Origin: Vampirovibrio chlorellavorus
Lineage (GTDB): Bacteria > Cyanobacteriota > Vampirovibrionia > Vampirovibrionales > Vampirovibrionaceae
Direction: 5' to 3'
Length of the DNA: 64,000 nt
NCBI RefSeq assembly: GCF_003149375.1
Contig: NZ_QFWH01000002.1
Coordinates: 248,001-312,000 of the forward strand
Positions 1 through 64,000 of the stretch are shown here, in pieces. Made by a program: the position numbers and the translations under genes. Below the pieces are notes generated by a model. It was not told the DNA's origin and did not search any database. It was given only the letters and a program-made list of their open reading frames with translations. Each line of letters starts with the position of its first letter. The stretch's first letter is position 1.

Positions 1-116
1 GGGCCCATGGATAGCCATAGATTGAGAGATTGCTTGTATCCGGGCCGACTATTTTCGGTATGATGATGTCTGATCGGGAACCGTAAACCGTTATTTGAGT
101 TGCTCCGAGTCTTGTC

Positions 117-575
117 GTGCTAAATATCCTGTTGCCCGCTAAACTGTTATCTCTTGGCCAGACTGTGCCTGACTTTGCGCTGCTGGATCAGCAGGGCCAT
201 CTGGTCTCACTGTGCGATTTTACGGATCAGCGCGGGGTGGTGTTGCTGTTTTTCGCCTCCGACTGGCTGCCGGGCGATGTGGCATTGCTGCAGGGCTTCC
301 GGCATGCGTATGGTGCCCTGACTGAAGCTGGGTTGCAGGTGTTGGCGCTGTCCAGCATCAACTGGGAGATGCTGTTTCATCTGGCCAAGCGCCTGGATCT
401 TCCGTTTCCCCTGCTGTTTGACCAGTGTTGCCGACAAGCGACTTTTTACCAGGCCGCCTGGATTCCTAAATTCGTGACTGGGCGGGCCGTCTACGTGCTG
501 GATAATCAGCAGCGGGTTGTGTTTGCCCGAAGCCAGGCAAGTCCAGAACAGGTGCTGGCCGCCTTTAGTGGCTGA
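117..575 (+). CDS. AhpC/TSA-type redoxin-fold protein, peroxidatic Cys missing
   Basis: A 152-residue protein with the peroxiredoxin/AhpC-TSA layout: G-x-x-x-P-x-F at residues 13-20, a Q-G-x-x-V-S-L segment, a hydrophobic strand (VVLLFFASDW) and a late strand (AVYVLDNQQRVVF). In peroxiredoxins the helix after that strand carries P-x-x-x-T-x-x-C. Here the same stretch reads DWLPGDVALLQGF, so Asp stands where the peroxidatic Cys is expected. Cysteines remain only at about residues 33 and 104-105. It is therefore probably not a normal thiol peroxidase and may be a structural or divergent redoxin. The start is GTG without a good ribosome-binding site, so the N-terminus is uncertain. Its 3' end overlaps the convergent sugar kinase by 11 bases. 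Confidence 0.7.
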   Translation: MLNILLPAKLLSLGQTVPDFALLDQQGHLVSLCDFTDQRGVVLLFFASDWLPGDVALLQGFRHAYGALTEAGLQVLALSSINWEMLFHLAKRLDLPFPLLFDQCCRQATFYQAAWIPKFVTGRAVYVLDNQQRVVFARSQASPEQVLAAFSG

Positions 576-1530
576 AGGCCCGGTTGTAAACGGCGTCTCT
601 GTTGGGCATGGCAATGGCCGATCCCCGGTTGAGGACTTTCAGGCTGGCCGTGGTAATGCCCAGTTTGGCGCAGTTGATCAGGCTTTCCCCTTGGGCCAGC
701 CCGTGCAGGAAGCCACCGTTGAAGGCATCTCCAGCGCCGGTGGTGTCAATGGCCTTGATGGACATGGAAGGAATCTGCTGAATTTCTCGCTTGTAGCCCA
801 GATAGCACCCTTGGGCTCCCACTTTGACCACCACCAGCTTGACGCCCTTGAATAGGAAGTAGTCCACCACCTGCTGGGGTTTATTAAAGTTGATCATGCT
901 GACCGTGTCATCGGGGAAAGAGGGCAGGAAAATATCCACCCACGGCAGTACTTCGTTGAAAGCGTCCACCATTTTCTCTTCGCTTTCCCACAGCGCTTCC
1001 CGGTAGTTGGGGTCAAAGGCGGTCATGACCCCGTTCTCACGGGCCAGGCGAAAGGCTTTCAGGGTGGCTTGCCGGGCCGAAGGGGAAATGGCCAGGGTAA
1101 TGCCTGAGGAGTACACGATCTTGCTCTGTTTAATCAAATCCACGGAAATGTCATCCGGGCCCAGTTGGGTGGCGGCTGAATGCTGGCGGTAATAGACAAA
1201 ATCCCGCTGCCCTTCGTGATCCACGGAGACAAAATAAAGCCCGGTGGGGCCTTTGCCGTTGCGCTTGGGGCTAATCTGGATGCCTTCCTTCAAAATCATT
1301 TCTTGCAGGGCCAGAGCAAAGGCATCGTTGCCCAAACGGGTGATGTAACCCACGTTGGAACCCAGCCGGGCCGCCGCCACCGCTGTATTGAGCGTATCGC
1401 CACCAAAACTGCGGTTAAAGACCCGGGCCTGTTTGAGATCGCCCTCACTGGACAGCTCCAGCATGGCTTCGCCTATGGAAATGATGTCGATAATCCGCCT
1501 CCTTCGCTCGCCGGCAAGGCGTAACGACAA
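565..1530 (-). CDS. kdgK: PfkB-family sugar kinase, probable 2-keto-3-deoxygluconate kinase
   Basis: A ribokinase/PfkB-family kinase that most likely phosphorylates 2-keto-3-deoxygluconate to KDPG in the cytoplasm. Visible features are the N-terminal strand IDIISIGEAMLEL, the substrate region FGGDTLNTAVAAARLG, and the signature DTTGAGDAFNGGF near residue 270 with the catalytic Asp. Assignment to KDG rather than fructose rests on the neighbours: an IlvD/EDD dehydratase just upstream and a KDPG-type aldolase in the same run. The longest frame opens at TTG 1530, overlapping the dehydratase by 58 bases. The only strong Shine-Dalgarno (AGGAGG, 1498-1503) instead points to ATT 1494 or ATC 1491, which would give the usual family N-terminus. 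Confidence 0.85.
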   Translation of the reverse strand: MSLRLAGERRRRIIDIISIGEAMLELSSEGDLKQARVFNRSFGGDTLNTAVAAARLGSNVGYITRLGNDAFALALQEMILKEGIQISPKRNGKGPTGLYFVSVDHEGQRDFVYYRQHSAATQLGPDDISVDLIKQSKIVYSSGITLAISPSARQATLKAFRLARENGVMTAFDPNYREALWESEEKMVDAFNEVLPWVDIFLPSFPDDTVSMINFNKPQQVVDYFLFKGVKLVVVKVGAQGCYLGYKREIQQIPSMSIKAIDTTGAGDAFNGGFLHGLAQGESLINCAKLGITTASLKVLNRGSAIAMPNRDAVYNRAFSH

Positions 1531-3227
1531 TAGATGCCCAGCAAGCCTTTGGTGTATTGGGGCTTGGGTTTATTAATGCCTGTCTCCAGTTGTGTTTGCC
1601 GTTGGCGCAGAATGCTTTCCAATTCAGCCGGGGCCAACCGTTGCCCGTTCACTCCTATTATATTCAAAGCGCTTTCGTCCAGATCAAATTCCAGTAAATC
1701 TCCATCGATCAGCGTAGCAATGGGGCCTCCCCGAGCGGCTTCCGGCGCCACGTGCCCAATGGCGGGCCCCCGGGTGGCTCCGGAAAAGCGACCATCAGTG
1801 ATTAGCATGGTGCTGCTGGCCAATAGTGGGCTGGAGGCAATGGCTTCCGTGATGTAATACTGTTCCGGCATGCCGGTGGCGGCGGGGCCTTCGTAGCGAA
1901 TGACCACGGCGTCGCCCGGCTGGATTTTGCCGCTCAGCACCGCTTCACGGGCGTCATCCTGATTGTTGAACACCTTGGCCCGGCCTTCAAAGCGGCGCAT
2001 TTGCGGATTCAGTGCCGAGACTTTGATCACCGCCCCACCGGGTGCTATGTTTCCGGTGAGGATGCGGATGGCCCCCTCCGGGCGCAAAGGGTCGTGGATG
2101 GGGCGAATGATATCTTCCGGCTTTCCGCCGTAATTGCTTAAACAGCGGGGCATGTTGATGAAATGGCCCGTTTTCTCCAATATTTCCAGATTTTCGCCCA
2201 GGGTCAACCCGGTCACGGTCAGGGCATCCCAATGCAGGAAGGGCTTGAGTTCTTTTAAAATCCGGTAGACTCCGCCTGCGTACCAGATTTTATCCGAGGT
2301 AAACTTGCCGGAGGGCTTTAAATTCAGGATAAAGGGCACTTGGCCGTTGATTTCATTGATGCGCTCATAGGAAAAATCCAGGTCGGCTTCTTTGGCCATA
2401 GCGGCTAGATGAATGAGGGCGTTGGTGGAGCCCCCGGTGGCCGCAAGTACCATCAGGGCGTTGTCTAGCGCTTTTTGGGTGAAAATCTGCCGAGGGCGCA
2501 GATCTTCGGCGATCAGTTCAAACACCCGCTTGCCGGCTTGCCGGGCGGCCTCTTTCAGGGCGTTCAGATGGGCCGGAATCAGAGCCGTGGCAGGCATGGC
2601 CAGGCCCATGGCCTCCGATAAGAGCTGCATAGTGGCCGCCGTGCCAAAAAAGGCGCAGGACCCAGCCGAGGGGCAAGCCCCGCTGCGTAAAAACTCGTAG
2701 CTGGCCTCGTCAATCTCCCCCCGGCGTTTTTGGGCGTAGATGGTGCCCACACCCTCCAGCGTAAAGCCTTCCGGGCCCGCTTCCATGACCCCGCCGGGCA
2801 CCACCAGTGAGGGCAGATTCAGTCGCAGCATGGCCATCAGGTGGGCCGGCAGCGATTTATCGCACCCCGAGAGAAACACGGCCCCGTCGAAATGCCCCGC
2901 TTTGGCGTGCATTTCACAGGCCATCACCATCACTTCCCGGGAGGGCAGCGAATAATGCTGTCCGGCGGTGCCTTGGGCGATGCCGTCACAAATATCGGTG
3001 CAGGTATAGTGGGCGGGTGTTCCCCCGGCGCTGATGATGCCTTTGTCCACAAATTGGGCCAAATCGCCCAGATGAATCGACCCCGGATGAGAGTCTCCAT
3101 GGGTGGTTTCCACCAAAATCCAGGCCTTGTCCGTTTCTTGCCTGCCCCAGCCGCAGCCCATCCGTAGGGAATCCGCTTCCGGGGATTGCTGCCGCCCTTG
3201 CTGGCTAATGGCGTTAATGGGATTCAT
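1473..3227 (-). CDS. IlvD/EDD family dehydratase, probably acting on a sugar acid
   Basis: A 584-residue iron-sulfur dehydratase of the dihydroxyacid/6-phosphogluconate/sugar-acid dehydratase superfamily. Conserved parts seen are the TxxGDSHPGSIHL region (about residues 42-55), CDGIAQGTAG, SGCDKSLPAHLMA (about 120), CPSAGSCAFFGTA (about 185-197) and DGRFSGATRGPAIGHVAPEA (about 480-500). The SGCDKS and CPSAGSC signatures resemble the aldonate dehydratase branch (for example YjhG-like xylonate dehydratase) more than classical IlvD, which reads NCDKI. With KDG kinase and KDPG aldolase beside it, gluconate or another aldonate is the likely substrate. A GGGGAGA site lies 7 bases before ATG 3227. 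A branched-chain amino-acid role cannot be excluded. Confidence 0.85.
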   Translation of the reverse strand: MNPINAISQQGRQQSPEADSLRMGCGWGRQETDKAWILVETTHGDSHPGSIHLGDLAQFVDKGIISAGGTPAHYTCTDICDGIAQGTAGQHYSLPSREVMVMACEMHAKAGHFDGAVFLSGCDKSLPAHLMAMLRLNLPSLVVPGGVMEAGPEGFTLEGVGTIYAQKRRGEIDEASYEFLRSGACPSAGSCAFFGTAATMQLLSEAMGLAMPATALIPAHLNALKEAARQAGKRVFELIAEDLRPRQIFTQKALDNALMVLAATGGSTNALIHLAAMAKEADLDFSYERINEINGQVPFILNLKPSGKFTSDKIWYAGGVYRILKELKPFLHWDALTVTGLTLGENLEILEKTGHFINMPRCLSNYGGKPEDIIRPIHDPLRPEGAIRILTGNIAPGGAVIKVSALNPQMRRFEGRAKVFNNQDDAREAVLSGKIQPGDAVVIRYEGPAATGMPEQYYITEAIASSPLLASSTMLITDGRFSGATRGPAIGHVAPEAARGGPIATLIDGDLLEFDLDESALNIIGVNGQRLAPAELESILRQRQTQLETGINKPKPQYTKGLLGIYCRYALPASEGGGLSTSFP

Positions 3228-3310
3228 GCGCTTCTCTCCCCTGTGTGAGATTCTTGTTTCTGTTTCTCAGGTATGTGTTGTTCTCGTGGGTGTTTTTCGT
3301 TGAAGCGTAA

Positions 3311-3432
3311 ACTGTCATTACCGCGCCGGCGGGAGTCCACTGGGATTGTTTGCGCATGATCCTTTTCCGTGGTTCGTTTCAAGGCTGGTGGGCCCTTTGG
3401 CGCAATGGATTCCCGCCGGCGTGGGAATGACA
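3311..3432. repeat. REPIN-like inverted repeat element
   Basis: Two arms of about 30 bases, 3311-3340 and 3403-3432, are near-perfect reverse complements. Each contains the GC-rich core CGCCGGCGGGA and a TGTCATT end, and they are separated by about 62 bases. The arms match the general form of the REP-type repeats TCATTCCCGCnnnGGCGGGAATCC found in many genomes, and the translated shadows read SFPRRRESI and DSRRRGNDS, a usual sign of such repeats. The element sits in the 220-base gap between the aldolase and dehydratase genes of one operon, so it would be transcribed and fold into a long hairpin. Confidence 0.7.
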
Positions 3433-3447
3433 AGAGAGAAAGATGAA

Positions 3448-4128
3448 TCATAGTGACTGCGCCGTTTTCAGGTACGACAATGCCAGCTCCCGAATGGCCG
3501 CTTCCTCCCGCTTGGCCACCAGCGCTTTGGGCAGCAAGGGGCCGCCTACGCCCACGGCCAAGGCGCCCGCCTTCAGGTATCCCGGGACATGTTCTTGCAG
3601 AATACCCCCGGTAGGGACCACTTGCAACTGGGGAAAGGGGCCTCGCAGGGCGCTTAAAAACTCCGCCCCGCCCGAACACTGGGCCGGGAAAAATTTAACG
3701 GCCAAAGCGCCCAACTGGGTGGCCCGATGCATTTCGGTAGGGGTTAGGCAACCGGGTAAAATCAGGACATCGTCCGTTTCTGCCATGGGAATGATGCTCT
3801 CTATCAGGGCAGGCGAGACAATAAATTCCGCTCCGGCCGACAGTGCCTGATAAGCGGTGTCCACATCCAAAACCGTACCGGCTCCAATCAGGGCCTCGGG
3901 ATACTCTTCGGTCAGGGATTCAATCACATCAGCGGCTTCGGGGACGGTAAAGGGGATTTCAATGGCCCCAAAGCCACACTGAAGGAGTAAGTGACTGGCC
4001 CATAAGGCGCTTTCCGGGGAGTTTGTGCGCACAATGGCGATGAGTTTCGCTTGGCCCAACTGGTGCAGCGCCTTTTGGCGTCTGGCAGTTTCGGAGTTCT
4101 GAATCTCGGGGGAGGGACTGCTTTCCAT
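3448..4128 (-). CDS. KDPG/KDPGal aldolase family protein
   Basis: A 226-residue class I aldolase of the Eda/DgoA family, cleaving 2-keto-3-deoxy-6-phospho-sugar acids to pyruvate and glyceraldehyde-3-phosphate. Seen are LIAIVRTNSPE at the start, the catalytic Glu in GAIEIPFTVPEA, GAGTVL, FIVSPALIE, LPGCLTPTE, the Schiff-base Lys in LAVKFFPAQ and VVPTGGI. IEIPFTVP lacks the Arg of the E. coli Eda TLR motif and is closer to the DgoA branch, so galactonate-type substrates are possible. The longer frame to 4212 is rejected: ATG 4128 overlaps the upstream stop as ATGA and gives the family N-terminus, implying translational coupling to the cyclase gene. Confidence 0.9.
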   Translation of the reverse strand: MESSPSPEIQNSETARRQKALHQLGQAKLIAIVRTNSPESALWASHLLLQCGFGAIEIPFTVPEAADVIESLTEEYPEALIGAGTVLDVDTAYQALSAGAEFIVSPALIESIIPMAETDDVLILPGCLTPTEMHRATQLGALAVKFFPAQCSGGAEFLSALRGPFPQLQVVPTGGILQEHVPGYLKAGALAVGVGGPLLPKALVAKREEAAIRELALSYLKTAQSL

Positions 4129-4808
4129 CAGGAGTGACCCTTTTCGCTGACGGGTCTTAACACGGCACGGGCGGGGGCACCGTCTCCGTTTTCCAGCTTG
4201 AGTGGCAGGCACAGCAACTCGTACCAGCCCGGTTTTACCCCCTTCAGGGTGAGGCCTTCCAGAATATAGACCCCGGCCTTCATCAGCCGGTGATGGGTGG
4301 GGGCCTCTTCCTCGTACAGGGTTTTGGCGTGAAAGGCTTCTACGGAAAGATAGTCGATGCCCACCAGTTTGACGCCCAATTCCACCAAAAAATCGGCGGC
4401 ATGCGGGTTAAGGTGGCAAAAGTGTTCGTTGAAGGATTGTTTGTACCACTCCCGCTCCGAGTTCACGGTTTTAAACAGCACCCGCTCCGCTTTGCGCAGA
4501 TCCAGAAAGGAGGGATTGCGCTGCAATTCGCCCAGGGTGATCTTTTCCGGGTCTTCAATCTCTACCACCAGCGCCGGGCCAATATAGGGGGATAAATCCA
4601 TCTCGCTCAGGCTATTGCCGTCCTGCTTAAAGTGGGAAAAAGCGTCCACATGGGTGCCGGTATGAGATCCCAGTTTGAGGAAGGACACCGTGGCCGGGTC
4701 GCCGCAGCGCACATCCAGGGTTCGGGTAATTTCGACTCCCGGATCGCCGGGCCAGGCAATCATTTGATGCGACAGGGGGATGGAAATATCAATGAGGGTT
4801 TGGCGCAT
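4128..4808 (-). CDS. Cyclase/kynurenine formamidase family hydrolase
   Basis: A 226-residue protein of the PF04199 cyclase family, a metal-dependent hydrolase group that includes kynurenine formamidase and isatin hydrolase. The signature HTGTHVDAFSH is at about residues 49-59 and provides the metal-binding His and Asp residues. The start IDISIPLSHQMIAWPGDP and the end GVYILEGLTLKGV are typical of the family. It is the first gene of the minus-strand operon and overlaps the aldolase gene by ATGA. No kynurenine pathway genes are near, so an amide or lactone derived from a sugar acid is an alternative substrate; this is inference from context only. Confidence 0.85.
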   Translation of the reverse strand: MRQTLIDISIPLSHQMIAWPGDPGVEITRTLDVRCGDPATVSFLKLGSHTGTHVDAFSHFKQDGNSLSEMDLSPYIGPALVVEIEDPEKITLGELQRNPSFLDLRKAERVLFKTVNSEREWYKQSFNEHFCHLNPHAADFLVELGVKLVGIDYLSVEAFHAKTLYEEEAPTHHRLMKAGVYILEGLTLKGVKPGWYELLCLPLKLENGDGAPARAVLRPVSEKGHS

Positions 4809-5142
4809 GAGGGCGGTTCTTTACAACAAACAGAGACGGGCTATTCCAGAAATGCCTGTGTTTATCCTTTCTCTATCATAACGAAGGGGGACTCGTTCGT
4901 CGATCGTTGTTCTGAGCTGTGGCCCGACGGAAGACGCTACCCAAAGCCTGCTGTCCGGGCAAAATCGTGGAGACGCAATTAGTCAGTTGTCTGGCTCAGC
5001 TTGCCCGGCTGACCAATTGTCACAGTGGAACCCTGCCGCCATAATACTGCCTATCCGATGCAATGGTGACAGGAATGAAGTTGATTCCTGACAGGTCGAT
5101 TACGCAATAACTTCTGTTTCGCACAAGCAGGGGGAGGGTATT
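4809..5142. other. Intergenic region between divergent cyclase operon and KGG gene
   Basis: About 330 bases without a convincing gene. It must carry the promoters of both flanking transcripts, but I see no consensus pair. One clear hairpin is visible at 5070-5090 (CAGGAAT, 7-base loop, ATTCCTG), about 50 bases ahead of the KGG gene, so it may lie in that gene's leader. Confidence 0.4.
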
Positions 5143-5352
5143 ATGACCAGTAAACAAGGGTCTGGAACCAGCAAGCGCGGGTTCGCTTCCATGGATCCGG
5201 TCAAACAGCGGGAAATCGCTAGCAAAGGCGGAAAGGCCGCTCACGAAAAAGGCACCGCTCACGAGTTTACGCCTGAAGAGGCAGCCGCAGCTGGCCGCAA
5301 AGGTGGCCAAGCCAGTGGTCGGGGACGTTCGGCGACTCGTTCGGCTGAATAG
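5143..5352 (+). CDS. KGG-motif general stress protein
   Basis: A 69-residue, very hydrophilic protein. It has two copies of the KGG stress motif (PF10685, as in GsiB, YciG and ConB proteins): REIASKGGKAAHEKG at about 23-38 and EEAAAAGRKGGQASGRG at about 45-62. Family members are abundant small proteins made under starvation, desiccation or oxidative stress; the biochemical role is unsettled. A purine-rich GGGGGAGGG site lies 6-7 bases before ATG 5143, predicting strong translation. It is monocistronic, with a terminator at 5415-5442. Confidence 0.85.
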   Translation: MTSKQGSGTSKRGFASMDPVKQREIASKGGKAAHEKGTAHEFTPEEAAAAGRKGGQASGRGRSATRSAE

Positions 5353-5414
5353 GCTCCCGCTTTTTCAGGAAACCCAGATTTTCCAGGGGGCCAGATTTTT
5401 CGAGGGGGAATGAA

Positions 5415-5442
5415 AAGGGCATCTGTTTCAGGTGCCCTTTTT
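5415..5442 (+). terminator. Rho-independent terminator after KGG gene
   Basis: An 11-bp stem AAGGGCATCTG / CAGGTGCCCTT (one G-T pair) with a 3-base loop, followed by TTT. It ends the KGG transcript just ahead of queG. Confidence 0.85.
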
Positions 5443-5500
5443 GCTGGCGTTTGCTATACGCTTTCTGGCAGGGGGAGGCCCATTCCACTACAATGAGAAC

Positions 5501-6457
5501 ATGACCGCATCGCCCTTAACGCAAACCGAACTGACCCGCCTGATCAAGGAAAAAGCCCTGGCGTTGGGGTTTGCCAAGGTGGGCATCGTGCCCGCCGAGC
5601 CGTTTCGGAATGGAGCGGTGGAGCGCTTGCAGACCTGGCTATCGCAGGGGTTTCAAGCGGACATGGCCTGGATGGTCAGCCATTACGACAAGCGCAAGGA
5701 CCCGGCCTCGCTGATGGAGGGCACCCGCTCGATTGTGTGCGTGGCCCTGAATTACTTCAACACGGACGCCTACGATTCTCAGGATGCCAAGGAGCTAAAA
5801 ATCGCCAAATACGCCCGAGGCACCGATTATCATTATGTGGTCAAGGATCGGCTGAAGGAGCTGCTGGCCTACGTGCAAACGCTGCAACCTGACGTGCAGG
5901 GGCGGGCCTTGACCGATAGCGCCCCCATTATGGAAAAGCCGTTGGCCGTGCAGGCTGGCTTGGGCTGGATGGGCAAAAACGGCAACCTCATTCTGCCGGG
6001 AATGGGCTCGTTTTTCTTTTTGGGGGAGTTGCTGCTGGATGTTGCGCTGGATTATGACACCACTGTGGTGCCGGATCAGTGTGGCAGTTGCAGGCGTTGC
6101 ATTGAAGCCTGTCCCACGGAGGCCATTGTAGAGCCAACCGTGGTGGATGCCAACCGCTGTATTGCCTACTGGACCATTGAGTACAAGGGCGAACAGTTCC
6201 CGGCAACCATACGTGAGCATTTGAACGGCTGGGTGTTCGGCTGTGACATTTGTCAGGATGTGTGCCCCTGGAATATCAAGTTCGCCCGCCCCACCGAGGA
6301 AGCGGCCTTTCAGCCCCGGTCCTTGACGAGGCATCCACACCGGGAAACCTTGATGGCGTTGGATGAGGAGCAGTTTCGGGAGGCGTTTCGCAAAAGCCCC
6401 ATCAAGCGCCCCAAGCTGGCGGGCCTTCAGCGGAATGTGCGGATGGCCACTGAATAG
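5501..6457 (+). CDS. queG: Epoxyqueuosine reductase
   Basis: A 318-residue cobalamin-dependent iron-sulfur enzyme reducing epoxyqueuosine to queuosine at the wobble position of tRNAs. Two ferredoxin-type clusters are visible: CGSCRRCIEACPTEAI at about 190-205 and CDICQDVCPW at about 243-252. The N-terminal region LALGFAKVGIVPAEPF and the active-site stretch AVQAGLGWMGKNGNLI are diagnostic. ATG 5501 is preferred over the frame opening at 5432, because that start would lie inside the upstream terminator. No Shine-Dalgarno is seen; TACAAT lies 6 bases upstream, so a leaderless message is possible. No other queuosine gene is in the window. Confidence 0.95.
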   Translation: MTASPLTQTELTRLIKEKALALGFAKVGIVPAEPFRNGAVERLQTWLSQGFQADMAWMVSHYDKRKDPASLMEGTRSIVCVALNYFNTDAYDSQDAKELKIAKYARGTDYHYVVKDRLKELLAYVQTLQPDVQGRALTDSAPIMEKPLAVQAGLGWMGKNGNLILPGMGSFFFLGELLLDVALDYDTTVVPDQCGSCRRCIEACPTEAIVEPTVVDANRCIAYWTIEYKGEQFPATIREHLNGWVFGCDICQDVCPWNIKFARPTEEAAFQPRSLTRHPHRETLMALDEEQFREAFRKSPIKRPKLAGLQRNVRMATE

Positions 6458-6468
6458 CGTCCGCCCTC

Positions 6469-6496
6469 TTGGCTTGTGCCATCTTTGCGGTATGAT
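6469..6496 (+). promoter_or_regulatory. Candidate pgi promoter
   Basis: TTGGCT, a 16-base spacer and TATGAT form a fair sigma-70-type promoter just after queG. It would give a leader of about 175 bases before the pgi start at 6680. No other feature is evident in that leader. Confidence 0.35.
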
Positions 6497-6679
6497 ATGT
6501 CATCTCCTTTCTAGGGGTGGCTGCTTTGGCAGTCAGGGTTTTTGGGCCTTCATGCAGCGCTTGCGCAAACTGGCGCGCGGGGCCCCATGGCAATTTGAAA
6601 CCCGGGATTTGCAGCCCTTGATTGATTTTGAGACTGAGTTTGAATTGATTGCATTTGAATTGAGACGAGAAGGCCACTG

Positions 6680-8080
6680 ATGATTAAACTGGATTACGGC
6701 AATATTTCCACTGAAAAAGTGGGTCAAGCCCACGGATTGAACTTGCCTCAGGTGTTTGAGGACTATCGCGAACAGATTCAGGACATTGTCAGTCGCATTT
6801 ACGCGGAAAAAGACCAGCCCGGCGGCTGGAAGCGCTGGCTGAATTTGGGGTATGACCAAACACTGCTGGATGAATTGAACGCCTACGCTCAGTCTGTGAA
6901 AGGTCGCTTCAGCGATATGGTGATTTTGGGGATTGGCGGCTCCTCGTTGGGGGGCTATGCCATGCTGCGGGCCTTGCTGCACCCTTACTGGAACCAGCTC
7001 AGCGATGCCCAGCGCAACGGGTTTCCCCGGTATTATTTTGTGGAAAACGTGGACAGCGACCAGATCAACCCCTTAATGGACATGCTGGACCCCCAGCGCA
7101 CCCTGTTTGTGGTGATCTCCAAGTCGGGCACCACGGCGGAAACCATGAGCGCCTTTATGATCGCCAAGGACTGGCTGGAGCAAAAACTGCCTGCGGATCA
7201 GGTGAAGCAGCACATTGTGGCCATTACGGATGCTCAAAAAGGTGTGCTGCGCCCGGTGGCCAACCAGTTGCATTACCAGACCTTTGAAGTGCCCGATGAC
7301 GTGGGCGGTCGTTTCTCCGTGTTCTGTGCGGTGGGGCTGCTGCCTGCCGTGTTATGCGGCATTTCACTCTCCGAGATTCAAAAAGGCATTCAGGATCTGG
7401 ATAAAGTGCTGCAAAACCCCGATCTTCAGCAAAACCCGGCGGCGCAAGGCGCTTTAATTCAGTACCTGCTGTATCAGCAAGGCAAGCCCATTTCCGTGTT
7501 TATGCCCTATTCCTATCGTCTGGCCTCCGTGTCAGATTGGTACGTGCAGTTATGGGCGGAATCTCTGGGCAAAAAGCACGACTTGCAAGGCAATGTGGTG
7601 CATGTGGGGCCCACCCCGGTTCGGGCCGTTGGGGTGACCGATCAGCACTCTCAGGTACAGTTGTTTAATGAAGGCCCCTTTGACAAGGTGTTTACCTTTA
7701 TTTCGGTGGGCAAGCCCGCCCAGGATATTCAGATTCCGGCCAATCAGTTTAGCGACGTGGAGGATCTCAATTACCTGAACGGAAAACCCATGAGCCAGCT
7801 GATGCAAGCGGAATTTGAGTCCACCCGGGCCAGTATTACCAATAACCAGCGTCCTAACATGACTTTGCACCTCCCGCAGGTGGATGCCTATCACTTTGCC
7901 CAGCTTCTGTATCTGCTGGAAGTGCAGACGGCCATCGCAGGGGCCTTGATGGGCATTGATCCCTTTGATCAGCCCGGGGTGGAGCTGGCCAAGAAGTACA
8001 CCTACGCCCTGATGGGTCGCAAGGGGTATGAAGGGCTGGTATCGGAAGCCCGTGGCCTAAAGAGCCCCCTGGGTGTTTAA
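6680..8080 (+). CDS. pgi: Glucose-6-phosphate isomerase
   Basis: A 466-residue cytoplasmic enzyme interconverting glucose-6-phosphate and fructose-6-phosphate. Diagnostic segments are VILGIGGSSLGGYAM (about residues 80-95), VISKSGTTAETMSAF (about 145-160), the VGGRFSVF stretch and the late AESLGKKHDLQG region. The length fits the shorter bacterial type (about 440-470 residues) rather than the 550-residue E. coli type. It stands alone between queG and the ferredoxin gene and links hexose phosphates to the pyruvate-yielding sugar-acid route at 0.5-4.8 kb. Confidence 0.97.
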   Translation: MIKLDYGNISTEKVGQAHGLNLPQVFEDYREQIQDIVSRIYAEKDQPGGWKRWLNLGYDQTLLDELNAYAQSVKGRFSDMVILGIGGSSLGGYAMLRALLHPYWNQLSDAQRNGFPRYYFVENVDSDQINPLMDMLDPQRTLFVVISKSGTTAETMSAFMIAKDWLEQKLPADQVKQHIVAITDAQKGVLRPVANQLHYQTFEVPDDVGGRFSVFCAVGLLPAVLCGISLSEIQKGIQDLDKVLQNPDLQQNPAAQGALIQYLLYQQGKPISVFMPYSYRLASVSDWYVQLWAESLGKKHDLQGNVVHVGPTPVRAVGVTDQHSQVQLFNEGPFDKVFTFISVGKPAQDIQIPANQFSDVEDLNYLNGKPMSQLMQAEFESTRASITNNQRPNMTLHLPQVDAYHFAQLLYLLEVQTAIAGALMGIDPFDQPGVELAKKYTYALMGRKGYEGLVSEARGLKSPLGV

Positions 8081-8122
8081 CGGCATCAGGGATACGGATG
8101 AGTTCTTCTTGATGGGTTGCTC

Positions 8123-8164
8123 TTTGAGAAAACTCAAAAACATCCCCCCTTAAGCAGTTATAAT
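8123..8164 (+). promoter_or_regulatory. FNR/CRP-type dyad and -10 box ahead of ferredoxin
   Basis: The palindrome TTGAG-AAAA-CTCAA (8124-8137) has the 5-4-5 spacing of FNR/CRP-family sites (FNR consensus TTGAT-N4-ATCAA). A perfect TATAAT lies at 8159-8164. With the start point about 7 bases beyond it, the dyad centre falls near -41, the class II activator position. There is no good -35 hexamer, as expected of an activated promoter. The regulator is not in the window. Confidence 0.5.
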
Positions 8165-8263
8165 GCAATCAGCATCAACTGATGAACAGTGCTTTGTTTT
8201 ATCTCTCAACTTCACCGTATCAGAACGCGTTTCAAGTCAATATTGTATTGGAGGTAGTATTCG

Positions 8264-8515
8264 ATGCCTTTTGTAATTACCGAACCTTGCGTTAATGTTA
8301 AAGACAAAGCCTGCGTTGGCGTTTGCCCCGTAGACTGTATCTATGATTTTGATGGTGAGAACCAGCTCTACATCCACCCGGATGAGTGCATTGAGTGTGG
8401 TGCTTGCCAACCCGTTTGCCCGGTCAGCGCTATCTTTATGGACGCCGAAGTCCCCGCTGATCAAGCCAAGTACATCGATTTGAACGCCGAAAAAGCCCGC
8501 GCCCTGAAAGGCTAG
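8264..8515 (+). CDS. fdxA: 7Fe ferredoxin ([3Fe-4S][4Fe-4S])
   Basis: An 83-residue ferredoxin. The N-terminal cluster region EPCVNVKDKACVGVCPVDCI and the C-terminal CIECGACQPVCPVSAI are those of the 7Fe FdxA group, with the extended spacing between the first cysteines. It is a soluble low-potential electron carrier; partners cannot be named from the neighbourhood. A strong GGAGG site (spacing about 9) precedes the ATG. The gene is monocistronic, with a bidirectional terminator at its end, and is probably controlled by an FNR/CRP-type regulator through the dyad at 8124. Confidence 0.93.
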   Translation: MPFVITEPCVNVKDKACVGVCPVDCIYDFDGENQLYIHPDECIECGACQPVCPVSAIFMDAEVPADQAKYIDLNAEKARALKG

Positions 8516-8549
8516 TTTTTTCGGTTGGCATTCAGCCTTCCAATACAAA

Positions 8550-8584
8550 AAAATGCCTGGAGCTTTTCAGTTCCAGGCATTTTG
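8550..8584. terminator. Bidirectional terminator
   Basis: Stem AAATGCCTGGA / TCCAGGCATTT with a short loop and T-runs on both sides. It serves the ferredoxin gene (+) and the convergent small membrane-protein gene (-). Confidence 0.85.
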
Positions 8585-8599
8585 CTGCTAACCGATTAT

Positions 8600-8881
8600 T
8601 CACTGCGTGTTTGAGAGGACTGATGGTTCAGGAGGGGTGAGACGGGCCGACAGTTCCTGCACGACGTGGGTCATGCTGACTTGCGCATTATTCAGGGGGC
8701 TCCAGATTTGCCGGGCACCCGCCGAATAGGGGGTCAGGCAGTAAATGGTCAGGATGGTAGCCAGTAACCCGAAGCCAATGGGTAAATTGCGTTTAAAAAA
8801 TTCTATCAGGACAGGAATGATCACCAGGCCACTGACGAGAATAGAAGTCCACATGCCTGTCCAGGCCAATGTCGATTCCAT
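8600..8881 (-). CDS. Small two-helix membrane protein of unknown function
   Basis: A 93-residue protein starting at ATG 8881, chosen over the longer frame because GAGGA lies about 10 bases upstream. Residues about 8-26 (TGMWTSILVSGLVIIPVLI) and 33-49 (IGFGLLATILTIYCLTP) are two membrane helices separated by EFFKRN. The polar C-terminal tail has SMTHVVQELSARLTPPEPS. I recognise no family. It is divergent from the diguanylate cyclase gene, which also carries membrane segments. Confidence 0.6.
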   Translation of the reverse strand: MESTLAWTGMWTSILVSGLVIIPVLIEFFKRNLPIGFGLLATILTIYCLTPYSAGARQIWSPLNNAQVSMTHVVQELSARLTPPEPSVLSNTQ

Positions 8882-9048
8882 GGTAAGAATTTCCTCATGC
8901 GCTGATTCAAGGCGTTGCACTGACTTCAAGAATGAACCAGAAAATTGGAGTGATGTTTGTCCTGCTAACAGACAGGGCTGACTCCTGTGGATGCAGTACT
9001 TATACCAAGCTGAATTCGTTTTTAAACCTGTCACTGGTAAAATCATTG

Positions 9049-10188
9049 ATGATGATGTCACTGCCTCGATTTTTAGTGCGTTTGAGCGCTTCTTGCATTG
9101 CATTTCTGCTGGTGCTGGTTTTTGTCATTCGGGTATTTGCTCCCGGAAACCCGGACACGGCGGCGTTTTTTCAACTGCTGGCCCTGATTCAGCCGGTTTT
9201 GGACACTGCCGCCTTGATTCTGAGCTGGCCGGTTCAGCAGATTTGCCAGTGGGTTCAACATTTTTTACCGACTGCCTGGCAAGGTGGTTTCCCGGTCAGT
9301 TCGGCGGCCGGGTGCGCGCAAGCGCTGGTGGATGGGTTTCTGCAATTGCCCGGTATGATGACCTCCCCCTTGGCGCCTGCCTTGCTGGATGTTCATTACG
9401 AGTCGCAGTTCCCCGGGGTGCTGGATTGGCGGCTGTTGTTGTCCGTTGCCTTTTGGGGCTGGGTGGAGTCCCTCTTTTTAAAGGGCCTTAACATTGTGGA
9501 TGCTCGCCTCTATCGGCATCAGATTCGTCAGCGGGATGAGGCTTTGCTGCGTTCTTTTCAAGGGGGAGAGGCGCGTTCAGAGGAGCCGTCGGTCGCGACG
9601 TCCAAAAACTTGCTGTTCAACCAAGTGGTGCGGGGCCTGAAAAATGAAATTTCCGCTTTGAATCAGTCGGTGAATCTGGACCCGTTGACCCAGTTATTCA
9701 ACCGGGGCTATCTGGATGTTTATCTGGACGCGGAATTGCAAAAAGCCCGCTGGAATGGTTCGGCTTTGGCGGTTTTATTGCTGGATGTGGATAACTTTAA
9801 GCAGATCAATGATCACTACGGTCATGCCTCCGGCGATGAGGTCTTGCAAAAGGTGGCGTCCGTGCTGCTGAACATCAAACCGCCACAAGGAAAGGCCATG
9901 GCCTTTCGCTATGGAGGGGAGGAGCTGGTTGTGGTACTGACCAACACCAGCCCGGTGGAGGCAGAGCAAGTGGCGGAGACGGCTCGGGTTTATATCCAGA
10001 AGCTCAAACTGGATCTGGCCCCTGAGCATTCCATTAGCGCCAGTGTGGGTTGCTGTACGCTGCAATTTTCTGAGACGTTGGCCCAGATGGCGTTGACCTC
10101 CGCTGACTTGTTGGCCAAGGCCGATGCGTTGATGTATCAGGCCAAGCAAACCGGTAAAAACCGGGTCGTGGCCAATACGTTTGGTTGA
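9049..10188 (+). CDS. Membrane-anchored GGDEF diguanylate cyclase
   Basis: An N-terminal membrane helix (ASCIAFLLVLVFVIRVFA), a second hydrophobic segment (LLLSVAFWGWVESLFL) and a C-terminal GGDEF domain. The domain shows DPLTQLFNRGYL, LLLDVDNFKQINDHYGHASGDEVL and the active-site loop FRYGGEELVVVL (GGEEL, active form). It should make cyclic di-GMP at the inner membrane. The RxxD product-inhibition site expected 5 residues before GGEEL is absent. The start is set at the ATG triplet 9049-9057 just before the first helix; the frame is open back to 8932. No sensory domain is recognised between the helices. Confidence 0.85.
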   Translation: MMMSLPRFLVRLSASCIAFLLVLVFVIRVFAPGNPDTAAFFQLLALIQPVLDTAALILSWPVQQICQWVQHFLPTAWQGGFPVSSAAGCAQALVDGFLQLPGMMTSPLAPALLDVHYESQFPGVLDWRLLLSVAFWGWVESLFLKGLNIVDARLYRHQIRQRDEALLRSFQGGEARSEEPSVATSKNLLFNQVVRGLKNEISALNQSVNLDPLTQLFNRGYLDVYLDAELQKARWNGSALAVLLLDVDNFKQINDHYGHASGDEVLQKVASVLLNIKPPQGKAMAFRYGGEELVVVLTNTSPVEAEQVAETARVYIQKLKLDLAPEHSISASVGCCTLQFSETLAQMALTSADLLAKADALMYQAKQTGKNRVVANTFG

Positions 10189-10219
10189 ATCGGCCTCGGG
10201 TCAGTCCCGAAGATTTCAG

Positions 10220-11386
10220 CTAAACCTGGCTGAGTGATTCGCTGAGCAGTTTTTTCAGGGCGTTGATCAAGGCGGCCACGTCCTCGGGCTGGGTATAGTA
10301 GCCAATGCTGGCCCGCACCGTCCCACCCCGATGAATGCTGCCAATGGCCTCATGCGCCATGGGGGCACAGTGGAAACCGGCCCGCAGGGCGATGCCGTAC
10401 TGTTCAAACAGGCGCTCGCCCACCACTTTAGGCTCTTGTCCCAGTATGTTGAAGGAGACAACGGGTGTTTTGTGGGCGACATCCGTATGGCCGTAAATGG
10501 TCACTTCCGGGATTTCCTGCAAGCCGCTCAGCAGTTGAGCAAGCAGGGTGATTTCGTGCCGGTGAATATTGCTCAGGCCTGTTTCCTGCACCCAGCGGGC
10601 TCCTTCGGCCAGGGCCAGGATTTGGGGCAGCGGAATGGTTCCCACTTCAATGCCATCCGGCGGGGAGGCGTTCAAGGTGTGCTTGCCGGAGTCGTTACCG
10701 GTGCCGCCTTCCATAAAGGTGTTCAGCTGTACCGCCTCGGACACGTACAAAGCACCCACGCCCGGTGGGCCGTATAGGGACTTATGACCGGGAACGGCCA
10801 GCATATCTATGTTCAGGGTTTGCGCATCCACGGGCAGCACCCCTGCCGATTGGGCGGCGTCCACCAGGTATAATTTGCCATACTGATGGGCCAGACGGCC
10901 AATGTCCGCCACCGGGAGAATCGAGCCAATGACGTTGCTGGCGTGGGTGGTGGCCACCATCCTGATTTCCGGATGGTTTTTTAGCAGCGCTTCATAGGCG
11001 GTCAGGTCAAAGGGGAGGGCGTCGGTGTAAGGCACCACAAAAAACTGGATGCCTTTTTCCCGGGCCATTTTGCGAACGGGACGCGATAAGGCGTGGTGTT
11101 CCACGGCGCTGATGATGATGCCATCCCCCGCTTGCCACGGGTAGGCCTGAATGGCGAGGTTCAGGGCGTGGGTGGCCCCGCTGGTAAAACTGATGCGCTC
11201 CGGGTTGGCCACGTTGAACAGGGTGGCCAGCGTTTGCCGGGCCTCCTGCAGTTGATTGGCCCCCAGTCGGGCCGCCTTGGCCGTGCCTCGCTTGGGGCTG
11301 AACAGGCTGCGGAAGGATTGATCCATGACGGTGTAAACGGTTTCCGGTTTGGGCCAAGAGGTGGCGGCATTGTCCAGGTAATGCAT
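10220..11386 (-). CDS. Class V aminotransferase, cysteine desulfurase family
   Basis: A 388-residue PLP enzyme of the cysteine desulfurase/selenocysteine lyase family. Seen are LDNAATSWPKPE at the start, FTSGATHALNLAI, the PLP-binding DAAQSAGVLPVD, the Schiff-base Lys in VPGHKSLYGPPGVGALY (about residues 200-216) and the persulfide-forming Cys in RAGFHCAPMAHE (about 340). It lies 24 bases after the cysteine dioxygenase gene on the same strand. The substrate could therefore be cysteine sulfinate (desulfinase activity) as well as cysteine. No iscU or suf genes are adjacent. AAAGGA precedes the ATG. Confidence 0.9.
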   Translation of the reverse strand: MHYLDNAATSWPKPETVYTVMDQSFRSLFSPKRGTAKAARLGANQLQEARQTLATLFNVANPERISFTSGATHALNLAIQAYPWQAGDGIIISAVEHHALSRPVRKMAREKGIQFFVVPYTDALPFDLTAYEALLKNHPEIRMVATTHASNVIGSILPVADIGRLAHQYGKLYLVDAAQSAGVLPVDAQTLNIDMLAVPGHKSLYGPPGVGALYVSEAVQLNTFMEGGTGNDSGKHTLNASPPDGIEVGTIPLPQILALAEGARWVQETGLSNIHRHEITLLAQLLSGLQEIPEVTIYGHTDVAHKTPVVSFNILGQEPKVVGERLFEQYGIALRAGFHCAPMAHEAIGSIHRGGTVRASIGYYTQPEDVAALINALKKLLSESLSQV

Positions 11387-11410
11387 CGGGTAAAATCCTT
11401 TGGGTTGGTT

Positions 11411-11878
11411 CTACAGGCCGGGATCGAGCAGGGCTTGGGGCACTTTTTCGCAAGCGGCCCCCAGAAAATAACGGATCACATTGTTGGGCAGGGTCACTTC
11501 TTTGGGGATGACATCGTTGTGGTAGCCCATGTCCGCCCCTTGTAACTCCCGATCCAGCGGGGGGGCGTAAATGTGCAGGCTGACCACATCCTGCTCGGAG
11601 GTGTTTTTGACCTCGTGCCGGACGCCCAGAGGAGTGTGTCCCACATCGCCCGCTCGCCATACCGTGGACACTTTTTTACCATCCGGGAAGTAGCTGGTAT
11701 TCACAATTTCCCCTTCCAGAATGATCATCAGCCCATCGGAGGGGCCATGGCCGTGAATGGGGCTGGTGTGGCCGGGGCGCCAGCACACCACCAGAATTTC
11801 CACGCTGTTTGATTTGAAAACCAGATGCCGGGTGTAATGCGATTCTTTAAACTGTTTCAGGGCTTGCAGGTTAATCAT
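11411..11878 (-). CDS. Cysteine dioxygenase
   Basis: A 155-residue cupin-fold non-heme iron enzyme oxidising L-cysteine to cysteine sulfinic acid. The metal-binding motif WRPGHTSPIHGHGPSDG (about residues 33-49) and the second cupin motif GDVGHTPLGVRHEVKNTS with DVVSLHIYAPPL are typical of bacterial type I dioxygenases. It is the first gene of a two-gene unit with a class V desulfurase-like enzyme, suggesting oxidative cysteine breakdown. A thiol dioxygenase acting on 3-mercaptopropionate is the main alternative. The start ATG 11878 has a weak GGTGG site. Confidence 0.85.
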   Translation of the reverse strand: MINLQALKQFKESHYTRHLVFKSNSVEILVVCWRPGHTSPIHGHGPSDGLMIILEGEIVNTSYFPDGKKVSTVWRAGDVGHTPLGVRHEVKNTSEQDVVSLHIYAPPLDRELQGADMGYHNDVIPKEVTLPNNVIRYFLGAACEKVPQALLDPGL

Positions 11879-12002
11879 GGGAAAACCACCAGATTGTTGA
11901 ACGTAAAGGGCATACCGGCGCCATTTGTTTTTATTGGCCTTTATCTTACCCCAAAGCCTGCCGCGCAGTCAGTCATGATATTTCGATTAGAATAGAGGCA
12001 CG

Positions 12003-13151
12003 ATGTTTATTTACCTGCATGTCCCTTTTTGCCTGTCCCGCTGCGTGTATTGCGATTTTTACGTGGTGCTGGACAAATACGGCGGGCATGAGGCTTATGT
12101 GGACGCCGTGTGCCGAGAGATTGACCTGCGTTTCGCTTCTATCAATCCGCTTGATTTTCCGCAGGGCATTCAAACCCTGTACGTGGGCGGCGGCACCCCT
12201 TCCTTGCTGGATTCGGCGGCTTACCGGCGTATTTTTCAGAAGCTCAATCAGTATTTGCCTTTTGCCAGCGATGCGGAAATCACCCTGGAGGCCAACCCGG
12301 GCGCGCAGCGCTCGGAGATGGCCGATCATCCCGAGGCCTATTGGGCGTGCGGGTTTAACCGTATCAGTGTGGGGGTGCAAACCCTCAACAATGCCGAATT
12401 GAAAAAGCTCAGTCGTCTGCATGCGGCGGAAGAGGCTGAGACGTTCATCCAAGGGTTGCAAGCGGCTGGCTGGCGCAATATTTCGCTGGATTTAATGTAC
12501 GGCATTCCCCTGCAAACCGAAGCCTCCTGGCAGGAGACCTTACGCCGGGCCATTGCCTTGAACGTGCAGCATATTTCCATGTACGGCTTAAAAGTGGAGG
12601 AAAATACCCCGCTGGAAACTTTAACCACCTTGCCCATGGCCAAAGGCAGCTATCCCTTGCCGGAGGAGGAAGCCATTGTGGCGATGTATTTTAGCGGGCT
12701 GTCCACCTTGGCTCAGGCGGGTTTTCGCCGTTACGAATTCAGCAATCTGGCCCAGCCCGGGTTTGAGTCCCGCCATAATTTAAACTACTGGAACAATGGC
12801 GACTTTTTAGCGCTGGGCGTGGCGGCGCACGGCTATTGGCAGGGCCAGCGTTACGAAACCATTTCCGATATCAAGCAGTACTTAAACAATCCACTGGCTG
12901 GAACGGTTCAGGATTGCCCCCCTGCCGAGCAACTGGAAAACGCCATTATTTTTGGTTTGCGCAAAGCAGAAGGCATTGATATCGCAGCCTTGGAGCAGAC
13001 TTTTGGCATTGATTTCCGGCAGCGATACGCTGATATTTTAGATCGATATACCGGTACCGCACTGATTCTGAATGGCCATCAACTTCGATTGAAAGAGTCG
13101 GCCATTCCGCTTAGCAACACCCTTTTGGCCGAGTTCTTGGGGGACGCCTGA
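12003..13151 (+). CDS. hemW: Radical SAM heme chaperone HemW-like protein
   Basis: A 382-residue radical SAM protein. The motif HVPFCLSRCVYCDF gives the CxxxCxxC cluster ligands at about residues 9-16. Further family marks are LYVGGGTPSLL, ANPG, NRISVGVQTLN and the SLDLMYGIPLQT strand. The C-terminal domain has the HemN/HemW layout including YEFSNLAQPGFESRHNLNYW and the LGVAAHGY loop. HemW proteins bind heme and insert it into respiratory proteins; most old labels of oxygen-independent coproporphyrinogen oxidase for such short proteins are wrong. AGAGG lies just ahead of ATG 12003. Confidence 0.9.
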   Translation: MFIYLHVPFCLSRCVYCDFYVVLDKYGGHEAYVDAVCREIDLRFASINPLDFPQGIQTLYVGGGTPSLLDSAAYRRIFQKLNQYLPFASDAEITLEANPGAQRSEMADHPEAYWACGFNRISVGVQTLNNAELKKLSRLHAAEEAETFIQGLQAAGWRNISLDLMYGIPLQTEASWQETLRRAIALNVQHISMYGLKVEENTPLETLTTLPMAKGSYPLPEEEAIVAMYFSGLSTLAQAGFRRYEFSNLAQPGFESRHNLNYWNNGDFLALGVAAHGYWQGQRYETISDIKQYLNNPLAGTVQDCPPAEQLENAIIFGLRKAEGIDIAALEQTFGIDFRQRYADILDRYTGTALILNGHQLRLKESAIPLSNTLLAEFLGDA

Positions 13152-13272
13152 ACACAAATTTTACAATCGTGGCACAAAAAAGCATCGAATTGTTTTTATG
13201 CAAACACAGGGACACAGGGACAGTGAATCGAACCAGGGAGCGGCCTTTGGGCAATCATCTGGTGAGACTCAT

Positions 13273-13430
13273 TGCCAATGACGCGGATCAATAGGGGACT
13301 TTAACATGGCAGCAGGGGCGGGTGGGCCAACAGGGCCTTACGGTGGTTATATGCCAATGACGCGGATCAATAGGGGACTTTAACATGGCAGCAGGGGCGG
13401 GTGGGCCAACAGGGCCTTACGGTGGTTATA
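13273..13430 (+). repeat. Perfect 79-bp tandem duplication over a gene start
   Basis: Copy 1 is 13273-13351 and copy 2 is 13352-13430, identical. The 11 bases TGCCAATGACG that open each copy recur just after copy 2, the arrangement expected of slippage between short repeats. Each copy carries the ribosome-binding site (AATAGGGGAC), the ATG and the first 15 codons of the following gene. Because 79 is not a multiple of three, translation from the first ATG (13306) gives only a 25-codon peptide. Its TAA (13381-13383) lies one base before the true ATG (13385). Confidence 0.95.
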
Positions 13431-13666
13431 TGCCAATGACGGCGAGTGATGCCAAATTTGCCAAGATCAATCAAACGGTGACGTCGGCCAATCAGGAATT
13501 CAAGCGGGCCATGATTACCACCGATCCCCGGTACAAGGCGGCCATGGCGCAAAGGGCTTCAGCGCCCGCTGGGCCACTGGCATCACCACCTCAGGCATCA
13601 CAGCCACCGGCGGAGCAAAAGGGATTGTTCGGTAAAATTTGGGATGGCATAACCAGTATTTTCTAA
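13385..13666 (+). CDS. Small low-complexity protein with GLFGKIWDGITSIF tail
   Basis: A 93-residue protein of no recognised family. The N-terminus is Gly/Tyr/Pro-rich (GPTGPYGGYMPM), the middle is helical and charged (FAKINQTVTSANQEFKRAM), then comes an Ala/Pro linker (ASAPAGPLASPPQASQPP). The last 14 residues form an amphipathic helix GLFGKIWDGITSIF, the same pattern (GLFxxxWDGIxxxF) found in the next large gene. That tail resembles membrane-inserting peptides in composition, which is only a comparison. The start sits in the second copy of a 79-bp duplication, so expression may be coupled to the 25-codon frame ending one base upstream. Confidence 0.7.
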   Translation: MAAGAGGPTGPYGGYMPMTASDAKFAKINQTVTSANQEFKRAMITTDPRYKAAMAQRASAPAGPLASPPQASQPPAEQKGLFGKIWDGITSIF

Positions 13667-13744
13667 CGTTGTATCGGGTTTCAGGTTTTTTTTTCAGGAT
13701 TTCATCACACCACACACAAACAACACTACCCAGGAGGTCGATCA

Positions 13745-13786
13745 ATGACGCATCGATACCGCGGGACCGAGGAGTGGGCCTTCTAA
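13745..13786 (+). CDS. Possible 13-residue peptide gene
   Basis: A full AGGAGG sequence at 13732-13737 stands 7 bases before an ATG that opens MTHRYRGTEEWAF followed by TAA, and a terminator follows at 13840. The Y-R-G core recalls DUF4278-type small cyanobacterial proteins, but the frame is too short to assign. It may be a real peptide, a leader peptide or chance. Confidence 0.3.
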   Translation: MTHRYRGTEEWAF

Positions 13787-13839
13787 CCCCCATTACTTGT
13801 TCCCATGGATTCTATTCCATTGAAACATTCCTATTCATT

Positions 13840-13866
13840 CACCGGTCTTCGGGCCGGTGTTTTTAT
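13840..13866 (+). terminator. Rho-independent terminator
   Basis: CACCGG / CCGGTG stem with a TCTTCGG-type loop followed by TTTTTA. It ends the transcript of the 93-residue protein and the possible short peptide. Confidence 0.8.
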
Positions 13867-14018
13867 TTGGGGTGAGGGCAGCCTCGCTAGATGTTAAATT
13901 TAAAGTTTAAATATTTTTATAAATTTAATAACAAAAAATAGAGGCGGGCGGGTTTTATGCGTTTACAGGGATAGCAGGTGGCAATAGGGACACCTGTCGG
14001 GTATGGGAGGTTTAGACT

Positions 14019-15683
14019 ATGGTTTATGGTGGGTATGGCGGCTATGGCGGTTTTGGTGGGTATGGTGGCTACGGGGGACTAGGCAGCACGCCTGGGTTCG
14101 CCTCGGGTATTTATCCTCCGGGGAGCGCCCCCGGTTCGGAGGCCTATCCTGGCGGCGGTCTGCGCCCGCAGAAATCCAAAGGATTTTTAGAAGGATTATT
14201 CAGTGGTACCTGGGATGGTATCCGCAAGATGTTTACCACGGTGCCGGGCGTGCTGGCGACGGTGGGCGCGGTCGGATTAACGGTGGCCACGGGTGGGGCG
14301 GCCCTCATTCCATTGGGTGCCCTGGCTGCGGGTGTGGGGGTTTACAACACCGCCAAAGGCCTGCTCAATCAGGATGGGCAAGGGTTTACCAAGGGCTTGT
14401 TGCTGGGTTTGGGTGGCTTACTGGCCATTCGGTGCGCGCCCAGTAAAATTGTGATGAATGGTCGTAGCTTTTTACTGGGTGGCGATCCCACCAAGCCGTT
14501 GGGTTTGATGGGGCGTTTTAAAACCCTGTGGGGCGGCAACCATTATGTGGATAGCAAAGGCAACGCCTCCAACTGGCTGAAAATATCCACCGATAAAATC
14601 ATGAGCCGCTTCAGGCCGAATCAGGGTTCTCTGGAGCATTTGAAAGACCTGAAGCAGAAAGTGAATGGTGGCGTTCATAATCTGGATAATGTGATGGACG
14701 CTGAGGACGCTTTGCGGGCTGGACTCATCTCGGACCCGCAGGCGGCAAGCCAGGTTAAACGGTTTATTGGGGCCGATCACAAAGATGTGTTGGAGCTGAA
14801 AAATTTAAATCGCAAGCTGGAGCGCCGGGAATTGGCCGGTAAGCCTACTGAGGAAATCACAAACAGGATTCACGAGTTGCAAGCTCGTCGAGAAGGCCGT
14901 GCTGTGGCGTTTCAAAAGGTAGCTCCTGCTGCTGCCGCCGCTCCTGCTGCTGGCGCCGCTCCTGCTGCTGGCGCCGCTCCTGCTGCTGGCGCCGCTCCTG
15001 CCGCTGCCGCTGCTCCTGCTGCTGCCGCCGCTCCTGCCGCTGCCGCCGCTCCTGCCGCTGCCGCCGCTCCTGCCGCTGCCGCCGCTCCTGCCGCTGCCGC
15101 TGCTCCTGCTGCTGCCGCCGCTGCTGCTGAAGCTGTTGCCGCAGACGATGCGCCTGAATCTCCTGCCGCCGCTCCTTCTCATAGTCGGACACTATCGCAG
15201 GACAGCTTTACAAATCTGAGTGGCATTGATGGTGCGTTTTCAGTAGCGGGCTCAGAGAATGGGGCAAGTAGCGTTGCCGCTCCTAATGCTGGGGCAGCTC
15301 CCAGTGGAAATCCCTTTGCTGAACCCTATTCAGCTGTTGCCGCTGGGCCAGCGACAACTGGAAATCCTTTTGATCCAAAAAATTTACGTGCCACTGCCAC
15401 CGCTAGTGGCGTCACTCCTGTCGCTCGGCCTCAAGCCGATGACAATGTAACGCAACTTCCTCGGGTGAATAGCAACTCTGAGCCGTTGTTGCCATCTGAT
15501 CAGTTTGAGTCTTCTGCTCCTGTTAATCTGGCTCCAAGTATCGATGAATCTGCCCAGTTAAAGCGTTCTGGCTGGTTTAAGCAAGTTGGACAGAAGTTCA
15601 AATCAATGTTGGGCATTGCTGAGAACTCGCCACACACTCCTGCTCCTTCACAGGCATACCGTTACGAACGTTTCGGTTCATGA
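14019..15683 (+). CDS. 554-residue Gly/Tyr-rich and Ala/Pro-repeat protein, unknown
   Basis: No known family. Order of regions: YGG repeats (residues 3-20); a Pro/Gly linker; KGFLEGLFSGTWDGIRKMF (about 54-72), sharing GLFxxxWDGIxxxF with the 93-residue neighbour; a long hydrophobic Gly/Ala stretch (about 75-115) able to span or enter membrane; a charged helical region (about 190-290) with LKNLNRKLERRELAGKPTEEI; 11 copies of a 6-residue APAAAA/APAAGA repeat (about 302-367); a Ser/Asn/Pro-rich tail; and a basic amphipathic GWFKQVGQKFKSMLG near the end. There is no signal peptide. A good GGGAGG site sits 8 bases before the ATG. The layout suggests a surface or membrane-associated structural protein; this is inference. 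Confidence 0.75.
   Translation: MVYGGYGGYGGFGGYGGYGGLGSTPGFASGIYPPGSAPGSEAYPGGGLRPQKSKGFLEGLFSGTWDGIRKMFTTVPGVLATVGAVGLTVATGGAALIPLGALAAGVGVYNTAKGLLNQDGQGFTKGLLLGLGGLLAIRCAPSKIVMNGRSFLLGGDPTKPLGLMGRFKTLWGGNHYVDSKGNASNWLKISTDKIMSRFRPNQGSLEHLKDLKQKVNGGVHNLDNVMDAEDALRAGLISDPQAASQVKRFIGADHKDVLELKNLNRKLERRELAGKPTEEITNRIHELQARREGRAVAFQKVAPAAAAAPAAGAAPAAGAAPAAGAAPAAAAAPAAAAAPAAAAAPAAAAAPAAAAAPAAAAAPAAAAAAAEAVAADDAPESPAAAPSHSRTLSQDSFTNLSGIDGAFSVAGSENGASSVAAPNAGAAPSGNPFAEPYSAVAAGPATTGNPFDPKNLRATATASGVTPVARPQADDNVTQLPRVNSNSEPLLPSDQFESSAPVNLAPSIDESAQLKRSGWFKQVGQKFKSMLGIAENSPHTPAPSQAYRYERFGS
14922..15119 (+). repeat. 18-bp tandem repeat, 11 units
   Basis: Eleven in-frame units of the form GCTCCTGCnGCnGsCGCn coding APAAAA or APAAGA. 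Three consecutive units (2-4) carry the Gly variant, suggesting local unit duplication. Such arrays change length by slippage in 6-residue steps without breaking the frame. Confidence 0.95.
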
Positions 15684-15791
15684 TTTCAAGTCAGGTTTTG
15701 AGCAAATACAAAAGCACGATGAATCGTTGAACGAAGGTTTATTTTAAAAATTTAGCAATGGGCTCACAGGCCAGATTAGGGGGATCATGCA

Positions 15792-16514
15792 ATGATTGGT
15801 AAATCGGTGGGAGCTGCCCCAAAAACAGGTGGGGCTGGCAGTTTTTTCAAGAAGTTATTCGCTGGAAAATCCAAGTCTGGGGCATCGACGGTTAATACGT
15901 CCAAAAACCATTGGGCTCAGGTGCAGGCGGATAATTTGACTGCCCTTAAAGCGGATCAGGCCTTTTTTAAGCAGGCCGCCCAGCAAAACAAGCAACAGTT
16001 GGCCAAAGACATTGGGGCGTTTCGCCAAGCCCAGAAGCAAACTCCTGCCGCCTCAGGCTTTGCCAGACCGGTTCCCGCTGGGTCGCCCGCCGTTAAGGCT
16101 CAGGAGGCGCTCAGCAAGCCGCCCACATCCGCTGGAGCTGGCTCAAAGACAGGGCTTTCCAAAGACCTGGAAGATCGCTTTGCCCGGTTAAAAGGGCGTG
16201 ACCCCAATCAAACGCAGGCGCAAGAATGGGCCCAGCTGGAGAAGCGCTTTGCCGAGCTGAAGCGACCCACTCCCCCCAACCCCAGGGTGGCACCGTCCTT
16301 GGCCCGGGAGACCGCGGACTTGAACAGATTGCAGGCCATCTCGCCCGCGGTGCGGATGTCGCCCGCACAATATCAGGCGGAAGCGAAACGGTTAAACGCG
16401 CTGGATCAAATCGCCAAGACCCGCCAGGACATTTTGAAAGACAGCAAGCTGAGTGCCGCCCAGCGCCAAAAGCAATTGGATGGCTTGCGCCAAATTGAAA
16501 AAGAATATTCCTGA
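15792..16514 (+). CDS. 240-residue basic helical protein, unknown
   Basis: No family recognised. The N-terminus is Gly/Ser/Lys-rich with a basic amphipathic segment GSFFKKLFAGKSKSG (about 16-30). The rest is mostly predicted helix rich in Gln, Ala and Lys, with Pro-rich breaks (about 84-112 and 153-162). The C-terminal 80 residues (LNALDQIAKTRQDILKDSKLSAAQRQKQLDGLRQIEKEY) look like coiled coil. It has no signal peptide or cysteine. It follows the Ala/Pro-repeat gene on the same strand after 108 bases and probably belongs to the same unit, ending at the terminator at 16537. AGGGGGA lies 8-9 bases before ATG 15792. Confidence 0.7.
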   Translation: MIGKSVGAAPKTGGAGSFFKKLFAGKSKSGASTVNTSKNHWAQVQADNLTALKADQAFFKQAAQQNKQQLAKDIGAFRQAQKQTPAASGFARPVPAGSPAVKAQEALSKPPTSAGAGSKTGLSKDLEDRFARLKGRDPNQTQAQEWAQLEKRFAELKRPTPPNPRVAPSLARETADLNRLQAISPAVRMSPAQYQAEAKRLNALDQIAKTRQDILKDSKLSAAQRQKQLDGLRQIEKEYS

Positions 16515-16536
16515 CACCGTTTGAGTCGTACAAAAA

Positions 16537-16577
16537 CAGGGAGCGCTTTTCAACGCTCCCTGCCGGATTTTTTAGAG
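16537..16577. terminator. Bidirectional terminator
   Basis: A CAGGGAGCG / CGCTCCCTG stem followed by ATTTTTT on the plus side and TTTTTG on the minus side. It lies between the 240-residue protein gene and the convergent icd. Confidence 0.85.
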
Positions 16578-16586
16578 TGGTGAACC

Positions 16587-17825
16587 CTATACCCGAACCA
16601 GCTTCAGGTTGTTCACAATCTCGTTGGCAAAGCCGGAGCAGCTGACCAGGGTGGCGTTGCTCATCTGGCGTTCCAGATCGTAGGTGACCTTACCGCTGGC
16701 GATGGTTTTCTCAAAGGCATCCACTACCAGTTTGGCCGCTTCCGTCCAGCCCAAATGCTCCAGCATCATAACGCCGGAAAGAATCAGGGAGCCGGGGTTG
16801 ACCTTATCCTGACCCGCGTATTTGGGGGCGGTGCCGTGGGTGGCCTCAAACAGGGCGGCATGATCGCCGATGTTGGCGCCGGGCGCCAGACCCAAACCGC
16901 CCACCTGGGCGGCGCAGGCATCGGAGAGGTAATCGCCGTTCAGGTTCATGGTGGCGATCACCTGGTACTCATCGGGACGCAGCAGCAATTGCTGGAACAT
17001 GGCGTCGGCAATGCGATCCTGAATCATGATTTTGCCAGTGGGCAGTTTGCCGTTGTGTTTTTCCCAGACTTCAGCCTCGGAAATGACCTGATCGGCGTAT
17101 TCTTCACGGGCCACTTCGTAACCCCAGTCACGGAAAGCGCCTTCGGTGAACTTCATGATGTTACCCTTGTGGACCAAGGTCACCACGGTGCGGTTGTTGG
17201 CGATGGCGTAGTTGATGGCCCGACGTACCAGGCGCTTGGTGCCTTCCACGCTAACTGGCTTGATGCCGATACCGGAATCGGGGCGAATGTCTTTCTTGAA
17301 CTCGGATTTGATGTAGTCGATGATCTTTTTGGCTTCAGCGCTGCCTTGCTGGAACTCAATGCCCAGGTAGATGTCTTCGGTGTTTTCCCGGAAGATGACC
17401 ACATCCAGCTTTTGAGGCTCTTTCACCGGGGCGGGTACGCCTTGGAACCAGCGTACAGGGCGCACGCAAGCGTATAAGTCATGAATCTGACGCAGGGCCA
17501 CGTTCAGGCTGCGGATACCGCCGCCCACCGGGGTGGTCAGGGGGCCTTTGATGGCCACTTTATATTCGCGAATGGCCTCGTTGGTTTCTTCGGGCAACCA
17601 GCTTTGGGTCTGGTTGAAGGCTTTCTCCCCGGCCAGCACTTCTTTCCATACAATTTTTTTCTTGCCGTTGTAGGCCACTTCCACGGCGGCATCCAGCACT
17701 TTTTGGGTGGCGGGCCAAATGTCCACGCCAATGCCGTCCCCCTCGATGTAGGGAATAATGGGGTGATCGGGGACGTTGAGAGATAAATCGGAATTGATGG
17801 TGATTTTTTCGCCGGCCGTGGTCAT
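16587..17825 (-). CDS. icd: NADP-dependent isocitrate dehydrogenase
   Basis: A 412-residue TCA-cycle enzyme converting isocitrate to 2-oxoglutarate with NADP. Seen are PYIEGDGIG near the start, the substrate loop [13 protein letters not shown] with the regulatory Ser position known from E. coli, [46 protein letters not shown], and the NADP-specific loop [20 protein letters not shown] 17825 is preferred over the longer frame because GGAGG lies 7 bases upstream. It is divergent from the aconitase gene, the preceding enzyme of the cycle. Confidence 0.97.
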
Positions 17826-18011
17826 AAAGTGCCTCCAGTGGGTCGCGTGACGATGAAACAATACTAAAATGCGTAAAGCATTTCCAATCTAGCATAAACC
17901 ATTGCGGCGGACAAAAAACGGGCAGTCGGAGTAGGCTATTTGTGGGATGAGGGGCTGAATCCCCGGATGATTGCCACAGGGGCGCCGGTTTGCGCCCTTG
18001 GGCCGCCTGCC

Positions 18012-18040
18012 TTGCTCCTGCCCCTTGCCCGGAGTAGAAT
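18012..18040 (+). promoter_or_regulatory. Candidate aconitase promoter
   Basis: TTGCTC, 17 bases, TAGAAT, about 60 bases ahead of the acn start. It is the best-spaced hexamer pair in the icd-acn divergent region. Confidence 0.3.
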
Positions 18041-18100
18041 CAAGGGAGTTTTGTTTCATACAATCCCGCCAATCTCAGTTTGGATAGGAGACACACCCTC

Positions 18101-20380
18101 ATGAGCGGCAACTCGACTGATATCGAAATGGTAAAAAAGCATTACGCCAAAATTGGCCCCAGCCTTGAAAAAGCAAAAAAACACTTTGGCAAGCAGGCTT
18201 TCACCGCTGCGGAAAAGATTCTGTTTTCGCACCTCATCCCTGAAACCTACCCAGCGCAAATCGTGCGGGGTGAAACCTTCCTCTCTTTACAGCCAGACCG
18301 GGTGGCCATGCAGGACGCCACCGCCCAGATGGCCATTTTACAGTTCATGCAGGCCAACCGGGACACCGTGGCCGTGCCTTCTACCGTGCATTGCGATCAC
18401 CTGATCCGGGCCTTCTCCGGCGCGGAAGCCGATGTGGAACGGGCTTGCGATGAAAACCGGGAAGTCTATGAGTTCCTGCGCTCCGCCGCCGCCAAGTACG
18501 GCATGGGCTTCTGGAAGCCCGGCAGCGGGATTATTCACCAGGTGGTGCTGGAAAAATACGCCTTCCCCGGCGGGTTGATGATTGGCACCGATAGCCATAC
18601 CCCCAACGCCGGTGGCCTGGGCATGGTGGCCATTGGGGTGGGTGGCGCGGATGCCGCCGATGTCATGGCTGGTCTGGCCTGGGAAGTGAAAGCGCCCAAG
18701 CTGGTTGGGGTACACCTCACCGGTAAACTCAGCGGCTGGACGGCTCCCAAGGATGTCATCCTGTACCTGTGTGGCCTGCTGACCACCAAGGGCGGCACCA
18801 ACAAAATTGTGGAATACTTTGGCCCCGGCACGGAAACCATTAGCTGCACCGGCAAAGGCACCATTACCAACATGGGCGCTGAGCTGGGCGCTACCACCTC
18901 GGTCTTCCCCTTTGACGCCCGGATGGCCGCTTATCTGCGGGCTACCGAACGGGCGGAGATTGCGGCGTTGGCCGAGCAGTACGCAGCCGATCTGCGGGCC
19001 GATGAGGATGTGCTGAAGCATCCTGAGAATTACTACGATGAAATCGTGGAAATCAACCTGTCCGAGCTGGAGCCTTACGTGGTGGGCCCCCACACCCCGG
19101 ATCGGGCCCGTAAGCTCTCCGAATTTGCCGCGGACGTGAAAAACAGCAACTTCCCGGAAGACCTGAGCGCCGCCCTGGTGGGCAGTTGCACCAACTCTTC
19201 CTATGAAGATCTGGAGCGTTCGGCCAACGTGGCTCGTCAGGCCAAAGCCAAGGGCTTGAAAGCCAAGTCCTACTTCCTGATCACCCCCGGTTCCATCCAG
19301 GTGCATGAAACCATCCAGCGGGACGGCCAAATGCAGGATTTCACCGATATTGGCGGCATTGTCATGGCCAACGCCTGCGGCCCCTGTATTGGCAACTGGG
19401 ATCGGACCGATATTAAAAAGGGCCAAACCAACGCCATCATTACGTCCTTCAACCGTAACTTCCCCAAGCGGAACGATGGTAACGCCGAAACGCTAGCCTT
19501 TATCGGTAGCCCGGAACTGGTCACTGCTATGGCCATTGCCGGGAAAACCACCTTCAACCCCATCACCGACACCATCGATGGGGTGAAGCTGGAAGCGCCC
19601 ACCGCGCCGGAATTACCGCCCAAAGGCTTTCAGATTTCCCATGAGGGCCTGTTGCAGCCGCCTGCCGATCGGGCTGCCCTCACGGTTTCCATTGATCCCA
19701 AAAGCCCTCGTCTGGAAAAGCTGGCTCCCTTCAGCGCCTGGGATGGTCAGGATTTTGTGAACGTGCCGGTGTTGGTGAAAACCCAGGGCCAAACCACCAC
19801 CGATCACATTTCTCCTGCCGGGAAAGACTGGCTGCCCCTGCGGGGTCACCTGTCCGGCATTAGTCACAACATGTTGCTGGGCGCTGTGGATGCCACCACC
19901 GGCCAACCGGCGGAACCGGTCAAAATGCTGGTGAACGGCGTGGAGCGTGGGGCTTCCCCCTGGGCGCTGAAAGCCATGGAGTACAAGCAGCAAAACGGCA
20001 GCATCATCGTGGGTGATGAAAACTACGGGGAAGGCAGCAGCCGGGAACACGCCGCCATGTGCCCCCGCTATTTGGGCGTAAAAGCGGTCATTGCCCGCAG
20101 CTTTGCCCGCATCCACGAAACCAACCTGAAGAAGCAAGGGGTGTTGCCCTTCACCTTCACCAACAAAGCGGATTACGAGAAAGTCAGCAAGGGCGATCAC
20201 CTGACCATTGCCGGGTTGAGCGATCTCAAGCCGGGCCAGACCATCACGGCGACGGTCACCCATGTCGACGGCACCACTGCTAGCATTGAACTGAGCCACT
20301 CCCTGAACGCCGAGCAGATTCGCTGGTTCAAGGCGGGTTCGGCCATGAACGCGGTCAATCTGCCCAAAGCCGCCGTATAA
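18101..20380 (+). CDS. acn: Aconitate hydratase, mitochondrial type
   Basis: A 759-residue [4Fe-4S] enzyme isomerising citrate and isocitrate. Cluster cysteines are in GSCTNSSYEDLERS (about residue 366) and CGPCIGNW (about 430-437). HTPNAGGLGMVAIGVGGADAADVMAG and the C-terminal swivel-domain loop YGEGSSREHAA are also clear. Length and sequence match the mitochondrial ACO2-like group rather than AcnB, the form usual in cyanobacteria and enterics. ATG 18101 is chosen over an upstream TTG because AGGAG lies about 10 bases before it. It is divergent from icd and followed by a terminator. Confidence 0.97.
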   Translation: MSGNSTDIEMVKKHYAKIGPSLEKAKKHFGKQAFTAAEKILFSHLIPETYPAQIVRGETFLSLQPDRVAMQDATAQMAILQFMQANRDTVAVPSTVHCDHLIRAFSGAEADVERACDENREVYEFLRSAAAKYGMGFWKPGSGIIHQVVLEKYAFPGGLMIGTDSHTPNAGGLGMVAIGVGGADAADVMAGLAWEVKAPKLVGVHLTGKLSGWTAPKDVILYLCGLLTTKGGTNKIVEYFGPGTETISCTGKGTITNMGAELGATTSVFPFDARMAAYLRATERAEIAALAEQYAADLRADEDVLKHPENYYDEIVEINLSELEPYVVGPHTPDRARKLSEFAADVKNSNFPEDLSAALVGSCTNSSYEDLERSANVARQAKAKGLKAKSYFLITPGSIQVHETIQRDGQMQDFTDIGGIVMANACGPCIGNWDRTDIKKGQTNAIITSFNRNFPKRNDGNAETLAFIGSPELVTAMAIAGKTTFNPITDTIDGVKLEAPTAPELPPKGFQISHEGLLQPPADRAALTVSIDPKSPRLEKLAPFSAWDGQDFVNVPVLVKTQGQTTTDHISPAGKDWLPLRGHLSGISHNMLLGAVDATTGQPAEPVKMLVNGVERGASPWALKAMEYKQQNGSIIVGDENYGEGSSREHAAMCPRYLGVKAVIARSFARIHETNLKKQGVLPFTFTNKADYEKVSKGDHLTIAGLSDLKPGQTITATVTHVDGTTASIELSHSLNAEQIRWFKAGSAMNAVNLPKAAV

Positions 20381-20423
20381 ACACCCACTTTATAAAATAA
20401 ATCACAAAATAAACCACAAACTG

Positions 20424-20454
20424 CCGCTTTCCACACAATGGGGAGCGGTTGTTT
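20424..20454 (+). terminator. Terminator after acn
   Basis: A 9-bp stem CCGCTTTCC / GGGGAGCGG (two G-T pairs) with a 7-base loop, followed by TTGTTTGTTGG. The T-run is interrupted but the position fits. Confidence 0.6.
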
Positions 20455-20468
20455 GTTGGATTTTTGGA

Positions 20469-20565
20469 GGTGCATCTGTGAACCGGGCAAAGCTCGGTTA
20501 TTATGAAAAGGTGAGTGGGATTGCCTGATCCCACCATTGCCTGCCCCGCAGCCTACCCCAGGCAT
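20469..20565 (+). ncRNA. Structured nrdJ leader, possible divergent cobalamin riboswitch
   Basis: Three hairpins stand in a row: AACCGGGC-AAA-GCTCGGTT type (20481-20499), GTGGGAT-N6-ATCCCAC (20515-20534) and TGCCTG-N15-CAGGCA (20538-20564). Short blocks occur in the order of the cobalamin-riboswitch core: GGTGC (20469), ATGAAAAGG (20503), GCCTGCCCCGCA (20539) and CCAGG (20558). The exact CCCGCnACTGT and CAGGAnACC boxes are absent and the 3' part is short. TGCCTG also occurs in the loop of the second hairpin, so CAGGCA has two possible partners. The downstream gene is a cobalamin-dependent reductase, which makes the idea reasonable but unproven. Confidence 0.3.
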
Positions 20566-20599
20566 TGGTTCATATTATTTGGAGAAATCAGAGTAAGTA

Positions 20600-22525
20600 A
20601 TGTCCAATAGCCCACCCCCTCTGTTGCAACCGAACATTCCGCCGAACGGCTTGACCGTGCTGTCGCATCGCTATTTACTGCGGGATGCGCAGGGAGCGGT
20701 TTGCGAAACGCCAGCGGATTTGTTCTGGCGGGTAGCCCGTCATGTAGCCGCAGGGGAGCGGGCTTATGGGGCGACTTCGGAGCAGGTAACGGCAATGGCC
20801 CACCAGTTTTACAACTTGATGGCCCAACTGGCATTTCTGCCCAACAGCCCCACCTTGCTGAATGCCGGACGTCCCCTGGGGCAGCTTTCGGCCTGCTTTG
20901 TGCTGCCCATTGAGGATTCTCTGGAACGTATTTTTGAAACTCTGAAGCATGCCGCCCTGATTCATCAAAGCGGCGGAGGCACCGGTTTTTGCTTTTCCAA
21001 ACTTCGGCCCGTGGGAGATGAGGTGCGGGAAACCCAATCGGTGGCCGCTGGGCCGGTGGGTTTTCTGGAAGTCTACAACGCCGCTGTGGACAGCATCAAG
21101 CAGGCCGGGCAGCGCAAAGGGGCCAATATGGCCCTGTTGCGGGTGGATCATCCCGATGTGGAAGCCTTTATTAGCGCTAAAGATGATTTGCGGCGGGTGA
21201 CCAATTTCAATATTTCCATTGGCATCACCGATGCCTTTATGCGGGCGCTGGCTGAGGATCGCGATTTTGATCTGATTCATCCCAACACGGGGCTGGTTTC
21301 GAAAACTTTGCCTGCCCGTGAGTTAATGGCCCGCATTGTGGATTGTGCCTGGCGCACTGGGGAGCCCGGTTTGATTTTTCTGGCTCGGGTCAATCGGGAT
21401 AATCCCACCCCGGCGCTGGGGACGCTGGAGGCCACCAACCCTTGCGGGGAAGTGCCGCTTTTGCCCTATGAGGCCTGCAATTTGGGTTCGATCAACCTGA
21501 TGCAAATGCTGAATGATCAAAATCAGCTGGATTGGCAAAAATTGGCCGAAACCGTACACTGGGCGGTTCGCTTTCTGGACAACGTGATTACCGTGAACCG
21601 TTACCCCTTGCCGCAAACCGAGGCGATGGTGACCGGGAACCGTAAAATCGGGCTGGGGGTCATGGGCTGGGCCGATTGCCTGATGGCCCAGGGCATTCCC
21701 TACGATTCCGAGGCGGCTGTGGCCTTGGCCCATGAGCTGGCCGCCTGGATCGATTATCAGGCCAAACTGGCCTCTGTAGCCTTGGCGGAACCCCGGGGAG
21801 CTTTTCCGAATTTTCCGAAAAGCCGCTATGTTCAGGCGGATTGGCTGTTGGATCGGGTGGGGGCCGTGCCAGTGGGGAAGGTGTCTATCGACCAATGGCA
21901 GGCGCTGGCCCAGCGGATGTCGCAGCTGGGGCTTCGGAACGCCACCACCACCTGCATTGCCCCCACGGGCACCATCAGCATGATTGCGGGCGTCAGCGGG
22001 GGGATTGAGCCGGTGTTCGCCCTGGCTTTTACTCGCACCGTGCTGAACGGCCAGCGGCTTTCCGAGGTGCATCCGGTGTTTGCTAAATGGGTGCAACACC
22101 ATGCCATGGATCCGCAAGCCATTTTTGAACGGGTACAGGCAACAGGGCGTCTGGATTCGGTTTTCGATGGTTGTTTTGAAGCAAACGCTGCGCATCTTTT
22201 AGCCGGGCACAACACCGCTGAAGGCTTGCCCGAGCCGGCCCGGCGAGTGTTTGTGACCTCCTTCGATGTGGCCCCGACGTGGCACATTCGCATGCAGGCG
22301 GCGTTTCAGGCATTTACGGACAATGGGGTTTCTAAAACCATTAATTTGCCGGAATCGGCCACGCCTGAGGATGTGGCGCAGGCGTTTCGGTTGGCTTACG
22401 AATCCGGCATTAAAGGGGTGACTGTGTATCGCAATAATAGCCGTCAGGATCAGCCGCTATCGGTTGTGGTACATGCCCCTGAGTCTGCTGAAAATGATGC
22501 CTCAAGTTGCCAGAACTGCCATTAG
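20600..22525 (+). CDS. nrdJ: Adenosylcobalamin-dependent ribonucleotide reductase (class II)
   Basis: A 641-residue single-chain reductase making deoxyribonucleotides with adenosylcobalamin, so it works with or without oxygen. Seen are LPNSPTLLNAG, the active-site Cys in QLSACFVLPI, HQSGGGTGFCFSKLRP, the loop NPCGEVPLLPYEACNLGSINL (about residues 278-298), and APTGTISMIAGVSGGIEP. The C-terminal redox pair is CQNC at the extreme end. There is no ATP-cone at the N-terminus. The gene stands alone without nrdA/B/D partners. The spacing from GGAG to ATG is long; GAGTAAG nearer the start may serve. Confidence 0.95.
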   Translation: MSNSPPPLLQPNIPPNGLTVLSHRYLLRDAQGAVCETPADLFWRVARHVAAGERAYGATSEQVTAMAHQFYNLMAQLAFLPNSPTLLNAGRPLGQLSACFVLPIEDSLERIFETLKHAALIHQSGGGTGFCFSKLRPVGDEVRETQSVAAGPVGFLEVYNAAVDSIKQAGQRKGANMALLRVDHPDVEAFISAKDDLRRVTNFNISIGITDAFMRALAEDRDFDLIHPNTGLVSKTLPARELMARIVDCAWRTGEPGLIFLARVNRDNPTPALGTLEATNPCGEVPLLPYEACNLGSINLMQMLNDQNQLDWQKLAETVHWAVRFLDNVITVNRYPLPQTEAMVTGNRKIGLGVMGWADCLMAQGIPYDSEAAVALAHELAAWIDYQAKLASVALAEPRGAFPNFPKSRYVQADWLLDRVGAVPVGKVSIDQWQALAQRMSQLGLRNATTTCIAPTGTISMIAGVSGGIEPVFALAFTRTVLNGQRLSEVHPVFAKWVQHHAMDPQAIFERVQATGRLDSVFDGCFEANAAHLLAGHNTAEGLPEPARRVFVTSFDVAPTWHIRMQAAFQAFTDNGVSKTINLPESATPEDVAQAFRLAYESGIKGVTVYRNNSRQDQPLSVVVHAPESAENDASSCQNCH

Positions 22526-22555
22526 GGGCGGGCGGGGGCCGGATCGCAATTGCGC

Positions 22556-23728
22556 TCAGGCAAAAGCCTGTTCCAGAATGCGGGTTAAATTGACCTCGAA
22601 AATATCGCAGACCTGATGCCAGGTGTAGCAGCGGGTCACGGTCTCAAAGGCGGCCTCGCCCATGGCTTGGCACAGGGTGGGATTTCCCAGCAAATGGGTG
22701 ACACTTTCCACCATGGCCTGCGGGTTATCGGGCGGCACCAACAAGCCACTTTCATAGTGCGTGACCACTTCCTGAAAATCCGGATTTTGCACGACTACCG
22801 CAGGCATGGCGCTGGCCATGGCTTCCAGCACGGCCAGGGGTTGGGCAGGTGTTCTGTGGGGCTGAATGAACAGATCGTGCTGCAAGTACAAGTCCGGCAG
22901 GGTTTCTTCTTGCTGAACCCGAACGCTATGCAAGGCGGGCTTAAGCGGCTCTGGAAAATCGGCGAATAGTTCATCGGGAGAGGGCAACTGGTTGTCGCCG
23001 GCCACGGTCAGGGTCACTTGGGGGTGGGCTTTCAGGATTTGCTGAAAGGCCTCCACGACGGGCTGTGCAATGGGTTTTTCCGGGTGATTGTTGCCAATGA
23101 GGAGCAATCTGGAAGGCGGGGTGGCCTTTTGCTTGAGCCGTTGGGGGCTGTAAAACTTGGCGTCCACGCCACGGGGCTGATACATGGCTTTACTGGCGTA
23201 CTGGGGGTATTTCCGGCGGATGTGATGCACATCTTCCAGCCCGGTTAAAAAGCAGCCGTCCTGGGTTTTTAGCGCTTGTTCCACCGTCCACACGTTCAGT
23301 TGCCGCAGCAGGCAATCCTTTGGAATGGGAGGGATTGTCAGATCCGGGGCGGCATCCGGCAGGTCCTCCAGTAAAGGCTCCACTGGCTTGCCCATGGCCG
23401 GATCGTCGTGCAAGTACCAGGAGACTACCCGTGTTTCCGGTGGCAGCAACCAGTCCCGAAAAGAAGACAGACACCAGCCACTGCTGCCGGTGGCCAGGAC
23501 AATGTCATACTGTTTTTGCTGACATTTACGGCTGGCCAGGGGGGCGATGCGCATGGGCCATTCCAGCAGGGAAATGGGCTCTGGTTGCTCGTCACTGTCT
23601 TGCGGGCGGCGAAAAAAGTAATCGACCTCATGCCCTCGCATCGCCAGTTCCCGTCCCAGATAACGCATGGCCCGCACGGTGTCGTCCAGGGTGTGTTGGG
23701 TCAGGTGGCAAATAAACAGCAACTTCAT
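22556..23728 (-). CDS. GT4-type glycosyltransferase
   Basis: A 390-residue GT-B fold glycosyltransferase. The N-terminal half begins MKLLFICHLTQHTLDDTVRAMRYLGRELAMRGHEVDYFF. The C-terminal half has RLLLIGNNHPEKPI, VTLTVAGDN, the donor-binding QPLAVLEAMASAMPAVV (E-x7-E type, with the second Glu replaced) and GLLVPPDNPQAM. It transfers a nucleotide-activated sugar to a lipid, protein or polysaccharide acceptor that cannot be named. It stands between nrdJ and rpoD with no other glycan gene near. Confidence 0.8.
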   Translation of the reverse strand: MKLLFICHLTQHTLDDTVRAMRYLGRELAMRGHEVDYFFRRPQDSDEQPEPISLLEWPMRIAPLASRKCQQKQYDIVLATGSSGWCLSSFRDWLLPPETRVVSWYLHDDPAMGKPVEPLLEDLPDAAPDLTIPPIPKDCLLRQLNVWTVEQALKTQDGCFLTGLEDVHHIRRKYPQYASKAMYQPRGVDAKFYSPQRLKQKATPPSRLLLIGNNHPEKPIAQPVVEAFQQILKAHPQVTLTVAGDNQLPSPDELFADFPEPLKPALHSVRVQQEETLPDLYLQHDLFIQPHRTPAQPLAVLEAMASAMPAVVVQNPDFQEVVTHYESGLLVPPDNPQAMVESVTHLLGNPTLCQAMGEAAFETVTRCYTWHQVCDIFEVNLTRILEQAFA

Positions 23729-23937
23729 GATGATTATTCCAGCCTTTCCGGTTGCTTCGGAATTTTAACGGTGTCTGGACAGTGGCTGACTGAGCTTTGC
23801 AGCGACGCTCAACACAGAAATCAGCGGAAAGACAAGCCACTGGCTAATAATGCCGACCTGAAATATGACACTCACTCATCTGCCCGATTTGGATACCACG
23901 ATCATACCCCACAACCGAGGATGGGGAAACCAGCCGG

Positions 23938-25014
23938 TTAGGGATTCAAATAATTTTTCAGGCTTTTAATATTGCGGTTGCTGCGGCACATTTTGCGCAG
24001 CTTGTTCAGCGCGCGGGTTTCAATCTGGCGAACCCGCTCCCGGGAGACCCCGAACAGTTGGCCAATTTCTTCCAGGGTGCGCTTGTTGCCGTCGTTTAGA
24101 CCAAAGCGCAGTTTTAATACATCCCGCTCCCGGGGCCGCAGGCTGTCCAGAATTTTATCCAGCTCCTCGGTCAGATTTTCCTGAGACACCCGGCTATCGG
24201 GAGATTCCGTATTTTCATCCACCAGAAAATCCCCGATTTTGGAGGCCTCATCCTTGGTGTGCAAGGGCGTTTCCAGGCTGATGGTGGACTGGGTGGCTTT
24301 CAGCACCAATCGCAATTTGGACAGTGAAATGCCCATTTTACCGGCCAACTCTTCCTTGGTGGGCGTGCGGCCCAAATCGTGGGAGAGATCGCGGGTCACT
24401 TTTTTCAGGCGGCCAATGGTCTCAATCATGTGAACCGGTAGGCGAATGGTTCTGGATTTATCGGCAATGCCCCGGGTGATGGATTGCTGAATCCACCAGG
24501 TGGCATAGGTGGAGAACTTAAAGCCCCGTTTGTAGTCAAATTTTTCAGCGGCCCGAATCAGGCCCAGATTGCCTTCCTGAATGAGATCCAGAAAGGAAAG
24601 CCCCCGGCCAATGTATTTTTTGGCAATGCTGACCACCAGCCGCAAGTTGGCTTTCACCAATTGCCCTTTGGCCACTTCATCGCCTTCTGCAATGCGTTTG
24701 GCCAGTTCAATTTCCTGCTCGGAGTTAAGGAGTTTTACCTTGCCGATTTGTTGCAAATAAATTTTCACCGAATCATCGGCGGAGCCCCGTTCCGCTTGCA
24801 CTTTCTCCTGCTCAGCGCCCTCTTCCTCTTCTTCCTCCTCGAAAAAATCGACCCGTTCCTGACCATCGTTGAAGGGCAGTTCGTTTTCGTCATCCAGAGC
24901 CATGAACTCGTCCTGGCGTTTGGCTTTACGGGGTTCGTCCAAGGGGGCGGATCCTTTGCGTAGAGAGGCAGCGGATTGTCGAATACCGGGTTTCTTTTTC
25001 TGGGAAATGCTCAT
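23938..25014 (-). CDS. rpoD: Primary-type RNA polymerase sigma factor
   Basis: A 358-residue sigma-70 factor. Region 1.2 is [29 protein letters not shown]. Region 2 contains [41 protein letters not shown] and the -10-recognising [19 protein letters not shown]. Region 3 has [14 protein letters not shown], and region 4 ends with the helix-turn-helix [28 protein letters not shown]. The 95-residue N-terminus is charged, with a run of acidic residues ([13 protein letters not shown]), and lacks the long spacer of proteobacterial RpoD; its size is like cyanobacterial SigA. No anti-sigma gene is adjacent. An extended -10 lies about 70 bases upstream. Confidence 0.93.
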
Positions 25015-25079
25015 GCGACCTCAGTATCGGGTTTTGTGGGCAGTGCGTTTCAAGCGGGTGCTTTTTGAAAGACAAAAAA

Positions 25080-25088
25080 ATTATATCA
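25080..25088 (-). promoter_or_regulatory. Extended -10 element of rpoD promoter
   Basis: TGATATAAT read on the minus strand (TGn plus perfect TATAAT), about 65 bases ahead of the sigma-factor ATG. No matching -35 hexamer is present, as is usual for extended -10 promoters. Confidence 0.55.
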
Positions 25089-25221
25089 GTGCAGGTTGGT
25101 AGCGGTTGGGTTTGGGGCCTAATCCCCTTTATTTGGATGAGTCAGACGGGGTGAGTGTCGGTTGCGGGATTGAGTGGGGCCGGTGAAGGGGAGCTTCTTT
25201 TTTTCTCATAACTTTAGGGCC

Positions 25222-26502
25222 TCAAGGCTTTAGGGCTTGCGTCACTATATTGAGGTTGCTTTGGGCGATTTGCAGGTTTTCCTGGGTGCCGCTGGGAGGC
25301 GTGCGATGACGACTGACTTCGGTGTAAAGCCGACTGGCCTCCTCAAAGTTTTTTTGGGCCGCTTGCAGTTGTTGTCCTCGGACCAGGCGAGTGCCTTCAT
25401 TGATTAGCAAGGCCCCCAGGTTGAACTTGGCCTCTACCAGATCCCGGTTCAGTTGCAGGGCTTGCCGGTAGTAGGTCATGGCCTCCGTTACGCGGTTTTG
25501 TTTTTGGGCCTGCACCCCCAATTGGTACAGTTCGTAGGATCTCTGGGTTTGGGCGGTGCTGCCGCTGGTGCTGTTCTGCACATCGGCGTTTAATTTGTAC
25601 AACATGCCGATGGTGTTGATATCCCGTTGACTAAGGCTTTGATCGCCGCTGTGGCTGGTGGAGTAGTACATAATATCGTCCGGGTAGGGACTATGGCCCT
25701 TTAGACCAATGGCATGCCCCATTTCGTGGGTGGCGATGGTCACCAGACTGTTGTAGGGAATGGGCTGATTGCTGTTGGGGTAATAAACGGCCAAAGTAAT
25801 GTCGGAGCGAACGAGGGTATCGCCCACCGATTGAAAGGGGCTCACGCCCAGAATGTTATCGGGAAAGTTTTTTTGCCAGCGCACTGTAATATCCGCCTGA
25901 TTGGCGTTGGCGGTCTGCACAAAGGAGACTTTTCCCCCGGAGGCCGATTGCCAGCGGCGCATGGCCATGCTGACCGCTTGCTTCATGCCGGTATGCCAGC
26001 CACTGACGTGAAAGCCGTTGCTAATGTAAACTTTGAGCGGCATTTTTTGGCTGGAAAAATGCACGATTTTTCCGTTGGGGATGACATGGGTCAGGTAGTT
26101 GTCCTTGCTGGTTCGGGACAGGGCGGTTTTAATGATCTGATTGGCCTTGCCGCTGTTACTGGCCAGGGCGATTTGCTGACTGGTCAGGTAGCTGATGTTA
26201 TTGCGGGACTTGGCCGCCAGTTCGTGACTGGCTGGAACCAGCTGGATGACATACTCAAAGGCCTTCCGGGCTTCTTCATAGCGTTTCATTTGGGTATAGC
26301 TCAACCCCAGATAAAACAGGGCATCCGGGTTGGGCTTTCCCGATTCGCTCAGGCTGGCTTGTAGCAGTTGGGCGGCCCGGCTGTAATTTTTCCCTTTGTA
26401 GGCACTGACCCCGTCCCCGTAGTAATCCCCACTGGCTTCGGGAAACAGCAGGGCCACCAGCAAAAGGCCCGGCAGCAAGCAAACAAAAGAACGCTTCAAC
26501 AT
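25222..26502 (-). CDS. Secreted TPR-flanked matrixin-like metalloprotease
   Basis: A 426-residue protein beginning with a signal peptide (RSFVCLLPGLLLVALLFPEASG). About residues 28-110 hold TPR-like helices (ALFYLGLSYTQMKRYEEARKAFEYVIQLVP). About residues 150-300 hold an M10/matrixin-type catalytic domain, with zinc motif THEMGHAIGLKGHS (HExGHxxGxxGH) and Met-turn DIMYYS. A second TPR block follows (SYELYQLGVQAQKQNRVTEAMTYYRQALQLN). A matrixin inserted between TPR blocks would allow substrate or partner binding outside the cytoplasm. There is no propeptide Cys switch. It is last in a same-strand run with the HDOD gene. Confidence 0.85.
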   Translation of the reverse strand: MLKRSFVCLLPGLLLVALLFPEASGDYYGDGVSAYKGKNYSRAAQLLQASLSESGKPNPDALFYLGLSYTQMKRYEEARKAFEYVIQLVPASHELAAKSRNNISYLTSQQIALASNSGKANQIIKTALSRTSKDNYLTHVIPNGKIVHFSSQKMPLKVYISNGFHVSGWHTGMKQAVSMAMRRWQSASGGKVSFVQTANANQADITVRWQKNFPDNILGVSPFQSVGDTLVRSDITLAVYYPNSNQPIPYNSLVTIATHEMGHAIGLKGHSPYPDDIMYYSTSHSGDQSLSQRDINTIGMLYKLNADVQNSTSGSTAQTQRSYELYQLGVQAQKQNRVTEAMTYYRQALQLNRDLVEAKFNLGALLINEGTRLVRGQQLQAAQKNFEEASRLYTEVSRHRTPPSGTQENLQIAQSNLNIVTQALKP

Positions 26503-26575
26503 AGTCGGTATATCGAGAGATCGGGCGACTCTCTTGAATGTTTGCGGACAAACTGTATGAAAAATTTACAAAAAA

Positions 26576-27460
26576 TCAGCCGCTTGAAATGGCGTTCAGC
26601 AAATCCTGCGCGGAATCCATCTCGGCCTTCAGGGCGTGCAAATACCGTTCCAGTGAGGCGTCATCCAGCCCGAAATAATCCATCAGCGCCGGGCTGAAAT
26701 GTTCCCGGTTGTAGATGCCCTGCCGCTCATACCGCACCACGGCCAACTCGTTGGCCAGGGCTACCAGATGCACCAGACGGGGGCAGGATTCCGCCTGCGC
26801 CGGTTGATGATGGTGCAGAATGACCTCGCTGATGCCCACCGGCAATTTCCATTTGCTGGCCAGATAATTGCCAATGCTGGCATGATTCACCCCTAAAACG
26901 GATTCCTCCAGCTGGTAAAAGGGCAATCCGTGCAGGGGAAGTCCTTTAAGCTGGGCTTGATGAAGCACCTGGCTGTAATCCTGCTTGAAGTAGACATCCA
27001 GCACCACTTTGCCAATGTCGTGCAGCATGCCGGCGCTAAACACGTCATCGCTATCGGCCATTCCAAGAGATTTGGCCAGCAGTCGGGCGGCCACGGCGGT
27101 CCCCAGAGAATGCTCCCAGAACTGTTGGTGATTGAGGCCGCCGGGGTGGGTGTGTCCCTCGAAGAGTTTAAAAATACTGGCGCTCAGCACCAGCCCCCGC
27201 ACGTTGGTAAAGCCCAGAATCATGATGCCGTGCTGAATGGAGCTGATTTGTCGCTGAAAGCCATAGGCCGCCGAGTTGACCATGCGCAGCACCTTGGAGG
27301 TCAGCCCGGGGTCATAGGAAATCAGCTTGGCGATTTCTGAGGCCGGGGTGTTGGGCTGGTTGATAATGGCCAGAATCCGATTCACCACATCCGGCAAGGA
27401 CGGGATATCCCGAATGCGCTTCAGGATCAGTTCGTGGGCTCCCGAGGTGAACTTGTTCAT
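26576..27460 (-). CDS. HDOD domain protein
   Basis: A 294-residue HDOD-domain protein. The diagnostic start is LILKRIRDIPSLPDVVNRILAIINQPNTPASEIAKLISYDPGLTSKVLRMVNSAAYG, then IQHGIMILGF and SLGTAVAARLLA. The HD-like pair is preserved in AGMLHDIGKVVLDVYF (about residues 137-150). HDOD proteins are signalling outputs, often tied to motility, cyclic di-GMP or type IV pili. It starts 20 bases after the pseudo-receiver gene and is probably co-transcribed with it, not far from fliD. Confidence 0.9.
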   Translation of the reverse strand: MNKFTSGAHELILKRIRDIPSLPDVVNRILAIINQPNTPASEIAKLISYDPGLTSKVLRMVNSAAYGFQRQISSIQHGIMILGFTNVRGLVLSASIFKLFEGHTHPGGLNHQQFWEHSLGTAVAARLLAKSLGMADSDDVFSAGMLHDIGKVVLDVYFKQDYSQVLHQAQLKGLPLHGLPFYQLEESVLGVNHASIGNYLASKWKLPVGISEVILHHHQPAQAESCPRLVHLVALANELAVVRYERQGIYNREHFSPALMDYFGLDDASLERYLHALKAEMDSAQDLLNAISSG

Positions 27461-27480
27461 GGCTGGCTTCGGTTAAACTC

Positions 27481-28242
27481 TCAGGCTACGGGTTTTTCAA
27501 TGGGCCGCTTCGGGCTGCGCTTTGGCCGGTGGTTGGCCTCGTTCAGCAGCAGTTGCAGATCAAAGCGGTTGACTGGCCGGGTCAGCAGTTTGATGCGTTT
27601 ATTCGGGTTGATGCCTTGCAAGGCCATTTGTTCCGCATCGGACAGATCAATATGCGGAGGGGTAATGAGAATGAGGGTTTCCACAAAGGACAGCCCTGAG
27701 AAAATCTGCAACAGGCTCAGCCCGTCTATGGCGTTGGACAGCTCATAGTTGGCCACCAGAATTTGCGGACGGTATTTTTCCACGGCCCAGGGCACACTGG
27801 CGATTACCCGCACCGGATGAATCTGATCCAGCGGGATGCCGCACACAAACAGGCAGTCCACCAGTCGCTTCATGTGTTTGTGATCCGGTTCAATGATGAG
27901 AACCTGTTTATGGGGTACCTGGGTGGATTTTTGCAGTCGTTTAAAGGGGTCCAGAATGGAGTTGCCCATCCCGTTTTGCTTGCGAATGCCCTGGGCGTTT
28001 ACCGGCGCTTTGGCCAGACGGTGCCCGGTGTGCTTGTAATGGAACTGGTGGGGTTGGGCGCCACTCTTCAGGAAGCGCGGCAACTCCTCCGGGGTCAGCT
28101 CAAAGCCTTTCCTTAAAAGCAGGATGGGTTCCAGACCGCGATCGAAACGGTAAATGTCCTCACTGCTGACCAGAAGATCCTGTCGGGCTGCCGCCGGGTT
28201 GCTTTGCAACTGATTGGGGTTGAGTCGAATAAATCCAAACAT
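27481..28242 (-). CDS. Protein with pseudo-receiver domain
   Basis: A 253-residue protein. ATG 28242 is chosen because GGAGA stands 8 bases upstream. The N-terminal about 110 residues are unrecognised (EDIYRFDRGLEPILLLRKGFELTPEELPRFL). The C-terminal about 120 residues follow the response-regulator receiver pattern: QVLIIEPDHKHMKRLVDCLF, then PQILVANYELSNAIDGLSLLQIF, a Thr-containing strand LILITPP and LLTRPVNRFDLQLLL. The phospho-acceptor Asp is replaced by Asn and the usual Lys before Pro by Arg, so phosphorylation is unlikely. It is coupled to the HDOD gene, so it may be a constitutive or protein-binding adaptor. Confidence 0.65.
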   Translation of the reverse strand: MFGFIRLNPNQLQSNPAAARQDLLVSSEDIYRFDRGLEPILLLRKGFELTPEELPRFLKSGAQPHQFHYKHTGHRLAKAPVNAQGIRKQNGMGNSILDPFKRLQKSTQVPHKQVLIIEPDHKHMKRLVDCLFVCGIPLDQIHPVRVIASVPWAVEKYRPQILVANYELSNAIDGLSLLQIFSGLSFVETLILITPPHIDLSDAEQMALQGINPNKRIKLLTRPVNRFDLQLLLNEANHRPKRSPKRPIEKPVA

Positions 28243-28497
28243 GGAAACGGTCTCCACGATCGTGACTTTCCTGCTGTTTGGGATGTCGGCAAGTTTGCCC
28301 GAAAGTCCAGCGGATGCGTGGAAAGTCCACCATTCAGGGGAGTGACGGACCGCAGGTGAAAAGCAGATCAAAACAATCGCAGGAGCGCCCCATGGGTTGC
28401 CTCGGGATGAATTCGAATATAAAAATGGGCCAGCCCAAAGAGTCCGGAATCTCCAGATGCTTTGAATCAGAGGGAATTAAAGATGGCTGGGCAACGT

Positions 28498-30507
28498 TTA
28501 GCGGCCTAACTGGGCAGAAAGCCCTGCCAGTGCGGTGCCTTGCCGTTGGTATTGGCCCACCATGCGATCCATGGCCAGAAACTGCTGCCGCAGGGTTTTT
28601 TCCTTGATGGCCAGTCGGTCATTGGCCCGCTGAATGCTATCTTCTAGCGCCTTGATCCGTTTCCCGGCGGAGTCCTGATAGGTGGCAAATAGCCCTTTAC
28701 CGGAGTCCCCCAGGTTGTATAACGCACCAAACCCGGTTCTGCCCGTTCCATCGGTGTAGGTTTTATCCGTCAGGAATCGTTGTAACTTGGTAAAGGTACC
28801 ATCCAGGCCATCATCAACGCCACTGGCCCCGACTGGTAAATCCTGGGCGATGAGCAGGCGCTTGAGCTTGTTGGGATCTGCGCTTAAAGCGGCCCGCAGG
28901 GCATTTTTATCCAGGTATAGCTTGCCATCCGCCGAGGAGGAAGAGGCGCTTGTACTGGGCGTATTATTGGTGTTGTTGGTCGTGGGGTTGGAACTGCTGT
29001 CGCCTTCGGAATTGTTTTCGTCGGTGGTATCAGTGGTATCGGTGCTTCCAAGCGCTTTGGGGCTGGAGGAAATTCCGACCATTTGTAAACTTTCAAAAGC
29101 GGTGTTGGCTAAATCTCCACCGACGGACTGGGTAAAAATGGAACGCAGCTGGTTTCTAAAACTTTTGATTCGGCTATCGCCCGCCAGAGGGCCGTTGGAG
29201 GCGCTGGCTCCCGTTTTGCTGGCTTCGGTGTCAATTTTGGTTTGTTTGGCGATTTCATCAATCAGGCTGTTGTATTTTTTAATAATGTCATCCACCTGAT
29301 TCACGATGGCGTCGTTGTCTTTCTGGATGGTGATTTGGGTGGTGGTTCCGACGGCCACTTTTTTCAGGTTGAGGGTCACGCCGGTCAGGCCGGTCACCGT
29401 CTCATCCACCGTATCGCCCGTGGCGTAGAGGGTTTGGCCGTTCAGCACAAACTTGGTGTTATTGCCTGCCTTTTGGGAGGAAATGGCATCGGTACCGTTG
29501 ACAAGTTTCATGGCTTGCAGGAAGTTTCCACCGGGCAAGTCTTCAATACTGATTAAATTGCTGCCGGTTCCCTTGGCCGTGAGCTGAAAGCTGTTGGTGC
29601 CCCGGTTAAAGCTGGCCGTGACACCGGCTTCGGACTTGTTGATTTCATCAATGATGGTGTTAATGGACTTGCCCTCGGCGTTAAAGGTAACGCCGTTAAG
29701 TTTAAACTGGCTGTTGGTGTTGACGGTGGTGGCCAGGTTGGCCCCGGCGGTGGTCACGGCGGTGTCCCGGTTAATGGTGCTGACCCTTTGGGAGGCCGTG
29801 GTGGTAAAAACGCCTCCTTCGTTAATGGCCACTGCCGTATTCAGGAATGTTTTTTCCAGAAAGTTGCTGGTATCGCCCCCCGCGCCAAAGGTGACGGCGT
29901 TTCCCGAGCCGCCGCGATTGATCTGGATTCTGCCGTCCACAATCCCCACCGTGGCGCCGGGGATATCGGTTTGAATAGCCGTTTGCATATCGGCGATAAT
30001 ATCGCCCAGGGTATCACCATCGGCGATGCTAATCTGATAGGCCTTTTGGCTGGCCCCCACCTGGGTGTACAGGGTGAAGTTTCCGGCAGTAATCCCCAGG
30101 TCGGTATTGGTCATGGCTGTATCGAAGCGACCCACCCCTGCGGTGCTGGTGGCTATGGTGGCCGTGGGCAGAGCCAACACTTCCACGTTCAGGGTTTGCG
30201 GAGCGGCGCTGCTGGAAACGCTGGCCGTGACCGATTTACTGTCGGAGGTGGTGGCTCTCATGTTCTCAAACAGGGTTTTCTGGGTGGCCACGTCCCGACG
30301 GGCCAGCTGATCGATGGCCGAGAACAGGCTGCGGGCTTTGTTTTGAATGCTGGTATAGGCCGCCTGTTGCCGACTGATGGTTGATCGTTTCTGGGTCATC
30401 AGGGCGATGGGGCGTTGTTCCATAGCCAGCAACTGAGAAATAATGCCATTGACGTCGAAGCCGGAGTTGAAACCCCCAACGCCTCCCAGGGAATAGTTGC
30501 TACTCAT
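28498..30507 (-). CDS. fliD: Flagellar hook-associated protein 2 (filament cap)
   Basis: A 669-residue FliD, the cap that guides flagellin polymerisation outside the cell. The N-terminal helical domain (GFDVNGIISQLLAMEQRPIALMTQKRSTISRQQAAYTSIQNK) and the C-terminal coiled region (RIKALEDSIQRANDRLAIKEKTLRQQFLAMDRMVGQYQRQGTALAGLSAQL) are typical. The middle is a beta-rich surface domain (LNGVTFNAEGKSINTIIDEINKSEAGVTASF). About residues 500-545 carry a low-complexity Thr/Asn/Ser/Asp insert unlike most homologues. AAGGA stands 9 bases before the ATG. It is the only structural flagellar gene in the window and indicates a motile organism. Confidence 0.95.
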   Translation of the reverse strand: MSSNYSLGGVGGFNSGFDVNGIISQLLAMEQRPIALMTQKRSTISRQQAAYTSIQNKARSLFSAIDQLARRDVATQKTLFENMRATTSDSKSVTASVSSSAAPQTLNVEVLALPTATIATSTAGVGRFDTAMTNTDLGITAGNFTLYTQVGASQKAYQISIADGDTLGDIIADMQTAIQTDIPGATVGIVDGRIQINRGGSGNAVTFGAGGDTSNFLEKTFLNTAVAINEGGVFTTTASQRVSTINRDTAVTTAGANLATTVNTNSQFKLNGVTFNAEGKSINTIIDEINKSEAGVTASFNRGTNSFQLTAKGTGSNLISIEDLPGGNFLQAMKLVNGTDAISSQKAGNNTKFVLNGQTLYATGDTVDETVTGLTGVTLNLKKVAVGTTTQITIQKDNDAIVNQVDDIIKKYNSLIDEIAKQTKIDTEASKTGASASNGPLAGDSRIKSFRNQLRSIFTQSVGGDLANTAFESLQMVGISSSPKALGSTDTTDTTDENNSEGDSSSNPTTNNTNNTPSTSASSSSADGKLYLDKNALRAALSADPNKLKRLLIAQDLPVGASGVDDGLDGTFTKLQRFLTDKTYTDGTGRTGFGALYNLGDSGKGLFATYQDSAGKRIKALEDSIQRANDRLAIKEKTLRQQFLAMDRMVGQYQRQGTALAGLSAQLGR

Positions 30508-30989
30508 GCGCGATGATCCTTCGATTGGGCAGGAGTGCCAAGTGTTTATTCAAAGGGTTTTGCAGCAAACCTTTTTTTTATCATTACCCACTTCTCGGGT
30601 GGTTTAATCGTTTTTATTAATGAATTGGTTTTTGGGGCGTCATTGGGTGGCGGGGGAAAATCGCTCTGAGGGAACGCTCACCCATTCGGGTGAAATTTTA
30701 AGCCCGGCCCTGTAAATGCTCCGTTACAAGTCGGTCCGGAATCAGCACTTTTATGGTGTTTTCCTTTTTTTACATGGAACAAGGGCCCACGATGATTCGG
30801 GCGGGCATCCACCACCTGATGGAGTGTTGTTTGCTTTTGTGATATGTTCCGGCTTTATAAAGCAAAATATGTCACAGCTGGCTGAATTTACGGGTTTTCG
30901 TCAATCGCTGTCTGAAGCGGGTTTTACGAGTCGATAAAAGGCTCAGCGTGGATATAAAAAGTACACAAATTCAAGGGAGTCCCCACTTT
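30508..30989. other. Divergent region fliD / permease
   Basis: About 480 bases, with no convincing gene. It holds a short hairpin TCACCC-N4-GGGTGA (30678-30693) and a perfect 12-base palindrome GCTTTATAAAGC (30852-30863) that may sit in the permease promoter. No sigma-28 or sigma-54 consensus ahead of fliD was found. A 73-codon frame (30716-30937) lacks a ribosome-binding site and is not accepted. Confidence 0.4.
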
Positions 30990-32591
30990 ATGTCAGGAAT
31001 AGCTAGCGTCAAGCAGCGATCGTTATTGTCCAGACTCTTTCGTACCAAGAACCTGGACAAAATCCTGGCCGATAACGCCAATCAGGAGCATCAGCTTAAA
31101 AAAACCCTGAGTGCTTTTGACCTGATTATCTTTGGTGTTGGAGCCATGATTGGGGCCGGTATTTTTGCCTTGACAGGTGCCGCTGCCGTTGGTTCTCCTG
31201 ATCATGCCGCCGCAGGGCCCGCTTTGACCATATCTTTCGTCTTGACAGGGGTTATCTGCAGCTTTTGTGCCCTCTGTTATTCCGAATTTTCGGCCATGGC
31301 CCCTATTTCCGGTTCCGCTTACACCTACGCTTTTTCCACTATGGGCGAGTTTGTGGCCTGGATCATCGGTTGGGCGCTGGTGCTGGAGTACGCCGTGGGT
31401 AACATGGCGGTCGCCGTCAGCTGGACGGGCAGTATCAAGGAATTTCTGGCCATGGCCTTCCACGTTCACTTGCCCAGCTGGCTGGTCAGCAATACCATTG
31501 ACACTGTTTCCCGGGAAGGATTGAAGACCGTGGATATGTCCATCGTCCTTAAGGCCATCCCTTTTGTCATTCCCTTCACCACGGAAGAGAAAATCCTCCT
31601 GGTGCAAAGTGCTTTCAACCTGCCCGCCTTTTTTATCGTGCTGGCAGTGACCGCCCTGTTGCTGGTAGGTGTCTCTGAAAGCGCCCGAACCGCCGCGGTG
31701 ATGGTGTTTGTAAAAACGTTTGTGGTGCTGTTGTTCATTGTTATTGGGGCGCTGTTCCTGTTTGGTGGGCACATGGATGTGTTGCAGCACAACTGGTTTG
31801 CGGATGGCTGGAAAACCTTTGCGCCCAATGGGTTTAACGGGATTATCACTGGCGCGTCCACCATTTTCTTTGCCTACATCGGTTTTGATGCTGTTTCCAC
31901 CGCCGCCGAAGAGACCAAGAACCCTCAGCGGGATATTCCCATCGGTATTATGGGCTCTCTGGCCATTTGTACCTTGCTCTACATTCTGGTGACGGCCGTG
32001 ATTACCGGGATCGTACCCCTGCACGAGATTAATAAAGAGGCCGCTGTGGTGGGCGCCATGAAGTACATGGGCTATCCGTGGGCGTCCTGGCTGGTCAGCA
32101 TTGGTGCCATTGCCGGTTTAAGCTCGGTATTGCTGGTGCTGCAAATGGGTGGTACCCGTATTTTCTACGCCATTGCCCGGGATGGCCTGTTACCTGCCGC
32201 TTTGGCAAAGATTCACCCCAAGTTTCAGACCCCGCATGTTTGCACCCTGCTGGTGGGCGCTTTTGTGGCCATTGGGGGCGGGCTGTTGCCCATCAACCTG
32301 TTGGCTGAAATGTGCAACATCGGTACCCTGGGCGCGTTCATGATTGTGTGCATTGGGGTGGCTATCCTGCGCTTTACCGATGCCAATCGTCACCGTCCCT
32401 TTAAAGCCCCCCTCGGGCTGACCTTCCCCATTCTGGGTACCCTGGGCTGTCTGTACGTGATGACGGGCCTGCCTCTGTTCACCTGGGTGGTCACCGGTGC
32501 CTGGTTCCTGCTGGGGATGGCCCTGTATTTCGGCTACGGCTTCTGGAATAGCAACCTGAACAAGGAGCTGGATGGCGAAGTGCTTTCCTAG
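30990..32591 (+). CDS. APC-family cationic amino-acid permease
   Basis: A 533-residue inner-membrane transporter of the amino acid-polyamine-cation superfamily, CAT/YfnA branch. The first membrane helix has the substrate-binding IIFGVGAMIGAGIFALTG. The conserved FCALCYSEFSAMAPISGSAYTYAFSTMGEFVAWIIGWALVLEY and FFAYIGFDAVSTAAEETKNPQRDIPIGI segments follow. About 12-14 hydrophobic segments are visible. It probably imports amino acids by proton symport; specificity is not readable. ATG 30990 with AAGGGAG upstream is preferred to GTG 30948. A terminator follows. Confidence 0.92.
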   Translation: MSGIASVKQRSLLSRLFRTKNLDKILADNANQEHQLKKTLSAFDLIIFGVGAMIGAGIFALTGAAAVGSPDHAAAGPALTISFVLTGVICSFCALCYSEFSAMAPISGSAYTYAFSTMGEFVAWIIGWALVLEYAVGNMAVAVSWTGSIKEFLAMAFHVHLPSWLVSNTIDTVSREGLKTVDMSIVLKAIPFVIPFTTEEKILLVQSAFNLPAFFIVLAVTALLLVGVSESARTAAVMVFVKTFVVLLFIVIGALFLFGGHMDVLQHNWFADGWKTFAPNGFNGIITGASTIFFAYIGFDAVSTAAEETKNPQRDIPIGIMGSLAICTLLYILVTAVITGIVPLHEINKEAAVVGAMKYMGYPWASWLVSIGAIAGLSSVLLVLQMGGTRIFYAIARDGLLPAALAKIHPKFQTPHVCTLLVGAFVAIGGGLLPINLLAEMCNIGTLGAFMIVCIGVAILRFTDANRHRPFKAPLGLTFPILGTLGCLYVMTGLPLFTWVVTGAWFLLGMALYFGYGFWNSNLNKELDGEVLS

Positions 32592-32618
32592 CCTGCCTCA
32601 TATCGCTTTGGATAAAAA

Positions 32619-32652
32619 AAAGCCCCTCGGATTATAGCTCTGAGGGGCTTTT
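32619..32652 (+). terminator. Terminator after permease
   Basis: AAAGCCCCTC / GAGGGGCTTT stem, 13-base loop, then TGG; preceded by an A-run. Confidence 0.85.
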
Positions 32653-33063
32653 GGTTGTTGGGAATGTTCTAGCTAAAGACCATAATGATAAGTTCTAAAG
32701 GTGGATGGCATGGGCTGGATCTTTTTGACTGTTCATCACCGGCCAGTCGTCTTGAAGGATGACGCCATTCGGCTAGAGTCTGTAGTCCTTATATGCCACC
32801 AACTGTAAATACTTTATCACTCCTTTGGGCTAATCTGTGTCATTTTAATGAAGGATTTTTAAAAGAGTTTGAAATTTTTTGGGGGTGGGTCTTTTTTTCT
32901 TCTTACCCGAAATGGAAGCAACTCTTATCAGGCTTCTTTTTTTATTGTATAAACCTCACTGTGTATTGCCGGTCGAGTAACGGCCAATGGATGTAAGAAT
33001 CAAGCGTTTGGGCTTCGCCTTGGGTTGAAATCAAGGCGTCTAGAGAAAAAAAGGATATTGGCG
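32653..33063. other. AT-rich gap without a supported gene
   Basis: About 410 bases, noticeably richer in A and T than its surroundings from 32800 on. A 67-codon frame (32793-32996) has atypical composition and no ribosome-binding site. A weak stem GAAGC / GCTTC followed by seven T (32915-32943) looks like a terminator, which could mean a short unrecognised transcript. Confidence 0.35.
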
Positions 33064-33312
33064 ATGAAAGATTTCCACGGTTTTGTCAGCAAGTTACTGG
33101 GTGTCTGGCTGGTTTGCTACGCCCTGATTTTGATGCCCGGTTTGCTGAAGGGCTTGGTCATGTTTGTTCTGGCGGACTTTACCATGCCGGCCAAGCATTA
33201 CTTTGATATAATCAGCACCATCCACCGGGGAGCCTTATGGCTGATCCCAACGGTTTTTCTGGCCGTTTCCTACTATCTGTCCCGCCCCGGCAAGAAGATG
33301 CTACAAGGCTGA
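33064..33312 (+). CDS. Small two-helix membrane protein
   Basis: An 82-residue protein starting at ATG 33064, with AGGAT about 8 bases upstream. Residues about 9-38 (LLGVWLVCYALILMPGLLKGLVMFVLADF) and 58-72 (ALWLIPTVFLAVSYYLS) are hydrophobic, with a basic end (RPGKKMLQG). No family recognised. It lies 12 bases ahead of mnmA and probably shares its transcript, though a functional link to tRNA thiolation is not evident. Confidence 0.6.
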   Translation: MKDFHGFVSKLLGVWLVCYALILMPGLLKGLVMFVLADFTMPAKHYFDIISTIHRGALWLIPTVFLAVSYYLSRPGKKMLQG

Positions 33313-33324
33313 TACTTCCCTTTT

Positions 33325-34488
33325 ATGTCACTGAACTTTTTGCCAGACACGCCAAAACGAGTCGCCGTTGCCATGAGTGGCGGTGTGGATAGCAGTGTGG
33401 CCGCCTATTTAATGGCCAAGGCCGGACATGAAGTGGTGGGCCTGACCGCCTGGACGCTGAACGGGCCGGGCAAGTGCTGCAATGACGCGCTGGTCAATGC
33501 CGGACGCGTTTGTGAAATGCTGAACGTGCCCTACGACACGGTTGATCTGCGGGCCGAGTTCTCCCACTTTGTGATGGATTACTACAACAACTCCTACCAG
33601 GCTGGACTGACCCCCAATCCGTGTGTGGAGTGTAATCGCTACGTCAAGTGGGAGTTGCTGGTGCGCTACGCCGTGGATGTGCTGGGGGTCGATTATGTGG
33701 CCACCGGTCATTACGCCATTCTCAGCCCGGCGGCCCATGGGGTGAATGTCTATCGCTCCGTGGACGAGCATAAGGACCAGACCTACATGATGGCTCGGGT
33801 GTTTCCCAAAGACCTGAGCAAGACCCTCTTTCCGCTGGGAGAAATGACCAAGCCTCAAGTGACCGCCCTGGCCCGCGAGCTGGATTTGCCCACGGCCTAC
33901 AGCAAGGAGTCTCAGGACATTTGCTTTGTGCTGAACGGGCAGCACAACTACATGGATTTAACCTTTGGCAAGCAGCCCGGCAACTTTGTGGATGCCGATA
34001 CGGGCAAAGTGCTGGGTCAGCACGATGGCTACTACCGGTTTACCCTGGGCCAGCGCAAAGGCATCGGGGTGGCTGCCGGTCGCCCGGTTTACGTGACCAA
34101 AATCGACCCCCATACCAAGACGGTCTATTTGGGCGACGCCCACCATTTGGAGAGTACCACTTTTAGCGTACTCTCTCCCAATTGGCTAGTCCCTGGGCTG
34201 GACGAGCCGGACGCCTTCCCGCGGGAATTGATGGTCAAGATTCGCTACAACTCCCCGCCGGTGTTGGGCCGAGTGGAGTGGCTGGATTACGCCGCTAAGA
34301 GTTTGAAAGTGACGTTGCATACCCCTCAGTCGGCCATTACCCCGGGCCAGATCGCCGCTTTTTACGACACCGAATTCCGGCAGTTGTTGGGCGGCGGCTA
34401 CATAGAGCGCTACCTGTCCCATCAGCCGTTTGACGAGCGCAAGCGGGACAATTTACCGGATCTGTACTGTCAGGTAACTCCTGCCTAG
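33325..34488 (+). CDS. mnmA: tRNA-specific 2-thiouridylase
   Basis: A 387-residue enzyme adding the 2-thio group to U34 of Lys, Glu and Gln tRNAs. The PP-loop is VAVAMSGGVDSSVAAYLM. The catalytic cysteines lie in TPNPCVECNRYVKW (about residues 94-107) and SQDICFV (about 195-201), and LGQRKGIGVAAGRPVYV is typical. The sulfur could come from a cysteine desulfurase such as the one at 10220-11386, but no relay genes are near. There is no ribosome-binding site; translation may be coupled to the upstream small membrane-protein gene ending 12 bases earlier. Confidence 0.97.
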   Translation: MSLNFLPDTPKRVAVAMSGGVDSSVAAYLMAKAGHEVVGLTAWTLNGPGKCCNDALVNAGRVCEMLNVPYDTVDLRAEFSHFVMDYYNNSYQAGLTPNPCVECNRYVKWELLVRYAVDVLGVDYVATGHYAILSPAAHGVNVYRSVDEHKDQTYMMARVFPKDLSKTLFPLGEMTKPQVTALARELDLPTAYSKESQDICFVLNGQHNYMDLTFGKQPGNFVDADTGKVLGQHDGYYRFTLGQRKGIGVAAGRPVYVTKIDPHTKTVYLGDAHHLESTTFSVLSPNWLVPGLDEPDAFPRELMVKIRYNSPPVLGRVEWLDYAAKSLKVTLHTPQSAITPGQIAAFYDTEFRQLLGGGYIERYLSHQPFDERKRDNLPDLYCQVTPA

Positions 34489-34512
34489 GGGCTGTGGTCA
34501 AGGCCAGCGCCG

Positions 34513-35448
34513 TTAGTCCTGCTCGATGAGTTTGACGTAGATGAGGCCTTGCTGCTCTGGCTTGATATCGCTGGGAAAGACGGTATTATCGTTGTATTTG
34601 GCCCCTTTCAGGATGGCTCCTTGCAGATCAGCCCCTTTCAGATTGGCGTTTTCCAGATTGGCCAGGCTGAAAATGGCCCCTTGCAGGGAGGCCCTGCCGA
34701 GATCGGCCCCTTTCAGATTGGCTTGACTGAAATTGGTCTGAAAGGCTTTGACCCCCTGCAAGGAGGCCTCGCTCAGGTTGGCCTGGGTGAATTGAGCCTG
34801 GTTCAGGTTGGCCTGCTGCAAGTTGGCCCGGTGAAGGGTGGCTGAGGGGAACTTGGCGTTCCGCATCAAGGTGCCCTGCAGGCTGGCCTCAGTCAAATCG
34901 GCCCAACCCATTTGGGCCATCTCCAGATCCGCTTTGTCCAGGTTGGCCTGAATAAATTTGGCGGACTGGGCTTGCGCTTTCAAAAAGTTGGCTTTCACCA
35001 GATGGGCTTCCGTGAAATTGGCATGGGCAAACTTGCCCTCCCACAGTTCGGCCATTTCCAGGTAGGCTTTGACCAGTGTGGCCTGCCCAAAATCGGATTG
35101 GCTGAGATCGGCCAGCCGCATATTGGCGCTGGTAAAGTTGGCTTTTACGCAGTGGGCGGTGGACAGGTTGGCTTTCTCCAGCATGGCGCTGCTCAGGTTG
35201 GCGCCCTCCAGTTTGGCCCCTTTGAAGATGGCTTTGCCTAAATTCGTCTCCCCTAGATTGCTGTTGGTCAGGTTGGCTCCCCGAAAATTGGCATTGGCCA
35301 GATTGGCCCCGGCCAGGTTGGCATTGAACAGCACAGAGTGACAGAATTCCGCATTCGGCAGCTCTTGACCGCTTAAATCCGCGTAAAGCAGATTTTCAGC
35401 GGCAATTTCCAGCAGCAAAGTGCCATTTTGGCTTTTGATGGCAAGCAT
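34513..35448 (-). CDS. Pentapeptide repeat protein
   Basis: A 311-residue protein made almost entirely of A(D/N)LxX pentapeptides, from about residue 22 (ENLLYADLSGQELPNAEF) to about 290. Examples are ANLANANFRGANLTNSNLGETNL and GADLGRASLQGAIFSLANLENANL. These fold as a right-handed quadrilateral beta helix of roughly 13 coils. There is no signal peptide or extra domain; a short polar tail follows. Such proteins are common in Cyanobacteria and relatives; known functions include gyrase protection and scaffolding, but none can be assigned here. Confidence 0.95.
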   Translation of the reverse strand: MLAIKSQNGTLLLEIAAENLLYADLSGQELPNAEFCHSVLFNANLAGANLANANFRGANLTNSNLGETNLGKAIFKGAKLEGANLSSAMLEKANLSTAHCVKANFTSANMRLADLSQSDFGQATLVKAYLEMAELWEGKFAHANFTEAHLVKANFLKAQAQSAKFIQANLDKADLEMAQMGWADLTEASLQGTLMRNAKFPSATLHRANLQQANLNQAQFTQANLSEASLQGVKAFQTNFSQANLKGADLGRASLQGAIFSLANLENANLKGADLQGAILKGAKYNDNTVFPSDIKPEQQGLIYVKLIEQD

Positions 35449-35599
35449 AATACGGGTTGAATCACTTTCCCTGGGTGTTTTGGCTGTTTGAAGGGTTTCA
35501 GAAGCAAGTGCATCTGCAATGCTATTTTCTGAATATACTTTTTATGGATTAGTTTATCAGAAATTAAACCTTTATGACCATTTCGCCTATTACGCCCTA

Positions 35600-37297
35600 T
35601 TATTGCAGGTGGGTGTTCATAAACCGCAGCAGTGGTTCTAAATCCGTAGGGTCGTGATAACCCAGCCGAGCGCTTAACGCCTGCTGGGGTAAATTGCCAT
35701 CGGCCCACAGGGCTTTGAGAAAGGCGCCCGCTTCGGGGTTGGCGTACCAGTCTTCCCCGTTTGTTTTCGCTGTGCCAAAGTGCTGACAAAGGTATTCTCT
35801 CAGCTGAGCCTCCAGGCTCCAGGCCGTAAAGTAGTCGGCCACGTAAAAGCCGGCGTCCACATCCCGGGTCCAGCCTTCCGCGTCGTATTGAAAGCCGCAA
35901 CCCAGACTGAGCAACCCGGCATAAACGCCTCCCTTGTCGCTGAGGGTGTAACCCGCCTCATTGACGCCTTCAAACAGGGCCAACTCAAACTGCATTTTGC
36001 TGGCATAGCGGCGCAGCATGTATAAATCTTCCAGGGCGCGCCGTTGTACCGCCAATTGGGCCTGCTCCGGGGGTAGCCCGGCCATGTGGGTCAGCCAGTG
36101 GGCGTTCATAAACAGATTCTGGAACAGGTAGGCATAGGTTTCCGTGGTGGTGTTGTTGCCCATTAAGGCCATGGCAAAGCTGAGTTCCGGTTTTTCATAG
36201 GCAAAGTGCTGGGCATGGCCGGATTCATGGAAAAAGGCCGAGTAATCATCCAGCCCACCTTCCGGTTTGACCGAGAGATAAATCTCGGCGGGCACGGCGG
36301 CGGGGTATACATAGGCTCTGGAGCGCTTGCCTTCCCGGTTGGCAATGTCCAGCAGAATGCGGCGCAGGGCTGGCTGGCTGGGATCGTGTTGATCCGTTTT
36401 TTGAACCACTTCCTGCTCATAGGTGCTGCGATTCTCGAAGTTGGCGGGTTGGGCAATGGTGGAAAAATTCAGGCCCAGACCGTCAAAGGTCTGGGTGGCC
36501 AAGGGGACTAGCTTGCTCTGGGGGAATTGCCGGTTAATGGCGTCCATTTCCGGGGAGGCGTGCCCGTGCAGGACATAGGAAATATCGGCCCGGGTGGCCT
36601 CGGTGGCGAAATCCAGCCCGGTGACCGCATGATAGTGCTGTCCCATCAAGCGGGTGTAGAGAGCCTGGGTTTCCGTGACCAGTTTTTTGCCGTTTTCCCC
36701 CAGCTTTTTGAGATCATGACCGCTGGTGTGGCTGTAGAAGTCAATGATGTTAGCGTATCCCAGCCCTGCCAGCAGGCGGTTCTCTTTTTCAAACAGTTCA
36801 ATAAACTGGCCGGACAGGTTTTCGGTGTATGCCTGGGCCATGCGATCGTACAAGGCTTGCCGGGTGGGCTTGTTGGCGGTTTTTTTCAACCACTCGGAGA
36901 CATCTTCATACAACAGCGATTCAATAATTTCTCCGTTCCCGTTTCTCAGGCCCAAATCGGCCACATGCACCTTGAGCTGGTTTTTGGCGTTCTGAAACGC
37001 ATCGGACAGGGCGGCCAACTGGCTGCCAATATAGGTGCCCAGCACCGAGGTGAACAGGCGTTTGGTTTCTTCGTGTTGCGGGTTCTGATCGTACAGTCGC
37101 TTGAGGCGATGAAAGGTGGCCTCCTCGCTGAGAATGGGGTACTTGGCGTAAATTTCCTGAGAGTTGTAAGTTTCCGCCAGTTTGGCCGTGGCAAACAGGT
37201 AGTAGGCTCGGGCAAAATCCTTGTTCGAGCTGGAAAAGGCTTCTTCCAGCGCTTGCAAAAAGGCGGAATCGTTTTCGATGGCAGGTGCGGTACTCAT
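35600..37297 (-). CDS. pepF: M3-family oligoendopeptidase
   Basis: A 565-residue zinc peptidase of family M3 (oligoendopeptidase F type), degrading peptides in the cytoplasm. The zinc motif AFFHESGHAQHFAYE (HExGH) is at about residues 353-367. It is followed by the third-ligand helix region ETYAYLFQNLFMNAHW and the conserved C-terminal CGFQYDAEGWTRDVDAGFYVADYFTAWSLEAQLREYL. There is no signal peptide. It is single and divergent from nothing obvious; the next minus-strand gene also encodes a zincin. Confidence 0.92.
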   Translation of the reverse strand: MSTAPAIENDSAFLQALEEAFSSSNKDFARAYYLFATAKLAETYNSQEIYAKYPILSEEATFHRLKRLYDQNPQHEETKRLFTSVLGTYIGSQLAALSDAFQNAKNQLKVHVADLGLRNGNGEIIESLLYEDVSEWLKKTANKPTRQALYDRMAQAYTENLSGQFIELFEKENRLLAGLGYANIIDFYSHTSGHDLKKLGENGKKLVTETQALYTRLMGQHYHAVTGLDFATEATRADISYVLHGHASPEMDAINRQFPQSKLVPLATQTFDGLGLNFSTIAQPANFENRSTYEQEVVQKTDQHDPSQPALRRILLDIANREGKRSRAYVYPAAVPAEIYLSVKPEGGLDDYSAFFHESGHAQHFAYEKPELSFAMALMGNNTTTETYAYLFQNLFMNAHWLTHMAGLPPEQAQLAVQRRALEDLYMLRRYASKMQFELALFEGVNEAGYTLSDKGGVYAGLLSLGCGFQYDAEGWTRDVDAGFYVADYFTAWSLEAQLREYLCQHFGTAKTNGEDWYANPEAGAFLKALWADGNLPQQALSARLGYHDPTDLEPLLRFMNTHLQ

Positions 37298-37428
37298 AGC
37301 GCTCAGTCCCCATTCAACATAGCTGGGTCGCTCAGAAAGGCGAAATTGTATTCAGCCTTTTCTGATGAACCCCTTGTTTCATATTATACGCCTTGCCGCT
37401 GTGGGTGGTCGCAAGAGGGTACCGTATC

Positions 37429-38175
37429 TCAGGGGCTCAAGTGGGCGGTTAGTGGGGACAAGCCCAAGGCGGCCCGGGCCTGACGCTCATAGTCAAAGGC
37501 CTCGCGTTCTAGCGGGGTGTGGTATTGCAATTGTCCGTGCATCAACCATTGGGCCAACCGATGACTGATTACTTTGGGCCAGTTTTGCCGGGCGTGTCGA
37601 TATTCATGGGCCAAAATAGCCGCTTTTTCTCCGTCACTCAGCGTCCAAAAATCAGCGCCAATATAAAGTTTCCCGCTCCAGGGCTCATAGGCGGCCAACA
37701 GGGGTGTTTCTGAAGATTGTCCGTATGCGGACTGCCAGTGCGCAGGCGCTGCGTAAACAATTTTTCGCTGATGATGCAGTTGATACAACCAGTCCGCCAA
37801 TGACGGGGAAAGGGCCAGTAGCAGGCTGCGCCCGCCGGAGAGGCTTTGCCAGTGGGCGGGGCCTTTCAGGCTTCGGGAGCTGTTTTGCCGGGCTGCGCTC
37901 CGGATTTCCCGGATGCCGGAGAGATCGTTGAGGCCGGGCAGTGTGCCATCTCCCACCCCCTGATCGTAGAGGGTGCAGAGGCCAAGCAGAATCAGTGTTG
38001 CGCTCAGCCATCGGGTTGCCTGGCGCTGGAGGCTTTGGCCGGACTTTAACAGCTCGGACTTAATCAGGCCGGTAAGCGATTCTCGCTCGCTTGTGCCGGG
38101 TTTTGGCCCGTGCAGGGCTTCCGACATCGCAGCGATTGGTGTGGCCGGCAATGAAAAGAGAGCGGTGAACGACAT
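37429..38175 (-). CDS. Putative membrane-anchored zinc metallopeptidase
   Basis: A 248-residue protein of no family I can name. A single hydrophobic segment at about 55-70 (WLSATLILLGLCTLY) would anchor it. The C-terminal part contains AAILAHEYRHARQNW, a HExxH zinc motif, and about 30 residues later PLEREAFDYERQA, a possible Glu ligand of the gluzincin type. The preceding segment LYIGADFWTLSDGEKAA is reminiscent of M48/M56-like proteases. The start is uncertain: TTG 38187 or ATG 38175, neither with a good ribosome-binding site. Confidence 0.6.
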   Translation of the reverse strand: MSFTALFSLPATPIAAMSEALHGPKPGTSERESLTGLIKSELLKSGQSLQRQATRWLSATLILLGLCTLYDQGVGDGTLPGLNDLSGIREIRSAARQNSSRSLKGPAHWQSLSGGRSLLLALSPSLADWLYQLHHQRKIVYAAPAHWQSAYGQSSETPLLAAYEPWSGKLYIGADFWTLSDGEKAAILAHEYRHARQNWPKVISHRLAQWLMHGQLQYHTPLEREAFDYERQARAALGLSPLTAHLSP

Positions 38176-38280
38176 ATTTTTAGGCAATTCCAGTTGGGAT
38201 GAGGAACTACGGTTTAAACGCGGCTCACTGGAATTTGATGCCTGATTATTTGAGTTAGGAGCGCCTCTCGCCTATGAACC

Positions 38281-39033
38281 TTAAACCAGCGGCTTCAGCG
38301 GGGTCAGGGTCAACTCCTTGATAAACACTTTCTCCGGCTGATTGAGGATATAGGTCACCGCTTCGGCCACGTGTTCCGGGTCCAGCATGCCGTCTCGCTT
38401 GGGGGCGGCTTCATCGGTGTGCAGACCCTGCCAGATGGCGGTATCCACCGCGCCGGGATAGATACCGATGACCTTGATGTTGTTGCTGCGTTGCTCTTCG
38501 GCCACCGCTTCGGTAATGGCGTACAGGCCAAACTTGGAGGCATCGTACACGCCCCAGAAGGGGTAAGCGGTTTTTCCGGCCACCGAGTTGATGTTGATGA
38601 TAATGCCGCCCGCCTGTTGCACCATGACCGGCAACACCCCGTGCATAAAGTAAATGGCCCCTTTCAGGTTGGTATCAATGGTGCGATCGATATCGGCAAT
38701 GCTCATTTCCTGAAGCAGTCCCAGTTTTGCGGCCACCCCGGCGTTGTTGATAAGGACATCGATTTTGCCGAAGGTTTTCTGGGTGGTTTCAATGACCCGT
38801 TGCACCTGTTCGACGTCTCGCACATCGCAGGCCAGGGGCAGGGTTTGTATGTTGGGGTGGGCCAGCGCCAAATCGCGGGAGAGTTGGGTTAATTTTTCCA
38901 CGTTGCGGGCGCACAAAACCAGATGAATGCCCAAGAGGGCCAGATGGTGAGCGATGGCTTGCCCAATGCCCTGACTGGCCCCGGTGATGATGGCGACTTG
39001 CCCCTGAAGGGCGGTGGAAGAACTGGCTGGCAT
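38281..39033 (-). CDS. Short-chain dehydrogenase/reductase
   Basis: A 250-residue classical SDR. The cofactor motif AIITGASQGIGQAIA is at about 14-28, followed by CDVRD, LINNAGVAAKLG, the catalytic Ser in NINSVAGK and the YxxxK pair in YDASKFGLYAIT (about 163-167). PGAVDTAIW follows. The Arg-containing CARN after strand 2 suggests NADP. The substrate is unknown. AAAGGAG stands 5 bases before the ATG. Confidence 0.92.
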   Translation of the reverse strand: MPASSSTALQGQVAIITGASQGIGQAIAHHLALLGIHLVLCARNVEKLTQLSRDLALAHPNIQTLPLACDVRDVEQVQRVIETTQKTFGKIDVLINNAGVAAKLGLLQEMSIADIDRTIDTNLKGAIYFMHGVLPVMVQQAGGIIININSVAGKTAYPFWGVYDASKFGLYAITEAVAEEQRSNNIKVIGIYPGAVDTAIWQGLHTDEAAPKRDGMLDPEHVAEAVTYILNQPEKVFIKELTLTPLKPLV

Positions 39034-39310
39034 GGAGGCTCCTTTGGCGTAAAACGATGATGATCTGTCTGTAAGCGTATCTCTAAATTCCGGATTTGCA
39101 AAATGGGCAGCAGGGCTGTTTCTGTCTGAAATGTAAGGGCTTGTAAAGGGTGAAAAGGCCCTTACTGAAAGTGTGTTATGATATTTTTAATTGAATTATT
39201 GAGTGATGTACGTTTGGCAGTTTAGTTTGTAATTTGGCAGGGCATTTTGCTTTGCAGAATCACTTTTTAGTTGTGTGATTTGGTTGAGTTATTTGTTGAA
39301 GGAGAATCAA

Positions 39311-39856
39311 ATGAACCGTTTTTTTAAAGGCGCCCTGTTGGCTGCCGTCGTTGCTGTGGCCATGGTTCCGGCCAACGTATTCGCAGAAGAAGGCCCTTAC
39401 GCCACGTTTGAGATTAAAGTCAATTCCAATCCGTCGGTCTCCAACCTGAGTCCCGCTATTGTTGCCCCCATTACCAAGGATCAGGTGTCTTTCCACATTA
39501 TCAACAACACCGGCAAGGCCCTGTTTTTCAACGGGAATGATGGCCAGTACATTCCCCTGGTTTCCAACAACACCGTGACCGTTCCCTACAAGGCGGGTGA
39601 TGCCTACAAAGTGGTGGACGCCGATGGCGCTACCGTGGCCGAGTGGGATTTGAATGGCCGCATGGAAGGTCAGGTTCCCAACGTGTCTTCCGCTTCCAAA
39701 GAGCAGTTTGCCGCTTGGGGCAGCACCCTGCAGCAGGTCATCGAGAACCAGAAAGTGGCCTATCAGGAGCCTGCCGCCAAGCCTGAGCCTCGCTACTATG
39801 AAAGCCGCTCTTCCCGCAGCGCTTCCAGTGGCACCACCGTTCGTGGCTACTGGTAG
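39311..39856 (+). CDS. Secreted protein of unknown function
   Basis: A 181-residue protein. A classical signal peptide (MNRFFKGALLAAVVAVAMVPANVFA, cleavage after AFA/VFA) is followed by a small beta-rich domain (VSFHIINNTGKALFFNGNDGQYIPLVSNNTVTVPYKAGDAYKVVDADGATVAEW) like a cupredoxin-type or immunoglobulin-like sandwich but without metal ligands. A Ser/Arg/Tyr-rich tail ends in RGYW. AAGGAG precedes ATG 39311; the frame is open further upstream but without a site. It is probably periplasmic and has its own terminator. Confidence 0.7.
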   Translation: MNRFFKGALLAAVVAVAMVPANVFAEEGPYATFEIKVNSNPSVSNLSPAIVAPITKDQVSFHIINNTGKALFFNGNDGQYIPLVSNNTVTVPYKAGDAYKVVDADGATVAEWDLNGRMEGQVPNVSSASKEQFAAWGSTLQQVIENQKVAYQEPAAKPEPRYYESRSSRSASSGTTVRGYW

Positions 39857-39881
39857 TCGTCTGCTATAGCGGATTAAATTC

Positions 39882-39922
39882 AAAAATCCCGTCCCGGTTT
39901 AAGGCCAGGGCGGGATTTTTTT
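39882..39922 (+). terminator. Terminator after secreted protein gene
   Basis: AAATCCCG...CCCGG / CCAGGG...CGGGATTT stem followed by a T-run. Confidence 0.85.
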
Positions 39923-39988
39923 CAGGCATGAATTTCAGGAGTCAGAGTCAGGAATCAGAACGCTGCAAAGCGTTTAGGTGGAAAGCGG

Positions 39989-40306
39989 CTAGGCGGATCG
40001 ACTGGCAGCGCCATTCAGCCGTTCTGGGTACCACAGGGTAATGGGGCTTTCAAAGCCCATAATAAAAAAGTCGAAGCCAAAGGTTTTGAGTTGCTCCAGG
40101 GCTTGATGCACTTCGACCGCGGAGCATTCAAAGCATTCAGCCATACTGAGCAAGGAGGGCAGAAATAGGCACTGCTCCTGATCCTCGTGATATTGGGACA
40201 ACATGAGGGCCAGGTAGCTTTGTATGTCCATCGACCGCAACTGTGTGCAGGTTTGGGTGGCCTGAGTCGTGAAATCATCAGTCGACAGGGTTTGACTTTT
40301 GAACAT
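39989..40306 (-). CDS. Small winged-helix-like protein
   Basis: A 105-residue protein. Residues about 49-80 (FLPSLLSMAECFECSAVEVHQALEQLKTFGFDF) follow the GntR-type helix-turn-helix pattern (LPS, hydrophobic helix, S-x-x-x-V-x-x-A-L-x-x-L, G). A possible wing follows (FIMGFESPITLWYPE). The N-terminal part is helical and may dimerise. GAGGG stands 7 bases before the ATG. It could be a small transcription regulator; the target is unknown and no effector domain is present. Confidence 0.55.
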   Translation of the reverse strand: MFKSQTLSTDDFTTQATQTCTQLRSMDIQSYLALMLSQYHEDQEQCLFLPSLLSMAECFECSAVEVHQALEQLKTFGFDFFIMGFESPITLWYPERLNGAASRSA

Positions 40307-40377
40307 GGTAAAGCCCTCTTGTCTCTTCGGGTATTTTATTGGGGAAGATTTTTAGGGGGGATTAGGTCTGTTCTTAT

Positions 40378-40575
40378 TTAGGCCTGTTCTTTGGGTCGGG
40401 GTGGAGGATTCACGGTGCTGGAAGTGTCTGTTTCGGGGCGTCGCGGGTGTGTTGTCTCAGTGTCCTCAGCTTGCTGACGGGATTCATTCCGGTGCGTGGC
40501 GCTCCAGTTGTAAAGCCCGCTGCTGTTTTTGAGAGTGGCGTATTTCAACTTGGACACTGACATGGCGTTTCGCAT
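40378..40575 (-). CDS. Small hydrophilic protein, doubtful
   Basis: A 65-residue frame from ATG 40575, with GGAG 9 bases upstream. The N-terminal half (SVSKLKYATLKNSSGLYNW) could be ordered; the second half is a Pro/Thr/Arg-rich disordered tail (HPRRPETDTSSTVNPPPRPKEQ). No homologue recognised. It may be a genuine small gene or chance. Confidence 0.35.
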   Translation of the reverse strand: MRNAMSVSKLKYATLKNSSGLYNWSATHRNESRQQAEDTETTHPRRPETDTSSTVNPPPRPKEQA

Positions 40576-40909
40576 GGTATGACGCTCCACTTGGCGACTC
40601 TGCTAACTCCAGAATTCCAGCATGAGTTATATGGTTTAAAATCACCCAAGTTAAACCTAGCCGATAGAGGGGTTCTACTTTTACGAATTTTGTTTTCACT
40701 CGTGTTCTCAAGCCTATCCGGGGAGTGTCCCGTTCTGGGGGCTGTTGAAAGCGGTCGTTGCGCAGCGTGATTGCGTATCAGCGTGATTCAGTATCAGAAC
40801 AAGCGCTTGACCGGCCTGCCCTGTGTTTGATTTGGCGGTCTGATTTTTGAGATCGGATAGCCCTGCTGATCGGCGCTGAACGGCCGATCGAAACACTTGG
40901 CGGAGCGTC

Positions 40910-41488
40910 TTACCCGCCGGGGGATGCCTGCCCGATGCGGGCGTGCTGGCTCCAATAAATAATGGACTCGGCGAACTCCTGGGCGGTGTAGGGCGTTTCT
41001 GGCCGTGTGCCCCCTTTGAGTCCCAGAAAATTACGGGCCATAGTCATGGGGCTCATCGGTTCGGCTTGCCCGGAGGCGTAGGCGTTAATGGAAATAATAT
41101 AGTAATCGGCCTCCCGGGTGGCCGGGGCGTCCCCGTCCTGGGCCAGGGTTTCATGGCTGTACAGGATAATTTCCGCCCGGTGAGCGGGCGCCTTTTGCCC
41201 GCCACAGACCTCCACCTGAATAAACCCGGCTTCTCCCGCCATGCGGGGCGCAAAATGAGCGGTGAGGGGCGTATTTTCATCCACGGCAATCACGCTGCCC
41301 AAGAAGCGATGACACTCAGCCTCCGGCATGGGAATTAGCAGTACGCCGCTGTTGTGCGGAGAGGGCTGGCGTTGTTCCCACTGGCGCTCGACCAGGTTTA
41401 CCAGCTCATCCCAGTTTCCGGCGAAGTGGTCGTCCTTACTATCTGGGGTTTGTCGTTTTACAAAATCAGAAACACCAATGAGGGCCAT
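40910..41488 (-). CDS. DUF3228 family protein
   Basis: A 192-residue protein matching the DUF3228 pattern: GVSDFVKRQTP at the start, SGVLLIPMPEAECHRFLGSVIAV, VEVCGGQKAPAHRAEIILYSHETLAQDG, YYIISINAYASGQAEPMSPMTMARNFLGLKGGT and FAESIIYWSQHA. The function of the family is unknown. ATG 41488 is preferred to the longer frame to 41527, since conservation begins there. It lies downstream of dinB on the same strand, separated by a terminator. Confidence 0.75.
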   Translation of the reverse strand: MALIGVSDFVKRQTPDSKDDHFAGNWDELVNLVERQWEQRQPSPHNSGVLLIPMPEAECHRFLGSVIAVDENTPLTAHFAPRMAGEAGFIQVEVCGGQKAPAHRAEIILYSHETLAQDGDAPATREADYYIISINAYASGQAEPMSPMTMARNFLGLKGGTRPETPYTAQEFAESIIYWSQHARIGQASPGG

Positions 41489-41540
41489 GGGTCCATCTTC
41501 TTTCTGTTGCGTTATGGGGTTGGGCACTGCCTAACAAAAT

Positions 41541-41580
41541 AAAAAACGCCGAACCCAAATGCAATCGGGTATGGCGTTAA
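41541..41580 (-). terminator. Terminator downstream of dinB
   Basis: On the minus strand AACGCC / GGCGTT with inner CCC / GGG pairing, followed by TTTTTATTTTG. Confidence 0.8.
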
Positions 41581-41715
41581 AGCGCAATATGAAAGAAGAG
41601 TTTTAAATTTGTTCCAGCCTTGTCCTTGTGATTGCATAAAAACAAACATTTGTCGGTCTGGAACGATTTATTTCGTTTTGTAAAGTTGCTTTGCCGAAAT
41701 GCTGGCCCTCAGGGC

Positions 41716-42822
41716 TTATGCGCCCAATGCCAGTTTCAGTTGTTCCGACTGGTGCGCTACGGGAGAATCGGTTTCGCCGGGATGCCACAACTTGGATACA
41801 GAGACTCCAAGCAGGCGGACAGGCCGGTGGTTCTGCGCTTCGGTTTGCGCTAGTAGCTCTGCCAAGGTCTGCATCATGCTTTCCAGGGTGTCAAAGGGGG
41901 TGGCCTGGGTCCGGCTACGGGTAATTTGTTGAAAATCGGCGTATTTTACTTTCAGGGTCAGGGTTCGGCCATAGGTCTCATGCCGCCGCATCCACGCCAG
42001 CACCTCGGCGGCCAGCGTGGAGAGTGCTGTCAGCATGGGAGCCGGATCGCAGAGGTTCTGGCTGAAGGTTGTCTCTGATCCTATGGATTTTCGAACCCAG
42101 TCCGTTTCCACGGGGCGATCGTCTCTTCCCCGGGCCAGGTGATAATAAAATGCGGCGCTTTTCCCGAAAATAGACTCCAGCGTTTTCATGCTCTGTGCTT
42201 TAAGATGGGCCCCGGTGTGGATGTTCATGGCCTTCAGCCTGGGTTCGGTTTTTTGCCCAATGCCGTAAAAGCGTCCAATGGGGAGTTCCTCAATAAAGCG
42301 CTGGGCCTTGTGGGGCGGGATCACGCACAAGCCGTTGGGCTTGTTGTAGTCGGAAGCCACTTTGGCCAGAAACTTGTTATAGGACACCCCGGCGGAGGCA
42401 GTCAGGCCGGTTTCTCGCAAAACCCGCTGCTTGATTTCGTAGGCGATGAGGGTGGCCGACGGGCTGCCCTCGCCCTGGCCTGTGACATCCAGATAGGCCT
42501 CATCCAGAGAGAGGGGCTCAATCAGGTGGGTGTAATCGGCAAAAATGGCCCGAATCTGTCGGGAGACTTCCTTATACGCTTCAAAGCGACCCGGTACCAC
42601 GATTAGGTGGGGGCACAGCCTCAGGGCTTTGTAGGTGGACATGGCGGATTTCACACCAAAAGCCCGGGCCTCGTAACTGGCGGTGGCAATTACCCCGCGT
42701 TGCGCCGTGGTGCCACCCACAGCCAGCGGCAAGCCCCGATACTGTGGAAAGTCCCGCTGCTCCACGGCGGCGTAAAAGGCGTCCATGTCGATGTGAATGA
42801 TTTTTCGGCAAGGCGGTGTCAT
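41716..42822 (-). CDS. dinB: DNA polymerase IV (Y family)
   Basis: A 368-residue translesion polymerase. Catalytic motifs are IIHIDMDAFYAAVEQRD (first Asp), ASYEARAFGVKSAM, SLDEAYLDVT (SLDE), the ASAGVSYNKFLAKVASDYNKPNG palm segment and PIGRFYGIGQKTEPRL helix-hairpin-helix region. RKSIGSETTF marks the little finger. The C-terminal beta-clamp peptide is not obvious. It is monocistronic. A dyad ATCGAA-N6-TTCGAT lies about 50 bases upstream and could be a damage-response operator. Confidence 0.95.
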   Translation of the reverse strand: MTPPCRKIIHIDMDAFYAAVEQRDFPQYRGLPLAVGGTTAQRGVIATASYEARAFGVKSAMSTYKALRLCPHLIVVPGRFEAYKEVSRQIRAIFADYTHLIEPLSLDEAYLDVTGQGEGSPSATLIAYEIKQRVLRETGLTASAGVSYNKFLAKVASDYNKPNGLCVIPPHKAQRFIEELPIGRFYGIGQKTEPRLKAMNIHTGAHLKAQSMKTLESIFGKSAAFYYHLARGRDDRPVETDWVRKSIGSETTFSQNLCDPAPMLTALSTLAAEVLAWMRRHETYGRTLTLKVKYADFQQITRSRTQATPFDTLESMMQTLAELLAQTEAQNHRPVRLLGVSVSKLWHPGETDSPVAHQSEQLKLALGA

Positions 42823-42873
42823 GGGGGCTGGCGTCTTTTAAATGGGAGATTACAGATTGGTTGAACAATAAAC

Positions 42874-42891
42874 ATCGAAAAAAAATTCGAT
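42874..42891. promoter_or_regulatory. Dyad upstream of dinB
   Basis: ATCGAA-AAAAAA-TTCGAT, a perfect 6-6-6 inverted repeat about 50 bases ahead of the dinB ATG. It resembles the GAAC-N4-GTTC form of LexA boxes only loosely. Confidence 0.3.
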
Positions 42892-43047
42892 AAGCCCAGT
42901 TTAGCCAACCTCAGCGATTTGGGCAAGAGGACGGAGATTGTGGAATGAGCGTCCCGGGTTTTAAATTTTAAAAAACAAACTTTGTTGCAATTCAGAACGC
43001 TTTCGCAGCTTTTTGGCTGTAGGGGGTTTACATAGCTACCATCCCTT

Positions 43048-43092
43048 CACAAGATGCACCTCACCAGAACAATTTGAATGGGTGATCTTGTG
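43048..43092 (+). ncRNA. Leader hairpin of the Pro-rich protein gene
   Basis: CACAAGAT(g)CACC pairs with GGTGATCTTGTG: 12 bp with one bulge, followed by GGGGTTTTCCC. It lies 38 bases before the ATG, probably within the transcript leader, where it could act as an attenuator or stabilising structure. Confidence 0.4.
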
Positions 43093-43130
43093 GGGTTTTC
43101 CCGACCCTTTTCCAACAGGAGACTTCATTA

Positions 43131-43484
43131 ATGGCAATGCCTTTTCCTCCCGCCGGGGCCCCTTTTACGCCTCAGTTCCCGCCGCAGCTTCCGCCCGCCA
43201 TTGGCTACGGAGACCCGGCCATTCCACAGGGCTCTGCCCCTCTTCCCGGCCCTGCACCCTTCCCCGCAGCGCCTTCTTTCCCGGGTGCGGCCCCATTCCC
43301 GGCGCCAGGCATCGCTCAGCCATTCCCGGCTAACGCTGCCCCTCTGCCGGGCGCCTTTCCGCCCGCTGCCCCGAGCTTTGGCCCTCCCATGTTTCCTACC
43401 GCCCAGCCTTTTCCAGCGCAAGCCTTTGGAGCCCCTGCCGCTCCCATGTTCGGTTGCGGGCAAAAGCTGGACACGCAAGCCTAG
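43131..43484 (+). CDS. Pro/Ala/Phe-rich low-complexity protein
   Basis: A 117-residue protein, about one third Pro, with repeating PFP, APFP and AAPxF patterns throughout, no charged core and a short end GCGQKLDTQA. No signal peptide, helix or known domain. Translation signals are good (AGGAG, 9 bases before ATG) and a strong terminator follows, so it is a real gene. Composition suggests an extended, unfolded surface or filler protein; its role is unknown. Confidence 0.65.
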   Translation: MAMPFPPAGAPFTPQFPPQLPPAIGYGDPAIPQGSAPLPGPAPFPAAPSFPGAAPFPAPGIAQPFPANAAPLPGAFPPAAPSFGPPMFPTAQPFPAQAFGAPAAPMFGCGQKLDTQA

Positions 43485-43514
43485 TTGGTCTGAGCCCGGC
43501 TCAATGATTGCTTC

Positions 43515-43550
43515 AAACTCCCTGAACGCCTTGGGCTTCAGGGAGTTTTT
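43515..43550 (+). terminator. Terminator after Pro-rich gene
   Basis: AAACTCCCTGAA / TTCAGGGAGTTT, perfect 12-bp stem with T-run. Confidence 0.9.
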
Positions 43551-43667
43551 ACGTGGGCCGGTCAGGGAAAGGTTTCCTCATCAAGATCGGGCGTATTATA
43601 ATAGGGCTCAAGTTATTTGATAGAATGGGCCGATATTGATTGGACCTGAAAAGGATAGGGAAGTACC

Positions 43668-43796
43668 GTGAGCGAATACGTTTTCAAGCTGAAAAAAGGG
43701 GATCTGGAGTTGGAGCTGAAAAGCGATGACGCCAAGTTTATTGAGACCCAGATGGACAACTGGCGCAACATGCTGGTGACCCAGGAAGAGAAGTAG
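43668..43796 (+). CDS. 42-residue protein related to the next gene's N-terminus
   Basis: GTG start with AGGGAAG just upstream and a TATAAT at 43597-43602. The product begins MSEYVFKLKKGDLELELKSD and ends in VTQEEK. It aligns without gaps to the N-terminal domain of the protein encoded at 44086: LKKxxLxxxLxSDDxxFxxxQMDxWxxxL is common to both. The shared pattern is strong evidence that this short frame is a gene. Probably one beta hairpin plus a helix; function unknown. It may bind the same partner as the longer protein. Confidence 0.65.
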   Translation: MSEYVFKLKKGDLELELKSDDAKFIETQMDNWRNMLVTQEEK

Positions 43797-44085
43797 TCGT
43801 TTCCGCCCGGCTCAGGCCCATTTAGGACCAGGGCTGCCCGTTGGGCCGGTGCTTCAAATCTACACCACGCGTAGAATGTATTATGGCGTATTACCTCTTA
43901 TATAATGATTTCAATCGGCAATAGGCTGGGCACAAAAATTCCGCGGGTTTCCGCTCCTCTCCAGTTGCCAGACCTTACCGATGTCTTACAGGTTGCTGAT
44001 GGTGAGGCCCCGTTCTTTGGGTAAACACCCGCTGATAGAGAGATAGTATTTGGCCCAGGCCCGCACGGCAAGGAGTCTCGTAGTC

Positions 44086-45111
44086 ATGGATGCCCCACAT
44101 CGTTATGAAATGAGCCTTAAAAAAGATGGGCTGTTTATCAACCTGTCCTCGGATGACGTCTATTTCGTCTCCAAGCAAATGGACAAGTGGTTTCGGATTT
44201 TGCTGGATGACAGCTATGTGCCAGTCAGCCTGCCCAAGCCCGCTGCGGTGGCTCCGCCCCTTCCGGTTCAGCCGCCCAGTGAACCTGTAGCCTCTGAAAT
44301 CGTACCGGCAGCTCCCCCTCCTGAGCCGGTGCTTGCATCTCCGCCGAAAGAAACTTCGGTCCCGGTAGCGCCTTCCCCTGAACCTGAACTAGCACCTGTG
44401 CCAGCAGTCAGCGTCCCGGAAGCGCCCGTGTTACCTTCCTCGACTTCCGTGTCAGAACCTTCCGTGCCAGAGCCGTCCGCTCCGGCCATGGCGGCCCCGA
44501 TACAAACGCCCCCGGAGCCTGTTGCCCCCTTGTCGCCCCCGGTTGAATCGCCTGCCCTGATTGCGGCTGCTCTAGCCGTGGCGCCTTCAGACGTTTCCGC
44601 CCCGCCTGCTTTATCGGTGGTGCCCCCAACGGTGACAGTCCAGCCCGATAGCACCACGCCCCCCGATATAACACCGCCCAAAGATGATTTTGAGTCGGTC
44701 ATGGACACGGTGATGCGTGATTTGGAGGCCCCCCCGCCGCCGCTGCCCACCGCTCCGGTGATTGAGACGCTTTATGAGCAGTCCCCGGTGTCGGCTGCCC
44801 AGCCCATGAATCTGGATTTGGTGAACTCGCTGGCCGACCTGTGCGATCAGGCCCATCCCGGCAGTTCCGAGGATTATCTGTTGTTGGCTGCCTATTACCT
44901 CAGCCAGGTGGAGGCGCAAGCCTGCTTCTCCCTGAAGCGGATAAACGCCAATCTGGTGAAATCGGGCCTGACGCCGGTTAACCACAGCGCTCTGGAGACG
45001 GCCTTGTCCCGGGGGCACTTGTCCATGGTGCCGGATCTCAGCGGTACTGCGGAAGTCAGCGAGTACAGCCTGACCGATGACGGTTTGGCCTTCGTCAACC
45101 AGTTATTTTAA
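44086..45111 (+). CDS. Protein with small N-domain, Pro/Ala linker and C-terminal winged helix
   Basis: 341 residues. N-terminal domain about 5-40 (YEMSLKKDGLFINLSSDD, QMDKWFRILL) is shared with the 42-residue gene upstream. About 45-235 is a disordered Pro/Ala/Ser/Val linker. About 250-341 is helical and reads like a winged helix: SEDYLLLAAYYLSQVEAQACFSLKRINANLVKSGL, then HSALETALSRGHLSMVPD and a wing YSLTDDGLAFVNQLF. Similar terminal domains occur in many uncharacterised archaeal and bacterial proteins. It may tether a DNA- or protein-binding head through a long linker. AGGAG stands 10 bases before ATG 44086. Confidence 0.7.
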   Translation: MDAPHRYEMSLKKDGLFINLSSDDVYFVSKQMDKWFRILLDDSYVPVSLPKPAAVAPPLPVQPPSEPVASEIVPAAPPPEPVLASPPKETSVPVAPSPEPELAPVPAVSVPEAPVLPSSTSVSEPSVPEPSAPAMAAPIQTPPEPVAPLSPPVESPALIAAALAVAPSDVSAPPALSVVPPTVTVQPDSTTPPDITPPKDDFESVMDTVMRDLEAPPPPLPTAPVIETLYEQSPVSAAQPMNLDLVNSLADLCDQAHPGSSEDYLLLAAYYLSQVEAQACFSLKRINANLVKSGLTPVNHSALETALSRGHLSMVPDLSGTAEVSEYSLTDDGLAFVNQLF

Positions 45112-45464
45112 GGCAGCCTTGCCTATTTTAAAAGGCGGCTTTCCCGTTTTTGGATGTTCCGATATCCCCCGGGCAGTGGGATTCTGAAATTACGAATCCT
45201 GTTTTTACAGGCTGAAAAGCACTTTTTTTTCTGTTAATCTTTTATAGAAATAGGCGAATCCAACAGTCGGGAAATTCACTCGAACCCTCTGGTAAATTTC
45301 CTGCGGGCAGATTGGCATAAAAGGTCAGGCGTTGTCCTGCCAGAGTTCTCGTTGCCGCCCGATTGCCCTACCCCTCTCACTCTCTCTCACGACACCAATC
45401 GAAGGTATCAACGTCTTACAGTATTCCCTCTCGTTAAAAGCACCTCTTGCAAGAAGGTACCATT
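45112..45464. other. Gap between winged-helix gene and prs
   Basis: 353 bases with no gene. A small hairpin CCTGTTTTTACAGG (45198-45211) followed by a run of eight T near 45225 may be a terminator for the upstream gene. The prs promoter is not clear. Confidence 0.35.
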
Positions 45465-46481
45465 ATGGAGGATAACGACTTGGCTATCGAGCTTCGCTTG
45501 CCGGATCTGGAAATCGAAAGCGGTATTCACGACACCAGCAAGGTTAAAATCTTCACCGGGCGAGCAAACCCCCGTTTGGCTCAGGAAATCGCCCGTTATC
45601 TCGGTACCGAACTCGGCAAAGTGGAAATCAAAAACTTCAGCGATGGGGAAACCTACGTGCAGGTGAAGGAAAATGTGCGTGGCTGCGATGCCTTTATCGT
45701 GCAACCCACCTGTAACCCGGTCAACGACAACATTATTGAGTTGTTGATGATGATTGACGCCCTGAAACGGGCCAGCGCCAATACCATCACTGCGGTCATT
45801 CCCTATTATGGCTACGCTCGCCAGGATCGCAAAACGGCGGGCCGTGAGCCCATCTCCGCCAAGTTAATGGCTGATCTCATCACCACCGCCGGGGCTACCC
45901 GGGTGGTGGCCATGGACTTGCACACCGGCCAGTTGCAAGGCTTTTTCAATATTCTGGTGGATCACCTTTACGCCACCCCGGTCTTGCTGCGCTACATTCA
46001 ACAGAAGAATCTGGAAAATATCGTGGTGGTCAGCCCCGATGCCGGTGGCGTGGAGCGGGCCCGGGTTTACGCCAAGAAGCTGAACGCCCCCATCGCCATT
46101 ATCGATAAACGCCGTAGCGCCCACAACGTGGCCGAAGTGTTCAATATTATCGGCGATGTGCGCAACCGAACGGCCATTATTGTGGATGACATGATTGATA
46201 CCGCTGGTACGGTCTGCTCCGCCGCCCAGTTGATTTTAAACGAAGGAGCCGAGGCGGTTTACGCCATGGCGGCCCATCCGGTTTTCTCTGGCCCCGCTGT
46301 AGAGCGCATTGCTGATTCCGTTTTTAGCGAAGTGATTGTGACCAACTCCATCCCGCTGAGTCCGGCGGCTCAGGAACTGGAGCGCACCGGAAAAATCGTG
46401 CAGCTCTCTATAGCCCCAATTCTGGGCGAAGCGCTGGGCCGGATTCACGATCACCAGTCTGTGAGCGAGATGTTCCAGTAA
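45465..46481 (+). CDS. prs: Ribose-phosphate pyrophosphokinase
   Basis: A 338-residue PRPP synthetase joining ATP and ribose-5-phosphate for nucleotide, His and Trp synthesis. Seen are KIFTGRANPRLAQEIARYLG, FSDGETYVQ, IPYYGYARQDRKTAGREPISAKL, DLHTGQLQGFF, VVSPDAGGVERAR and the PRPP-binding loop TAIIVDDMIDTAGT. The N-terminus has about 25 extra residues before the conserved core. ATG 45465 is preferred over TTG 45447 because AAGAAGG lies just upstream. It is single, as is common. Confidence 0.97.
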   Translation: MEDNDLAIELRLPDLEIESGIHDTSKVKIFTGRANPRLAQEIARYLGTELGKVEIKNFSDGETYVQVKENVRGCDAFIVQPTCNPVNDNIIELLMMIDALKRASANTITAVIPYYGYARQDRKTAGREPISAKLMADLITTAGATRVVAMDLHTGQLQGFFNILVDHLYATPVLLRYIQQKNLENIVVVSPDAGGVERARVYAKKLNAPIAIIDKRRSAHNVAEVFNIIGDVRNRTAIIVDDMIDTAGTVCSAAQLILNEGAEAVYAMAAHPVFSGPAVERIADSVFSEVIVTNSIPLSPAAQELERTGKIVQLSIAPILGEALGRIHDHQSVSEMFQ

Positions 46482-46631
46482 GCGGACAGCAGTCCCTGCC
46501 TGTGGCGCTTTGAGAAATCGGCCATTCACTTTTTCAGAGTGGCCATTCACGGCCCGAGAATAGACCCTGCTGCTTCTTTCATCGTATGATGAGGCCTTCC
46601 TCGTTTACTGCTTTGAAGGAGTGTGACTGCC

Positions 46632-47114
46632 ATGCCCAAGCTGGAGTATTTTGTTCCCGTCAATGCCTCGCTGCAAACCATTTGGGACGTACTGCTGGAT
46701 CGCATTGAGCATCCTGAACGCTACATGCAGGGCATCGATTCCTTTGAGTTTGTGGAGAGTACCGAAGACTTTGCGGTGCGGGAGATCCTGATTCAGGGGT
46801 TTCCACTGAGAGAGCGCATTACCATTGACGAGCGTCTTGGCGAGGTGCGCTATGCGCTGGAGGATCATCCGCTGTTTCAGGGCGCTGTCTATAACGCCCT
46901 CATCCCCCCGGCCAATGACGACCCCAAGGCCTTGCCGGTGGTGCAGTTTCGCATGGACTGGCAACCGCTGAACAGTGAGGCCCAATCCGCAGAAGCGGAG
47001 GGCGCGCCGTTGCTGGAGGCTTCCCTGAAAGACGCCGTGCATTACGTGCGGGATCTGGCCGAGCATATTGAAGCGAAGAAAAGCCAGGCTGAGGCCCAGA
47101 CTGAGCAGCCCTAA
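46632..47114 (+). CDS. SRPBCC-fold protein, DUF1857-like
   Basis: A 160-residue protein beginning LEYFVPVNASLQTIWDVLLDRIEHPERYMQGIDSFEF, the pattern of the DUF1857/AtaL-like branch of the START/SRPBCC superfamily, which binds hydrophobic ligands. Strands follow (AVREILIQGFPLRERITIDERLGEVRYAL), then a C-terminal helix (SLKDAVHYVRDLAEHIEAKK). No catalytic assignment is possible. ATG 46632 has GGAG 10 bases upstream; a GTG at 46623 is too close to that site. Confidence 0.65.
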   Translation: MPKLEYFVPVNASLQTIWDVLLDRIEHPERYMQGIDSFEFVESTEDFAVREILIQGFPLRERITIDERLGEVRYALEDHPLFQGAVYNALIPPANDDPKALPVVQFRMDWQPLNSEAQSAEAEGAPLLEASLKDAVHYVRDLAEHIEAKKSQAEAQTEQP

Positions 47115-47141
47115 AGACCGCTTTCCTGAGCGTCCGTCCGG

Positions 47142-47975
47142 TTAAGGTTTAAACTCGCCGGGTTTTAAAATCAGGTGATTCAGGGCGTCCCGGTAATCGT
47201 GAACGTCTTGCTCCGTTTTTTCCAGCATTTGGGTGGCCTCAGCGGCCTGCGGGGATAGGGCGGCTTTTGGCTGGGCGCTGTGCGGTTGCCGGGTGCCTTC
47301 CATGGCCTGCTTTAAAAAGTCATCAACGGCTTCCAGATTCCCCTGATAGCTTTTGAGTCCGGCGCTTAACCCCTGGGTGTTGGTAAAGTGCTTGGGCTGA
47401 TGACTGTTCAGATCTTGTAAAAACCACTGGCGCAGGGTTTTAGACAAGCCGTTGTTGAAAAAATCCACAGCCTGAAGGGTTAAAGCCTGAGCCTCCGGGT
47501 TGGGTAAATTGCTCAGGTGGTTCTGCATCAGCTGTCTAAAGTCCTGCTGAACGGCCTGCTCTTCATCGTTGAGCAAGCGCAGGATCTTTTGGCTGATGGT
47601 CAATTTTTGCTTGTCCAAGGGGAGCTGGATGCTGCGTCGATCCAGAAATCCGCTTTTAATGGGCTCGGGTCGATGCACGGCCTCTTTCAGGGCTTGACTG
47701 CTTCTGCTGAGGGCGGAGAGTCGCCTGAAAATATTGCTGGTACTGCTGCTGGTGCTGGAAAGGGTCACCGGGTGAGAGTCCAACCTGTCCAGCGTGGCGG
47801 ATTCGCTGGTCAGTCTGGTGGAGGACTCACCGGAGGGCGAGGGGTGGCGGGCGGCAAAAGTCAGCTGTCTGGGCTGGTACTGTTGAACCGGCGAAAAATG
47901 CCCTTGCTGACTTTGGGTGTGGCTCAGGGAGCGAAGGCCTTTCAAGCCCGCTCTAAAAGTCATAGTCGTCAGCAA
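47142..47975 (-). CDS. Ser-rich and helical protein, unknown
   Basis: 277 residues, no family recognised. The first 85 residues are Ser/Thr/Arg/Gln-rich and disordered (SSTSSSTSNIF). About 85-200 is helical with charged faces (KLTISQKILRLLNDEEQAVQQDFRQLMQNHLSNLPN). The end is polar helix (AAEATQMLEKTEQDVHDYRDALNHLIL). The TTG start at 47975 is well supported: AAGGAGG lies 8 bases upstream. Mean composition resembles the other lineage-specific proteins at 49-50 kb and 57 kb. Confidence 0.65.
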   Translation of the reverse strand: MLTTMTFRAGLKGLRSLSHTQSQQGHFSPVQQYQPRQLTFAARHPSPSGESSTRLTSESATLDRLDSHPVTLSSTSSSTSNIFRRLSALSRSSQALKEAVHRPEPIKSGFLDRRSIQLPLDKQKLTISQKILRLLNDEEQAVQQDFRQLMQNHLSNLPNPEAQALTLQAVDFFNNGLSKTLRQWFLQDLNSHQPKHFTNTQGLSAGLKSYQGNLEAVDDFLKQAMEGTRQPHSAQPKAALSPQAAEATQMLEKTEQDVHDYRDALNHLILKPGEFKP

Positions 47976-48349
47976 CGGTTAATCCTCCTTTGGGTTAATC
48001 GCACGGGTTAATCGCGGTTTATGGGTTGAAGATGCTATTTTTAACTACATATCCAGTGGATGACGAGAAGACTGAGATCTACTGGGTCGAACTGAAAGCC
48101 GGAATAATAATCGCTGGGTGATGATCCAGGGACTCCTGCGATTCAGACGACTCAGTGCCAAATCTGGTGTCAATTTTGTTTTAATTTTCTTGTTTTCATT
48201 TTGACGCTGGCAAATCATCACTCCACAAATAAGGGCGCAACGTCAAACAGGGGTATCATACGGCAAAAAGTGGTGAGCCGCAACTGAAACGTGAGTAAAA
48301 GAAAAACGCTCGGGATTTAAAATTGCCTTTCAAATTGCCTTTGGCGCGC
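47976..48349. other. Gap with no recognised gene
   Basis: 374 bases. Only a 29-codon frame (48031-) without a ribosome-binding site is seen. The T-rich stretch about 48174-48205 may belong to the promoter of the Ser-rich protein gene. Confidence 0.3.
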
Positions 48350-48982
48350 TCAGGTGTCCGATGAGCCTGACAGACCGTTTGTCAGTCGAATGAAATTACG
48401 CAACAATTGGCCGCCTTCCGGGGTTCCCACCGATTCTGGATGGAATTGCACCCCATAGAGCGGGCGCTCCCGGTGGGCCACGGCCATGAGCAGAGGCGTG
48501 GGTTCCGTGGGGGTGGGCTCCGTCTCGGCCAATACTTCCCAGTCCGCCGGTAGGCTGGTTGTTTCTACCATCCAGGAGTGGTACCGCATGACGGTGAACG
48601 GATTGGGCAGCCCGGTCAGCAAGGGATGGTTTTTTACAATGCGAACTGCCGAGGTTTTGCCGTGCATGATTTGGGGGGCCGGAACCACCTGTCCGCCCAT
48701 GGTGTAAACCAATCCCTGATGACCCAGACAGACGCCCAGAATGGGACAGTTTAACTCCTGTTGGCGTTCAATCACCGTTTTGCAAATGCCAAAATCCTGC
48801 GGGCGGGAGGGGTGCCCGGGCCCCGGGGAGATGAGGATGCCTTGCGGGCTGAGGGTTTTGACGGCCTCCCAGTCCAGTTCATTGTTACGATAAACCTGCA
48901 CCGGCAGGCTGGTTCTGGCCTGCACCATCTGGTACAGGTTGTAGGTAAAGGAGTCGAAGTTGTCGAGAATCAGGAGGCTCAA
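48350..48982 (-). CDS. pabA: Glutamine amidotransferase, anthranilate/aminodeoxychorismate synthase type
   Basis: A 210-residue class I glutamine amidotransferase, the TrpG/PabA subunit giving ammonia to chorismate in tryptophan or folate synthesis. It starts LLILDNFDSFTYNLYQMV, then ISPGPGHPSRPQDFG, the nucleophile loop GVCLGHQGLVYTMGG (Cys about 79) and the catalytic His-Glu in YGVQFHPESVGTPEG. No trpE or pabB is adjacent, so the choice between the two, or a dual role, is open. Confidence 0.9.
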   Translation of the reverse strand: MSLLILDNFDSFTYNLYQMVQARTSLPVQVYRNNELDWEAVKTLSPQGILISPGPGHPSRPQDFGICKTVIERQQELNCPILGVCLGHQGLVYTMGGQVVPAPQIMHGKTSAVRIVKNHPLLTGLPNPFTVMRYHSWMVETTSLPADWEVLAETEPTPTEPTPLLMAVAHRERPLYGVQFHPESVGTPEGGQLLRNFIRLTNGLSGSSDT

Positions 48983-49054
48983 AGGCGGGCACTTTTTGGG
49001 GTTGGATGGTTGGGTGTCTCCAAATTAACCCAGACCGGCCTCGGGCTCAAGGCG

Positions 49055-49450
49055 CTAGAAGATTACCTGAAACCGTCCGTTTTCGTCGTTTTCATCCAGG
49101 GAAATACTCAAATCCACCGGGTCTTTCCCGGAAACCGGCCCAATTTTTTGGGCGCAAAGCCTGAAGTGTTTGAGGGGGCTGAGGTACTCCACCGTGGGGG
49201 CATCGGCTTGTTCTTTGGGCAGGGGAATCCATTTGCCGGGCAGCAGCCCTGCTTTTTGCACCTGTTCGCTGTTCAGGCTGAAACAGTCTCCTGTGTTACG
49301 ATCCACGATGAGGTGGCTGTTCTTCAGCCGCTCCCAAGGGGTTTTGGGGGCATGGGGGGATTGGTGGGGCGTGTGGGCCCGCTGGTTTTTGCCCTTTGAG
49401 TCTTGTCTGGCTTGAGGGCCTGTGGCCCTTGCCTGTAAGCTGACTATCAT
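49055..49450 (-). CDS. Hypothetical protein
   Basis: 131 residues from ATG 49450, with GAGGGA 5 bases upstream. The first 40 residues are basic and disordered (HTPHQSPHAPKTPWERL). The rest may fold (NSHLIVDRNTGDCFSLNSEQVQKAGLLPGKWIPLP, then strands HFRLCAQKIGPV and VDLSISLDENDENGRFQVIF). No family recognised. It lies between the amidotransferase and another unknown gene on the same strand. Confidence 0.55.
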   Translation of the reverse strand: MIVSLQARATGPQARQDSKGKNQRAHTPHQSPHAPKTPWERLKNSHLIVDRNTGDCFSLNSEQVQKAGLLPGKWIPLPKEQADAPTVEYLSPLKHFRLCAQKIGPVSGKDPVDLSISLDENDENGRFQVIF

Positions 49451-49524
49451 CCATTCCCTCTTTCTGTTTTTATCCACTCTATCGCTGGTTTTTCCCGGCT
49501 ATCTTGTGCGTTTGTTTCTCAAGT

Positions 49525-50301
49525 CTAGGCTTCCAGATCCAAGCGCTTTTGGCTCCACAGTTTTGGTAAATCCTCGGTGGGAAAGACCTCCAGTTCCTCG
49601 GTGTAGCCATCGGGAAGCAGGCTGGTAAATTCCACCACAATGTCCATTTCCGGCGACTGGTTGGCTTTGGCTTTTTCCTGCTCCGATTGAAAGCGTCGGA
49701 TGGCCATTTGCCAGGGACGGTAGGCCCTGCCGTGCTGTTTGGCGGGAGCTGCGCTGGCGCTTCCCGGGTCTGCCGGAGACGCTCCTTCGGTACTGTTTTT
49801 TTCGGATGGCAGCGGCCAGAGAATGGGGCCCTTCAGTCGCACCAGCACTCTGCCTTCCTTGTCTTGTAACGGAGCGGCTGACAGTTTAATTTGATGAAAG
49901 CCATCCACAAAACTCAGACGGCCCGCATGCGGGTTTTTCTGTAGCTTGTTCTCAAAGATCAGCTTGGCCTGTTCGGCGGTGACCACTTGTGGGTATTTGT
50001 GGCGATCCACTTTGAAGTAGGTTTGGGTGGGCGGGTGGTACAACACGTATTTCAGCGTGTAGTTTTTCAGGCCGTAAGGGTTGCCTGTGCTTCGTTCACT
50101 TTCATGGCTGAGGGTTTCAAAAACGCGCTGGGTGGTCGCGCGCTTCTCCTGCGAGGGAACGGGGCGGGTGGGATGATGGGGACGGATCAGAGGTGGAATG
50201 TCTTTGGCTTTTTTACGGGAGTCGCCATCATTATGCTGGGAGTGCCGCCAGGGGAAATGGGGGCTGGCAACAGCCTGAGGGATCAGCGCACGCGTCATCA
50301 T
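49525..50301 (-). CDS. Hypothetical protein
   Basis: 258 residues, no family recognised. A polar N-terminal third (disordered) is followed by a likely alpha/beta region (GLKNYTLKYVLYHPPTQTYFKVDRHKYPQVVTAEQAKLIFENKLQKN) and strands (LSFVDGFHQIKLSAAPLQDKEGRVLVRLKGPIL). An Ala/Ser linker and a C-terminal segment (MDIVVEFTSLLPDGYTEELEVFPTEDL) end it. GGAAGGAG lies about 13 bases before the ATG. It is divergent from the Fur-boxed gene at 50790. Confidence 0.6.
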   Translation of the reverse strand: MMTRALIPQAVASPHFPWRHSQHNDGDSRKKAKDIPPLIRPHHPTRPVPSQEKRATTQRVFETLSHESERSTGNPYGLKNYTLKYVLYHPPTQTYFKVDRHKYPQVVTAEQAKLIFENKLQKNPHAGRLSFVDGFHQIKLSAAPLQDKEGRVLVRLKGPILWPLPSEKNSTEGASPADPGSASAAPAKQHGRAYRPWQMAIRRFQSEQEKAKANQSPEMDIVVEFTSLLPDGYTEELEVFPTEDLPKLWSQKRLDLEA

Positions 50302-50614
50302 GATTGTGAGTCGACTCCTTCCATAAATCGATAAAAAAGAAGATAAAGAAAAAAGAGAGACAGAAAAATGATAATTACAAATGTAGAATGCTCGGGCGCC
50401 GGGCCTAACCTGCGTTCAGCAACCCGCCCGGGTGGCTACTGGTCTCCGTCACTCAGGACAATCAAAGCCCCTAAAACACCCTCGACAACACTATGGTGTG
50501 GCGGTTGGTATTGGCACCCACTTATTCAACGCTGCCACAAACAAGAAACCGGATTAGGCCTGAATTGGATGCTTTCTTTTTAAAGCAAAAGGGCACCCGG
50601 GGCAAGATCTTTTT

Positions 50615-50688
50615 TGAGAACTTCTCTCAGTAGTGCTTTACAAGTGAGAATCTTTATCATTTAATTTTATTGTTGAGAATAATTCTCA
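50615..50688 (+). promoter_or_regulatory. Three Fur-family boxes around a promoter
   Basis: Three 7-1-7 inverted repeats: TGAGAACTTCTCTCA (50615-50629), TGAGAATCTTTATCA (50645-50659) and a perfect TGAGAATAATTCTCA (50674-50688). They match the TGATAATnATTATCA form of Fur/Zur/PerR sites and are spaced 30 and 29 bases, about three helical turns. A promoter TTTACA-N17-TTTAAT (50637-50665) has the middle box exactly in its spacer. This is the layout of strong repression by a Fur-family metal or peroxide regulator. Confidence 0.7.
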
Positions 50689-50789
50689 GCCAAATGGGTT
50701 TCCTATATCAACCGAATCGTCAGATTAGTTATTGCAAGTCAGTGGCCCCGTTTCAACATCAGTCGGGGCCTTTACAGGAGCGCGTCGGC

Positions 50790-52082
50790 ATGGATTTGAG
50801 CAGTGCAATCGCAAGTACGAAACTTAACCTGAGGGCTATGGGGCATTATCTGGATCAGCCCAACGTGGTTCGCTCCTCCACCAAGGTGGCTGGCGTTGCT
50901 GGCGTGGCGGGTCTGGGGGCCTTAATGGGCTACGATGCCTGGAAGGCGCAGCCTCAGGAGCGAAAAAAAGTGCTGATTCGGGATGGTATTGTACTGGGTG
51001 CCACCACGGCGGGGACTCTGGCTGCCGCTGCCGTATTGATGAAGCCACCCAGCAAGAAGCTGATTCAGTATGAAATGAAAGAGCTGGGCGAAAAGCTGGC
51101 GAATTTGAAGGACCAGTACCCGGTCATTCAGGAGCTGCTGAAGGCAAAGCCCTTTGAGCAACGGCAGCAGTTGAGTGTCCGGGAATTCAAGGATTTGATT
51201 AAGGGCATGCGGGATACCCCGAAGCTGGATAAAGCCCTGGACAAAGCTAAGATTGAGGCGGATTTGGACGAACTGCTGCCCATTGGGAAGAATGAAGTTC
51301 TAGAGGGCAAAGGATGGGAATTGCCCAAAGCCATTTGGCAAAAGCTGACCAAGGTGGAGCAAAAAGGCGAGATTTCGGTGAAAGAAGGCGAGCTGTGGAA
51401 AATGCGCGACTTCTTCAGCGTGGGTCTGGCCTCGGTTATCAGTGGTGGCTTGGGCGGTGTTTTGGCTAATAAAGTGAACAAAGTGCAAGATCCTGATGCC
51501 ATCGTGAACATGTGCAAAGAGGGAATTTTCCAGTTTGTGGCCAATATTGCCCTGTGCGCGGTGGGGGCTTCTATCGGGCTGGTGACTGTGGAACTGCCCC
51601 AGGTGCAGCAACTTTTGCAAAAGTTAGACCCCGCTGTCGCTCGGGTGGGCAAATTTGGCATTATTGGGACGGGCTTGAGTCTGGGCATTCTGGGTGGGGG
51701 CAAAATCGCCAACCAGTTGGGCACCAAAGTGGTGAATCCCTTCTTTGATAAATTACAGGGCAAAGCCCCTCAGCCGCAGAACGCCCCTGAAAAACGGCGC
51801 ATTGAATTCGCCGACGCCATTTTGCACGTGGACGATTTGCCCACGGCGCTGGCGTTAGCCGGGATGGAAATTATGGAACCGTTTATTCCCCTGTTTTTTG
51901 CCTTTTCCGGGTACCGCACCGGCATTGGTTACCGTAATCATGAATCCGCCACGAACGGCGCTTCTACCGCCAAGTTTACCGGCCAGGTGATTCCGCCGCT
52001 GCCCCCACAACGGTTGCAGGCCAACGGTTCTCAGCCTACCCCCATGGAGAGGGCGTATCCCTATGCCCAGTATCGTCCTTAA
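50790..52082 (+). CDS. Multi-segment membrane protein under Fur-type control
   Basis: 430 residues from ATG 50790 (AGGAG 9 bases upstream). The longer frame would begin inside the operator. Hydrophobic Gly/Ala-rich segments lie at about 35-50, 60-80, 215-235, 250-275, 285-305 and 360-380. A charged helical region (about 85-205: LIQYEMKELGEKLANLKDQYPVIQELLKAKPFEQRQQLSVREFKDLIKGMR) probably faces the cytoplasm. The tail is Pro-rich (TGQVIPPLPPQRLQ, AYPYAQYRP). No metal-binding motif or known transporter family is seen. The metal-type operator suggests a role in iron, zinc or manganese stress. Confidence 0.7.
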   Translation: MDLSSAIASTKLNLRAMGHYLDQPNVVRSSTKVAGVAGVAGLGALMGYDAWKAQPQERKKVLIRDGIVLGATTAGTLAAAAVLMKPPSKKLIQYEMKELGEKLANLKDQYPVIQELLKAKPFEQRQQLSVREFKDLIKGMRDTPKLDKALDKAKIEADLDELLPIGKNEVLEGKGWELPKAIWQKLTKVEQKGEISVKEGELWKMRDFFSVGLASVISGGLGGVLANKVNKVQDPDAIVNMCKEGIFQFVANIALCAVGASIGLVTVELPQVQQLLQKLDPAVARVGKFGIIGTGLSLGILGGGKIANQLGTKVVNPFFDKLQGKAPQPQNAPEKRRIEFADAILHVDDLPTALALAGMEIMEPFIPLFFAFSGYRTGIGYRNHESATNGASTAKFTGQVIPPLPPQRLQANGSQPTPMERAYPYAQYRP

Positions 52083-52274
52083 CGGGCCTGCCCGGTTGTC
52101 TGAAGTGAATGTATGTATAGGGAGATTGGATACAGAGCGCGCTATTAGCAATTGAAAAACCAACGCTGGCAATTCCAGTGGATTTCTTGGGTGAGGGGCT
52201 TTATCAGGAAGCTGGAGGATTACACCAAGCTGAGCTTCCGAGGTACAATAAGAAAGTGAGGGGAATTTATCCCC

Positions 52275-52310
52275 AGGGGCCAGACATTGTTCTGCCCCTT
52301 TCTCATTTTT
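52275..52310 (+). terminator. Terminator between convergent genes
   Basis: AGGGGC(C)AGA / TCTGCCCCT stem followed by TTCTCATTTTT. Confidence 0.7.
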
Positions 52311-52354
52311 AGCCCTGTTTTTCAGCCCGGTTTATTTTTTGGGGTCGAGAAAAC

Positions 52355-53464
52355 TTACTTGCGGGCCAGGCGGGACTTGGGGTCCAGAATATCCCGCACG
52401 GCGTCGCCCACCACGTTAAAGGCCAGTACCGCCAGAAAAATCAGGAAACCTGGCATTAACATCCAGGGGCGTTCAATAATGTTGCTAATGTCCTGAGCCT
52501 CTTTCAGCATGTTGCCCCAGCTGGCATCCGGTTGTTGAATGCCCAGCCCCAAAAAGCTGAGGCCCGATTCGGCCAGAATGTAGCCCGGCACGCTGAGGGT
52601 CAGGGCCACCATCAGGTAGCTGGTGGTTTGGGGCAAGATATGCCGCACAATAATGGTAAAGGGGTTCATGCCAATGGCCCGGCTGGATTCCACGAACTCT
52701 TCGTTCTTAATGGACAGCACCATGCCCCGAATGACCCGACTGAGTCCGGCCCAGCCGATGAAGGCCAAAATCAGTACCACCAGGGCAAAGCGCTGGGTAC
52801 TGGGCAGGCCGGGCGGCAAAATGGCCGCCAAACCAATCAGCAGGAAAAAACTGGGAATGGACATCACAATTTCAGCGACGCGCATCATTAAATCATCCAC
52901 CTTGCCGCCGAAGTAACCGGCCAGTCCGCCGTAAATCATGCCAATGGGAAACACCACAAAGAGGCTGAGGAAGCCGATGGTCAGTGAAATTTGCCCGCCG
53001 TACAACATGCGGGAAAACACGTCTCGACCGTTGATGTCGTTGCCCAGCAGGGAAATCTGGGCCGGGGCGTCCACCCCGAACAGGCGTATCGTGCCGGGAA
53101 TCAGGCCGAACAGGCGATAGGGTTCCGCCGTTGGAAACAGGCGAATGGGGTATTTCTCGCTCAGGATGGGGGTAAATTCCTGGGTAAAGGTGGCCGGGTT
53201 GTAGCGTTTTTCGTAGCGAAACACATACGGCCAGCTCAGCCCACCGGCTTCATCCAGCATATAGACCGGGGTGGGCGGGGCTTTGGCCAGACTGCGATCA
53301 AAACGTGATTCGCTGTAGGGGGCCAAAAAATCGGCCAGGGCCACCATCAGGTACAGGCCAACCAGCACCAGCAGGGAGACAAAGGCCACCCGATCCCGGT
53401 ACAGCCGCTGGTACATCTGGCGGATTAGGTTCAGTTCGGGGGTGTTGGGCTGTTTTTTCAGCAT
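52355..53464 (-). CDS. Oligopeptide/dipeptide ABC transporter permease (OppC/DppC type)
   Basis: A 369-residue inner-membrane permease. The N-terminal OppC_N helix (RVAFVSLLVLVGLYLMVALADFLAPYS) is followed by an about 110-residue periplasmic insert, then GNDINGRDVFSRMLYGGQISLTIGF, five more helices and the ATPase-contact EAA loop (EFVESSRAIGMNPFTIIVRHILP). PDASWGNML and DILDPKSR end it as in the family. ATG 53464 follows the OppB gene by 13 bases. The solute-binding protein and ATPases must lie elsewhere. Confidence 0.93.
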   Translation of the reverse strand: MLKKQPNTPELNLIRQMYQRLYRDRVAFVSLLVLVGLYLMVALADFLAPYSESRFDRSLAKAPPTPVYMLDEAGGLSWPYVFRYEKRYNPATFTQEFTPILSEKYPIRLFPTAEPYRLFGLIPGTIRLFGVDAPAQISLLGNDINGRDVFSRMLYGGQISLTIGFLSLFVVFPIGMIYGGLAGYFGGKVDDLMMRVAEIVMSIPSFFLLIGLAAILPPGLPSTQRFALVVLILAFIGWAGLSRVIRGMVLSIKNEEFVESSRAIGMNPFTIIVRHILPQTTSYLMVALTLSVPGYILAESGLSFLGLGIQQPDASWGNMLKEAQDISNIIERPWMLMPGFLIFLAVLAFNVVGDAVRDILDPKSRLARK

Positions 53465-53477
53465 GGCCGGGCCTTCC

Positions 53478-54566
53478 TTACAGTTCAATCCGGGGGTCGG
53501 CAAACTTCAACAGAATATCGGCCATCAGGTTGCCCAGCACCAGCATAACCGCGGACAGGATGATGGTGGACATGACCAGATTGGTATCGGTTTCCAGCAC
53601 CGCTTTGTAGGCCAGTTGCCCCAGCCCGGGAAAGCCCAGCACGGTTTCAATGAGGATGGCCCCACCCAGCAGGGAGGAAAACTCGTAGCCCAGCATGGTG
53701 ATGAGCGGGTTGAGGGCGGTGCGTACGGCGTGCTTGTAGATGACCACATGCTCTGGCAGGCCTTTGGCCCGGGCGGTACGCACGTATTCGGCGGCCAGCA
53801 CATCCAGCAGGTTCCCCCGCATTTGCCGTTGAATGCTGGACAGGGAGCCCACAATCAGCACGGTGGCAGGCAGGGCCAGGTGCAGGGCCCGATCCCAGAG
53901 TTTTTCCAGAATGTTCATGCTGGGGTAATTTTCGCTTTGAATGCCGCCCAGGGGAAACCAGCCGGTTTTCACGGCGAAAACGGCCATGAGCAAGGCCAGT
54001 AAAAAGCCGGGGAAGGACATGCCCACCGAGGCCAGCACGGTCATGGCCCGATCGGTGTAAGAGCGCCAGTGCAGGGCGGCAAAAATGCCGAGGGGCAGGG
54101 CCACCAGCCAGGAGAAGAAAAAGACCACCAGATTGAGTTGCACGGTATTCCAGCCCCGTTGAAGCAATAGCTCCAGCACGTCCTCATTGGCAAAGGTTTT
54201 TCCCAGGCTGGGGGTGAAAAATCCGGCCAGATTGCCGCTTTTCAGGGCTTCCGGGTGGAAGGCGAAAAAGTTGGTCAGCCAGCGCCAGTACTGGATGTAC
54301 ATGGGTTGATCCAGCCCCATCATGTGCCGCTGCTGGGCCTTGGCGGCCTCCGAGATTTGTGGGTTGGTTTCGATGCCGGCCAGCGGGTTAATGGGGTTTT
54401 TAACCCGCACGGCGTCCATAATATGCCATGATCCTCCCGGGGTGGGGATGTTGATGGGGCCTACCGTAAAGTCGTAGCGCATCATGAAAAAGGCTATCAT
54501 GGAGATGATCAGCAGGGTGGGAATGGCTGCCAGCAGTCGTTTTAGAATGTACTGTGGAATGGACAT
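53478..54566 (-). CDS. Oligopeptide/dipeptide ABC transporter permease (OppB/DppB type)
   Basis: A 362-residue permease. It starts QYILKRLLAAIPTLLIISMIAFFMMR, followed by a periplasmic stretch with MGLDQPMYIQYWRWLTNFF, then NTVQLNLVVFFFSWLVALPLGIFAAL, the EAA loop (EYVRTARAKGLPEHVVIYKHAVRTALNP) and GLGQLAYKAVLETDTNLVMSTI. ATG 54566 with GGAG 5 bases upstream is chosen over a frame 90 codons longer. It pairs with the OppC-type gene downstream. Confidence 0.93.
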   Translation of the reverse strand: MSIPQYILKRLLAAIPTLLIISMIAFFMMRYDFTVGPINIPTPGGSWHIMDAVRVKNPINPLAGIETNPQISEAAKAQQRHMMGLDQPMYIQYWRWLTNFFAFHPEALKSGNLAGFFTPSLGKTFANEDVLELLLQRGWNTVQLNLVVFFFSWLVALPLGIFAALHWRSYTDRAMTVLASVGMSFPGFLLALLMAVFAVKTGWFPLGGIQSENYPSMNILEKLWDRALHLALPATVLIVGSLSSIQRQMRGNLLDVLAAEYVRTARAKGLPEHVVIYKHAVRTALNPLITMLGYEFSSLLGGAILIETVLGFPGLGQLAYKAVLETDTNLVMSTIILSAVMLVLGNLMADILLKFADPRIEL

Positions 54567-54854
54567 TGAACTCCGTCTGCAAAAGTCTCTTGGAAGGGGG
54601 CCACGGCTTTTCGGGATGGGTGTGTGGCCGTTTTCTGATTCCCGTTTGATGGTATCGGAAGGATTCCCGAGCCATGAGAAGGTCGCGCCATGAATCCTCT
54701 TTTGTATTATAAGATCATAGACCAATTTAAACGCTGGGGATATGAAACCCCGGGAATACCCCAGGCCCCTTGGCAGGAACATCCCCCTTGGCTGAATGCC
54801 AGAAGGCCTCAGGCTACTGCGTTTAAAAACATGCAAAGAAAGGGTGGTTCAGCG

Positions 54855-55322
54855 ATGAGCAAGGTTTTACAGATGCTACGATTCCGTCCGTCGGAGTCTC
54901 CGGAAGCCTTTGTGAAGGCTCAGGCCTTACGAACCACCGTATTTATCGAAGAACAGGGGATTCCGCCGGAGTTGGAATGGGATGAATTTGACGCCGATGC
55001 CTTGCATTGGCTGTTCATGCAGGCAGAGTCCGGTCAAGCCGTGGCCACGGCCCGCATACTTTCTTATCAGGAGGCTTGTCAGGCCCGTCCGGTGGCTAAA
55101 ATTGGACGGGTGGCTGTCAGTCAGGCTTGCCGGGGGCAAGGCATCGGCGAAAAACTGATGCGGGAGCTGCTGACCTTTGCCCAGGCGGAAGGTTATCAGC
55201 AGGCCATTTTAGATGCCCAGACCCGGGCAGTGCCTTTCTATGAGCGTCTGGGCTTTGTGAAAGAGGGCTTTGAGTTTATGGAAGCGGGCATTCCCCATTA
55301 CCGCATGCGTCTGGTTTTTTGA
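54855..55322 (+). CDS. GNAT-family N-acetyltransferase
   Basis: A 155-residue acetyltransferase of the ElaA/YjcF-like group. It has LRTTVFIEEQGIPPELEWDEFDADALHWL, the acetyl-CoA loop KIGRVAVSQACRGQGIGEKLM (R/Q-x-x-G-x-G/A) at about 80-100 and the end AQTRAVPFYERLGFVKEGFEFMEAGIPHYRM. The substrate is unknown. The start at ATG 54855 gives the family N-terminus. A GGCGGG-GCA-CCCGCC hairpin (55342-55356) lies after it, just ahead of a TATAAT for the next gene. Confidence 0.88.
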   Translation: MSKVLQMLRFRPSESPEAFVKAQALRTTVFIEEQGIPPELEWDEFDADALHWLFMQAESGQAVATARILSYQEACQARPVAKIGRVAVSQACRGQGIGEKLMRELLTFAQAEGYQQAILDAQTRAVPFYERLGFVKEGFEFMEAGIPHYRMRLVF

Positions 55323-55416
55323 GACGGCCCAATGCCTGTTCGGCGGGGCACCCGCCAGATATAATAATGCCAATCCAGAGGGCCGTATGAGAGGCTGATG
55401 AGAAGGAGCGCCTGCT

Positions 55417-55809
55417 ATGTCCAACTATATCGCTGAATTTCCCAAGTACCGCAAATGGGCCGTGGTCGGGGTGTCCGAGGATCGGGCCAAATATGGCAAC
55501 AAGATTTACCGGGACATGCGCGACGCTGGCTACACCGTGTTTGCCGTGCATCCCAAGCTGCAAACCGTGGAAGGCGATCCTTGCTACGCTTCCGTGAGGG
55601 CGTTGCCTGAAATCCCCGATGTGGTGGATTTGGTGGTGCCCCCTGCGGCCAGCTTGCAAGTGGTGGAAGACTGCCTGGCGGCGGGCATCAAGCGCATCTG
55701 GTTCCAGCCCGGCTCCGAGTCCGATGAGGCCGTGCAAAAGGCCAAGGATGGCGGCATGGAAGTGGTGCATGACGCTTGCATCATGATCCAGAAACAGGCT
55801 TGGGTCTGA
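55417..55809 (+). CDS. CoA-binding (YccU-like) protein
   Basis: A 130-residue single Rossmann domain of the CoA_binding_2 family: WAVVGVSEDRAKYGNKIYRDMRDAGYTVFAVHPKLQTVEG, PDVVDLVVPPAASLQVVEDCLAAGIKRIWFQPGSES, and EVVHDACIMIQ. It resembles the CoA-binding part of succinyl-CoA synthetase; the physiological role is unknown. AAGGAG precedes the ATG, and TATAAT (55360-55365) is a likely -10. Confidence 0.9.
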   Translation: MSNYIAEFPKYRKWAVVGVSEDRAKYGNKIYRDMRDAGYTVFAVHPKLQTVEGDPCYASVRALPEIPDVVDLVVPPAASLQVVEDCLAAGIKRIWFQPGSESDEAVQKAKDGGMEVVHDACIMIQKQAWV

Positions 55810-55830
55810 CGCCGTCTGATAGGGGATCTC

Positions 55831-56853
55831 TCAGGATGGGTCGATGCCAAGTTGCTGCCTGATCCAGGGGATGGTTTGCTGGGCGATAAACCCGCCCATG
55901 ATGGGCAAGGCCGCAGTTTTGACCAGAAACACGGGTTGTATCAGCAGTTTCAAGTTGTCGATTAACTTGAACTGATCCAGGGCCTGCCAGACTGCTGAAG
56001 GGATTTTCTTGCCCAGCTGCCGGTTTCGAATGCCGCACAGGGCCAGTACTGCGGCCATAGGGGCCAGGGCGGGGAGCATTTTTAAAAGCAAAACGGCAGT
56101 GGCCCCCTCTTTAAAGGCATGTTGGCTGTTCAGTTCCTTGTCCAGTAACTGTTGATAAGCCTGATCGGGGTTGGTGATGGGCGGTTTGGCCAGCTTTAAC
56201 CGTTGCCGCAGGGTGGGCGGCTTGGGTTGAAAACGCCCTTGCCGGGCTTCTTCTTTTGCTTTTTTAACTTCTTCAAACCGGCTGGCGGCCTGCCCCACAA
56301 ACCAGGGGCCCAGGGCCATGCCTGCCGAAATGCCGATCAAGGCGGTGCCCGCCACGCTGGTTAAAAAGGTGGGCATGGGCTTTAGCAGGGCCTTGCTCCA
56401 AACCATGTTGTGGGGTCGGCGGGCTCTTTCCGTCAGGATTACCAGTTCTTGAATCAGATTCCCTTTGAGTTCACCCGTTTTTTTTCGTGCGGCGTTGTTG
56501 ACGTAGGACTCCACGCCCCAAATGGGCAAAGCGGCGATTAGGCTGAACAATAAACCGTTTTTGACCCCAATGCCCACACCATGTCTTCCTTTGAGCATTT
56601 GATCCCCTAAAGGCGTCTGTGAAGGATTCGGCTTGGGTGGGGTGATGGAGGATATGGACGGAGCAGGCGGCGTAGGCCAGCCGGAAGGGCCTGAAGTCGA
56701 TGACGTTGAACTAGAAGCGTGCTGGGGAAGCGGGTAAAGGCCCAGAGGGCCTGCGAGGGTATGCCGAGATCCGCTCAAGGCCTGCGGGTAGGGGGCTAGC
56801 GGATAGGGATAGGACAATGGTGGGTTCAGTAGTGGTAGTGGAGCAGGCAGCAT
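55831..56853 (-). CDS. Membrane protein with Pro/Ser-rich N-terminus, unknown
   Basis: 340 residues from ATG 56853 (AAAGGG 8 bases upstream). About 1-90 is Pro/Tyr/Ser-rich (PYPLAPYPQALSG, SSSTSSTSGPSG). Then come hydrophobic segments at about 110-128 (LLFSLIAALPIWGVESYV), 175-200 (FLTSVAGTALIGISAGMALGPWFVG), 265-285 (AVLLLKMLPALAPMAAVLALCG) and 310-325. A basic helical loop (EEVKKAKEEARQGRFQPKPPTLRQRLKLAKPP) separates the second and third. The overall plan is like the Fur-boxed protein at 50790, without clear sequence identity. No family recognised. Confidence 0.65.
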   Translation of the reverse strand: MLPAPLPLLNPPLSYPYPLAPYPQALSGSRHTLAGPLGLYPLPQHASSSTSSTSGPSGWPTPPAPSISSITPPKPNPSQTPLGDQMLKGRHGVGIGVKNGLLFSLIAALPIWGVESYVNNAARKKTGELKGNLIQELVILTERARRPHNMVWSKALLKPMPTFLTSVAGTALIGISAGMALGPWFVGQAASRFEEVKKAKEEARQGRFQPKPPTLRQRLKLAKPPITNPDQAYQQLLDKELNSQHAFKEGATAVLLLKMLPALAPMAAVLALCGIRNRQLGKKIPSAVWQALDQFKLIDNLKLLIQPVFLVKTAALPIMGGFIAQQTIPWIRQQLGIDPS

Positions 56854-57032
56854 TATGAAACCCTTTGAATGAATTGCTTGATTGAAACAAACCCAAACAG
56901 GAAGCACAGTTGTTAGTGATTTTTCGGTTTACGGAATGGACAGGCCAAGCGCTGGCTGGTCTGTTTTCTCATATTAAAAACGGGTTCGTTTGGATACAAT
57001 AGCCATGCGCTTACCAACTGGAGAGCCTTGCC

Positions 57033-57740
57033 ATGTCACCTGCGACCCCTGAGCCTTCGACCCTTGAGCCTTCCCCGGCCAATCCAAGACCCAAGCCACC
57101 CATTGTGGTGGGCATTACCGGGGCCTCCGGCAGTATTCTGGGCTTTCGTTTGATTGAAGAGTTGCTGAAGCTGGGTCAAAGGGTGCAACTGGTCATTACC
57201 GAGAAGTCCTATCAGGTTATTTTTGAGGAAACCGGCCTGAAAATGGGCGGCCAAAACAAGGCCCTGCGGGTGCTGGACCATCTCAATCTGCCAGAATCCA
57301 TGGTGGATTTATTGGACGTGTTTGAAAACAACCGGCTGGACGCCGCCCCCTCCAGCGGTACGCACATGACCCAGGGCATGGTGGTCATTCCCTGTTCCAT
57401 GGGAACCCTGGGCCGCATCGCCAACGGCATTACCGATACCCTGGTGGCTCGGGCCGCCGATGTCACCCTGAAAGAGCATCGTAAGCTGGTGGTGGTGCCA
57501 CGGGAAAGCCCCTTCAACCAGATTCATCTGCGTAATTTGAGCATGCTGGCCCAGTGTGGAGCCGTGATTCTGCCCCCCATGCTGACCTTTTATCTGCCGG
57601 ACTTTGGCAGCATCGACGGGCAGATTAACTATACCATTGGTAAGGTGCTGGACCAGTTTGGGCTGGGACATGACCTGTATACCCGCTGGGGGCAACATAT
57701 CCCACCGGCTGGGGCCTCATCGGCCCCGGGGCAACCCTAG
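57033..57740 (+). CDS. ubiX: Flavin prenyltransferase UbiX
   Basis: A 235-residue enzyme making prenylated FMN for UbiD-type decarboxylases. It has IVVGITGASGSILGFRLIEEL, VITEKS, the active-site SGTHMTQGMVVIPCSMGTLGRIANGI and PRESPFNQIHLRNLSMLAQCGAVILPPMLTFY. About 22 extra Pro-rich residues precede the core. No ubiD is in the window. GGAG stands 9 bases before the ATG. Its last 116 bases overlap the convergent Tyr/Gly-rich gene. Confidence 0.95.
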   Translation: MSPATPEPSTLEPSPANPRPKPPIVVGITGASGSILGFRLIEELLKLGQRVQLVITEKSYQVIFEETGLKMGGQNKALRVLDHLNLPESMVDLLDVFENNRLDAAPSSGTHMTQGMVVIPCSMGTLGRIANGITDTLVARAADVTLKEHRKLVVVPRESPFNQIHLRNLSMLAQCGAVILPPMLTFYLPDFGSIDGQINYTIGKVLDQFGLGHDLYTRWGQHIPPAGASSAPGQP

Positions 57741-58104
57741 GCACTCTACTGCCTGCTGCGGCTCCGGCTGCTGCTGGAGCCAAGCCTGCCAGAGGAGCGG
57801 GTGGATTGGGCCTGATTGGCAAGGGCCTGCCATACCCATAATAGCCAAGATACGTATAGCCCGGATAAACCAGCGTGGGCGCATGGGCGGCGAGGCCCGG
57901 TTGCTGCTGCGTGGGGGGACTGGCAACCTGCGGGTTATTCTCCCGGTTGGGAAAGGCCCCGTTTACGAGTTGCGGAAACTGTCCTTCCAGCTGTTTGGTA
58001 ATCCCTTGAAGGCTTTCCGTCGATAAATTATCGCCCAGTCTTTGCTGAAGCTGATTCCATGCTCCTGCACTTCTGGAGAGCGCCAGTCCGGCAATACTAC
58101 TCAT
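57625..58104 (-). CDS. Tyr/Gly/Pro-rich protein overlapping ubiX
   Basis: 159 residues. A helical N-terminus (AGAWNQLQQRLGDNLSTESLQGITKQLEGQFPQLVNG) is followed by a low-complexity tail (TYLGYYGYGRPLPIRPNPPAPLAGLAPAAAGAAAG, then GYTGHVPAQTGPAPYQWYS). The YGYG and AAAG patterns recall the 554-residue protein at 14019. AAAGG stands 9 bases before the ATG. Its last 38 codons are antisense to conserved ubiX codons, so the true extent of the tail is the main doubt. Confidence 0.55.
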   Translation of the reverse strand: MSSIAGLALSRSAGAWNQLQQRLGDNLSTESLQGITKQLEGQFPQLVNGAFPNRENNPQVASPPTQQQPGLAAHAPTLVYPGYTYLGYYGYGRPLPIRPNPPAPLAGLAPAAAGAAAGSRVPRVAPGPMRPQPVGYVAPSGYTGHVPAQTGPAPYQWYS

Positions 58105-58221
58105 CGCTGTTAGCCTTTTGCAGTGTTTGTAGTGGTACTAAAACCGGTCAGCCCATTTTGTTGTCAGTTTTTGCTGTTATTCTGGGGCAAAGACAGGGTG
58201 CCGGATGTGCCAAGAAAAGGA

Positions 58222-58533
58222 CTATTCGGGGAAATCGGTGGGTTCAAACGGGTAAGGCGCCGGTGGCTGCTTAAAGGTGGATTTGTAAATGAAGGACAAG
58301 TCGAAGCCGCTGTTGATTTTTTCCAGCTCGTATTTCACGGTAAACATTTCTTGCAGGGCGTTGGCGAATTTTTTGCCCAGTTCCTCCGGGAAGAGTTCGC
58401 CGCAGATGTGGCACAGCACCGGTTCGCCGTTTTTCAGGCGAATGACATTGATGTTGAACTCATTGCCGCACTCGCAATGTAAAGTCATGCGGGGGTAATG
58501 GGTCAGCTTGGGCTTTCGGAAATCTTCTGGCAT
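58222..58533 (-). CDS. Zinc-ribbon protein, probably leaderless
   Basis: 103 residues from ATG 58533. A zinc-ribbon-like set lies at about 20-45: CECGNEFNINVIRLKNGE and then CHICGELFPEEL (C-x-C, C-x-x-C). A helix follows (KKFANALQEMFTVKYELEKI). No family named. The start has no ribosome-binding site, but a consensus promoter TTGACA-N16-TATAAT (58541-58568) places the expected transcription start on the A of the ATG. Confidence 0.6.
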   Translation of the reverse strand: MPEDFRKPKLTHYPRMTLHCECGNEFNINVIRLKNGEPVLCHICGELFPEELGKKFANALQEMFTVKYELEKINSGFDLSFIYKSTFKQPPAPYPFEPTDFPE

Positions 58534-58540
58534 ACTAGGA

Positions 58541-58568
58541 ATTATAGTACAGCTGGCAGGCTTGTCAA
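58541..58568 (-). promoter_or_regulatory. Consensus sigma-70 promoter
   Basis: Perfect TTGACA and perfect TATAAT, 16-base spacer, on the minus strand. The -10 ends 7 bases before the ATG of the zinc-ribbon gene, predicting a leaderless message. Confidence 0.75.
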
Positions 58569-58637
58569 AACAGGCGCCAAAGACGACCGACCCGAAAAGG
58601 GCCAATCCACTGAAGAACGACCCATAAACAAACCATC

Positions 58638-60326
58638 ATGAACGATAAACGCCCCTTAAACCCAGATGCCCGAATGGAGGATGCCCGAATTGAGGTGGCC
58701 CACTCCCTGCCCATTGCCGATGCCTTAAGTCTGGCCCGGGAGCAGCACGCCGACGCGGTCAGCTTCAGTGACCCGCAGGGGCGGATTTGGCTGGCTTTTT
58801 GCGATGACCTTAGTAAAATGGCCACCATGGGTTTGGGAGAATTGTCCGTGGACAGTGTGGCCATCCCGGAGCGCTCTCCCTTGTGCCATGAGAACCGGGC
58901 CAATATGCAGGCCACACTTGACCTGGCCAAGCGCTTGTCCGCGTTTTTTCCGGTCTATTTTGTGGCGGCCCTTTACGAATTGCAGTCCCTGATCCAGAAA
59001 ATGGGCCTGAAGGCCTATGTGATTGGGGGCATTACACGGGATTTATTGTTGTATCAGGAAAAGCGCCTGTCCGTGCGGGATGTGGACATCACCGTGGAAG
59101 GCGATGCCTTGGCCTTGGCCGATTTTTTGCTGGCCAATTCCCGTAATTTCACCCTGATCGAGAAATTTCCCGAGTTTGGTACGGCCAAAATCAGCTACAA
59201 AGACGATTTGATGTTTGACGTGGCCTCTACCCGGCAGGAAATCTATCCGCACTGCGGGGCCTTGCCGGTGGTGGTCAACCGGGGCGTACCCCTGGTCAAC
59301 GATATTGTGCGTCGGGACTTTACCGTGAATGCCCTCTCGTTTTCCGTGCATCATCTGGGGCAGGTACTGGATTTCGCCAATGGCTTGCGGGACATTGAGG
59401 TGCGAGCGATCCGGGTGCTGCACCCCATCTCCTTCTTTGAGGATCCCAGTCGTATTTTGCGGGCCCTGAAGTTTTGCGCCCGTTTTGATTTTGATTTGGC
59501 CGAGGAAACCGCCACTTTGCTGCAGCGGTTTTTACAGGTGGGAGCCGTCTGCTATAAAGGCGGGGGCGAGCGTATTAAGCAAGAGCTGAAAGGCTTTTTG
59601 CGGGTGGAGGAGTCACCGGCCAAAAGCAAGTGGTTACGCTATTTTATGCAGCATCAGTGTTATCGGCTGTTCAATATGGAAACGGTCTTTTCTCCCAGCC
59701 CGGAATTGATTGAAAAACTGGCGGGCGTTGGGCCAGTTTTGCCGGAGTTGATGGAGCCGCTGAGCCCGTTTGTGGACGCTGATTTTGTGTTCGATGTTTA
59801 CCTGTGCTTTTTGTTCCGGGATCTGGAACCGGAAGACTTTCAGAAGACTCTGGCCCGATTGGGCTTAACCCGCAACGAGCGGGAGTTTGTGGAGCAGTTC
59901 CGCAAATTGAGGGACGGGGTGACGGAGCGTTTCAGCACCTTGCATGAGTATTCATCCCCGGGGGCCATTTACGATCTCTTCTATGGGCTGCATTTGATTA
60001 CGGTGGTCGTCTGCATATTGGAGTTGGCCTTGGCCGGGGGAAATCGCTATAAAATCGTGCTGGAGGCTTTTGTAAAATACAAACGCAAGTGGGAAAAAAC
60101 CGAGGTGGAGCTGGACGGCAACGATTTAATCGGATTGGGAGTGCCGGAAGGCAAGGTGATTGGCCAGTTGCTGGATCAGTTGCTGCATGCCAAACTGGCC
60201 GGACAGGTGCCGGATCGACTGGAAGAGGTGCAGTACATCCAGAATCAGCTGGCCGCTCACGCGGAGCGACTGGCCGAATTAAAAGCCGAATCAGGGCGGA
60301 ATCATGCCCCTGAAGCGGGGGGCTAG
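58638..60326 (+). CDS. cca: CCA tRNA nucleotidyltransferase / poly(A) polymerase family protein
   Basis: 562 residues. The class II nucleotidyltransferase head begins near residue 125: KAYVIGGITRDLLL (GGxxRD), VRDVDITVEGDA (DxD metal ligands), RRDFTVNALSF and EDPSRILRALKFCARFDF. About 115 N-terminal residues form an unidentified extra domain (ADALSLAREQHADAVSFSDPQGRIWLAF). The long C-terminal part is helical. It adds or repairs CCA ends of tRNA, or only A or CC in split systems; no second copy is in the window. The stop is three bases before the next gene. Confidence 0.88.
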   Translation: MNDKRPLNPDARMEDARIEVAHSLPIADALSLAREQHADAVSFSDPQGRIWLAFCDDLSKMATMGLGELSVDSVAIPERSPLCHENRANMQATLDLAKRLSAFFPVYFVAALYELQSLIQKMGLKAYVIGGITRDLLLYQEKRLSVRDVDITVEGDALALADFLLANSRNFTLIEKFPEFGTAKISYKDDLMFDVASTRQEIYPHCGALPVVVNRGVPLVNDIVRRDFTVNALSFSVHHLGQVLDFANGLRDIEVRAIRVLHPISFFEDPSRILRALKFCARFDFDLAEETATLLQRFLQVGAVCYKGGGERIKQELKGFLRVEESPAKSKWLRYFMQHQCYRLFNMETVFSPSPELIEKLAGVGPVLPELMEPLSPFVDADFVFDVYLCFLFRDLEPEDFQKTLARLGLTRNEREFVEQFRKLRDGVTERFSTLHEYSSPGAIYDLFYGLHLITVVVCILELALAGGNRYKIVLEAFVKYKRKWEKTEVELDGNDLIGLGVPEGKVIGQLLDQLLHAKLAGQVPDRLEEVQYIQNQLAAHAERLAELKAESGRNHAPEAGG

Positions 60327-60329
60327 GCA

Positions 60330-61064
60330 ATGTGGGAGGTGAAGCCGCCCGATCGAAACCTGCTGGATGCCCGGGGCTTGCTGGTGGTCGGCACCCATCC
60401 CAAATGTGGCAAAAGCGTGGCCTGTGCCGGGCTGGCCGGGGTGTTGAACGATCTGGGCTTTACGGTGCAGGCCATCAAGCCTTTCAGCTTTCAGCCGGAA
60501 GTGACCATTCGCGATGGTTATGAGCAGGCTTTTTTCGATCGACTCAATCCGCCCCAGCAGCCGCTGGAATTGTTTGCCAAGCCATCTCCCCGCAAGGTGA
60601 CCGCCGGAGATTGGCAACACTTGCAAGAGCTTTGCCGCAAGCGGGTGTACCCCTACATTCTGGAAGCTCCCGGCAGTTTGGCCTCTCCCATTCGCTTTGT
60701 GGATGTGGAATTGAATGACGCCGTGGATTTGTCCAAGGCGCTGGAGATCCCTTTGGTGCTGGTGACGACCAAAAGTCCTGACGTCATTGGCACGCTGGCC
60801 CCCATGTTGTCTTACCTGTGGTCTCGGGATGCCAAGGCCATTGGCTGGATGGCTGTGGAAACCCAACCGGTGCGGGTACCGGATTGGGAGCAGGATGTCC
60901 TGTTTCTGCGGGGGCATACGGACATTCCCTATCTGGGAGAGATTGCCTACAGCCCCAGCATCTCGGTGGAAGCCTTGCAGCAGGGCAATCTGTTTCGCAT
61001 TACGGAGTTGGGCGTGGATTTGTTGCCCATTCAGCAGGCCCTGAATTTGCGAGTTCCTTACTAA
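60330..61064 (+). CDS. BioD-like P-loop ATPase
   Basis: A 244-residue protein of the dethiobiotin synthetase/AAA_26 family. The P-loop is VVGTHPKCGKSVACAGLAGVL (GxxxxxGKS, about 20-32). A Lys-Pro pair (AIKPFSF) stands where BioD binds CO2/substrate. YILEAPGSLASPI and VLVTTKSPDVIGTLAPMLSYL follow. The usual BioD loop reads GTDTxVGKT, so this is a divergent member. No biotin genes are near; it is co-transcribed with the CCA gene. A dethiobiotin synthetase role is possible but not shown. Confidence 0.7.
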   Translation: MWEVKPPDRNLLDARGLLVVGTHPKCGKSVACAGLAGVLNDLGFTVQAIKPFSFQPEVTIRDGYEQAFFDRLNPPQQPLELFAKPSPRKVTAGDWQHLQELCRKRVYPYILEAPGSLASPIRFVDVELNDAVDLSKALEIPLVLVTTKSPDVIGTLAPMLSYLWSRDAKAIGWMAVETQPVRVPDWEQDVLFLRGHTDIPYLGEIAYSPSISVEALQQGNLFRITELGVDLLPIQQALNLRVPY

Positions 61065-61110
61065 CGCCACCGATCCCAATCCGTGACCTCAGCGTATAAT
61101 GGGCAATACT

Positions 61111-62781
61111 ATGAGCGCAGAATCCCCCATCGCCGACGAGCAGTCCTCCCTCCCGCAACCCAAACCCAGCCGGACTCCCAGCCTGTTAAAGGCCGCTGGG
61201 CTCATTGCCGCCGTAACCATTTTCAGTAAGCTGCTGGGCTTTATTCGCGATTGGGCGGTCATGTACGCCTATGGCACCTCGCTGGTCAGTGACGCCTATT
61301 ACGCCGCCTTTCAACTGCCCTCCTTCGCCATTATTTTGCTGGGCGGACTGGGCGGGCCGTTTCATACGGCCACCGTGGCTGTGTTCTCCCGCCTGATTAA
61401 AGATCAGGAGGCCCCTTCTGAGCGTGCCAGACACTTGGCCAGTACCTTTATCACCCTGACTGGCATTGTGTTTACGGCCTTGTCGATTCTTACCTTTTTG
61501 CTGGCCCGCCCCATTATGGGGCTGATTTTGCACGGAGCGGCCCCTTCCCTGATTGAGTCCGCCGCCGCCCAGTTGCAAGTGATGAGTCCCTGTATTCTGG
61601 CCGGTGGGGTGGTGGGCATTTTGTACGGGCTGTCCAATATCTACAATTGCTTTGTGTGGCCGTCGTTATCGCCAGTGGCCATGAGCGTGACGATTCTCCT
61701 GGGATTGTGGCTGGTGCCCGGCGATACCACGGGCATGGTGCTGGCTTGGTCCACGTTGGCCGGTGGCATTTTACAGGTGGTCATGCAGTTGCCGGAATTT
61801 TTTCGCCAGAAGTTTACGTTAAAGCCCGCTTTGGACTGGAAAGCGCCGGAAATTCGTCAGGCCGGGGAGTTGTTGTTTCCGGCCACCGTGGGCACCACTA
61901 TTGGGCAGTTGGTGACCTATGTGGATATGTTCTTTGCCGCTTCGCTGGGGGCCGGGGGGTGGTCGGCGGTCACCTTGTCCAATCGCTTGGTGCAGTTGCC
62001 CTTGGGGGTGCTGCAAACGGCCTTGCTGGTGCCCATTTTCCCCCGGTTCAGCCGGGCCGCCGCCGAGGGCAATTTTGAAGAGATCAAGCGCACTTTCAAA
62101 ACCGGGGTGATTTCCCTGTGGCTGATCAGCATTCCCCTGCTGATTTTGATGATGATGTATACCGAGCCGCTCATTCGGTTGATTTTTCAGCACGGCAAGT
62201 TCGATGCCCGGGCCACCGAGCTGGTGTCGCTGGCCCTGGTTTATCAGGCCTTGCAAATTATTCCCTACTTCGCCAGAGATTCCATTACCCGGGTTTTTTA
62301 TGCCTTTCAGGATTCCCGAACCCCCTTAATGGTGGGTCTGCTGGCCATTGGGGTCAAAGCGGCGCTGAACTGGCTACTGGTGACCCAGTTGCACCTGGGC
62401 GTGGGGGGTATTACCGCCGCTATCACGCTGGTGACCTTTATCAACATGACCTTGCTGGGCATTCTGTCCAAAAAACACATTCCGGACTTGGGATTTCGGG
62501 GAATGATATTGCCCTTTGGCAAACTGGCCATGGCGGGTTTATTGATGATGGCGGCCTGTTTTGGCAGTCAGTGGTTGTTGGAATTACTGCCGCAACTTGT
62601 GCCATTACTCCAAGGGTTACCGGTGGCCCCTGCCCTGTGGGAATACGGGCGGATCGCTGTGGCCGCCGCTATCGGTATTTTGGTGTACGTGCTGGTAACC
62701 TTGCAGTTAAAAGTCAGTGAGGCCCAGTATTTGCAGGAGCGCATTGGCGGGCGCCTGCTGAAACGCTTTAGCCGATCTTAA
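61111..62781 (+). CDS. murJ: Lipid II flippase MurJ
   Basis: A 556-residue integral membrane protein of the MVF/MurJ family moving lipid II across the inner membrane for peptidoglycan synthesis. The first helix has AAGLIAAVTIFSKLLGFIRDWAVMYAYGTSLVSDAYYAAFQLP. Further family blocks are SPCILAGGVVGILYGLSNIYN, ATVGTTIGQLVTYVDMFFAASLGAGGWSAVTLSNRLVQLPLGVLQTALLVPIFPRFS and YFARDSITRVFYAFQDSRTP. About 14 helices are visible. TATAAT lies 10 bases before ATG 61111 with no ribosome-binding site. Confidence 0.95.
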   Translation: MSAESPIADEQSSLPQPKPSRTPSLLKAAGLIAAVTIFSKLLGFIRDWAVMYAYGTSLVSDAYYAAFQLPSFAIILLGGLGGPFHTATVAVFSRLIKDQEAPSERARHLASTFITLTGIVFTALSILTFLLARPIMGLILHGAAPSLIESAAAQLQVMSPCILAGGVVGILYGLSNIYNCFVWPSLSPVAMSVTILLGLWLVPGDTTGMVLAWSTLAGGILQVVMQLPEFFRQKFTLKPALDWKAPEIRQAGELLFPATVGTTIGQLVTYVDMFFAASLGAGGWSAVTLSNRLVQLPLGVLQTALLVPIFPRFSRAAAEGNFEEIKRTFKTGVISLWLISIPLLILMMMYTEPLIRLIFQHGKFDARATELVSLALVYQALQIIPYFARDSITRVFYAFQDSRTPLMVGLLAIGVKAALNWLLVTQLHLGVGGITAAITLVTFINMTLLGILSKKHIPDLGFRGMILPFGKLAMAGLLMMAACFGSQWLLELLPQLVPLLQGLPVAPALWEYGRIAVAAAIGILVYVLVTLQLKVSEAQYLQERIGGRLLKRFSRS

Positions 62782-62822
62782 TAACGGCGTGTTCGTTACC
62801 GACGTCCTGTAATCATCAATTG

Positions 62823-62970
62823 GGTGAGGCAGACCCGTCGCAACCCGTTTATAACGGTTTGAGTACAGCGAGTTATAAATGGATGTTTGGCAGTGCTGCC
62901 AGAAATAGTTCTATTGTGTGTTCGAGCTGCGCGCAGCTTTATATACGGGTTGCGACGGGTCTGCCTCACC
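62823..62970. repeat. MITE-like element with perfect 26-bp inverted ends
   Basis: 62823-62848 and 62945-62970 are exact reverse complements over 26 bases (outer end GGTGAGGCAGACCC). About 96 bases lie between, with no coding sense and a partial continuation of the pairing (TATAA / TTATA). No target duplication is clear at the edges. The right end overlaps the last codon and stop of the proline dehydrogenase gene. It may instead serve only as a large bidirectional terminator for murJ and that gene. Confidence 0.8.
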
Positions 62971-63874
62971 ATAAATTTTTCAGCAGATGTCCGGCAATGG
63001 AGGGGTTTTCCTTCAGGCGGCGGGTGCAGTAGGCAAACCAGTCCTTGCCAAAGGGGACATAAACCCGCACCCGGTGTCCGCCGTTCAGCAGAATTTGCCG
63101 CAATTCCGGATCCACGCCCAAGAGCATCTGAAATTCATACTCGTGGGGCTTTAACCGATACTGATCAATCAGGCGCAACGCTTCCCACACCAGTTCCTCG
63201 TTGTGGGTGGCAATGCCCACATAGGCTTGCTGCTTGAACATTTCTTCCAGAATAAGGGTGTAGTTTTTGTTGATGAGCGTGTGGTTGGGCCAGGCCAGGG
63301 TGCGGGGTTCCCGGTAAATGCCTTTGCAAAGCCGGAAATTGGCCGGGCTGCTAATCTTGCTCAAATTCCTCATAATCTGTCGGGCATCGCCCACGGTGCG
63401 GCGCAAGTAGGCTTGTAGCACAATGCCCACGTTATCGAATTGCCTGCGCAGCTTCAGATAGAGGGCAATGGTATCGCTGGTGCAGGCCGAATCTTCCATG
63501 TCAATGCGCACAAAAATGCGGGCTTTGGCCGCAGTGGCCACCAAATCGTGCATTATTTCGGAACACAGGGCTTTGTCCAGCAAGAGGCCCATTTGGCTCA
63601 GTTTTACGGAAATATTGGCATCTAACCGCTCTTTGGCAATGGCCTCCAGCACGGTTTTATAAAGGGCGGCGGCCTGATGGGCCTCCTGCGGTATGTGAAT
63701 AAATTCGCCCAGTACGTCAACGGTGGCCATGGCCCCTTGTTCGTTCAGCTGACGAACCGTCTCCAGCATTTCCTCCAGCGATTCTCCGGCCACATAACGC
63801 CAGGCGAATTGTTTAACCAATGCCTTGGGGGCAAAGGGTAAAGCAAGCACGACCAGTTGATCCAGAATGCGCAT
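62966..63874 (-). CDS. putB: Proline dehydrogenase
   Basis: A 302-residue FAD enzyme oxidising proline to pyrroline-5-carboxylate, of the single-function type. Seen are NISVKLSQMGLLLD, IFVRIDMEDSACTSDT, VGIVLQAYLRRT, FRLCKGIYREP, GIATHN and the substrate-binding C-terminus VRVYVPFGKDWFAYCTRRLKENP (double Arg). The last residues and TGA come from the end of an inverted-repeat element. ATG 63874, with GAGGG upstream, is preferred to ATG 63886. The partner P5C dehydrogenase is not in the window. Confidence 0.93.
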   Translation of the reverse strand: MRILDQLVVLALPFAPKALVKQFAWRYVAGESLEEMLETVRQLNEQGAMATVDVLGEFIHIPQEAHQAAALYKTVLEAIAKERLDANISVKLSQMGLLLDKALCSEIMHDLVATAAKARIFVRIDMEDSACTSDTIALYLKLRRQFDNVGIVLQAYLRRTVGDARQIMRNLSKISSPANFRLCKGIYREPRTLAWPNHTLINKNYTLILEEMFKQQAYVGIATHNEELVWEALRLIDQYRLKPHEYEFQMLLGVDPELRQILLNGGHRVRVYVPFGKDWFAYCTRRLKENPSIAGHLLKNLW

Positions 63875-63910
63875 GGAGGCCCTCATCTCAAGCGGTTTTT
63901 TGCGTTTTCT

Positions 63911-63937
63911 CGCTATAAGTCTGACACTATCATAGCG
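63911..63937 (-). promoter_or_regulatory. Dyad over the proline dehydrogenase promoter
   Basis: Imperfect inverted repeat CGCTAT-A-AGT-N5-ACT-ATC-ATAGCG. The minus-strand -10-like TATGAT (63929-63934) lies inside it. It is a candidate operator for substrate-controlled expression. Confidence 0.35.
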
Positions 63938-64000
63938 GAAAATGGGGGTGGGGCGCTGTGCCTTCCTTTGGGTTCATCCCCATCATGGACAGTGGCATGA

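Follow-up and report, generated by a model that had tools for sequence, protein, structure and literature searches.

The intergenic region at positions 50615–50688 of the window, the 64,000-nucleotide stretch of Vampirovibrio chlorellavorus DNA analyzed here, raises two questions: which regulator acts on its three dyads, and what the membrane protein encoded behind them does. The window belongs to a genome of 2.79 Mb in 14 contigs (G000) that lies near Vampirovibrio. Our preferred reading, to which we give a probability of roughly 0.6, is that the dyads are operators of an iron-sensing Fur and that the target is a probable importer of Fe(II) (or Fe/Mn) induced by iron starvation. The features are collected in Table 1.

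Table 1. Promoter elements and target gene (positions in the window)
Feature	Position	Strand	Remarks
Fur box 1, TGAGAACTTCTCTCA	50615..50629	.	5/7 dyad pairs; precedes the −35 hexamer
Probable −35 hexamer, TTTACA	50637..50642	+	Invariant in the five-genome promoter alignment
Fur box 2, TGAGAATCTTTATCA	50645..50659	.	5/7 dyad pairs; occupies the 17-nt promoter spacer
Probable −10 hexamer, TTTAAT	50660..50665	+	TTTAAT in 4/5 genomes, TTAAAT in G001
Fur box 3, TGAGAATAATTCTCA	50674..50688	.	7/7 dyad pairs (perfect dyad); spans the expected transcription start
Ribosome-binding site, AGGAG	50776..50780	+	9 nt 5′ of the ATG; read from the sequence
Target gene, 430-aa polytopic membrane protein	50790..52082	+	Vampirovibrionia-specific family (alignments, distribution, models)

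The three 7-1-7 dyads described in the first-pass annotation, the perfect third one included, are all found where it placed them, and its start-to-start distances (30 between boxes 1 and 2, 29 between boxes 2 and 3) and its placing of the middle box in the TTTACA-N17-TTTAAT spacer are reproduced. The mismatches to TGAGAATNATTCTCA number three in box 1, two in box 2, and none in box 3; the whole genome has just two further perfect TGAGAATNATTCTCA sites. When the 250 bp upstream of the gene were dinucleotide-shuffled 5000 times, no shuffle had three sites at ≤3 mismatches and one had two, so that the claim of an arrangement far beyond chance holds, also in view of the conservation across genomes described below. 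As 7-1-7 dyads near TGANAATNATTNTCA in excess of chance, the boxes are of the iron-type Fur kind. The probability that chance produced these palindromes, or that they form a terminator or RNA element, is negligible: single sites at ≤3 mismatches are indeed expected at 1.64 per 64 kb, but the shuffles and the cross-genome conservation refute chance, and neither a terminator in the scan nor a match in Rfam was found.

The position of the boxes relative to the promoter should be noted. They lie over it (with the start site predicted), which fits repression, as in an iron-type Fur regulon. The promoter scan, whose rule was 9/12 matches and an A at position 2 of the −10 hexamer, did not list the TTTACA/TTTAAT pair, and the promoter call therefore rests on conservation. 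A longer form of the reading frame, starting with TTG at 50670, overlaps box 3; the ATG of the annotated gene, with its AGGAG, is the better start.

In the promoter alignment of five Vampirovibrio genomes, box 2 is the most conserved block. TGAGAATnnTTATCATTnAAT is present in 5/5 genomes, and TTTACAA-n-TGAGAATnnTTATCATTnAAT is nearly invariant even in the two genomes with diverged flanks. Box 1 aligns in 4/5 genomes (one mismatch in G002 and G004, two in G001) and is lacking in G003; box 3 is also perfect in G002 and G004, with one mismatch in G003 and three in G001. Four of the five keep three boxes at 30 and 29 bp, and G003 has two boxes at 31 bp. Distant Vampirovibrionales carry one or two boxes, the pairs being 22–25 bp apart, and across relatives the spacing ranges over 22–31 bp at the target family gene and about 27–41 bp at other targets. 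Because the spacing varies in this way, strict helical phasing is rejected; the term used in the first-pass annotation is loose, 29–30 bp being about 2.8 turns. The boxes are found in 11/11 Vampirovibrionales promoters of the target family (21 sites at ≤2 mismatches vs 0.03 expected), and in eight other genomes of the order 39 sites were counted at ≤1 mismatch vs 0 for the reversed control pattern. Fur-like sites are rare in the promoters of Gastranaerophilales (3 vs 0.5 expected). Conserved, beyond chance, and positioned over the promoter, the boxes bear out the tight Fur-family control that had been proposed, and such control of the target promoter is, as judged from sequence, close to certain.

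The genes that share the boxes point to the metal. In G001 and G003, feoA-feoB has a box at ≤1 mismatch before it; in G007 such a box is placed some 275 bp 5′ of FeoB, and a 2-mismatch box precedes the feoA-feoB of the window genome itself (L043). In G003, boxes also precede the flavodoxin operon and TonB-ExbB, and another is located in the neighborhood of a TonB-dependent receptor gene. The genome scan suggested as a check in the first-pass annotation thus finds the boxes before known iron genes of the lineage. A box pair adjoins a FecCD/ABC/periplasmic-binding/receptor cluster in G000 and G004; since the cluster is transcribed towards the pair, it is a neighbor and only a possible target. 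The proposal depended on a Fur-family regulator in the genome, and four Fur-family genes are present, one Fur-like and three paralogues. The Fur-like protein (G000:C4:274923-275288) matches Pfam FUR with 126 bits, and its best PDB matches are Fur proteins. The paralogues are a Zur-like protein on contig C2, a PerR-like protein on C10 adjoining a rubrerythrin-like gene, and a short protein on C1 with its own palindrome, TGAAAATCATTTTCA, beside its gene. None of the four, the C4 protein included, reaches an NCBIfam equivalog cut-off, and the names Fur, PerR, and Zur are therefore given by best resemblance.

Because the boxes precede feoA-feoB, the flavodoxin operon, and tonB-exbB, the regulator is most likely an ordinary iron-Fur rather than part of the undescribed metal- or peroxide-response system that had been suggested; the PerR-like and Zur-like paralogues are distinct from the Fur-like protein. 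Binding of Zur or PerR, with zinc or peroxide control, would be conceivable given these paralogues and the mutual resemblance of Fur-family boxes. However, where a boxed gene is known, it is an iron gene, and the short paralogue has a different palindrome, so that a zinc or peroxide regulon is rejected and this alternative is very improbable. That the metal sensed is iron rather than another metal is highly probable. The palindrome on C1 (G000:C1:336086; L041:4087) is common to the gene of the short paralogue and a divergent gene for a 276-aa unknown protein, and perhaps marks a separate autoregulated regulon.

Several other genes carry the boxes. Two boxes (G000:C2:372238 and 372279; L040:4239, 4280) lie upstream of an S-methylthioadenosine-phosphorylase-like gene (PNP_UDP_1), an unusual Fur target; this gene is boxed in five genomes of the order (also L151, L159, L162, and L164), mostly by pairs about 35–41 bp apart. 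Two boxes are also found between divergent genes for 468-aa and 195-aa proteins (G000:C8:153848-153889, L039:4349-4390; L160; L167), which adjoin the FecCD/ABC/TonB-receptor cluster; the 468-aa protein is unannotated and has no Pfam match. A perfect box recurs near the gene of a 172–208-aa protein without a Pfam match (G000:C3:192442, L038:4443; L161:5023; L166:1036), which in G003 comes after flavodoxin in a boxed operon. In two genera, a perfect box is followed by a beta-eliminating-lyase-type PLP enzyme (L154:4965-6368; L156:3695-5008).

The boxes resemble Fur boxes of the 7-1-7 type and the sites of cyanobacterial FurA in the 7-1-7 dyad, the TGAGAAT/ATTCTCA half-sites, the operator placed over the promoter, and the iron genes in the regulon. 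The published consensus of Anabaena FurA, AAATAAATTCTCAATAAAT, includes ATTCTCA, and one proposal reads it as a 7-1-7 element (PMC4005646). The sites here differ in being much nearer to a perfect TGAGAATNATTCTCA palindrome and in standing three in tandem.

The target protein belongs to no recognized family, as the first-pass annotation had stated: no sequence relative was found in Pfam, NCBIfam, or the PDB. Neither it nor 17 of its relatives gave a Pfam match, and the FeoB_N GTPase, Gate/FeoB_C, and Nramp domains were not detected in them. It is 87% identical to a Vampirovibrio MAG protein and 80–82% to that of V. chlorellavorus NCIMB 11383. Family relatives occur in 148 of 386 genomes drawn from the phylum, all in the class Vampirovibrionia among the matches listed; a search of the genome collection gave 290 candidate stretches with relatives. 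The protein has about six hydrophobic segments (near residues 33–51, 66–84, 208–226, 249–267, 289–307, and 350–368). Two AlphaFold models of good quality (pLDDT 83.1 and pTM 0.80; pLDDT 90.1 and pTM 0.86) matched no solved fold in Foldseek searches against the PDB; their best E-values were 0.22 and 0.14, with TM-scores of at most 0.28, and no match was transporter-like. By profile comparison, no kinship was detected with the 468-aa protein (L039:2846-4249) or with the membrane protein at 55834-56907 of the window.

The invariant residues cluster in the C-terminal half of the family alignments. Glu244, Gln248, Asn252, and Cys256 follow one another in four-residue steps along one helix, and Gly295/Gly299/Gly303, Asn308, Arg336, Glu339, Asp342, His346, Asp348, Asp349, Pro364, Ser373, Tyr381, and Arg382 are likewise invariant. 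Histidine makes up 11.5% of the Gastranaerophilales tails past the last conserved motif; elsewhere in the protein its share is 1.3%, and in the 15 C-terminal residues of neighboring proteins it is 2.5%.

The family gene was also compared across 80 loci, 75 of which are not Vampirovibrionales and are mostly labeled Gastranaerophilales (some MAG titles among the 75, such as Fusobacterium, Clostridiaceae, and Acinetobacter, look like mislabels). A gene for a DtxR/MntR-type repressor adjoins the family gene on the same strand in 56/75 loci, 5′ or 3′ of it and often with an overlap of 1–8 bp. The promoter regions of 68/75 loci contain TGTTAGGNNNNCCTAACA-like sites (TGTTAGG-N4-CCTAACA-like, at ≤4 mismatches), 104 in total vs about 8 in shuffles (5–14 per shuffle), and several lie directly 3′ of a TTGACA-type promoter. 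These operators include TTAGGNNNNCCTAA, the 14-bp redefined IdeR/DtxR consensus proposed in a study of IdeR (PMC8464063). Across whole genomes, DtxR sites at ≤2 mismatches are no more numerous than those of the reversed control, and the claim is thus limited to the sites at the family locus. No DtxR-family gene (PF02742) was found in G000 or in 12 other Vampirovibrionales tested, and one is present in 14/14 tested family-bearing genomes of two gut families. Among ten Gastranaerophilales genomes without the family, five have a DtxR gene, with no family gene beside it, which looks like loss or missing sequence.

The boxes in Vampirovibrionales and the DtxR gene and operators in Gastranaerophilales together suggest that the same gene is under Fur or a DtxR-type repressor depending on the order. 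The unrelated iron-type repressor of the gut relatives is a second link to iron, independent of the Fur boxes, and makes the target a promising candidate for a protein that takes up iron in a new way. The Gastranaerophilales arrangement shares with DtxR/IdeR/MntR metalloregulation the Pfam domains of the regulator (Fe_dep_repress and Fe_dep_repr_C), the TTAGGNNNNCCTAA in the operator, and the regulator gene beside its target. It differs in the shortness of the regulator, the mixed metal site, and the new target family, and the system is not in G000.

The metal site of the regulators should be considered, since it bears on manganese as the metal. All 56 intact regulators have Asp8, Glu11, His77, Cys99, Glu102, and His103 (B. 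subtilis MntR numbering); an additional fragment in L099 does not have the full set. Cysteine at the position of Glu99 of MntR is the residue of the iron-sensing DtxR. The site is accordingly mixed, Asp8 being as in MntR and Cys99 as in DtxR, which makes manganese conceivable. In Vampirovibrionales a Mur-like Fur, and in Gastranaerophilales an MntR-like protein, might then control a manganese importer, as would suit the best scores of the short neighbors with MntR models (below the NCBIfam equivalog cut-offs), the Asp8 and Glu11 of MntR, and the absence of Nramp/MntH from all 30 genomes tested. The Cys99 of every intact regulator, the IdeR consensus within the operator, and the Fur boxes of the same type before feoA-feoB, flavodoxin, and tonB-exbB all argue against manganese, and it is rather improbable.

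Iron thus being the preferred metal, the distribution of known importers was compared with that of the family. FeoB (FeoB_C) is absent from 12/12 tested Gastranaerophilales genomes with the family, and FeoB_C is present in 6/6 Vampirovibrionales tested and in 7/7 tested genomes of class families without the target protein. Among the Gastranaerophilales genomes that do not carry the family, FeoB is likewise missing from 9/10 and Nramp from 10/10. Strict replacement of FeoB by the family is therefore rejected, and either another importer exists in these genomes or the assemblies miss genes; among importers, the tests covered FeoB and Nramp. Since Vampirovibrionales keep FeoB, the target protein is not the sole iron route there. 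The proposed likeness to FeoB lies in a Fur- or DtxR-repressed inner-membrane uptake of Fe(II); the target lacks the GTPase, Gate, and FeoB_C domains, is not similar to FeoB in sequence, and is not a member of that family. Similarly, a DtxR-family repressor beside a membrane protein would parallel the MntR-MntH pair, the target differing in its lack of a Pfam match and Nramp being absent as described above.

The polytopic build, the invariant polar, acidic, His, and Cys residues, the His-rich tails, the absence of FeoB and Nramp, and a ferritin gene nearby in five loci are the observations that suggest transport. A role in metal acquisition is fairly likely, and the chance that the protein itself imports the metal is about even or slightly lower. 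Iron control may also be right with the target serving in membrane remodeling, as a receptor, in iron sparing, or as a scaffold for another transporter. This would be in keeping with the lack of a fold or family match to any transporter, with the conserved GxxxG-type glycines (Gly295/Gly299/Gly303), which could serve helix packing only, with the FeoB and TonB-dependent uptake that Vampirovibrionales already own, and with the Gastranaerophilales that have neither the family nor FeoB. However, an adjoining DtxR-type repressor with few other strong sites resembles regulator-transporter pairs, and the His-rich tails and invariant Glu, His, Asp, and Cys residues point to metal contact; we consider such a role unlikely.

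In the importer reading, iron-sensing Fur, most likely the C4 protein, would bind the three dyads as operators. When iron is plentiful, Fe(II)-Fur on boxes 1–3 would cover the −35 hexamer, the spacer, the −10 hexamer, and the start site, shutting the promoter. The covering of the promoter argues for repression and the co-regulated iron genes for induction under iron starvation, so that the 430-aa protein would be made when iron is limiting, and it would most probably bring iron (Fe2+, perhaps Fe/Mn) in through the inner membrane. Residues that might handle the metal are the Glu244/Gln248/Asn252/Cys256 stripe on one helix face, Asn308, and the Arg336-Glu339-Asp342-His346-Asp348-Asp349 cluster. 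In Gastranaerophilales, a DtxR/MntR-type repressor, usually encoded beside the family gene, would act on the same gene instead. Tentatively, and somewhat short of even odds, the family may further be an Fe(II) (or Fe/Mn) importer class that is new, without structural precedent, and restricted to Vampirovibrionia, which is a main metal importer in the FeoB- and Nramp-less Gastranaerophilales and whose operon has switched between Fur and a DtxR/IdeR-type regulator under the same signal.

The novelty is in the target protein and in the DtxR/IdeR-type control of the same gene in the sister order. The main text of the V. chlorellavorus genome paper makes no mention of iron, siderophores, or TonB (PMC4451040). 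Literature searches on FeoB, ferrous iron, and DtxR in Melainabacteria and Gastranaerophilales gave no title or abstract that concerns this system, and no published account of iron uptake in the class Vampirovibrionia was found in the literature searched. The analysis links a conserved unannotated family, spread through a whole class that comprises algal predators and common gut residents, to a function that can be tested, iron uptake. At the sequence level it is a clear case of one gene under two unrelated iron-type repressors in sister orders and, if the importer reading is true, the few bacterial Fe(II) transporters gain a new fold.

Further features were observed around the family loci. 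L209:3740-6584 (G380) has four genes in a row: the DtxR gene and the family gene, then one that is Fur/PerR-like and one that is rubrerythrin-like. In L070, L073, L080, L084, L087, L091, L103, L107, and L119, the family gene has a TGTTAGG-N4-CTAACA palindrome directly at its stop codon; the palindrome could be an operator or part of a terminator hairpin, and these 3′-end copies were left out of the promoter-operator count. A second small protein of 141–155 aa is encoded behind TGTTAGG-N4-CCTAACA sites in Gastranaerophilales (L187:1094-1519; L188:3764-4219; L105, L111, and L114).
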